Assembly: GCA_012840535.1 (NCBI GenBank)
Contig: DULF01000112.1
Coordinates: forward strand, 1-33,495
Source: Clostridiaceae bacterium
Lineage (GTDB): Bacteria > Bacillota > Clostridia > Acetivibrionales > DUMB01
Direction: 5' to 3'
DNA: 33,495 nucleotides
Part shown: positions 1-33,495 of the stretch, piece by piece
How positions within the stretch are numbered: position 1 is the stretch's first letter
How the letters are laid out: each line of letters starts with the position of its first letter
Translations under genes and position numbers: made by a program
The notes under the pieces: model-generated
What the model was told of the DNA's origin: nothing
The model's database searches: none
The model's input: only the letters and a program-made list of their open reading frames with translations

Positions 1-1179
1 GTTGCCGAGCACTTCATAGGGAGGATAACTCCTGTAATTATAGGAATACTTGTAGGCTTCCCTCCTGATTTTTGAACCCTTCAGCATCTTTAAAAAGCCA
101 AGCTGCAAATTATGCGGCTTCAACGAATAAACCGCGTCAAAAGAGGTTTTAAAAGAGCAAAAATCTTCATATGGAAGCCCGGCTATAAGGTCAAGATGCA
201 AATGGATGTTTCCATGTTGCCTCAATTTTCGGACATTATCAAAAACCCTATCAAGATTGCTTTTCCTGTTTACAGCTGCAAGAGTCTGCATATTTGTTGA
301 CTGTATCCCGATTTCAAACTGTATCCTTCCGGAAGGCGCTTGTGAGAGCATTTCTATCATTTCGTCGTCGAACAAATCGGCTGCAGCCTCAAAATGAAAA
401 GCTGTGTTCTCGCCATGTTCAATTACGAACTTAAATATCTCCTTTGCCCGTGCTTTATTGCAATTAAAAGTCCTGTCCACAAACTTGACTAATTTAACGC
501 CGGCTTTTATAAGCTTGAAAAGCTCGCTCTTAACCCTGTCAAGAGAGAAGTGCCTGACTCCGTCAATTGTCGAAGAGAGGCAGTAAGAACATGAAAAAGG
601 GCATCCCCTCGACGACTCAAAATATACCACCTTGTCCGATGTTGAAGCAAGCATCTCCCCGGTATACGGAGACGGTATCTGGTCTAAATCCTTTATCAAT
701 TCGCATGGATTGTTTGAAAATATATTCCCGTCAAATCTGTAAACCAGGCTGCCAATGGAAGACAGAAGGGATTTTTCCGGTTCATCCTTCAAATCTTTCA
801 GGGCGGTTAATAAAGATTTAAAAGCAGCTTCGCCTTCACCCGTGATAATATAGTCTATAAACTGGTTTTCTTCCATTATTTTCTCTGCATCAAAGGATAC
901 CTCGGGTCCCCCGAGCACAATCTTAACTGACGGCAAAACCTTTTTCAGATTCTCAGAAAGGCGCAGCGCCTTGCCGATATTCCATATGTAGCATGAAAAA
1001 GCCGCTACATCAGGCTTTAAACTATAGATTTCGCCAAGAACGTTTTCAATGTCGTCATTAATCGTATATTCCAGAACAATTATTTCTCCGCACCCATCAC
1101 CGCAAGCTGCTTTCAGGTACCAGGGCGCAAGAGATGAATGTATATATTTTGAATTTAATGCGACCAGTACAGTTCTCAT
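1..1179 (-). CDS. B12-binding-domain radical SAM protein (DUF4080-like), C-terminus cut by window edge
   Basis: The reverse strand is open from the ATG at 1179 to base 1, giving 393 visible residues and no stop, so the C-terminus lies outside the window. The N-terminal part (about residues 1-160) has the fold pattern of a cobalamin-binding-like domain, including VLGGPEVSF near residue 88 and a TGEGE motif near 113. The radical SAM cluster motif is visible as C193-x3-C197-x2-C200 in RGCPFSCSYC, which would bind a [4Fe-4S] cluster and SAM. The opening MRTVLVALNSKYIHSSL is characteristic of the DUF4080-type subgroup. Substrate is unknown; no neighbour suggests one. The start is preceded by AAGGG at suitable spacing and by a good promoter at 1209-1237. 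Confidence 0.85.
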   Translation of the reverse strand, partial: MRTVLVALNSKYIHSSLAPWYLKAACGDGCGEIIVLEYTINDDIENVLGEIYSLKPDVAAFSCYIWNIGKALRLSENLKKVLPSVKIVLGGPEVSFDAEKIMEENQFIDYIITGEGEAAFKSLLTALKDLKDEPEKSLLSSIGSLVYRFDGNIFSNNPCELIKDLDQIPSPYTGEMLASTSDKVVYFESSRGCPFSCSYCLSSTIDGVRHFSLDRVKSELFKLIKAGVKLVKFVDRTFNCNKARAKEIFKFVIEHGENTAFHFEAAADLFDDEMIEMLSQAPSGRIQFEIGIQSTNMQTLAAVNRKSNLDRVFDNVRKLRQHGNIHLHLDLIAGLPYEDFCSFKTSFDAVYSLKPHNLQLGFLKMLKGSKIRREAYKYSYNYRSYPPYEVLGN

Positions 1180-1208
1180 ATGTTTCCCTTTTATTGTGTT
1201 TTTATGCT

Positions 1209-1237
1209 ATTATACAGTATCCGTACAATGGCCGCAA
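1209..1237 (-). promoter_or_regulatory. SigA-type promoter for the radical SAM gene
   Basis: On the minus strand TTGCGG (1232-1237) and a perfect TATAAT (1209-1214) are separated by 17 bp, about 30 bp upstream of the ATG at 1179. It separates this gene from the carboxypeptidase gene that ends at 1244 on the same strand; no clear terminator hairpin is visible between them. Confidence 0.55.
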
Positions 1238-1243
1238 GGCTGA

Positions 1244-2443
1244 TTAGAATATCCCCTCATGAATAAGCCTTATCCACTTTTCAAATATCATTCCAAGGTA
1301 ATCCCTGAATACTTTGCGCCTTATGCTGGCATCTGTTTTCAGACCTGTATATCCTATTAATTCTCCATCCAGATAGCAGTATATATTTCCTACTTCGACA
1401 TTTGCATAAATCGGCGCATCAAGTTTTTCCGGAAGCTCAAGATACATTTGAACCTTATCTTTCTCATCTTCTTTTAAAGGAAAGACAATCTCATCAATGG
1501 TCAGGACATCAACATAGCTTTCCACACCTTTAATTACTTTAAGCGTTTTGATTTTCTCGCCTTTCTCTATAAGCACATGCGGTTTAAAGTTTTCAAAAGC
1601 ATAATCAAGTATTGCCATGCTGCTTTGCGCCCTTATATATCTTGTTGGACATCCAAGCACAACGGATATTATCTGCCAGCCGTCCCTTGTTGCAGATGTT
1701 ACAAGGCATCTGCCTGCTTTACCCGTATACCCTGTCTTGACGCCGTCGGCACCCGGATAAATACTTAGCATTTCATTGGTATTGCTAAGGTTTGTATAAC
1801 CTATATTTGCATGTTTTGTCTTCACAATCTCTGCAAAAACCGGGTTTTTAAGCGCATAACCTGTAATAACGGCAAGGTCATAAGCTGTGGAATAATGGCC
1901 GTCAACATCAAGACCGTGAGGAGATTTAAAACTTGTATCCATAACGCCTATTTCAATGGCTTTTTCATTCATCATCCTTACAAAATTTTCTACCGTTCCC
2001 CCTATATGTTCCGCAATGGCTATTGCGGCGTCATTGCCTGAATTCAGCATCAGACCGTAAAGAAGTTCACGAAGCCTTATCTCCTGCCCGGTTTTAAGGT
2101 TGATGGTGGACCCCCCTATTGCAGCGGCTCTTTTGCTTACAACAATAATATCATCAAGATTTCCATTCTCAAGAGCAACGATTGCCGTCATTATTTTCGT
2201 GGTGCTGGCCATTGGCCTTCTTGAATAAGCATTCTTTTCAAAAAGCACCCTGCCGCTTTTTGTATCCATTACGATTGCTGAACCAGCCCCAATCTTCGGG
2301 ATACTTGCGTCTTCAGTGCTATTTGCAGAAAATACAGCAATAAACGGTTCATCCTCAAGGATTTCATCTGCAGAGACACGGAATATAAAAACGGTTTCAA
2401 GGAAAACTAACAAACAAACCAATAAAACTATATATCTTTTCAT
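1244..2443 (-). CDS. D-alanyl-D-alanine carboxypeptidase, DacF type (penicillin-binding protein)
   Basis: This 399-residue protein belongs to the S11 serine peptidases that remove the terminal D-Ala from peptidoglycan stem peptides. It has an N-terminal signal peptide (hydrophobic residues 4-21, cleavage near VSA-D), then the three catalytic motifs: STTK at 80-83 (Ser80 nucleophile, Lys83), SGN at 135-137 and KTG at 236-238. The C-terminal region after about 295 matches the beta-rich PBP5-C domain, and the last 30 residues form an amphipathic stretch likely to anchor it to the membrane face. The ATG is preceded by AGGTG. In Bacilli and Clostridia dacF-type genes often act in sporulation, which is only a family inference here. 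A second paralogue lies at 13170. Confidence 0.93.
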   Translation of the reverse strand: MKRYIVLLVCLLVFLETVFIFRVSADEILEDEPFIAVFSANSTEDASIPKIGAGSAIVMDTKSGRVLFEKNAYSRRPMASTTKIMTAIVALENGNLDDIIVVSKRAAAIGGSTINLKTGQEIRLRELLYGLMLNSGNDAAIAIAEHIGGTVENFVRMMNEKAIEIGVMDTSFKSPHGLDVDGHYSTAYDLAVITGYALKNPVFAEIVKTKHANIGYTNLSNTNEMLSIYPGADGVKTGYTGKAGRCLVTSATRDGWQIISVVLGCPTRYIRAQSSMAILDYAFENFKPHVLIEKGEKIKTLKVIKGVESYVDVLTIDEIVFPLKEDEKDKVQMYLELPEKLDAPIYANVEVGNIYCYLDGELIGYTGLKTDASIRRKVFRDYLGMIFEKWIRLIHEGIF

Positions 2444-2602
2444 TTACTCACACCTGCAGCTGTCCTTTTTTACTGTTATTTATATGAACTCCGGACTGTC
2501 TTTATCACAATGTATTCAAGTATGGCAAATTTTTAAACCTCATGATAATATAAAGAAAAACGCTCAAAAATACGATATATCAATAAGAGGGGGTGAGTGT
2601 GA

Positions 2603-4192
2603 ATGGAAAGAAAAATTATTTTTGAAAACGAATTTTTGCTTGTTTACAGCATAGATAAAGACGTATATATAGACACACTCAAAAAGGGCTTTCCTGTTGA
2701 TGAGCTCAATAATATACTTTCATCATACCCCTATATAAAAATTACCAGCTTTATTTCCCTTAGAAATGCCATAGCTCAAGCTCCTAAAAAATCGGAGAAG
2801 TTTGGTGAACTAAAAGAAAAATTTCTAATAGAAATATCAAAGGATGGCTTAGTTGCTACGATAGAATTTAATCTACCTTCAGAAGAGCTTGACATGAAAA
2901 ACAGGAAAAAACTCATCAGGGAGGTAGAAAATGCTCTTTCAGAGAAAGGAATTGTTTGGGGAGTAAATACCGATTTCCTGAACGGTGAAATACAAAACGG
3001 AAAAAAGTATGTCATAGCCCAGGGTATCCCTCCTCTAAATGGCAGGGATTCGATTATAAGGTTGTATGAGATCAAAGAGCCAAAACCCTCAGTCAGTGAA
3101 CTGGGTAAAGTGAATTTTTATGATATGCAGCTCATAAACAGAGTGAAAGTAGGTGATTGGCTTGGAGAGCGTATTGAGGCTACTGAGGGAGTACCCGGTA
3201 AAACTGTAACCGGAGAGGAAATAAAACCCATAAAAGGCAGAAACTTTCCTTTAAATTATGATAAAAATTCAATCCAGGAAATATTCGACAATTACAAGAC
3301 AACTTTGTATTCCAAAATAAACGGAGCGGTCAATATTGTCAACGGCAGATTAAGTGTATCCAATCATCTTGAAATTGACGGCGATGTTAATCCTTCTACT
3401 GGAAATATCAAGTTTGACGGGTATGTTACTATTAAGGGCACAATAGCAGACGGTTTTTCCGTCGAGGCAACCAGGGATATTGAAATACTTGGTGAGCTTG
3501 GTCTCGGCAACATAAAGGGCATTACAAGCAAAGAAGGGAGTATTTTCATAAAAGGTGGAGTGTCATCCAAGCGAATGGTAGAGATAAATGCCGCAAAAAA
3601 CGTCTTCACCAAGTATTTGGATAATGCCGTTATTACATGCGGAGGAAAGGTTCATATAGGCTATTACTGCATCAACAGCAATATCTATGCAAACGAAGTG
3701 ATTGTTGATTCTTCGAACGGACAGATAATCGGTGGCAATATTAAAGCAAAAATAAAGGTAACCGTACCGATTCTGGGTTCAGAAATTGAGAGGCGGACAC
3801 AAGTGGAAGTCACAGGTTTTAACAGATCTGAACTTAACACTCAATTTGAAAATCTCCAACAGAGAATTGAAGAATTAAGAAAAGAACAGCAAAATTTACA
3901 GAGAACCATAGAGCGTCTTAACGAACTAAATCCTCTGACTCCCTCTCAGTATGAAGAATACAGAAGAGTTCTGGAAAAAATTTTTAATCTTAGAGAGACA
4001 ATAAAAGCATTGGAAGAAGAAAGAAAAAACATCGCAGGCTATTTAAAAACACGTGGCGAGGGGGAAATATCCATTACAAAAAGAGTCTATCCGAATTGTG
4101 TTTTAATTTTAAAAAGAAATATAATTGAAATCAAGACCCCTCAACTGGCTACAACGTATTATGTATATCATGGAGACATAAAACAAGTGTAA
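2603..4192 (+). CDS. FapA/DUF342 family protein
   Basis: A 529-residue soluble protein of the FapA (DUF342, 'flagellar assembly protein A') family. Residues 70-165 form the N-terminal domain. Residues 170-400 contain the repetitive Gly/Asn-rich beta-helix-like body seen in polymer-forming proteins (for example INGAVNIVNGRLSVSNHLEI near 239). Residues 410-480 are a strong predicted coiled coil rich in E, Q, L and R. The start is set by GGGGGTGAG 7-10 nt upstream of the ATG at 2603. It is transcribed divergently from the carboxypeptidase and has no flagellar genes nearby, so a flagellar role is not supported by context. In Firmicutes such proteins are more often linked to envelope or curvature roles. 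The gene ends 39 bp before a strong terminator. Confidence 0.85.
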   Translation: MERKIIFENEFLLVYSIDKDVYIDTLKKGFPVDELNNILSSYPYIKITSFISLRNAIAQAPKKSEKFGELKEKFLIEISKDGLVATIEFNLPSEELDMKNRKKLIREVENALSEKGIVWGVNTDFLNGEIQNGKKYVIAQGIPPLNGRDSIIRLYEIKEPKPSVSELGKVNFYDMQLINRVKVGDWLGERIEATEGVPGKTVTGEEIKPIKGRNFPLNYDKNSIQEIFDNYKTTLYSKINGAVNIVNGRLSVSNHLEIDGDVNPSTGNIKFDGYVTIKGTIADGFSVEATRDIEILGELGLGNIKGITSKEGSIFIKGGVSSKRMVEINAAKNVFTKYLDNAVITCGGKVHIGYYCINSNIYANEVIVDSSNGQIIGGNIKAKIKVTVPILGSEIERRTQVEVTGFNRSELNTQFENLQQRIEELRKEQQNLQRTIERLNELNPLTPSQYEEYRRVLEKIFNLRETIKALEEERKNIAGYLKTRGEGEISITKRVYPNCVLILKRNIIEIKTPQLATTYYVYHGDIKQV

Positions 4193-4231
4193 AAAAACCG
4201 GTTTAAACATAAATTTTACATGCGCTGAAAG

Positions 4232-4269
4232 AACAAAACAGCAGGAGTGCTGGCTCCTGCTGTTTTGTT
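4232..4269. terminator. Bidirectional rho-independent terminator
   Basis: A perfect 16-bp stem (4232-4247 with 4254-4269) closes a 6-nt loop. The A-rich and T-rich stem ends allow it to stop the FapA-family transcript on the plus strand and the convergent small ORF on the minus strand. Its right arm touches the stop codon of that small ORF. Confidence 0.8.
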
Positions 4270-4424
4270 TATTTACAGTTCCTGTCAATACTGCGTTTTT
4301 TCTTAGCGCCGTTTTGCTCATTACTGCATTTCTTGCCGCTTAATTCCTGTGCGCACGGCGAAATCTCATTGCCTGCTTCAATATTCGGTTTTGAGGCAGG
4401 TTTATTACAGCCCTTGTTTTTCAT
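4269..4424 (-). CDS. Small hydrophilic four-cysteine protein (51 aa), unknown function
   Basis: An ATG at 4424 preceded by GGAGGT (7 nt spacing) opens a 51-codon frame ending in TAA at 4269-4271. The product is charged and polar, starts MKNKGCNKPAS and has cysteines at 6, 24, 33 and 50; the C-terminal third is Lys/Arg-rich (KKKRS). There is no signal peptide or membrane segment. I do not recognise the family. The near-perfect ribosome binding site, the terminator placed directly at its stop and its isolation between two other transcription units argue that it is a real gene. The spaced cysteines could bind metal, but no recognised zinc motif is present. Confidence 0.6.
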   Translation of the reverse strand: MKNKGCNKPASKPNIEAGNEISPCAQELSGKKCSNEQNGAKKKRSIDRNCK

Positions 4425-4587
4425 ATGCTACCTCCAAATATAGATGAATGTTAATATTATTTGCATTTTAACAGGCAATATTCATTTTTATTTCAACAGC
4501 TTCATGCTTATGGGGCAAAAATGAATAATAATATTCCAAAACGATAAAATATTAATGTCCCATTATGAAAACCGGAAGGATGATACA

Positions 4588-5283
4588 GTGTTAGTTGTAT
4601 TTGCCAGAACCCTTATCCTGTATGCTGTAGTAGTAATAGTAATGAGGATAATGGGAAAAAGACAAATAGGCCAGCTTCAGCCTTTTGAACTGGTAGTTGC
4701 AATAATGATTTCCGAATTGGCCTCAGTACCTATGCAAAACACAGGCATACCGCTGGTAAACGGTATAATACCCATTTTAACGTTGCTTGTCGCCCAGATA
4801 ACCACGTCATTTATATCGTTGAAAAGCACTAAAGCGCGGGGAATAATTTGCGGCAGGCCAAGCATACTTATTGAAAACGGTAAGATAAATGAAGAAGAGT
4901 TCCGTAAGGAAATGTATACTATTAATGACCTGCTTGAACAGCTAAGGATAAAAAATGTCCAGAATATAGCTGATGTTGAATTTGCTGTTCTTGAAACCAA
5001 CGGCCAGTTAAGCGTAATACCAAAATCGCAGAAAAGACCCATTAACCCTGAAGATTTGAACATCCCCACCAAATATGAGGGTTTGCCGCTGGCCCTTATT
5101 ATTGACGGCAAAATAATTTATGAAAATCTAAATAAAGCCAAGCTTGATGTAAACTGGCTTCAAACAGAGTTAAGCAAGTTTGGCATAAGCAATTTTAAGG
5201 ATGTTCTTTTTGCAAGTCTGGACTCCAACGGAAACCTTTTCTACCAGGAAAAGCAAAAATTGAGAGGAGAAACGAAAAGGTGA
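4588..5283 (+). CDS. DUF421 (YetF-type) membrane protein
   Basis: A 231-residue integral membrane protein of the DUF421/YetF family. The N-terminal half carries three hydrophobic segments (about residues 2-21, 34-53 and 57-76) with the family signature MRIMGKRQIGQLQPFELVV; the C-terminal half is the cytoplasmic YetF domain (GRPSILIENGKI and LIIDGKI repeats). I chose the GTG at 4588 because GGAAGGA lies 7-8 nt upstream and the family usually begins just before the first membrane segment; an in-frame ATG at 4555 adds 11 residues but has no ribosome binding site. It overlaps the next gene by 4 nt, so the pair is translationally coupled. Function is poorly defined; some relatives affect spore or envelope properties. 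Confidence 0.88.
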   Translation: MLVVFARTLILYAVVVIVMRIMGKRQIGQLQPFELVVAIMISELASVPMQNTGIPLVNGIIPILTLLVAQITTSFISLKSTKARGIICGRPSILIENGKINEEEFRKEMYTINDLLEQLRIKNVQNIADVEFAVLETNGQLSVIPKSQKRPINPEDLNIPTKYEGLPLALIIDGKIIYENLNKAKLDVNWLQTELSKFGISNFKDVLFASLDSNGNLFYQEKQKLRGETKR

Positions 5284-5672
5284 GATTCTCTGTAAAGATA
5301 ATCGCAATAATATTGTTTTTATTGGCTGTCATAATATCTTCAGGCATATTTATGACAAATGCCCTGTCTAAAAGCTCGAAAGAACTGGGAAAAAAAATAA
5401 CTGAAATAGAAAAATACATACAGTCGGAAGATTGGAATAAGGCAATGGAAACTCTTAATTCCCTTAAGAAAGATTGGGAAAAGACCAAATCAACCTGGTC
5501 AATGCTTATTGACCATATAGAAGTTGACAATATTGAAACTTCTTTAACCAGGGTGTCAAAATACGTTGAACTAAGACATGCTGCATATGCAATGACTGAA
5601 ATATCTGTATTAAAACAGTACATTGACCACATTCCTGAAAAAGAAAGCTTCACATTGGAAAATATATTTTAG
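5280..5672 (+). CDS. DUF4363 family protein
   Basis: A 130-residue protein with one N-terminal membrane segment (about residues 5-24) followed by an alpha-helical, charged extracytoplasmic domain. The GTG start overlaps the stop of the DUF421 gene (GTGA), and AGGAG lies just upstream. DUF4363 genes commonly follow DUF421 genes in Clostridia, so the two products probably act together at the membrane. The biochemical role is unknown. The gene converges with the methyltransferase gene, leaving 32 bp between stops and no clear hairpin. Confidence 0.8.
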   Translation: MRFSVKIIAIILFLLAVIISSGIFMTNALSKSSKELGKKITEIEKYIQSEDWNKAMETLNSLKKDWEKTKSTWSMLIDHIEVDNIETSLTRVSKYVELRHAAYAMTEISVLKQYIDHIPEKESFTLENIF

Positions 5673-5704
5673 CTGTTCCCCATTTTTCTTTTTGATTTAT
5701 AGTA

Positions 5705-6511
5705 TTAAAACTTTTTATTCCACCTTTGTCTTAAAACCTCATACATAAGAAGCCCTGCAGCCACAGATGCATTAAGCGATTCCGTCCTTCCGGCCATCGG
5801 TATGAGCACAAGGTCATCTGCAAGCACAGTAACTTCATCACTTATACCACTGGCTTCATTACCGATGACAAGGGCAATTTTACCTTTCATATCAAGTTCA
5901 AAATAATTTTTGTCTCCTTTGAGATGTGCGGCAACCACTCTTATATCCCGGGACTTTAAGGTTCTTATGGTGTCAGCCAGGTTTTCACTGAAATGAAATG
6001 GCACACGGAAAACGGACCCCATGGTTGCACGTATAACCTTGGGATTATATATATCTACACAACCCCTTGATATTATTATTCCGTCAAATCCCGCAGCATC
6101 CGCAGTTCTTATTATTGTTCCCATGTTTCCGGGATCCTGGATTGCATCAAGTATAATCAAGGAGCTGTTTTCATGGATGATTTCATTAATTCCGGAATGC
6201 TTTGCCCTTACCACAGCCATAATTCCCTGGGGAGTTTCAGTATCGCTTATTTCTTTAAAAAGTTTTTCGGGAAGAATAAAACATTTGTATCCTCTTGATT
6301 CGATTGCTCTCATTAAAGGCGCAGAATTTTCCTTCGAAACAAATTCCTCAGATACTAAAACTCTTACAATTTCAGCATTTTCCTTTAATGCTTCTTCCGT
6401 TATTTTTATGCCTTCAACGAAAAAAAGATTTTTATCCTCCCTGCATTTTCTCTTTTTTAACGATTTAACCTCTTTTATTAAAGGATTTTTACTGCTTGAG
6501 ATATAATTCAT
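5705..6511 (-). CDS. TrmH/SpoU-family RNA 2'-O-ribose methyltransferase
   Basis: A 268-residue SPOUT-class enzyme expected to methylate a ribose 2'-OH in rRNA or tRNA using SAM. The N-terminal substrate-binding domain covers residues 1-105. The three SpoU motifs follow: DPGNMGTIIRTADAAG (about 125-140), ALVIGNEASGI (about 212-222) and IPMAGRTESLNASVAAG (about 234-250), the last two forming the trefoil knot. The ATG at 6511 is preceded by GGTGAGG; the frame stays open 15 codons upstream but without a ribosome binding site. It sits directly after rplT, with the operon terminator at 6535-6552 just upstream of its start, a common arrangement in Clostridia. The exact target nucleotide cannot be read from sequence. 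Confidence 0.9.
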   Translation of the reverse strand: MNYISSSKNPLIKEVKSLKKRKCREDKNLFFVEGIKITEEALKENAEIVRVLVSEEFVSKENSAPLMRAIESRGYKCFILPEKLFKEISDTETPQGIMAVVRAKHSGINEIIHENSSLIILDAIQDPGNMGTIIRTADAAGFDGIIISRGCVDIYNPKVIRATMGSVFRVPFHFSENLADTIRTLKSRDIRVVAAHLKGDKNYFELDMKGKIALVIGNEASGISDEVTVLADDLVLIPMAGRTESLNASVAAGLLMYEVLRQRWNKKF

Positions 6512-6534
6512 CTGTTTCCTCACCCAAAAATTAA

Positions 6535-6552
6535 GGGGCTCAACAAAGCCCC
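6535..6552 (-). terminator. Terminator after rplT
   Basis: On the minus strand AGCCCC-type arms (6535-6540 with 6547-6552) form a GC-rich 6-bp stem with a 6-nt loop followed by TTAATTTTT. It would end the infC-rpmI-rplT transcript about 30 bp after rplT. Read-through would express the methyltransferase gene, whose ribosome binding site starts about 10 bp further on. Confidence 0.65.
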
Positions 6553-6584
6553 CCAAAATCGCTGTAAATAATTACATGCATTTT

Positions 6585-6938
6585 CTATTTTGCAGCTTTA
6601 ACCATATTTACAAGTTGAGCAAAACCTTCCGCATCGTTAACCGCCATTTCAGCCAACATTTTGCGATTTAAATTTATTCCGGCCTTTTTCAAGCCGTTCA
6701 TAAACTTGCTGTATGAAAGGCCGTTAATCCTTGCCGCGGCATTTATCCTTGTAATCCATAATCTTCTGAAATCCCTTTTCTTAGCCCTTCTGTCTCTATA
6801 TGCATAAACCAGGGACTTCATAACAGCCTGGTTCGCAACTCTGAAAAGCTTGCTCTTCCCTCCGAAATAACCTTTTGCAAGCTTAAGTATTTTCTTGCGT
6901 CTTGCACGTGTCCTGACAGCACCTTTAACTCTTGACAT
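6585..6938 (-). CDS. rplT: 50S ribosomal protein L20
   Basis: A 117-residue protein matching L20 along its full usual length. The basic N-terminal extension ([22 protein letters not shown]) inserts into 23S rRNA early in 50S assembly, and the globular C-terminal domain follows ([20 protein letters not shown]). It is third in the infC-rpmI-rplT operon, 17 bp after rpmI. In low-GC Gram-positives L20 represses this operon by binding the infC leader, which fits the structured leader seen upstream of infC here. GGAGG lies before the ATG. Confidence 0.98.
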
Positions 6939-6955
6939 ATCAGCCAGCCTCCTTC

Positions 6956-7156
6956 TTACCTCTTGTATGGTAAAAGCATCTTAACTGCAGCTTCATTTGC
7001 AGGCGAAACATACGCCCCAAGCCTGTGACGCTTCTTTGCTTTTCTTGATTTTGAAATGAGCCTGTGGCTCCTAAAAGCATGACTCATCTTGATTTTGCCG
7101 CTAGCAGTTACTCTAAATCTCTTCTTCGACGAACTGTGTGTTTTAATTTTAGGCAT
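6956..7156 (-). CDS. rpmI: 50S ribosomal protein L35
   Basis: A 66-residue, strongly basic protein with the L35 signature [20 protein letters not shown] at the start and the conserved [16 protein letters not shown] segment. Length and order between infC and rplT match the family. The ribosome binding site is AAGGAAGGA about 9 nt from the ATG. A gap of 88 bp separates it from infC. Confidence 0.97.
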
Positions 7157-7244
7157 AGCAAATCATTCCTTCCTTATTTATAAATTATGCAACTGTATAG
7201 TCAATACTCAAAGGTAGGTAATAGCAACAACATAAACATATTGT

Positions 7245-7757
7245 TTATTGTTTGGGATTAATAACCATTACCATATTTCTTCCTTCAAGCTTTGGCTTTT
7301 TCTCAACAGTTCCCACTTCTTCCAGGGCCTGAGCAAATCTATCAAGTACTTCTTTACCTAATGAGGTATAATTTAACTGCCTTCCGCTAAACCTGATGCT
7401 GACTTTAACCTTGTCCCCTTCTTTCAGGAACCTGTACGCGTTTTTCACTTTGAAGTTAAAATCATGTTCCTCAGTTGTGGGCTTCATCCTTACTTCTTTT
7501 ACATTGATAACCTTCTGATTCTTTTTTGCTTCCTTTTCTTTTTTTGCAAGCTCAAACATGTACTTCCCGTAATCCATTATCTTGCAAACGGGCGGATTTG
7601 CATTTGGCGCAACTTTTACAAGATCGAGGTTCTTGGAATTCGCAATTTTTTGGGCTTCCTTTGCCGAAAAAATTCCAAGCATTTTCCCATCAACATCAAT
7701 CAGCCTGACCTCTTTATCCTTGATGGCCTCATTAATCATTAATTCGTTTTTGCTAAT
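7245..7757 (-). CDS. infC: Translation initiation factor IF-3 with AUU start codon
   Basis: A 170-residue IF-3. It binds the 30S subunit, prevents premature 50S joining and checks start-codon identity. The N-domain begins ELMINEAIKDKEVRLIDVDG, the linker is Lys-rich, and the C-domain ends GRNMVMVINPKQ. The likely start is the ATT at 7755-7757: it sits 6-7 nt after a perfect GGAGGTG and gives the expected family N-terminus (ISKNELMINEA). The frame extends 35 codons upstream, but that stretch is the leader, has no ribosome binding site and looks nothing like IF-3. An AUU start is a known trait of infC that allows IF-3 to repress its own translation. The first ATG in the family region is at residue 7. 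Confidence 0.96.
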   Translation of the reverse strand: MSKNELMINEAIKDKEVRLIDVDGKMLGIFSAKEAQKIANSKNLDLVKVAPNANPPVCKIMDYGKYMFELAKKEKEAKKNQKVINVKEVRMKPTTEEHDFNFKVKNAYRFLKEGDKVKVSIRFSGRQLNYTSLGKEVLDRFAQALEEVGTVEKKPKLEGRNMVMVINPKQ

Positions 7758-7972
7758 AAAAAACACCTCCGAATATTTTTTAGTAAAAAAGTACATGACA
7801 TTATTTGCCAGCCGCTTTCTTCTTTTTACAAAATAAAAAGCGGATTTGAAGAAACAATCCACTTTTTAAGCAACAACAGCCATTCAGCATCAACTGAATT
7901 TCGCCTTCCGTATTAACCCTGTCAAACCATGTTTGCAAGGTGAGAAGTGGATACTTCTTCTTTGTTTTCGCT
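7758..7972 (-). promoter_or_regulatory. infC operon leader with attenuator (L20 leader-like)
   Basis: This 5' region of about 215 nt contains a 12-bp terminator hairpin (7835-7846 with 7856-7867, one G-U pair in RNA) followed by a U run. Its 5' arm (AAGUGGAU in RNA) can instead pair with a segment near the 5' end (top-strand 7945-7953, UCCACUU in RNA), which is a classic antiterminator choice. In Bacillus subtilis and relatives the equivalent infC leader is bound by L20, which promotes termination. Position and logic match, but I have not compared the fold with the Rfam L20 leader model. Confidence 0.7.
7835..7867 (-). terminator. Attenuator terminator in infC leader
   Basis: Arms 7835-7846 and 7856-7867 form a 12-bp stem with a 9-nt loop; in the minus-strand RNA the stem ends in UUUUU and continues AUUUUG. 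It lies 78 nt before the infC ribosome binding site, inside the leader, so it is conditional rather than an operon end. Confidence 0.75.
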
Positions 7973-7977
7973 TTTTT

Positions 7978-8007
7978 ATGATAGCAAATAAGCAGAATAG
8001 TTGTCAA
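7978..8007 (-). promoter_or_regulatory. SigA promoter of infC-rpmI-rplT
   Basis: A perfect TTGACA (8002-8007) and TATCAT (7978-7983) are 18 bp apart on the minus strand, between the dfrA stop and the infC leader. The start of transcription would fall near 7971, just before the antiterminator segment. Confidence 0.75.
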
Positions 8008-8027
8008 GTATTTTCAGTATTTTTATT

Positions 8028-8528
8028 TTATTCACTTTCCATTTCTTTTATGTCTCTTTCATATACCAGGAAATAATAAACATAGGGATTTTTTTCGTCC
8101 CTTATGCCTTCCTGTTTTGAAACGAGCCGCCATTTGCTGAAGTCTATCCCGTCAAAATACGTATCACCTTCAAAGGTCTCATCTATCCGGGTAATATATA
8201 ATTTCCGGGCATAGGGCAAAAATTGCGAATATATTTCAGCTCCCCCAATAACAAAAGCCTCCTCATTTTGCCCGAATTTCAAAGCTTCATCCAGCGTATT
8301 GCATATTATGCAGCCTTCTGCTGTAAATCTTTTGTCTCTTGTGAGGACAACATTCCTTCTTCCCGGCAACGGCCTGCTGATTGATTCATACGTTTTCCTG
8401 CCCATTATTACAGTATGGCCCATTGTTATCTTTTTAAAATATGCCAGGTCTGCCGGCAGTCTCCATGGCAGTCCGTCCTTGTTCCCGATTAGATTATTTT
8501 TATCCATCGCCATGATTAATGAAATCAT
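8028..8528 (-). CDS. dfrA: Dihydrofolate reductase
   Basis: A 166-residue DHFR that reduces dihydrofolate to tetrahydrofolate with NADPH. Visible family landmarks are [28 protein letters not shown] (substrate pocket, with Asp near 28), [14 protein letters not shown] (NADPH binding), and [13 protein letters not shown] near 93-105. The ATG overlaps the thyA stop (ATGA), so it is co-translated with thyA and regenerates the folate that thyA consumes. This is a normal-length chromosomal enzyme, with no sign of being an acquired trimethoprim-resistant form. Confidence 0.96.
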
Positions 8529-9319
8529 ACCGCAACAACACCTTTTATATGTGGATGAGGATCATATCCAACCAATTTAAAATCATTGTATTTAAAATCA
8601 AATATGGATTTGATTTCAGGATTTATCAGCATTTGGGGCAGCTGTCTCGGTTCTCTTGTCAACTGCAGATTCACCTGTTCAATATGGTTCAGATAAATAT
8701 GAGCATCCCCCAAAGTATGTATAAATTCATAAGGTTCAAGGCCGCAAACCTGTGCAATCATCATTGTTAATAATGAGTATGAGGCAATATTGAACGGAAC
8801 CCCGAGAAACACGTCAGCGCTTCTTTGATATAACATGCATGAAAGTTTTCCTTCAGCAACGTAGAATTGAAAAAAACAATGGCATGGGGGCAGTGCCATC
8901 CTATCCAACATAGCTACATTCCATGCGCTTACTATCAGTCTCCTTGAATTGGGATTCTCCTTTATATCATTGATAATCCGGGATAATTGGTCTATGCTCC
9001 CTCCGTTATAATCAGGCCAGGACCTCCATTGGTAACCATATATCGGTCCCAAGTCTCCGTTCTCGTCAGCCCATTCATCCCAGATTGTTACACCGTTGTC
9101 ATTCAAGTATTTGATATTTGTGTCGCCCTTTATAAACCAAAGCAATTCATAAATAATCGACTTTAAATGGAGTTTTTTCGTTGTTAAAAGCGGAAATCCT
9201 TCCTGCAGGTTAAACCTCATCTGGTAACCAAATGTGCTTATTGTGCCAACTCCTGTTCTGTCCTCTTTTTTAACGCCGTTTTTTAGTATATGCCTGCATA
9301 AATCCAGATACTGTTTCAT
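8525..9319 (-). CDS. thyA: Thymidylate synthase
   Basis: A 264-residue ThyA, the same length as the Escherichia coli enzyme and closely similar throughout. It converts dUMP and methylene-THF to dTMP and dihydrofolate. The active-site Cys146 lies in ALPPCHCFF; the folate and dUMP segments [25 protein letters not shown] and HIYLNH are intact. I set the start at the ATG at 9319 because GGGGG lies about 10 nt upstream and MKQYLDLC matches the family start; the frame continues 32 codons further without support. First gene of a thyA-dfrA pair. Confidence 0.97.
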
Positions 9320-9367
9320 ATTTATCATAACCCCCATAATTTCTGAATCTTGATCTCCAATGGAAAT

Positions 9368-9376
9368 AATATACCA
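9368..9376 (-). promoter_or_regulatory. Extended -10 promoter for thyA-dfrA
   Basis: On the minus strand TGG-TATATT forms an extended -10 element about 50 bp upstream of the thyA start, between it and the thrS terminator. The -35 region is poor, so the extended element carries the call. Confidence 0.4.
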
Positions 9377-9407
9377 TAGAAAACTAAAAAGGAAAACACA
9401 AAAAAAC

Positions 9408-9430
9408 GGGGACACTTTGAAAATGTCCCC
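9408..9430 (-). terminator. Terminator after thrS
   Basis: GGGGACA (9408-9414) and TGTCCCC (9424-9430) form a stem that can extend inward by further A-T pairs and one G-U pair. On the minus strand it is followed by GTTTTTTTG, a good U run, 12 bp after the thrS stop. The same GGGGACA/TGTCCCC arms recur in the larger inverted repeat at 18913-19011. Confidence 0.75.
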
Positions 9431-9441
9431 TGGTTTTTAAT

Positions 9442-11349
9442 CTATATAATCTTGTTTTCAATTTCGTAAAGTATTCTGTCAATGAATTGCTCCATAGGCA
9501 TTGGGCCCAAATCTCCTTCTTTTCTGGACCTGACCGCTACAGCCCTGTTCTCCGTTTCTTTGTCACCTATGACCAGCATATAGGGTACTTTTTCCAACTG
9601 TGCTTCGCGTATCTTATATCCGATTTTCTCATTTCTCAAATCAACTTCGACCCTTAATCCTTTATCCTCAAAAAGCTTTTGCAATTCAAGCGCATAATCA
9701 TGATGCTTGTCAACCAGCGGGAGAATCTTCACCTGGACAGGAGCCAGCCAGGTTGGAAAAGCCCCTGCATAATGCTCGGTCAATATGGCAATAAACCTTT
9801 CTATACTTCCAAAAACCACCCTGTGAATCATAACAGGCCTGTGCTTTTCTCCGTCAGGGCCTATATATACAAGATCAAATCTCTCCGGCATCTGGAAGTC
9901 AAGCTGTATTGTTCCGCACTGCCAGGTACGGCCTATGGAATCTTCAAGGTGGAAATCTATTTTCGGTCCGTAGAAAGCGCCGTCCCCTTCATTAATCTTA
10001 TATTCCATGCCTTTGGCATCAAGGGCTTCCTTCAGTGCATTGGTCGCCATATCCCACTGCTCATCGGTGCCCATGGAATTTTCAGGCCTAGTAGAAAGTT
10101 CTACATGATACTTGAACCCAAATACCTTATAAAAATCATCAATGAGGTCAATAACACCCAGTACTTCATCCTTAATCTGCTCAGGGGTCATGAAAATGTG
10201 AGCGTCATCCTGGGTAAAACAACGTACACGCATAAGGCCGTGAAGCGCTCCTGAAAGTTCATGTCTGTGGACAAGCCCCAGTTCTGCCAGCCTCTGAGGC
10301 AAATCCCTGTATGAATGGAGCCTTCTTTTATAAACCAGCATTCCGCCAGGGCAATTCATTGGTTTGATTGCATAGTTTGCTTCATCAATTTTTGTAAAAT
10401 ACATATTCTCCTTATAATGATCCCAGTGGCCCGAACGATGCCATAAATCTTCGTTAAGAATAACAGGCGTTTTTATTTCCTGATATTTTCTCTTCCTGTG
10501 CTCTTTGCGCCAAAAGTCTTCCAATACATTTCTCAATATCATCCCTTTTGGCATAAAGAAGGGAAAACCAGGTCCTTCTTCCAAAATATCAAAAAGGTCA
10601 AGTTCCCTGCCAAGCTTTCTGTGATCTCTCTTTTTTGCCTCCTCAAGCCTGAACAGGTATTCATCCAATTCACTCTTTTTCGGAAAAGAAGTTCCGTAAA
10701 TCCTCTGCAGCATTTTATTTTTCTCATTGCCTCTCCAGTATGCTCCTGCGACTGAAAGCAATTTAAACGCCTTGACCTTTCCTGTTGACGGAATATGCGG
10801 GCCTGCACAGAGGTCAACAAAGTCCCCCTGCCTGTAGAATGATATTTCCTCCCCTTCAGGCAAATCGCGGATAAGCTCAACCTTATAAGGTTCACCCTTC
10901 TCTTCCATGAACTTTATCGCTTCGTCTCTTGGCAAAGTAAATCTTTCAAGAGGGTGATCCTCCTTTATGATTTTACTCATCTCGGCTTCAATCTTTTCAA
11001 GGTCTTCAGGCGAAAAAGGTTTGTCAATGTCAAAATCGTAATAGAAACCATTCTCTATTGCAGGGCCTATTGCAAGCTTTGCTTCAGGATATAGCCTTTT
11101 TACGGCTTGGGCCATAATATGCGAGGTAGTGTGCCTGTATGCATCCCTCCCGCCTTCGTTTTCAAAAGTTAAAAGGTTAAGAGTGCAATCATTTTCAAGC
11201 TTGTAGTTCAAATCCCTGACCACTCCGTCAACCTCTCCCGCAAGGGCAGCCCTTGCAAGCCCGGCGCTTATGCTTTCAGCCACTTCCTTGATTGTTATGC
11301 CTTTGTTATATTCCTTAACGCTTCCATCCTTCAACGTAACCTTGATCAT
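9442..11349 (-). CDS. thrS: Threonine--tRNA ligase
   Basis: A 635-residue class II synthetase that charges tRNA-Thr and edits mischarged Ser. Domains in order: TGS (1-62), the editing domain with HTTSHIMAQAVKRLYPEAK (about 70-90) and CAGPH (about 180), the catalytic core with IKPMNCPGGM (zinc-binding Cys), RVRCFTQDDAHIF and GTIQLDFQMPERF, and the anticodon-binding domain from about 535 (APVQVKILPL). GGGAGG lies 7 nt before the ATG at 11349; an in-frame upstream codon adds five residues without support. It is controlled by the T-box leader at 11482-11726. Confidence 0.97.
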   Translation of the reverse strand: MIKVTLKDGSVKEYNKGITIKEVAESISAGLARAALAGEVDGVVRDLNYKLENDCTLNLLTFENEGGRDAYRHTTSHIMAQAVKRLYPEAKLAIGPAIENGFYYDFDIDKPFSPEDLEKIEAEMSKIIKEDHPLERFTLPRDEAIKFMEEKGEPYKVELIRDLPEGEEISFYRQGDFVDLCAGPHIPSTGKVKAFKLLSVAGAYWRGNEKNKMLQRIYGTSFPKKSELDEYLFRLEEAKKRDHRKLGRELDLFDILEEGPGFPFFMPKGMILRNVLEDFWRKEHRKRKYQEIKTPVILNEDLWHRSGHWDHYKENMYFTKIDEANYAIKPMNCPGGMLVYKRRLHSYRDLPQRLAELGLVHRHELSGALHGLMRVRCFTQDDAHIFMTPEQIKDEVLGVIDLIDDFYKVFGFKYHVELSTRPENSMGTDEQWDMATNALKEALDAKGMEYKINEGDGAFYGPKIDFHLEDSIGRTWQCGTIQLDFQMPERFDLVYIGPDGEKHRPVMIHRVVFGSIERFIAILTEHYAGAFPTWLAPVQVKILPLVDKHHDYALELQKLFEDKGLRVEVDLRNEKIGYKIREAQLEKVPYMLVIGDKETENRAVAVRSRKEGDLGPMPMEQFIDRILYEIENKII

Positions 11350-11481
11350 ATCAATTCCTCCCATTATTTTAACACTAAATATTCATAAACATTCAGCATT
11401 TAATTAATTGTTTTATGTTTGCCATAACACCTATTACCTATTAACGATTACCTCTTACCTGCATCAGTTGCAAATTAAAAA

Positions 11482-11511
11482 CTCCCGTCCCTGTCATACA
11501 AGGGACGAGAG
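11482..11511 (-). terminator. T-box terminator hairpin of thrS
   Basis: Arms 11482-11492 and 11501-11511 form an 11-bp GC-rich stem with one G-U pair and an 8-nt loop; the RNA continues UUUUUAAUUU. It lies immediately after the T-box sequence and about 130 nt before the thrS start. Confidence 0.88.
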
Positions 11512-11726
11512 CATTCTCCCGCGGTTCCACCCTAATTTAAAATGCCGTGCAGCTAAACACAACATTTTCACTCATTATGATTATAACGTAATCAACGTTT
11601 CAGCTCAGAGGTGGTCTTCAACCGCAATCCTTTAAAAACGCTTGCAGCCTGTGGCGTTTTCTCTCTGGAAAGGATATACGCGGTCTACTCTTCTCGTCAT
11701 AGCCGAATAACCGTATTCACAATTTA
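11482..11726 (-). promoter_or_regulatory. Threonine T-box leader upstream of thrS
   Basis: The minus strand carries the T-box sequence AATTAGGGTGGAACCGCGG (top-strand 11519-11537), whose 3' part pairs with uncharged tRNA acceptor ends in the antiterminator. It is followed by a terminator at 11482-11511. Upstream, the stem I region contains an AGAGAGA GA-motif-like segment and a candidate threonine specifier ACC in TGAAGACCACC (top-strand 11613-11615, with a second ACC at 11610-11612). Uncharged tRNA-Thr would favour antitermination and thrS expression. The T-box itself is certain; the exact specifier position needs folding. Confidence 0.92.
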
Positions 11727-11731
11727 TCATA

Positions 11732-11760
11732 ATTATAGACTCTTGTATTTTGGTTGTCAA
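11732..11760 (-). promoter_or_regulatory. Consensus SigA promoter of thrS
   Basis: Perfect TTGACA (11755-11760) and perfect TATAAT (11732-11737) with the ideal 17-bp spacer on the minus strand. Transcription would start near 11725, at the beginning of the T-box leader. A fully consensus promoter fits a gene controlled mainly by attenuation. Confidence 0.85.
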
Positions 11761-11852
11761 CAGAATATATCTTCTGCATTCATATGCACATGTTATAAAA
11801 TTTTCTTACCCGGCAAACATATTTCCAGGCAATAATTATTGCAAAACTGTTA

Positions 11853-11861
11853 TGGTATAAT
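11853..11861 (+). promoter_or_regulatory. Extended -10 promoter of the 49-aa ORF
   Basis: TGG-TATAAT, a perfect extended -10 element, lies about 30 bp upstream of the small ORF at 11892. There is no good -35 at the usual spacing, as is typical for extended -10 promoters. Confidence 0.5.
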
Positions 11862-11891
11862 ATGGAAAAACGGTAAAAGGAGTTACTACAA

Positions 11892-12041
11892 ATGAGAACA
11901 AAAAGGTTGGAGAAATTCAGAAGATACAGACGCAAAAAGGCAAGAAACTATGTGCTCTTCACGCTTGTTGTTCCGTGTGTTCTTGTATTTTTAGGATATT
12001 TAATTTCTTCATTAATCATATTGCCAATAATTAATAAGTGA
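11892..12041 (+). CDS. Small basic single-pass membrane protein (49 aa), unknown function
   Basis: An ATG preceded by AAAGGAG (9 nt spacing) and an extended -10 promoter opens a 49-codon frame ending TGA. The first 19 residues are strongly basic (RTKRLEKFRRYRRKKARNY). The rest is hydrophobic (about residues 20-46, VLFTLVVPCVLVFLGYLISS then LIILPII), enough for one long or two short membrane helices, so the N-terminus should stay in the cytoplasm. It stands alone between the thrS leader and comEA and points against both. I do not recognise the family. Possible roles include a membrane peptide regulator or a small toxin-like peptide; neither is shown. Confidence 0.55.
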   Translation: MRTKRLEKFRRYRRKKARNYVLFTLVVPCVLVFLGYLISSLIILPIINK

Positions 12042-12181
12042 CTGTTTGTTGAATATGCATAAAAAAAACTCCAAAAAGCCTTCAAAACTCGTTTAAAAGT
12101 AATATTTATCTTTTTTTTAAAAAGCTATACAATGTAAATGTAATAATTTGATAGTTGTTTTCCTCCTTTTTTAATATATAT

Positions 12182-12206
12182 AAAGCTGGTCGCTGGTGCC
12201 AGCTTT
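12182..12206. terminator. Terminator between the 49-aa ORF and comEA
   Basis: AAAGCTGG (12182-12189) and CCAGCTTT (12199-12206) form an 8-bp stem with a 9-nt loop. On the plus strand it is followed by a T run; on the minus strand by ATATATATT. It lies 16 bp past the comEA stop and 140 bp past the small ORF and probably serves both convergent genes. Confidence 0.6.
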
Positions 12207-12221
12207 TTGTGCTTTTATAAA

Positions 12222-12953
12222 TCAATCAACGGTTATAAGGTCTTTTATGTTGTTAAACCGGCCTTCCTTGATGCCCGGCACTTTCATAATGTCCGTTATA
12301 TCTTTAAAGTTCCCGTTTTTCTCCCTGTAGTCCACAATTTCCCTGGCAGTAGCTTTGCCTATGCCCGGAAGTGTGTCCAGTTCATCTATGGTAGCGGTAT
12401 TAATATTGATTTTCCCATCATTGTTATTGCTGCCGTTTCCTTCGTTGCTAATCACAACCGCACCGCTGCCGGTACCTGTTTCAATGCTTACACCGGTTCC
12501 TGCTTCACTTCCTTTGCCGGAATCTTTCCTAACTTCATCACGTGACCTTATTCTAAGCATGGCATTGCTTGTAAGCTTATATACAAGATTTATATTTTCA
12601 AGATCTGCATCTTCATCTGCACCTCCTGCGGCTATTATTGCGTCATTTATCAGATCTCCTTTTTTAAGGGTTACTATACCCGGATTTTTGACGCATCCTA
12701 CCACATAAACCTTGATTTCTTCTACAGGCTCCTGTGTTTCCAAACCACCCTGAACAGTCCCGGACTGCTCATCCTTTTCGATACTTATCTCTTCTTTGCC
12801 CGCTTTGTCGCTTTCCGCATCAATTATTATTTTATGCCCGCTTCTCTCAATTGAATAGCCAATAATTCCTGCAATTATGATGATTAAAACTGCTGATATG
12901 GCAACAATCTCTCTTTTAACAGTAATTTCGCGCCCCAACAGATGTATTGTCAT
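12222..12953 (-). CDS. comEA: ComEA-type DNA-binding protein (SLBB + helix-hairpin-helix)
   Basis: A 243-residue membrane-anchored DNA receptor of the competence DNA-uptake machinery. It has one N-terminal membrane segment (about residues 15-34), an SLBB domain (about 80-136, VYVVGCVKNPGIVTLKKGD), a Gly/Ser/Thr-rich linker (140-180), and tandem helix-hairpin-helix motifs (182-243) with TLPGIGKATAREIVDYR and KVPGIKEGRFNNIKDL. Domain order and length match ComEA. GGAGGG lies before the ATG. No comEB or comEC follows, so comEA stands alone here; many Clostridia carry isolated comEA genes without proven natural competence. Confidence 0.93.
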   Translation of the reverse strand: MTIHLLGREITVKREIVAISAVLIIIIAGIIGYSIERSGHKIIIDAESDKAGKEEISIEKDEQSGTVQGGLETQEPVEEIKVYVVGCVKNPGIVTLKKGDLINDAIIAAGGADEDADLENINLVYKLTSNAMLRIRSRDEVRKDSGKGSEAGTGVSIETGTGSGAVVISNEGNGSNNNDGKININTATIDELDTLPGIGKATAREIVDYREKNGNFKDITDIMKVPGIKEGRFNNIKDLITVD

Positions 12954-13035
12954 TTATTTCCCTCCTTAACAAATAATTCTATTCTACGCAATTTGGCATT
13001 TTCCTTTTTTTTTATATAATTTATTTCCGTAAATT

Positions 13036-13065
13036 TTGCAATTTGCCTCTTATTTTTGGTATACT
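13036..13065 (+). promoter_or_regulatory. Candidate promoter for the second carboxypeptidase gene
   Basis: TTGCAA (13036-13041) and TATACT (13060-13065) are 18 bp apart, with a TGG extension before the -10. It is about 105 bp upstream of the ATG, and two hairpins lie in between (13090-13105 and 13115-13132). Confidence 0.4.
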
Positions 13066-13089
13066 TTATACTACTCGGCTTTTATGCTA

Positions 13090-13132
13090 AAACGGCAAGC
13101 CGTTTCATGGCGCAGGTTTTTGCATAAAAACC
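13090..13132 (+). repeat. Two adjacent hairpins in the 5' region of the carboxypeptidase gene
   Basis: AAACGGC/GCCGTTT (13090-13096 with 13099-13105) and GGTTTTT/AAAAACC (13115-13121 with 13126-13132) form two short perfect stems before the ribosome binding site. Neither is followed by a U run, so they look like 5'-UTR structure or protein sites rather than terminators. Confidence 0.4.
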
Positions 13133-13169
13133 AGGGCGGCGCCGTATATTGGATAAAACGGAGGTACTA

Positions 13170-14462
13170 ATGAAAAAGGTTTTATCATTTTTAATTACTT
13201 TTGTTTTCGTAATTATACTGTGTTCTATTACTGTATTTGCACAACCATTTAACTTTGAAGCAGAATCCTACATACTTATCGATTCGAAAACAGGTCTTGT
13301 TCTTTACGAGTACAATTCAGACAAAATACTGTATCCTGCAAGCACTACCAAAATTATGACTGCTATCCTGGCGTTCGAAAAAGGAGACCCTGACCAGATT
13401 ATGACTGCCAGTAAAGAAGCCGTATATGATATCGGCAAGGGCGGTATGAATATTGGAATTATGCCTGGAGAAGAAATCCGTATGGAAAATTTGCTGGAAG
13501 CCATGCTCATAAGTTCTGCAAATGAAGCTGCCAATATTATAGCGGAAAACATCTGCGAAAGCAGGCAGGAATTTGTGGATTTAATGAATGAAAAAGCCAG
13601 GGAATTAGGTGCTTTGAACACCCATTTTAAAAACCCGTGCGGGGCTCATGACGACGACCATTACACAACAGCGGCCGATCTTGCAAAAATAGCTTCTTAT
13701 GCAATGAAAATACAAGGGTTTAGAGACATTGTGTGTAAAAAAAGTTATCAGATGCCTCCAACAAATAAGCACAGCAACTGGCCTGAATTATATTCCAGCA
13801 ACCTGCTTTTAAGAAGGATGAAAAGCGACCTTTTCGAAGTAAACGGAATAAAAACCGGATATACCGGCCAGGCAGGCCAAAACCTTGTATCCTCGGCAGT
13901 AAACGAGGAAGGCATGGAACTTATCGCAATTGTTCTTGGAGTCAAAAATCCGGATAAAGCAAAAAAGAATACATACCAGTACTGCTATGAACTGCTTGAG
14001 TATGGCTTTAAAAATTTTTCATTGTATAAAATAGTTGAAGCCAATGAAAAAATTAAGACCATACAAGTTGCAGATGCAGGAGAAGACGGAGCCCTTGAAC
14101 TCTTAGCCGCGGATACTCTTGAATGTGTTTTGCCTAATGGGGAATCAGGGCAAAACTCAATCAAATCAAGAGAAATAATCAGGCCTTCTATTAGAGCGCC
14201 TATAAATAAGGGAGAAGTTCTTGGATACATGGAATATGAAAGAAACGGTATTGTTTTGGGAAGAGTTAACCTTATTGCGTCAAGGACAATTGAAAAATTT
14301 ATTCCTGAGCCTCCGAAGAAAACGCCTGAAAAAAAATCTACTACGCTGAAAAAAGTTCTTATAACGGCGCTCATCATAATTCTGGTGTTCTCCGTTCTGA
14401 GGTTTATCCTTCGCAGAATATCACGGAGGAGATATATTTTTCGCAGAAGGGTACGGAAATAG
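13170..14462 (+). CDS. D-alanyl-D-alanine carboxypeptidase, DacF type, with C-terminal membrane anchor
   Basis: A 430-residue S11 peptidase paralogous to the gene at 1244. It has a signal peptide (residues 3-24, cleavage after VFA), STTK at 58-61 (Ser58 nucleophile), SAN at 116-118 and KTG at 228-230, so all catalytic motifs are present. Unlike the usual amphipathic tail, the C-terminus has a true membrane helix (about 392-412) followed by about 20 residues dominated by Arg (RRISRRRYIFRRRVRK), which should be cytoplasmic. I chose the ATG at 13170 because GGAGGT lies 4 nt upstream; a TTG 21 bp earlier precedes the ribosome binding site. It acts on peptidoglycan outside the membrane. Confidence 0.94.
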   Translation: MKKVLSFLITFVFVIILCSITVFAQPFNFEAESYILIDSKTGLVLYEYNSDKILYPASTTKIMTAILAFEKGDPDQIMTASKEAVYDIGKGGMNIGIMPGEEIRMENLLEAMLISSANEAANIIAENICESRQEFVDLMNEKARELGALNTHFKNPCGAHDDDHYTTAADLAKIASYAMKIQGFRDIVCKKSYQMPPTNKHSNWPELYSSNLLLRRMKSDLFEVNGIKTGYTGQAGQNLVSSAVNEEGMELIAIVLGVKNPDKAKKNTYQYCYELLEYGFKNFSLYKIVEANEKIKTIQVADAGEDGALELLAADTLECVLPNGESGQNSIKSREIIRPSIRAPINKGEVLGYMEYERNGIVLGRVNLIASRTIEKFIPEPPKKTPEKKSTTLKKVLITALIIILVFSVLRFILRRISRRRYIFRRRVRK

Positions 14463-14488
14463 AGAACAGAGCTCTGGTCTCTGTTCTC
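14462..14488. terminator. Hairpin between convergent carboxypeptidase and leuS genes
   Basis: GAGAACAGAG (14462-14471) and CTCTGTTCTC (14479-14488) form a perfect 10-bp stem with a 7-nt loop, starting on the stop codon of the upstream gene. Neither side has a proper T run, so termination efficiency is uncertain; it may mainly protect the 3' end. Confidence 0.5.
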
Positions 14489-14502
14489 CAGTACGTTTAT
14501 AA

Positions 14503-16911
14503 CTATTTAACCACTATATTCACCAGCTTGCCGGGTACTCCTATGACTTTTATGACATTTTTGCCTTTGATTAGTTCCAGCACTTTTTCATCCTTCATGG
14601 CAGCCTCTTCTGTTTCCTCTTTTCCGAGTCCTGACGGAATCATTATTCTCTCTCTTACTTTTCCGTTTATCTGTACAGCTATCTCTATCTGATCCTCCAC
14701 AGTTTTGCTTTCATCCCATGTTGGCCATTTCTGCTGATTAAGCATGCCCTCATAGCCGTTAAGTTCCCACAGCTCTTCTGTAATATGCGGCGCCACAGGG
14801 TTCAGAAGAATGAGGAAATCCCTGAATTCAGCCCTGGTTACCTTTTCCTTGGCATAGAAGCTGTTAACAAGCGACATCATGCTTGCAATTGCAGTATTGA
14901 ACTTTAGATTTTCATAGTCCTCGCTGACCTTCTTTATAGTCTTGTGCATTGCTACTTCAAGATCGCTTGAGTATTCGTCCCCTTCCACTATAAAGCTCTG
15001 CAGCCTCCATACACGGTCGAGGAACCTTCTGCAACCCTTAATACCGTTATAAGACCATGGGACAGCCTTTTCAAAGTCCCCTATGAACATTTCGTACATC
15101 CTCAATGTATCTGCGCCGAATTCATCAATCATTTCATCAGGGTTGACAACATTTCCTCTTGACTTTGACATTTTTTCATTGTTTTCTCCCAGAATCATAC
15201 CGTGTGATGTCCTCTTCTGATATGGTTCAGGAGTTGGCACCACGCCTATGTCGTAGAGGAACTTATGCCAGAACCTGGAATACAGGAGGTGCAGTGTGGT
15301 ATGCTCCATTCCGCCGTTGTACCAGTCAACAGGCATCCAGTATTCAAGGTTCTCTTTGCTTGCCAGTTCTTTGTCATTGTGTGGGTCGGTATACCTCAGG
15401 AAATACCATGAAGAGCCTGCCCACTGGGGCATCGTGTCAGTCTCTCTCTGTGCTTTTCCTCCGCACTTGGGGCAAGTGGTATTAACCCAATCGGGCATAT
15501 TGGCCAGAGGAGACTCTCCCGTATCGGTAGGCTCGTAGCTTTCAACTTCGGGAAGCAGCAAGGGGAGCTCTTCTTCAGGAATGGGTACCCAGCCGCATTT
15601 TTCGCAGTAAACCAGCGGTATTGGTTCGCCCCAATATCTTTGACGAGAAAAAACCCAATCCCTCAGCTTATAGTTGACTTTCCTTCTGCCAATTCCGTTT
15701 TGCTCAAGCCATTCCGTAATTTTTTCCTTTGCTTCTTTCACGTTTAATCCGTTAAGAAAATCGGAGTTAACCATAGTTCCGTTTTCAATATCCGTAAAAG
15801 CCTCTTTTTCTACGTCTCCGCCAGCAACAACCTCAATAATCGGTAGGTTGAATTTTTTCGCAAACTCCCAGTCTCTTGTGTCATGTCCTGGAACAGCCAT
15901 GATTGCTCCGGTTCCGTAAGACATAAGTACATAATCCGATATCCAGATAGGTATTTCTTTTTTGTTGACAGGATTTATAGCCATAATGCCTTTTACCTGT
16001 ACTCCGGTTTTCTCCTTGGCAAGTTCGGTTCTTTCAAAATCAGACTTCCTGGCAGCTTTTTCCCTGTATTCTATAAGCTCGTCCAAGTTTGTTATTTTGT
16101 CTTTCAACTCATCAATCATAGGATGCTCGGGAGAAATAACCATGTAAGTAGCGCCGAAAAGCGTATCAGGTCTTGTAGTATAGACTTTCAGGGTATAACC
16201 TGCAGTTGTGTTAAAGTCCACTTCCGCTCCCTCGGACCGTCCTATCCAGTTTACTTGCTGAACTTTTACCCTTTCTATGTAATCAACCAAATCAAGGTCG
16301 CTTAAAAGCCTTTCAGCGTACTCAGTAATTTTAAGCATCCACTGGTTTTTAACCTTGCGTACAACTTCTCCGCCGCAACGTTCACAAACACCGTTAACCA
16401 CTTCTTCGTTAGCAAGCCCTACCTTGCAATCAGTACACCAGTTTATTGCAGCTTCTTTTTTATACGCCAGGCCTTTCTCAAATAATTTAAGGAATATCCA
16501 CTGGGTCCACTTGTAATAGGCAGGGTCAGTCGTATTGACTTCCCTTGACCAGTCAAATGAGAATCCAAGCGACTTTAATTGCGACTTGAACCTTGCAATG
16601 TTTTTTTCAGTCACTATTCTCGGATGAATCTTATTTTTTATTGCATAGTTTTCAGTCGGAAGCCCAAATGCATCCCATCCTATCGGGAAAAGCACATTGT
16701 AACCTTGCATTCTCCTCTTCCTGGCTACAACATCAAGCGCAGTATATGGCCTGGGATGACCTACATGAAGTCCCTCGCCTGAAGGGTAGGGAAATTCAAT
16801 CAAAGCATAAAACTTAGGCTTTGACTTGTCTTCTGATGCAATAAAAGTTCCTTCTTTTTCCCATATATCCTGCCATTTTTTCTCAATTTCCTTCGGATTG
16901 TACTCTTTCAT
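14503..16911 (-). CDS. leuS: Leucine--tRNA ligase
   Basis: An 802-residue bacterial class I synthetase that charges tRNA-Leu. The ATP site motif HVGH is in [17 protein letters not shown] (about 45-60) and KMSKS in [13 protein letters not shown] (about 575). The CP1 editing domain carries [14 protein letters not shown] (about 245) and [18 protein letters not shown]. Zinc-ribbon cysteines occur at CTDC..CERC (about 160-185) and CEKC..CPKC (about 430-485). The ATG at 16911 has AGGGTG about 8 nt upstream; a GTG three codons earlier overlaps that site. It is last in the nadD-yqeK-rsfS-leuS run, 57 bp after rsfS, and no T-box is seen. Confidence 0.97.
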
Positions 16912-16968
16912 CTGTTTCACACCCTTTTGCGGAATTAATTATTAATCTTTATATTAAATAAAAATAAT

Positions 16969-17325
16969 TTAGTTGTCGACCATCGTCAAAATTCCATCTG
17001 ACCAGAGTCTTTCAAGATTATAGAAGTTGCGGTCTTCTTCACGGAAGATGTGCACAACCACATCGCCGTAGTCAAGTAGAATCCATCGTGCGCTGGCATA
17101 TCCTTCTTTATGGTCAGGATTTCTTCCTTCGGTTTCACTTAGTTTCAGTTCAAGTTCATCTGCCAGAGTCTTTATATGTGTATTGGAAGTTCCGCTGCAT
17201 ATTACAAAGTAATCGGCAAGTATTGATATTTCTTTTATGTTTATAATATCAATATTTTTAGCCTTTTTCTCCTTAAGTATTTCAACTATTCTTTGTACCA
17301 GCTTTTCTGAATTCAATAAATACAC
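16969..17325 (-). CDS. rsfS: Ribosomal silencing factor RsfS (Iojap family)
   Basis: A protein of up to 118 residues that binds L14 on the 50S subunit and blocks subunit joining under starvation. It shows the family core IKEISILADYFVICSGTSNTHIKTLADEL and ends with the conserved ARWILLDYGDVVVHIF region. The start is uncertain. The GTG at 17325 is only 3 nt from AGGAG, whereas a TTG at 17316 is 12 nt away but gives the typical N-terminus MNSEKLVQRI. Position between yqeK and leuS is the usual one. A candidate internal promoter lies at 17376-17405. Confidence 0.94.
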   Translation of the reverse strand: MYLLNSEKLVQRIVEILKEKKAKNIDIINIKEISILADYFVICSGTSNTHIKTLADELELKLSETEGRNPDHKEGYASARWILLDYGDVVVHIFREEDRNFYNLERLWSDGILTMVDN

Positions 17326-17375
17326 CTTCTCCTTTCATACATGTAATGCTTATCCCTTTTATATTACGATTTTAT

Positions 17376-17405
17376 ATTATACCACTTTTCAGCAATACTT
17401 GCGAA
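17376..17405 (-). promoter_or_regulatory. Candidate internal promoter for rsfS-leuS
   Basis: On the minus strand TTCGCA (17400-17405) and TATAAT (17376-17381) are 18 bp apart, with TGG before the -10 making an extended element. It lies just after the 35-aa ORF and about 50 bp before rsfS, so rsfS-leuS could be expressed apart from nadD-yqeK. Confidence 0.5.
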
Positions 17406-17419
17406 CAAAAATATATTAA

Positions 17420-17527
17420 TTAAGGCGCATCCTGGATAAAATTATATATAATAATCACAAGCATTGCTACTGTAATAATTGTACCAATCAAATAAAACAC
17501 CCTGCCAAATTTCGAACTTTCTCTCAT
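17420..17527 (-). CDS. Small single-pass membrane protein (35 aa), unknown function
   Basis: The ATG at 17527 follows the yqeK stop by one base, and GGAGAG lies about 8 nt upstream, inside the yqeK end, so translation is probably coupled. The 35-residue product starts MRESSKFGRV and has a membrane helix at about 11-30 (FYLIGTIITVAMLVIIIYNF), then a short FIQDAP tail. I do not recognise it. Its position in the nadD-yqeK-rsfS run, where Clostridia often carry an envelope gene, argues for a real co-transcribed gene rather than chance. Confidence 0.6.
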   Translation of the reverse strand: MRESSKFGRVFYLIGTIITVAMLVIIIYNFIQDAP

Positions 17528-17528
17528 A

Positions 17529-18116
17529 TTAACCGCTCTCCTGATTTTGCGCAAGTTTTTCGATAATCATATAATTTCTTGCGTTTACAGTGTTGGGATG
17601 AAGAAGTCCTCCCCTAAGCAATACATGCTTGATAGTCCTGTCCAAGGACATAATTATCGCAGCATCAATATTTTCAAACACCGTTTTCCTGACTTCTTCA
17701 ACACCCGGAAACCTCCTCCCCGGTTCAATATAATCAGCGATATATATGATTTTTTCAAGCAGGCTCATATTTTCACAACCTGTAGTGTGATAATATATTG
17801 CGCTTAATATTTCTCTGTCACTTATTCCATATTCTATCTCTGCAATCTTTGAACCCAGGGGGCCATGAAGCAGCGAAGGCTGGTAGCGGGTTACATTGTC
17901 AAGCTCTATATTGAACTTTTCACATAGCCTAAGCGCTTCATCACCTTCTATATTTTTGGCGCAGTCATGAAGAAGTCCTGCAATTGCGGCTTTTTCAGTA
18001 TCCACTTCATACCTTTTGGCAAGCTCAACAGCACAATTCATTACATTTATTGAGTGTATAAATCTTTTTTTTGATATAGCGCTTCTCAATTTATTTGTCA
18101 TTTCGTATCTTGTCAT
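17529..18116 (-). CDS. yqeK: YqeK family HD-domain hydrolase
   Basis: A 195-residue HD-superfamily enzyme; the family hydrolyses diadenosine tetraphosphate symmetrically to two ADP. Metal-binding residues are visible as H in KRFIHSINV (about 20-25), HD in GLLHDCAKN (about 50), H in LLHGPLG (about 83) and the later D in YIADYIEPG (about 125), the usual HD order. The ATG at 18116 sits 5 nt after GGTGGT; one codon earlier is a second ATG that is too close to it. Genes for nadD upstream and rsfS downstream match the usual order. Confidence 0.92.
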   Translation of the reverse strand: MTRYEMTNKLRSAISKKRFIHSINVMNCAVELAKRYEVDTEKAAIAGLLHDCAKNIEGDEALRLCEKFNIELDNVTRYQPSLLHGPLGSKIAEIEYGISDREILSAIYYHTTGCENMSLLEKIIYIADYIEPGRRFPGVEEVRKTVFENIDAAIIMSLDRTIKHVLLRGGLLHPNTVNARNYMIIEKLAQNQESG

Positions 18117-18174
18117 CATGTACCACCAACTTTAGTCCGCTTATGTCGTTACTGTATTGAACGTCAGTCAATAT

Positions 18175-18804
18175 CTACCTGTACAGTCCGTTTTCGTATA
18201 TATATTTTTCAACACTTTCGGGCACAAGGTATTTTATCGTCCTGCCTTCCTTAACCCTCCTTCTTATATCAGTGGAAGAAATTTCAATCAAAGGTAACTT
18301 TATAATATGTATTATTGCCGAATACTGCTCCTTTAAATATCTGACATTTTTAAAAAAATCTTTTTTTTGGGTTCCCGGCCTGTTAACAGCCACAAACTCG
18401 CAAAGCCTGAATATCTCCTCAAATTGTCTCCATGTAACCAATTCAGGTACAACATCCGCCCCGATTATAAAAAACAGCCTGGCATCATCTCCATACACAG
18501 TTTTAAGATACTGCAGCGTGTCAATGGTGTAAGTGTACCCTTCTCTGTCAATTTCAATGCGGGAGACTTCAAAAAAAGGATTTGACCTCACTGCCTCAAA
18601 GACCATGTTATACCTGTGTTCCGCTTCTGTTACCCTGTGGTCCTTTTTATGAGGCGGCAAACCAACGGGTATAAACAGGACTTTATCCAGTTTGAGCCTT
18701 TCCCTGATTTCCTGGGCAGCTATCAAATGCCCGCAATGTACAGGGTCGAATGTTCCTCCCGATATTCCTATCTTTTTAATTTTTGTGACATTATTCTGTA
18801 CCAT
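18175..18804 (-). CDS. nadD: Nicotinate-nucleotide adenylyltransferase
   Basis: A 209-residue nucleotidyltransferase that makes deamido-NAD from nicotinate mononucleotide and ATP. The ATP-binding motif [15 protein letters not shown] (about 13-27) has the conserved H-x-G-H, the substrate loop is PVGLPPHKK (about 47-55), and the second motif [13 protein letters not shown] (about 176-188) is intact. AAGGT lies 5 nt before the ATG. It is the first gene of the nadD-yqeK-rsfS-leuS run, behind its own promoter at 18847-18876. Confidence 0.96.
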
Positions 18805-18846
18805 TTCATACCTTCTATAATACTTTTATGAAAAAGCATCGAAGGT

Positions 18847-18876
18847 ATTATAACATATTGGAATATATTGCTGCAA
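18847..18876 (-). promoter_or_regulatory. Promoter of nadD-yqeK
   Basis: TTGCAG (18871-18876) and a perfect TATAAT (18847-18852) are 18 bp apart on the minus strand, about 43 bp before the nadD start and just after the nested inverted repeat. Confidence 0.6.
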
Positions 18877-18912
18877 ACAAATCGTAGGTACCGGACGCAA
18901 ATTTTCCGTAAA

Positions 18913-19011
18913 AAGCAAGGGGACATTTAAAGGTAAAGGGGCACCTCTTGCGTATAATTCCCTGGAAAAGAAGTGCCCCCTTGGTATCCCCTTATTGTCC
19001 CCCTATTGCTT
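18913..19011. repeat. Nested inverted repeat (GGGGACA palindrome), probable terminator
   Basis: A 99-bp element with outer arms AAGCAAGGGGACA (18913-18925) and TGTCCCC-CTA-TTGCTT (18996-19011, 3-nt bulge), and inner arms AAGGGGCAC (18936-18944) and GTGCCCCCTT (18973-18982, one bulged C). On the minus strand it ends GTCCCCTTGCTTTTTACGG, so it can end the mannosidase transcript, whose stop is 21 bp upstream. The G-run-rich, nested design is far larger than a simple terminator and shares GGGGACA/TGTCCCC with the hairpin at 9408-9430. Confidence 0.7.
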
Positions 19012-19032
19012 GTTTACTTATCATTAACTTCC

Positions 19033-21867
19033 TTATTCAAATTCCACGCAAATGCTTGCAACGCTGTACGCACCTACCTCAAATTCCACTCTATCGCCTT
19101 CAACAGTAATGTTTAACCCGGTGTCAACAGGATTCTCATTAATATCCACATAGAAAGCCTTTTTAACATTGCGCGCAAACCTTAATGCTGCTTTTGCTTT
19201 ATTACCTCCTGTTTCATAAACCCTGATTATTAACCTGTCTTCATCCGCACCCTGCTCAGGCTTCTTAACGGCAGAAATAACCACGCTTTCTGATTCCATG
19301 CAGATAAAGCCTTTCTTAAGAGGCAGGCTTCCTTCATGCAAAGTGCCGGAAATAAACCTTATTGGATGATTATAATCAAAAGCCTGCTTAATAAGTCTGC
19401 TATTTGAGTCACAGTCTACAACATTTACAGCAAACTTAATACTGTGTATGCCGTTTTCCGGATACGGGTCAGGGTCATATGAGCTCCTGATAAGGGTTAT
19501 TGCCGCAGAGTTGCCGATGCCTCTGAATCCGTATTTCGACTGGGTTACAAGCATAACAGCCCTGTTTCCTTCTTTCGGAACGCCCAGGATCCAGCTGTTG
19601 GCAGGCACATCCCTGTCCATGCCTTCCCTTTCAATGGTGCCAAACGGTATATCGTACTTATATTTTTCGCATTCATATCCAAGCGGCATGTAGAAATTCA
19701 ACTGGGGGATAAACTTCCCTCTGGCGGCTCTTTCCTGCCAGTCGCACTCAACTTCATAGTCAAGCCTTGAAGAGTTTTTGTCGAGGGAAACTTTTACTTT
19801 TATTTTTGAACCCCTGAACTCTATTTCGTACTCGATCCACTGTCTTAATGATTCTTTGTTGGTATTGGATTTAATAATTTTAACATTTTCCTCTGAATTT
19901 AGATTAAATACTCTCATATATCTTCCTACGACCCATGAAGTCATTCCCTTGCCGTCATCTTCCTCAATAAGCCTGAAAACTCCGGCGGGTTCTCTGCTGT
20001 TTAGCATTTCCCTTCCGGTTTTTTTATCCATCAATGAAATCAAAGATGCGTTCCTGGGGTTAAACACAGCTCTTACGCAGTTGTTTTCCAGTATATATTC
20101 ATCAATCGGTTCGATTCTTGGGTCCAAAGGCACGCTATCTTTAATATCATCAGGATCCTTTTCCGACATGGTGTAAGTGCTGTAACCATACGCAGGTACC
20201 GATACATCAAGTAATACCCTAATACACTTATGCCCCCAATATCTGCTGTCATAAAACTGCACTGTTCTATTTTCAATAATCTGATGCTGTACAGTATTGC
20301 CACCGCAATCTTTAAACATTATCCTGTTTATATCGCCATCCCAGTCCCATACAACTATTTCAGCTACTTCATTGCGGTCATGAGATGAAGAGTTAAAGAA
20401 ATGGAATATCCTGTTCTTTCCCCTTCCTCTTTCTGTTTGGGGAAAATCGAAATACATAATACCATATCCTGCTCCGCCGCCTTCTGACATGGTATCCCTT
20501 ATATCTTCTTCCTCAGTAAAAAGTCCCGAAGTGTCAATTTGTGATGCAATATTCCTCATGGCAGCGCTTGCTTCGGTGTTTGCAGCTGCTACTGTTTTCT
20601 GGAACAAACCCATCGCATATTCCCTTGTATCAATTACTCCGGAACCTGGAATAATATCATGGAAATGGTTGAACAATACGTTCTCCCATGCTTTCTCAAA
20701 CACCTTGCCTTTATAACAGCCTCCGGCAAATAAATTCGACAGGCTGCTTAAGCTTTCAGCTTCGTAAAGCTTTGCTTCGCTAATCCTGTTTGCCAGCTTG
20801 ATTCTTGTCTGAGTAGTATAACATCCTGTGAATATGAAGTTAAGCTCATTTTCCACAACAGGAATGTTGTCAGCTATTTTTTCAAGCACACTGAAGTATT
20901 CGGCAAAAGTACCAAACCTTATTTCAGGGAAGACCGGCCATTTTGCCATGTCGATTATTTTTTCTATATCTTTTCTTGTAGGACCTCCTCCATGGTCTCC
21001 CACTCCATATACCTTTAAGGCAGTATCAATACCGTGTTCTGTGCAGAATTCAGGTACATGCAATACCATGGAAGGCTCAATATGAGCATTATACCAGAAA
21101 GGTTCCCTGTATACTATCACCGAACTTCCGGATGGGGATTTCCACCTGTAAATATTGTGTTTGTCATAACCTCTGCAATGATAGTAATACTTTACGCCTC
21201 CCCTGTTTAGTGTCTCCGGTACATTGACATTATGTCCGAAAGTATCAGGTTCAAAATCTATTTTGAGTTTTTCCGGATCTATGTCAAGCAGCTTTGACAG
21301 GTATTTCTTTGTATAAAGTATGTGCCTTGCAAGGCTTTCGCCATTTGGCATGTTTTTGTCAGTCTCTACCCAGGTTGATGCCGTAACCTCCCAGCGTCCC
21401 TCCTTAACCCTTCTTTTAATTTCCTCCAGCATGTCAGGGTCATATTCTTCAACTATTCTATATACTGAAGCCTGGGATTGGGAAAATTTATATTCTGGAT
21501 ACTCTTCCATCAGGTCAAGCATTGTCCTGAATGTGTCAAGAGTAACCGCAACTGTTTCATGATACCCCCACATCCAGTTCATGTCTATATGGGCATGGGC
21601 AGCACAAATCACTTTAAATTTTTTTGCTGTCTCCGAGAGCTGTCCTATCATGCCTTCAGCTTTTTCCGCAACGGATTTTGAAATTGTGCCTTCCTTGTCA
21701 TATTCGTTTTTCAGAAACTCAATTGTTTCACCGATTAATTTGTCAAATTTACGGCCGTTAATCTTTGAAAGTTTGTAAGCATATTCAAGCTGTGATATTA
21801 TTCTGCTACCCCAGTAGTTGTTACACTTGTTTTTCAAATCCTGAAGAATTGATAATGACTTGCTCAT
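19033..21867 (-). CDS. GH38 alpha-mannosidase
   Basis: A 944-residue retaining alpha-mannosidase of glycoside hydrolase family 38. The zinc-binding HAHIDMNWMW motif places His91, His93 and Asp95 in the active site; the nucleophile is Asp208 in IDFEPDTFGHN, and a later GDHGGGPTRKD matches the family. The catalytic domain covers about 85-350, the helical middle domain about 355-450 (with NHFHDIIPGSG), and the rest is the long beta-rich C-terminal region. No signal peptide is visible, so it is cytoplasmic and probably cleaves imported manno-oligosaccharides or modified mannosides. GGGGGT lies before the ATG. It follows the GntR/LacI-type regulator by 40 bp; no transporter or phosphotransferase gene is adjacent. 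Confidence 0.93.
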   Translation of the reverse strand: MSKSLSILQDLKNKCNNYWGSRIISQLEYAYKLSKINGRKFDKLIGETIEFLKNEYDKEGTISKSVAEKAEGMIGQLSETAKKFKVICAAHAHIDMNWMWGYHETVAVTLDTFRTMLDLMEEYPEYKFSQSQASVYRIVEEYDPDMLEEIKRRVKEGRWEVTASTWVETDKNMPNGESLARHILYTKKYLSKLLDIDPEKLKIDFEPDTFGHNVNVPETLNRGGVKYYYHCRGYDKHNIYRWKSPSGSSVIVYREPFWYNAHIEPSMVLHVPEFCTEHGIDTALKVYGVGDHGGGPTRKDIEKIIDMAKWPVFPEIRFGTFAEYFSVLEKIADNIPVVENELNFIFTGCYTTQTRIKLANRISEAKLYEAESLSSLSNLFAGGCYKGKVFEKAWENVLFNHFHDIIPGSGVIDTREYAMGLFQKTVAAANTEASAAMRNIASQIDTSGLFTEEEDIRDTMSEGGGAGYGIMYFDFPQTERGRGKNRIFHFFNSSSHDRNEVAEIVVWDWDGDINRIMFKDCGGNTVQHQIIENRTVQFYDSRYWGHKCIRVLLDVSVPAYGYSTYTMSEKDPDDIKDSVPLDPRIEPIDEYILENNCVRAVFNPRNASLISLMDKKTGREMLNSREPAGVFRLIEEDDGKGMTSWVVGRYMRVFNLNSEENVKIIKSNTNKESLRQWIEYEIEFRGSKIKVKVSLDKNSSRLDYEVECDWQERAARGKFIPQLNFYMPLGYECEKYKYDIPFGTIEREGMDRDVPANSWILGVPKEGNRAVMLVTQSKYGFRGIGNSAAITLIRSSYDPDPYPENGIHSIKFAVNVVDCDSNSRLIKQAFDYNHPIRFISGTLHEGSLPLKKGFICMESESVVISAVKKPEQGADEDRLIIRVYETGGNKAKAALRFARNVKKAFYVDINENPVDTGLNITVEGDRVEFEVGAYSVASICVEFE

Positions 21868-21907
21868 TGACTATACCCCCTTTTTGCAAGTTTCTTGTTT
21901 TGATTTT

Positions 21908-23023
21908 TTACATGCCTTCACCACAGGAACTTCTGATTATCAGTTGGGTTGGTATAATTGACCTGTATACCTGGGCGGTTTTCCCTTCAATCTTGCTAAT
22001 TGCAATATCAGCAGCTGTTTGTCCCAAAAGAAGCCCGTTCTGCGCAACAGTTGTTAATTGGACATCGGAATTCTTTCCCTCAGGTATGTTGTCAAAACCA
22101 ATAATTCCTATATCCTTTCCTATCACCAGCCCTTCCGACTTGAGTACCTCCATGCAGTGCAGCGCTACGCCGTCATTAATGGCAAAAATGCCCACAGGAA
22201 GACTTTTTTTCAACTCTGAAAGTTCATCTTTTATTTTTTCTATGAAAAAGCGGTGTTTATAGTGATAGTATTTTGTTAAATCCTCATTTATGCTTATGTG
22301 GGTAAGAGGATTTAATCCAAAGTCTCCAACCGCTTTAATATATCCTTCCATTCTCTCATTGACTGAAGAAACATTTGACATATCAGATACAAATACAACA
22401 TTGTAAAAACCATGCATCGCAAGATGCCTTACTGCGGTATATGCTCCCCCTATATTATCGGAGCCTGTATAGTCTACTTCATTCAAACCCGGGTTTCTGT
22501 CAATTATCCCAAGATATATATTCTTTTCTCTTAAGCTGTCCAACCTGTCTGATATTCTGCTTTCGTTGCAGGGAAACACAACCAGGCCGCTTGCTTCCAA
22601 TTCGGCGATCATATCAATGCACCTAAGTTCCTCTTCAGGATCTCCTTCCGAGCAACAGGCTACGGTCAGATACCCTCTCTTTCTTGCCTCCTTTTCAAAC
22701 CCTGATAAAATATCTGCGGGGAAATCATGGATAAGATTGGTTAATACAAGTCCAAGTACCTGTTTTTTAGTCTCCCTTTTTTGTGTTGGCAGCTCAGGGT
22801 TGACAATTGTACCTTTTCCGCGGGTCCTTTGAAGATACCCTTCGTCAACAAGCTCTCCTAATGCCTGCCGTACCGGATACCTGCTTATGCCGTATTCACG
22901 GCACAATTCATCTTCGGTTTGCATGAAACTGCCCGGTTTTAATTCACCGTTCCGTATTTTCTCTATAATCAGATTTTTAAGTTGCAGATACAGCGGGGTG
23001 TTTGATTTGCGGTCCAGGCTCAT
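21908..23023 (-). CDS. GntR/LacI-hybrid transcriptional regulator (AraR-like)
   Basis: A 371-residue regulator with an N-terminal GntR winged helix (about residues 8-75, PLYLQLKNLIIEKIRNGELK and GISRYPVRQALGELVDEGYL) fused to a periplasmic-binding-protein-like sugar domain of LacI type (about 88-371, GLVLTNLIHDF, VVFPCN, GIIGFDNIPEG). This architecture is typical of AraR and related sugar repressors. Transcription runs into the mannosidase gene, so the likely effector is a mannose-containing sugar or product. AAGGATG lies before the ATG. Near-identical repeats about 65-120 bp upstream are candidate operators. Confidence 0.92.
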   Translation of the reverse strand: MSLDRKSNTPLYLQLKNLIIEKIRNGELKPGSFMQTEDELCREYGISRYPVRQALGELVDEGYLQRTRGKGTIVNPELPTQKRETKKQVLGLVLTNLIHDFPADILSGFEKEARKRGYLTVACCSEGDPEEELRCIDMIAELEASGLVVFPCNESRISDRLDSLREKNIYLGIIDRNPGLNEVDYTGSDNIGGAYTAVRHLAMHGFYNVVFVSDMSNVSSVNERMEGYIKAVGDFGLNPLTHISINEDLTKYYHYKHRFFIEKIKDELSELKKSLPVGIFAINDGVALHCMEVLKSEGLVIGKDIGIIGFDNIPEGKNSDVQLTTVAQNGLLLGQTAADIAISKIEGKTAQVYRSIIPTQLIIRSSCGEGM

Positions 23024-23085
23024 TGCATTACATCCTTTTTATTTTTGTCTGGAAATATTCTTTTTCCTTATATCAAATATTTGTT

Positions 23086-23142
23086 ATGTATTTATTATGT
23101 TTACAATATATTTTAATAACTTTTTGTATGCATTTATTATAT
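23086..23142. promoter_or_regulatory. Two direct repeats upstream of the regulator gene (candidate operators)
   Basis: ATGTATTTATTATGT (23086-23100) and ATGCATTTATTATAT (23128-23142) agree at 13 of 15 positions and are 42 bp apart, four helical turns. They lie in the AT-rich space before the regulator gene at 23023, the natural place for autoregulation. The low complexity means chance similarity cannot be dismissed. Confidence 0.45.
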
Positions 23143-23154
23143 GGTAAAAAAAAA

Positions 23155-23177
23155 TGGCTGTCAATACAAGACAGCCA
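23155..23177. terminator. Bidirectional terminator after purD
   Basis: TGGCTGTC (23155-23162) and GACAGCCA (23170-23177) form a perfect 8-bp stem with a 7-nt loop, flanked by A and T runs on both sides. On the minus strand the RNA ends in nine U residues, 19 bp after the purD stop, closing the purine operon. Confidence 0.88.
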
Positions 23178-23195
23178 CTTTTTTGCAAAATTAAA

Positions 23196-24455
23196 CTACT
23201 TCCTGCCAATATCTTTTCTATAATGCATATTTTCAAACCGTATTTTGGCAACTGCGTTATATGCCCTTTCTATTGCAGAATCAAGGGTATCCCCCAGTGC
23301 AGTTACTCCAAGTACCCGTCCGCCATTTGTAAGGAACTTTCCGTTTTCAAGTTTTGTTCCGGCATGGAAAACAATTACCTTTTCGTCGTTTTCAGCGTCA
23401 TCTATGCCTTCAATTTCATATCCGGTCTGATATTTTAACGGATAACCGCCCGAAGCCATAACTACGCATACGGCCGCATTATCATCCCATTCTATTTCCA
23501 ACCCTTCAAGTCTTTCATCAATTACAGCATTGAATATTTCAACTATGTCATTCTTTAATCTTGGAAGCACAACCTGGGTTTCGGGGTCTCCGAACCTTGC
23601 ATTGTACTCAAGCACCTTAGGACCATCTTTGGTAATTATGAGGCCAAAATACAATACTCCTTTAAATTTCCGCCCCTCGCTGTTCATTGCGCTTACCGTG
23701 GGCTTGAATATTTTTCCCATACAGATTTCAGCCAGCTCGGAAGTATATATCCTGCTTGGCGAAAAAGTGCCCATGCCGCCTGTATTTAAACCCTGGTCGT
23801 TATCCAATGCCCTCTTGTGGTCCTGGGAGCTCACCATAGGCACTATCGTCTTTCCATCGGTAAAGGCCAGAATAGACACTTCATGTCCTGTAAGAAATTC
23901 CTCTACGACTATTCTGTCCCCTGCACTGCCGAATATCTTTGTATTCATAATATCATTTACAGCCTGAACAGCCTGATCATAATCCTGTGCAATTATTACT
24001 CCCTTCCCGAGTGCCAGACCGTCAGCCTTTATAACAATCGGGTATTCCTGATGTTTCAAGTATTCAATTGCAAGTTCGCTGTTGTCAAAAATCTCATAAC
24101 TGGCAGTGGGTATTCCGTATTTTTTCATAAGCTGTTTTGAAAAAGCTTTGCTGCTCTCAATAACCGCGGCGTTTTTCCTCGGGCCGAAAGCTCTTATACC
24201 TGCCTCTTCCAGCGCGTCAACCATTCCCATGGCAAGAGGGTCATCAGGAGCTACTACCACCAAATCAATTTTATTTTCCCTGGAGAATTTTACCACACCG
24301 TCAATATCCGTTGCCTTAATGGGTATACATTCTGCAATTTTTGAAATGCCGCCGTTCCCTGGCGCACAATATATTTTTTCTGCCAATGGGCTCTGGGCAG
24401 TTTTCCACACAAGGGCGTGTTCTCGCCCTCCTCCTCCAACAACAAGAATTTTCAT
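23196..24455 (-). CDS. purD: Phosphoribosylamine--glycine ligase (GAR synthetase)
   Basis: A 419-residue ATP-grasp ligase making GAR from phosphoribosylamine, glycine and ATP. It opens MKILVVGGGGREHALVWK, followed by the ATP-grasp core with IVIKADGLALGKGV (about 140-153), SSQDHKRALDNDQGLNTGGMG (about 212-232) and EYNARFGDPETQ (about 283-294). Full family length, no defects. TTGGAGG precedes the ATG. Last gene of the pur operon, 89 bp after purH; that gap is the longest inside the operon and holds no gene. Confidence 0.97.
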   Translation of the reverse strand: MKILVVGGGGREHALVWKTAQSPLAEKIYCAPGNGGISKIAECIPIKATDIDGVVKFSRENKIDLVVVAPDDPLAMGMVDALEEAGIRAFGPRKNAAVIESSKAFSKQLMKKYGIPTASYEIFDNSELAIEYLKHQEYPIVIKADGLALGKGVIIAQDYDQAVQAVNDIMNTKIFGSAGDRIVVEEFLTGHEVSILAFTDGKTIVPMVSSQDHKRALDNDQGLNTGGMGTFSPSRIYTSELAEICMGKIFKPTVSAMNSEGRKFKGVLYFGLIITKDGPKVLEYNARFGDPETQVVLPRLKNDIVEIFNAVIDERLEGLEIEWDDNAAVCVVMASGGYPLKYQTGYEIEGIDDAENDEKVIVFHAGTKLENGKFLTNGGRVLGVTALGDTLDSAIERAYNAVAKIRFENMHYRKDIGRK

Positions 24456-24544
24456 ATCATTTCCTCCAATTCAAGAGTTTTTTATCGAATTCAACAGGTT
24501 TCAAGCAGCTTTAATACCCAACTTGAATAATTGCAATTCCCGGC

Positions 24545-26089
24545 TTAGTGTTTGAAATGGCGCATCCCCGTAAATATCATGGCTATTCCGTGCTTATTGC
24601 AGGCATCTATTGACTCCTGGTCCCTGAGAGAACCACCTGGCTGGATTATCGCCTCAACACCGGCGGCAGCAGCAGCTTCAACGCAGTCCGGGAACGGGAA
24701 AAATGCGTCGGAAGCCATAACCGCTCCTTTCGTCCTTTCCCCTCCGTACTCGATGGCAATTCTCGCTGCCATTATCCTGTTGGTCTGTCCAGGTCCGATA
24801 CCTATTGTCTGTTTGTCTTTAGCGAGTACTATGCCGTTTGACTTCGTATGTTTAACGACCTTCATCGCAAAAACAAGGTCCTCCATCTGCTTGCCGGAAG
24901 GTTTCTTTTCGGTTACGTATTTTATTTCATTCATGTCAATCAGGCTGTTGTTGTACCCTTGCACCAAAAGCCCACCTACAACCTTCTTCATGTCGTAAGT
25001 TCCGTCGGGAACTTTTGCTGCTATGCCGGAAAGTTCCAATATCCGGATATTTTTCTTCCTTGAAAGAATTTCAAGGGCTTTCTCAGTATAAGACGGAGCA
25101 ATCACTATCTCAATAAATATTTTGTTTATTTCTTCAGCGGTTTTTTCATCAATTTCCCTGTTTGCAGCGATTATCCCGCCGAATATGGAAACAGGGTCTG
25201 CTTCGTAAGCCTTTATGTAGGCATCGTAAATATTGTCCGCACTTGCAACTCCGCATGGATTTGCATGTTTGACGGCAACTACGGTAGGTTCGTCAAATTC
25301 TTTCAATAACTCAAGTGCGCCATTTGCGTCATTTATGTTATTGTATGAAAGTTCCTTGCCGTGAAGCTGCTTCGCAGACGCAATGCAGCCTTTATCAGCT
25401 CCGACCTCCTTATAAAACACGGCTTTTTGATGGGGATTTTCGCCATATCTCATGTCCTGTGCTTTTTCAAAGGTCAGAGTTAATGTATTCGGGAAAAATT
25501 CATTTCCAAGTTTGTCTCGCAAATATTTGGCAATCAAAGCGTCATAGTGGCAGGTATGCTCAAATACCTTATACGCAAGCCTGAATTTGGTCTGCACAGA
25601 AACGTCTCCGGAAGTTTTCAATTCATTTAATACTTCCGGGTAATCCTGAGGGTCTACGACAACCACTACATCCTGGTAGTTTTTTGCTGCGGCACGAAGC
25701 ATGGTAGGACCGCCAATGTCAATGTTCTCTATGGCCTCCTCAAGTTCCACGCCTTCCCTTAATATTGTCTCTTTGAAAGGATAAAGGTTTATTATCACCA
25801 TGTCTATAGTTTTAATACCGAGTTTTTCAAGCTGTTTCATATGTGAAGGATTGTTCCTCATCGCCAAAAGTCCTGCGTGCACTTTCGGATGCAGTGTTTT
25901 CACCCTTCCGTCCAGGCATTCTGGAAAGCCTGTAATATCAGAAATATTTGTAACTTTCAAGCCGGCATCCTCTAGTACCCTTGCCGTGCCGCCGGTTGAA
26001 ATAATTTCTATCCCCAGGCCGGATAGTTCTTTTGCAAGTTCTACAATCCCGGTTTTGTCCGAAACACTGATCAACGCCCGCTTAATCAT
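24545..26089 (-). CDS. purH: Bifunctional AICAR transformylase/IMP cyclohydrolase
   Basis: A 514-residue enzyme for the last two steps to IMP: formylation of AICAR and ring closure of FAICAR. The N-terminal cyclohydrolase domain (about 1-190) has [18 protein letters not shown] and [16 protein letters not shown]; the C-terminal transformylase domain has [12 protein letters not shown] (Lys-His pair) and [19 protein letters not shown]. The ATG at 26089 has GGAGAG 8 nt upstream. It overlaps the purN end by 8 bp, so translation is coupled. Confidence 0.97.
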
Positions 26090-26723
26090 TAATACCACTC
26101 TCCTTGATTTTTACCTTCCTTCCTTCAATAACAAGTCTTCCCTCGGAAAACAACTTTATTGCTTCAGGAAGTATCAGCCATTCTGCTTCTTCCATAACTC
26201 TCCTCTGAAGCGTTTCAGGTGTGTCATCATCTCTTACCTGTACCGCCTTCTGCAGTATAATGGGACCGGAATCATATTCCTCATTAACAAAATGGACAGT
26301 TGCGCCCGTCACCTTCACGCCGTATTCAAGAGCTTTTTGGTGTGGAATAATCCCATAATAACCCTTTCCGCAAAATGACGGAATTAGCGAAGGGTGAATG
26401 TTGATTATCCTGTTTTTAAAAGTGTTTACAAACAAAGTTCCCACCATGGAAAGAAAGCCGGCCATTACAATAAGTCCGGCATTATATTTGGTAAAATGCT
26501 CTATTAGGGCTTTATCATAATCGTCCAGGGAAGAATAGCTTTTTCTGGATATTACCTCACATGGTATGCCATGTTTTCCGGCCCGTTCAAGGGCATAAAC
26601 GCCCGGTCTGCTTGACACGACAGTTACTATTGAACAATCCTTAAGGTAGCCGTCTTCTATTCTTTCAATAATAGCCTGAAGATTAGTGCCACCGCCCGAT
26701 ACAAGAACGCCTATCCTCAGCAT
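26082..26723 (-). CDS. purN: Phosphoribosylglycinamide formyltransferase
   Basis: A 213-residue folate-dependent GAR transformylase. Family landmarks are [16 protein letters not shown] (phosphoribosyl binding), the catalytic Asn-His in [13 protein letters not shown], and the later Asp in [13 protein letters not shown]. Its ATG lies inside the purM end (7-bp overlap) and its own end overlaps purH by 8 bp, so it is translated as part of a tightly coupled chain. It needs 10-formyl-THF, as does PurH. Confidence 0.96.
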
Positions 26724-27739
26724 ATGTCAACTCCGTCCTCTCCTTTTACTACTTCACCGATTATATAAGCCTGTTGGCCATCCCTGTTAAGATATGCTGC
26801 TGCACTGTCTGCTATATCCCTGTCTACAGCCAGCACCATTCCAATACCCATATTAAAAGTATTATAAATATCAGTTTCGGGAATATTTCCAATTTCCTTA
26901 AGCATGTTGAAAACAGGCAGGACAGGCCATGTACCCTTAAAAACTCTTGCTCTTAATCCAAGCGGAATCATTCTGGGTATATTTTCAATAAATCCACCAC
27001 CGGTAATATGAGCTATCCCTTTAATATGGAATTTTTGAATCAAGTCAAGGACCGTTTTTACATATATCCTTGTCGGTTTAAGGAGCTCCTCGCCCAACGT
27101 ATTGCCAAAAGCTTCTATGTATTCGGATAATTTTTCCTTACTTGGATTAAGGAGCTTCCTGACCAGTGAATATCCATTGCTGTGGAGTCCTGAAGAAGCA
27201 ATGCCTATTAGTTTGTCCCCCTCTCTTATGCCGCTGCCGTCGATTATTTTGCTTTTTTCCACTATTCCAACGGCAAATCCGGCCACATCGTATTCGTCTT
27301 CAGGGTAGAAACCGGGCATCTCCGCTGTTTCTCCTCCTATAAGGGAACAACCTGCCATAATGCACCCTTCAGACACACCCTTCACTATCTCGGCAACCTT
27401 TTCAGGACGGTTCTTGCCAACTGCAATATAATCAAGGAAAAACAGAGGCTCCGCGCCAATGCAAACTATGTCATTTACACACATTGCAACACAATCTATT
27501 CCCACGGTATCATGCTTGTCCATAAGAAATGCTATTTTCAGTTTTGTCCCTACACCATCCGCACCCGACACAAGCACAGGTTCATTATATTTATTCTTGT
27601 CCAGCGCAAAAAGGCCTCCGAATCCCCCCAAATCCGTCAGCACTTCCGGGCGAAAGGTCTTTTTTACATGCCCCCTCATTAGTCTTACCGCTTCATATCC
27701 GGCTTCCACATCCACCCCTGCATCTTTATACGTGGTCAT
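26717..27739 (-). CDS. purM: Phosphoribosylformylglycinamidine cyclo-ligase (AIR synthetase)
   Basis: A 340-residue enzyme closing the imidazole ring to give AIR with ATP. It starts [17 protein letters not shown] and shows [14 protein letters not shown] (ATP binding), [25 protein letters not shown] and [14 protein letters not shown]. The ATG at 27739 overlaps the purF stop as ATGA, with GGAGGAGGAG a few bases upstream. A TTG six codons earlier lies within that ribosome binding site and can be ignored. Confidence 0.97.
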
Positions 27740-29163
27740 TTTTCTCCTCCTCCGCAAGAAAATTTATTTCCTTCATGTGGTACCTCGTATGGGTACTTTC
27801 CGTCAAAGCAAGCTGTGCAAAAGCCGCACTTTGCGCCTACCGGCGTTTTCAGCAATCCTTCAAGGCTTAAATATTCCAGACTGTCAGCGCCTATCATTTT
27901 CCTTATATCATCAATTGAATAGTTGGATGCTACGAGCTGTTTTCTTGAAGCTGTATCTATTCCGAAAAAGCAGGGATATCTGTAAGGAGGTGAACTGACC
28001 CTCATGTGGACTTCCTTTGCTCCTGCTTTTTTTAACATCTGGACAATTCTTTTTGTAGTGGTCCCTCTTACAATTGAGTCGTCAACCATTACAACCCTCT
28101 TGCCTTCAATTTCGCTTCTCATTACATTGAATTTTATCCTTACTCCTGTTTCTCTCTGTCCCTGTTCAGGCTGTATAAAAGTTCTTCCAATATATTTGTT
28201 TTTCAAAAGCCCCTGCCCATAAGGGATTCCCGACTCTCTTGCAAAACCGAGGGCAGCGTTTAACCCGCCGTCAGGAGCGCCTATTACAATATCAGCGTCT
28301 ACAGGGTGTTCCCTTGCGAGAATTCTGCCCGCTTCCACTCTTGCCTTATGAACGCTTACATTGTCAATAACGCTGTCAGGCCTTGCAAAGTATACAAATT
28401 CAAATATGCAAAGGCATGAACGGCCGGGAGTTTCCGTCTGGATTGATTTTAACCCTTCCTCGCTGATGACAACAATTTCGCCTGGATTTACATCCCTTAC
28501 AAGTTCGGCACCAATAGCATCGAGAGCGGCTGACTCGGATGATAGCACATATGAGTTGTCAAGGCGCCCGATGCAAAGAGGCCTTATACCATATGGATCC
28601 CTCATACCTATAAGTTTGTGCGGTGTAAGAATAACAAAAGCATAGGACCCCTTAATTTCTTTTATCACCTTCACCAATGTATCTTCAATATTTTCGCTCA
28701 TTACCCTGTACCTTGAAATAAGGTTTGCAACAACTTCAGTGTCATTAGTGGACTGGAAAATCGCGCCTATTTCCTCCATTTTCGCTCTCAGTTCCGCGGC
28801 ATTTACAAGGTTTCCATTATGTGCCAGGGCCAACTGTCCGTTTCTGTATTTCACAACCATGGGCTGTGCGTTTTCCCTGTGGCTTGCGCCTGTAGTTGAA
28901 TATCTTACATGACCTATGGCTATCTTTCCTTTTAAATGATTGAGTACAACATCGTCAAAAACCTCCGGGACAAGTCCCATATCCTTATGGTAAAGAATTG
29001 TTCCATTGTCATTGACAGCTATGCCACAACTCTCCTGCCCCCTGTGCTGCAATGCATAAAGCCCGTAATATGTCAGTCTTGCAACATCATGTCCGTCGTT
29101 GTCAAAAACTCCGAATACCCCGCATTCTTCTTTTATTTTATCAAGTCTTGCATCGTATCCCAT
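27736..29163 (-). CDS. purF: Amidophosphoribosyltransferase (glutamine PRPP amidotransferase)
   Basis: A 475-residue enzyme for the committed step, PRPP plus glutamine to phosphoribosylamine. A short propeptide (13 residues) precedes the catalytic Cys14 in [10 protein letters not shown], which must be exposed by processing. The PRPP loop is [13 protein letters not shown]. Four cysteines in [16 protein letters not shown] and [10 protein letters not shown] match the oxygen-labile [4Fe-4S] form of Bacillus subtilis. The ATG at 29163 has GAGGTGG upstream; 30 further in-frame codons have no support. No purC lies between it and purE. Confidence 0.96.
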
Positions 29164-29203
29164 TTTATCCACCTCATTTGAACAAGTTTTACAATAATTG
29201 CTT

Positions 29204-29719
29204 TTACATTTCTTTTTGTATTTTTTCCTGCAAAGCTTTATTTTTCTCTTCAACTTTCTTTGCCAGCTTAAGCTTATATTCTTTCATGCTGTCTCTTAAT
29301 TCTTTATAACGAGTGGATAATATTTGAACAGCAAGCAATGCGGCATTTTCAGCCCCATCAATCGCAACTGTGGCAACAGGTATGCCTGAAGGCATCTGTA
29401 CAATTGACAGAAGCGAATCAAGTCCGTCCATTGTCGATGATTTAATTGGAACACCTATAACCGGCAGAACGGTATAGGCTGCCAAAACTCCAGGGAGATG
29501 AGCCGCTTTTCCCGCTGCTGCTATAATAACATCAAAGCCTCTTTCTTCCGCGCTCTTCGCGAATTCAGCAGCTTTTTCAGGCGTCCTGTGTGCAGAACAA
29601 ACCATAATTTCATAAGCAATATTAAATTCCTTCAGAATTTTCAGACATCCGGCAATCACAGGATAATCAGAATCGCTGCCAATTACCACCGCAACCTTTG
29701 AATCTACGGAAACACTCAT
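29204..29719 (-). CDS. purE: N5-carboxyaminoimidazole ribonucleotide mutase
   Basis: A 171-residue PurE that converts N5-CAIR (or AIR directly in class II) to CAIR. It has [12 protein letters not shown] at the start, the catalytic region [28 protein letters not shown] and [18 protein letters not shown]. The position usually occupied by Gly in AAGGAAHLPG is Lys here ([10 protein letters not shown]), a variant I have not been able to place in a subclass. The last 35 residues form a charged helix-like tail. GGAGGT lies 8 nt before the ATG. First gene of the pur operon; no purK is adjacent. Confidence 0.95.
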
Positions 29720-29738
29720 AAGACATTACCTCCACAGA

Positions 29739-29843
29739 GAAATATGTACATATATGTAAATTTCGTAAAAAGCCGAACATACGCTAATTAAGCAACTATA
29801 TACCGTTATACCTTACAACCGTATATCAAACCGCACTTTTTAC
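29739..29843 (-). promoter_or_regulatory. Structured purE leader
   Basis: The predicted transcript starts near 29844. A 9-bp stem joins its first nucleotides (29835-29843) to 29765-29773 (one G-U pair), enclosing a helix ATATAC/GTATAT (29798-29803 with 29821-29826) and a weak third hairpin near 29783-29793. A second hairpin, GAAAT/ATTTC ends at 29739-29743 and 29760-29764, sits just before the ribosome binding site. It does not match the purine riboswitch core or the ykkC/PRPP motif as far as I can see by eye. Confidence 0.4.
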
Positions 29844-29850
29844 ACAAATA

Positions 29851-29880
29851 ATACTATCAGACCAACCTGCTGTTTGTCAA
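29851..29880 (-). promoter_or_regulatory. SigA promoter of the purine operon
   Basis: A perfect TTGACA (29875-29880) and TAGTAT (29851-29856) are 18 bp apart on the minus strand, about 130 bp before the purE start. PurBox-like sites begin 14 bp upstream of the -35. Confidence 0.7.
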
Positions 29881-29893
29881 TTTAAAAAAATAA

Positions 29894-29937
29894 TAATCCG
29901 AACATTTTTAAAATAACTTTTTAAAATGTTCGGATTT
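29894..29937. promoter_or_regulatory. Inverted pair of PurBox-like sites, also a terminator hairpin
   Basis: Box A (29894-29906, plus strand) is TAATCCGAACATT and box B (29925-29937, minus strand) is AAATCCGAACATT. The PurR consensus in Bacillus is AWWWCCGAACWWT; box B fits it fully and box A at all but one position. They are in inverted orientation with 18 bp between them, close to the 16-17 bp usual for PurR. The same arms make a 14-bp hairpin (29895-29908 with 29923-29936) followed by ATTATTTTTTT on the minus strand, so it can also end the upstream cupin operon. A third site, AAAGCCGAACATA, lies at 29769-29781. Confidence 0.6.
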
Positions 29938-29997
29938 TTAATAAATTTTCTATTTCAAGCAGTTATTTGCATGAAAAACAAAAACAGTTATTCTATT

Positions 29998-30393
29998 TTA
30001 ACCGTTTTGCGCCTTTTTCGCCGCTTCAAGGCATCTGGAATAGTTACACTCTGCAGTATAGGCCGGAACGAAAACAGTAGCCAGCTTTAGTGTTTCGCTG
30101 CCGGTATTTTTTATCTGGTGCATTTCATCTTTTTCAATCCACATTACAACATCAGGTTCTATCGGTATTTCCTTACCTTCGCATATAGCTATGCCCCTTC
30201 CATTTACCACATAGATTAGTTCTCCCCTATCATGTTTATGATAATCTGTTTGTGATTTAGGATAAATTAACGCATGCGAAAATGTCAATTCATTGACACC
30301 CTCCTTGTCAGGTGCAAAAAAGACTTTAACAGTTCTGGCATACGGCGCTAGAATTGTTACACCTTCTTCTTCCCATGTTTTAATATATTTCAT
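29998..30393 (-). CDS. Cupin-domain protein
   Basis: A 131-residue single-domain cupin. The metal-binding pattern is visible in TDYHKHDRGELIYVVNGRG (His-x-His and Glu, about 51-69) and in the second motif with the later His of EKDEMHQIKNTG (about 90-100). It lacks a signal peptide. Cupins of this size may be sugar isomerases, epimerases, decarboxylases or simple sugar-binding proteins, so no reaction can be named. It is third in a cupin-transaldolase-cupin operon, 14 bp after the transaldolase-family gene, and GGAGG lies before its start. Confidence 0.85.
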   Translation of the reverse strand: MKYIKTWEEEGVTILAPYARTVKVFFAPDKEGVNELTFSHALIYPKSQTDYHKHDRGELIYVVNGRGIAICEGKEIPIEPDVVMWIEKDEMHQIKNTGSETLKLATVFVPAYTAECNYSRCLEAAKKAQNG

Positions 30394-30407
30394 ATAAGTC
30401 CCTCCTG

Positions 30408-31463
30408 CTAACTATTAATATGCTTTCGCCTGTTTTTAATAAAATCCCGGGCATTGGTCCATGCTTCTTCAAACATATTTCTAAAATACTCAACCGGACC
30501 AAAGTGTTCATATTCCTCAGGTGTTATTGCATGAATCAGATAACCTCTTCTAAAATCTTCAACTTTTTCAAGAAGCTCATCAATTACTGATTCCGGGGTA
30601 GGTTGCAGAAAACGCTGCACTACAGGCGGATCCTGTTCAATGAGAACATCTGCGGTACCTTTCCAGTTGATAGTTACACAACACTCCGCTCCCACCATTT
30701 CGGTAAAATGATGAAGACCTCTTGCTCCTCCTCCAATAAATCCGACACGATATCCTTTCTCCTTTACTATTCTGTAGACCTTTTTGGCGACTGATATACC
30801 TGCTTGCCAAAGAGCATCTGGTGAGATATCAATACGGTTGTTTTTAACCGTGTTTTGCAGATATTCGTCAAATATCCCGGCGATATGGGAAAAGTACATA
30901 GGGGCAGGGTCTTTCATTCCTTTCACAGCTTTTTCATATATCTCACAAACATCTAAAGCCTGCCTTACAGCCATAACTTCGGTAGCATTGATTGGAACTC
31001 TTTCAGCTGCTAAAATTTTTATCGCTTCCAGCCCATCTTTAGTCACCGGTATCTTCACCATGATATTCGGGCCTACTTGACGGTTGAATCTGGCAAAGCG
31101 GAGAATGCTATCAACGTCTTCCTTGAAAGGATCTCCCTGTATGCTTACATAACCATTCCTTCCATTGCTTTCCTCATATATGGGCATGAATATTTCTGCA
31201 ATTTTAGCCACTAATTCCCTTTGGAGTTTCACCAACGCTTCATTGTCATCTTTTTCAGTCTCTAAAATACGGTCGAGTATTTCCAATACATAGGGCTCTT
31301 CTTCCGGACTTTTTATCATTTTCCATGTATAAGACGGATTTTGTGTGCATCCAATCGCCCCTGCTTCAATCGCCATACGGGCTTCATTCCTGGTTACGTT
31401 GTTAATCCAGAACCTCGTAGGAGTCTGAGCATGTACTCTATGAAAGTAAGTCGTTTTAATCAT
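30408..31463 (-). CDS. Transaldolase-family protein
   Basis: A 351-residue protein of the transaldolase-like TIM-barrel family. The Schiff-base lysine is probably Lys137 in GPNIMVKIPVTKDGLEA. The N-terminal AGAIGCTQNPSYTW resembles the TTNPSL motif, VSIQGDP (about 106-112) the next strand, and VPINATEVMAVRQALD (about 156-171) the strand with the Asn-Thr pair. It is longer than the usual 215-residue TalC/FSA enzymes and diverges from TalA/B, so it may use a different sugar or act as an aldolase. It sits between two cupin genes, 22 bp after the first, and AGGAG precedes the ATG. No transketolase or other pentose-pathway gene is nearby. Confidence 0.8.
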   Translation of the reverse strand: MIKTTYFHRVHAQTPTRFWINNVTRNEARMAIEAGAIGCTQNPSYTWKMIKSPEEEPYVLEILDRILETEKDDNEALVKLQRELVAKIAEIFMPIYEESNGRNGYVSIQGDPFKEDVDSILRFARFNRQVGPNIMVKIPVTKDGLEAIKILAAERVPINATEVMAVRQALDVCEIYEKAVKGMKDPAPMYFSHIAGIFDEYLQNTVKNNRIDISPDALWQAGISVAKKVYRIVKEKGYRVGFIGGGARGLHHFTEMVGAECCVTINWKGTADVLIEQDPPVVQRFLQPTPESVIDELLEKVEDFRRGYLIHAITPEEYEHFGPVEYFRNMFEEAWTNARDFIKNRRKHINS

Positions 31464-31485
31464 CTAAGACACTCCTCTCCTTTTA

Positions 31486-31830
31486 TTAGTCTATATATTC
31501 AGGACGAATCGGCGCAAATGATTCAACGAACTCGGTATCTTCAAGAGCAACTGAGCCGTGTAATTCCTCCGAATCAAAAGCATATCCACAGCCTGTTTCG
31601 GCTATAAAACTCTCTCCATCCTTGTTGATGAATTTGAGTCTGCCCTTTATTATGTATCCATTCTGAGCTGCCTTATGGCTATGAAGTGCAACTACAGTAT
31701 CCTTTTTCTGAACAAAGTGGCACAGCATTATCCGATCATTATATGCCAATGTCGTTCTGAATAGGCCCTTGACAGGCTCAACTGTTTTTCCCTCGCTCAA
31801 GTGTATGAAAGTACGCTTTCTGCTTTCCAA
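31486..31830 (-). CDS. Cupin-domain protein, KdgF-like, with IS-displaced upstream region
   Basis: A 114-residue cupin. Metal ligands are visible in VALHSHKAAQNGYIIKGRL (His-x-His, then the Gln/Gly strand) and in SEELHGSVALED; the ending EFVESFAPIRPEYID resembles KdgF-type pectin-degradation proteins, which linearise unsaturated uronates. I chose the TTG at 31830 because a perfect AGGAGGTGG lies 5 nt upstream. The open frame continues to an ATG at 31926, but its first 22 codons lie inside the IS left end and are not native. The IS has thus separated the operon from its original promoter. Confidence 0.75.
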   Translation of the reverse strand: MESRKRTFIHLSEGKTVEPVKGLFRTTLAYNDRIMLCHFVQKKDTVVALHSHKAAQNGYIIKGRLKFINKDGESFIAETGCGYAFDSEELHGSVALEDTEFVESFAPIRPEYID

Positions 31831-31859
31831 ATTTCCACCTCCTATATTATCAATGTGTC

Positions 31860-31873
31860 GGTGTTCAGCAAAG
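31860..31873 (+). repeat. Left terminal inverted repeat of the IS
   Basis: GGTGTTCAGCAAAG. With a one-base gap the similarity to the right end continues through TGAA. The adjacent sequence also forms GTTCAG/CTGAAC, a small internal palindrome at 31863-31879. Confidence 0.75.
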
Positions 31874-31979
31874 CTGAACCCGTTGATATTACTTGATTTA
31901 TAGTAACTGGAAACAAGTAACTTCACCTCCTAACCTCCAAACCTGCTAAAATAGAGATTTAGAAAGGGGATGAGGTCAT

Positions 31980-33305
31980 TTGTTACCATCAAATCAGAGT
32001 CATTTGGCTTATAAATTAAATCTTTTTCAGCATATCCGTCAAACTGACAGGATAGCCAAGATTATTTCTAAAATAGACCTTACGTGTGTCTATGACCTGT
32101 GTAAGCATTTTTATTCCACAAATCCATGGGGACGTATTGCACAATACAGACCCCAAGATGCTTTAAGGTCACTGCTTGTAATGTATCTTGCAGGCTTCAC
32201 TTCCATTAACAAGTGGGTAAGGGAACTTAAAGATACACCACGTTATGCATATTTATCCGGCTTTAACCCTGAAAAGACTCCTTCCAAAGCCTACTTTTCA
32301 TGGTTTACTTCAAACCTGTTTGGCAAGGATGCTGATATCGACGATATCATGACTCAGGGGACTCTGCTCAAAAAGATATTTGAAACTGCATTTGTCAATA
32401 AGTCTATAGAGTTAGGCATTATTGATCCTCATGACAAAGTTATTTTTGATGGCTGCAAAGCAAAGTCCTTTTGCAAACAGAAGTATAAACCGGATAAATC
32501 CTGCAGGTGCTCCAGCAACAGTATTAAGCCTTTTAAGTGTTCCATGTGTACAGATTCTGAGGCTACAAGGGGCTATGATTACAATTTGGATGAGTATTTA
32601 ATTGGCTATGGGCTCCATTTTGCTGTGACTCCATTGGTAGATAACCCCTCCAAGTGTTTGCCACTCACCTTCTTTATAGCAGGCGCTGACGTCCATGATT
32701 CTAAAATCTTTCCGCATCTCTTGATGTACTTATATCACGATATGAAAGTGGATTTTAACTATATCATCCTGGACTCGGGCTACGACGCATTTCATATTTA
32801 CTGGTGGATTAGACTTCTAGGTGGAAAACCTATTATTGCTATAAACCCAAGAAATTCTCTAACACCTACACCAGAGAATGAATATGGTCTGCCTGTGTGC
32901 CCTGCTGGTCATACGTACTATTACTGGGGAATTGATAGGAAAAAACGTAGGTACAAATGGCGATGCCCTTTAAAAGCATCTAAAAAGTTGGCTAAAAAGC
33001 TTAAATGTGATAGACCTTGTTGTGAATCCAGCTATGGCAAGACAGTCTACACTCACATTGAAGATGACATCCGCTGGTTTACACAAGTTCCTAGAGGATC
33101 ACAACTCTGGAAAGACCTATACTCAACAAGAGCACGTATCGAATCCGTCATAAGTGATACGGTACTCAATAACGGATTAAAGTCCCCGTTATTTCGGGGC
33201 ACTAAAAACTTCTTTGCGAGGACTGCCTTGGTATGCATGATCCAACATGCAAAAGCCATAGCTGAAACCCTTGAGAGTATAGAATACCAGAAAAATGCCG
33301 CATAA
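31980..33305 (+). CDS. DDE transposase (IS4/IS5-like superfamily)
   Basis: A 441-residue transposase. The N-terminal part (about 1-130) resembles a DUF772-type DNA-binding domain, including YRPQDALRSLLVMYLAGF. Catalytic acids are probably Asp157 (KVIFDGCK), Asp265 (YIILDSGYDA) and Glu388 in the YSTRARIESVISD signature (Y-x2-R-x3-E pattern). Two cysteine clusters (C165-C190 with CRC and CSMC; C307-C348 with CDRPCC) may be zinc-binding inserts. The start is a TTG at 31980 with GAGG 6-9 nt upstream; an ATG at 31970 is out of frame. The frame is unbroken, so the element may be active. Confidence 0.88.
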   Translation: MLPSNQSHLAYKLNLFQHIRQTDRIAKIISKIDLTCVYDLCKHFYSTNPWGRIAQYRPQDALRSLLVMYLAGFTSINKWVRELKDTPRYAYLSGFNPEKTPSKAYFSWFTSNLFGKDADIDDIMTQGTLLKKIFETAFVNKSIELGIIDPHDKVIFDGCKAKSFCKQKYKPDKSCRCSSNSIKPFKCSMCTDSEATRGYDYNLDEYLIGYGLHFAVTPLVDNPSKCLPLTFFIAGADVHDSKIFPHLLMYLYHDMKVDFNYIILDSGYDAFHIYWWIRLLGGKPIIAINPRNSLTPTPENEYGLPVCPAGHTYYYWGIDRKKRRYKWRCPLKASKKLAKKLKCDRPCCESSYGKTVYTHIEDDIRWFTQVPRGSQLWKDLYSTRARIESVISDTVLNNGLKSPLFRGTKNFFARTALVCMIQHAKAIAETLESIEYQKNAA

Positions 33306-33476
33306 TCTATAGGAAATTTAATCCTTATTCCAGTGATTAGCGATGCTTTGCCATTTCTTATTGGTAAACTCTTCCTATCAATCACACCTTCTTCAATTTT
33401 CAAGGACCAATCTTTATTCTGCCGTCATATTGCTAACTATTGTCACTTTATTGGTATTCATGTCCAATCTATTTCA
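33306..33476. other. Non-coding right part of the IS
   Basis: 171 bp between the transposase stop and the right terminal repeat. No gene, ribosome binding site or clear hairpin is visible; it is IS-internal non-coding sequence. Confidence 0.6.
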
Positions 33477-33490
33477 CTTTACTGAACACC
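33477..33490 (-). repeat. Right terminal inverted repeat of the IS
   Basis: CTTTACTGAACACC, the reverse complement of the left end except for one base. It lies five bases from the window edge, so the flank cannot be judged fully. Confidence 0.75.
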
Positions 33491-33495
33491 TACTA

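Follow-up and report, generated by a model that had tools for sequence, protein, structure and literature searches.

An insertion sequence (IS) of Clostridia, related to the IS1182 family and encoding a DDE transposase, very probably has a target specificity directed by Shine-Dalgarno sequences. In all 11 insertions for which both flanks were available, exactly 7 nt separate the right-end junction from a Shine-Dalgarno-type core downstream of it, and the left end points toward the gene in 11/11. One of these copies lies at the end of the window, by which we mean the whole stretch of DNA that was analyzed, 33,495 nucleotides from a Clostridiaceae bacterium that make up the entire contig C99 of a 240-contig assembly (Table 1).

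Table 1. Coordinates of the insertion sequence, its target site and the adjacent genes in the window
Feature	Position	Strand	Basis or remark
Insertion sequence, 1637 bp, left to right end	31857..33493	+	Terminal repeats; boundaries match 9-bp duplication and 10 other full copies
Left terminal inverted repeat, facing cupin gene	31857..31873	+	Repeat search
Right terminal inverted repeat	33477..33493	-	Repeat search
Transposase, 441 aa, TTG start	31980..33305	+	Pfam DUF772, DDE_Tnp_1, DDE_Tnp_1_6
GAGGTGA in IS left end, outward-reading	31923..31929	-	AGGTGAAG near-invariant across 11 left ends
Left copy of 9-bp target duplication	31848..31856		Right copy starts at 33494 and continues on contig C198
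Shine-Dalgarno AGGAGGTGG of cupin gene	31835..31843	-	Target core AGGTG at 31836-31840
Cupin gene from native TTG, 114 aa	31486..31830	-	Pfam Cupin_2
Longer open frame from GTG within IS, 146 aa, judged incidental	31486..31926	-	
Transaldolase-like gene, 351 aa	30408..31463	-	Pfam TAL_FSA
Second cupin gene, 131 aa	29998..30393	-	Pfam Cupin_2

The insertion in the window and the element

The initial annotation had recognized an IS upstream of a minus-strand row of cupin, transaldolase and cupin genes, which is borne out by the terminal repeats, whose arms are 88% complementary, and by a 9-bp duplication. Some of its positions needed adjustment: the left end is at 31857 rather than 31860, and the ribosome-binding site AGGAGGTGG spans 31835-31843 rather than 31836-31844. 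The TTG at 31830 was correctly named as start codon of the cupin gene and is separated from the IS end by 26 nt. The window ends 2 bp beyond the IS (33494-33495), as expected for a repeat that was not resolved by the assembly, and its last 126 bp match the terminal 126 bp of contig C198. Because the same nine bases, TATCAATGT, adjoin the left end at 31848-31856 and the right end on C198, contigs C99 and C198 most likely represent the opposite flanks of a single insertion; the window includes only the first 2 bp of the second copy of this 9-bp duplication. Contig C198 carries genes for the N- and C-terminal parts of a transketolase (tktN and tktC), both reading toward the IS, with 38 nt between the tktC stop codon and the element. 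With the 9-bp duplication common to both flanks and the tkt genes on the other side, the IS has split an operon at a gene boundary, in the order tktN-tktC-IS-cupin-transaldolase-cupin. The same direction of tktN and tktC on C198 agrees with the earlier proposal that the native promoter lies beyond the right end of the element. No IS-free copy of the tktC/cupin junction was found, and no close relative provided a true empty site.

The transaldolase was present in three of 60 relatives searched (G029, G015 and G022; 59-79% identity), and an exact-peptide scan of genome contigs for it gave no match. In G015, the gene order is tktN-tktC-(FadR-like)-transaldolase, the assignment of the third gene as FadR-like being our assumption. 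The position of the G015 transaldolase relative behind tktN-tktC suggests that the row belongs to a separate sugar pathway. The transaldolase of the window scored far under every curated NCBIfam cut-off and is flanked by two small cupins. Between the second cupin gene and a purE-like gene lies an inverted repeat (29891-29940, 23 nt, 91% complementary) that may be a terminator.

The transposase matched Pfam PF05598 (DUF772) and PF01609, and DUF772 plus DDE transposase domains are expected in the IS1182 family. With the NCBIfam IS1182 model NF033551 it scored 80.4 bits and three relative transposases scored 89.7, 93.3 and 95.2 bits, all under the cut-off of 270; by NCBIfam, the element thus classifies as a distant IS1182 relative. 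Residues D157, D265 and E388, invariant in five transposase sequences, were assigned by us as a putative DDE catalytic triad. The structure prediction for the transposase was too poor for use (mean pLDDT 37.1, pTM 0.28). The outward-reading stretch AGGTGAAG holds a fixed position in the left end and is near-invariant in sequence across 11 left ends. It may also be part of the transposase promoter.

Distribution of copies, relics and deletion derivatives

The initial annotation had allowed for the possibility that the repeat pair is absent from other copies of the IS, but it also bounds another 10 full copies, located in two further genomes. Eight copies, with a transposase of 80% identity, reside in the single-contig genome G230, two in G011 and one in G249; in the window's own genome, a second copy is represented on contig C51 by its left end alone. 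Insertions with both flanks, the window included, form the two-sided set of 11. When the left end was used as a DNA query against 391 genomes of the class, with no more than two candidates scored for each, matches were obtained in 20 of the 391, some of them short and not representing ends. Six of the 24 rows obtained were already in the set (C99, C51, G249:C156, two from G230 and L103), and L103 was counted as one with L084, which has the same flank. Locus L093 (36 nt) was counted; L095, L097 and L100 (matches of 28-35 nt) were read but kept outside the count, and L096, L098, L099, L101 and L102 were left out. Together with the loci found before, 25 left ends from 12 genomes were assembled, including a 107-bp relic on C218, deleted copies in G012 and G039 and a 36-nt relic in G388.

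The relics and deleted copies precede a response regulator (C218) and proteins that we take to be FliW-like in G388, WXG100-like in G039 and cyclase-like in G012. In G039 (L084 and L103, about 1414-1682), the IS is reduced to a MITE-like deletion derivative of 269 bp with both ends and 38 transposase codons, which occurs twice, each time before a WXG100-like gene, the two genes being similar but not identical. The C218 relic (L004 in G000, 1501-1610) lies between a uroporphyrinogen-decarboxylase-like gene and the response regulator gene; the stop codon of the upstream gene seems to be IS-derived, and the outward frame of the relic runs into the response regulator. Searches of viral contigs by protein, by alignment and by two left-end patterns revealed no copies, nor did searches of phages by protein or DNA, and plasmids gave no DNA match and a single protein of 25.9% identity. 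The transposase was found in 1/398 genomes of a phylum-wide sample, the window's own, and in 1/148 among the relatives of G230, namely G230 itself.

Target sites and controls

The core in the two-sided set is RGGTG in 10/11 insertions and AGGTTG in the remaining one. At the target, GGT is invariant, the consensus is GAGGTGA and the flanks are A+T-rich. The duplication comprises 9 bp in five insertions, 8 bp in four, 10 bp in one and 7 bp in one. Because its length varies from 7 to 10 bp, the distance of the left end from the core floats while that of the right end is fixed. In the larger collection, RGGTG was found 10-17 nt out from the left end in 23 of the 25 left ends from the 12 genomes, the two exceptions being a copy with AGGTTG at 15 nt and a relic in G013 without core. 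The three short matches read outside the count do not have the strict core, and their addition gives 23/28. The AGGTG pattern was picked after the first sites had been seen. RGGTG has a background frequency of 0.0013 per strand-base over 400 kb of the G230 genome; the chance of 10/11 at one offset is about 1e-26, a crude value that allows for 160 choices and assumes independence of the sites.

In the first site set, a start codon follows the core after 7-16 nt in 14/14 cases and opens a frame of at least 50 aa in 11/14, the remaining three having 34, 39 and 6 aa. None of the right flanks at 10 loci examined has a core within 45 nt. Pfam matches were obtained for eight of 10 downstream proteins scanned and were of unrelated kinds (ThiF, Schlafen/AlbA_2, transketolase N, carbohydrate-binding module, IrrE-like peptidase, HsdR and two response regulators); the other two had none. 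Since the right side of five of the 11 two-sided sites (C198, L018, L032, L033 and L039) has a same-direction open frame terminating within 40 nt, the element often lands between genes of the same direction. The G230 copy at L033 precedes a transketolase N-terminal gene and the window copy follows transketolase genes, perhaps the same pathway twice by chance. Two other readings of the conserved motif were discarded: AGGTGA is not a part of the IS, as it is located past the duplication and the sequence in between varies by site, and a target mimicking the right end (GTAGGTG) was dropped in view of the right end in G230, which is GTAGATG.

A cousin IS in G230 (L042-L055), IS1182-like and with a 419-aa transposase of 29% identity to that of the element, served as control. 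Its 14 near-identical copies have a core within 45 nt in only 2/28 flanks, and 12/14 show an A+T-rich duplication of 4 bp; in the same host genome, the cousin is not linked to ribosome-binding sites. Among the top 40 genomic sites of the motif, 16 have a start codon that opens an ORF of 50 aa or more, compared to 10% of random positions. As only 16/40 of these sites mark starts, reading of the motif alone is insufficient to explain the bias for gene starts; either intragenic insertions are removed by selection or recognition by the complex extends beyond the motif.

Origin of the target-site pattern

According to the explanation that we favor, the transposition complex would recognize a motif of the GAGGTG type; in these Clostridia, this motif is often the 3' part of a Shine-Dalgarno sequence. 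The complex would place the right end exactly 7 nt before the core and the left end another 7-10 nt upstream; this stagger would give rise to the duplication of 7-10 bp, and the left end would always point toward the gene start. Offset, stagger and orientation are a pattern observed over the copies. We infer direct reading of the motif by the transposase, perhaps via the conserved GAGGTGAAG of the left end; as AGGTGAAG is near-invariant in the left end, the simplest idea would be recognition of the same motif by the transposase both within the element and at the target. Selection against intragenic insertions probably adds to the bias for gene starts. Shine-Dalgarno sequence, start codon and coding sequence survive such an insertion, but the gene is severed from its promoter. 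Translation of the cupin most likely still relies on its own Shine-Dalgarno sequence and TTG, with transcripts entering from the tkt side.

Alternatively, the main effect could be a new chimeric cupin or an outward promoter selected at this locus, a view similar to that of the initial annotation. The latter had expected an ORF caller to start the cupin at an ATG at 31926 and to add 22 IS-encoded and about 10 leader-encoded residues. The codon at 31926 is GTG, and the caller product of 146 aa compared to 114 aa from the TTG does contain 32 extra codons, about 23 of which are in the IS and the remainder in duplication and leader. The frame from this GTG is open through the junction with a purine-rich sequence ahead, and in our reading the C218 relic is also in frame with its gene. 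However, in 8/8 G230 copies this outward frame is closed by a stop after seven codons, and because the length of the duplication ranges between 7 and 10 bp and shifts the frame at the junction, no reading frame could be kept there. When the chimeric 146-aa sequence was used as query against 60 relatives, left ends of the IS were the sole matches to its N-terminal part (at most residues 1-29), and the other three cupin matches (G023, G012 and G041) aligned from residues 45, 48 and 57 onward, indicating that cupin relatives lack the extension. A scan for sigma-70-like promoters yielded four hits versus 6.2 ± 2.8 in shuffled sequences, which is not above chance, and 0/4 were on the outward strand of the left end; the outward IS promoter suggested before is thus not supported. 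The native Shine-Dalgarno sequence and TTG of the cupin gene are intact, and landing beside a Shine-Dalgarno sequence is the rule for this element. Selection of a chimera or promoter is thus very unlikely as the main effect, and the chimeric N-terminus is judged to be incidental, an accident of an open frame.

Even less probable is RNA-guided targeting, in which a structured left-end transcript or the tail of the 16S rRNA would guide the complex by pairing with the Shine-Dalgarno sequence. Compared with shuffled sequences, the window's left-end RNA forms a better fold (z -4.3), but palindromes in the end give folds as DNA too, and the 11 left ends showed no covariation (term +0.42; two-sided change in 2/25 pairs). 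All 12 sites tested pair with the anti-Shine-Dalgarno tail at -9.3 to -19.3 kcal/mol, but this is not independent evidence because any Shine-Dalgarno sequence does so, and the transposase has ordinary DDE domains. Least credible of all is survivorship, with free insertion into A+T-rich DNA and persistence only of gene-sparing copies in 5' leaders: the A+T-rich site flanks and the selection expected against insertions within genes fit it, but it is refuted as sole cause by the fixed offset, since an exact 7-nt distance in 11/11 with a single orientation is beyond the reach of selection, the cousin IS under the same selection in the same genome lacks such an offset, and the crude chance estimate, if the sites are independent, is vanishingly small.

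Target choice by Shine-Dalgarno recognition may have a wider meaning, which we put forward tentatively: in this clade of Clostridia IS, the translation-initiation signal could be a landing pad, used with nucleotide precision and in fixed orientation, and decayed left ends could become new 5' leaders, so that the element would act as a mobile gene-start module. Yeast Ty elements near tRNA genes are elements that survive by least-harm landing. Another example is TnGBS at bacterial promoters (PMC3942029). If our reading is true, an IS fixed to the Shine-Dalgarno sequence would represent a different least-harm solution in which the coding sequence is spared, and the motif, being short, generic and located before many genes, would offer many safe sites to the element. 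It would also account for operons interrupted neatly at gene boundaries and for spurious N-terminal extensions in annotations. The way in which a transposase reads a ribosome-binding site in DNA would then become a question accessible to testing.

Comparison with known systems

No IS with target specificity for Shine-Dalgarno sequences was found in the literature searched, a scope to which ISfinder and most subscription papers did not belong, and the specificity is apparently undescribed there, within a known kind of element. The accessible part of a paper on Amoebophilus IS mentions Shine-Dalgarno sequences in passing only (PMC3196728). IS1272 takes the place of inverted repeats without producing a duplication (PMC5678879), unlike the element described here with its duplications of 7-10 bp in 11/11 insertions. 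With the IS1182 family the element shares the closest named transposase model, NF033551, at a score far under the curated cut-off, and terminal inverted repeats. The cousin IS in G230 has a related transposase and the same host but differs in its 4-bp duplication and the missing link to ribosome-binding sites. The IS110/IS1111 elements are small IS with site-specific insertion that use a bridge or seek RNA. For the present element, one left-end RNA folds well, no covariation was found among 11 left ends, and the Pfam domains are of DDE type. A close parallel in behavior is provided by TnGBS and the ISLre2 and ISKra4 groups (Mutator-like, p-MULT 3 and 4), which are likewise DDE transposons found at a fixed short distance from a generic expression signal (PMC3942029). 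The transposase described here matches DUF772 and DDE_Tnp_1 and no Mutator-type model in Pfam and NCBIfam, which sets it apart from the p-MULT group. Insertion of TnGBS and related IS takes place 15-17 nt upstream of the -35 element of sigma-A promoters, mostly in one orientation and with one end always beside the signal (PMC3942029). The element described here behaves similarly, with 11/11 insertions at 7 nt and the left end geneward. The signal itself differs: it is the sigma-A promoter for TnGBS and p-MULT elements (PMC3942029) and the Shine-Dalgarno sequence for the present element, whose fixed partner is RGGTG with a start codon after it.
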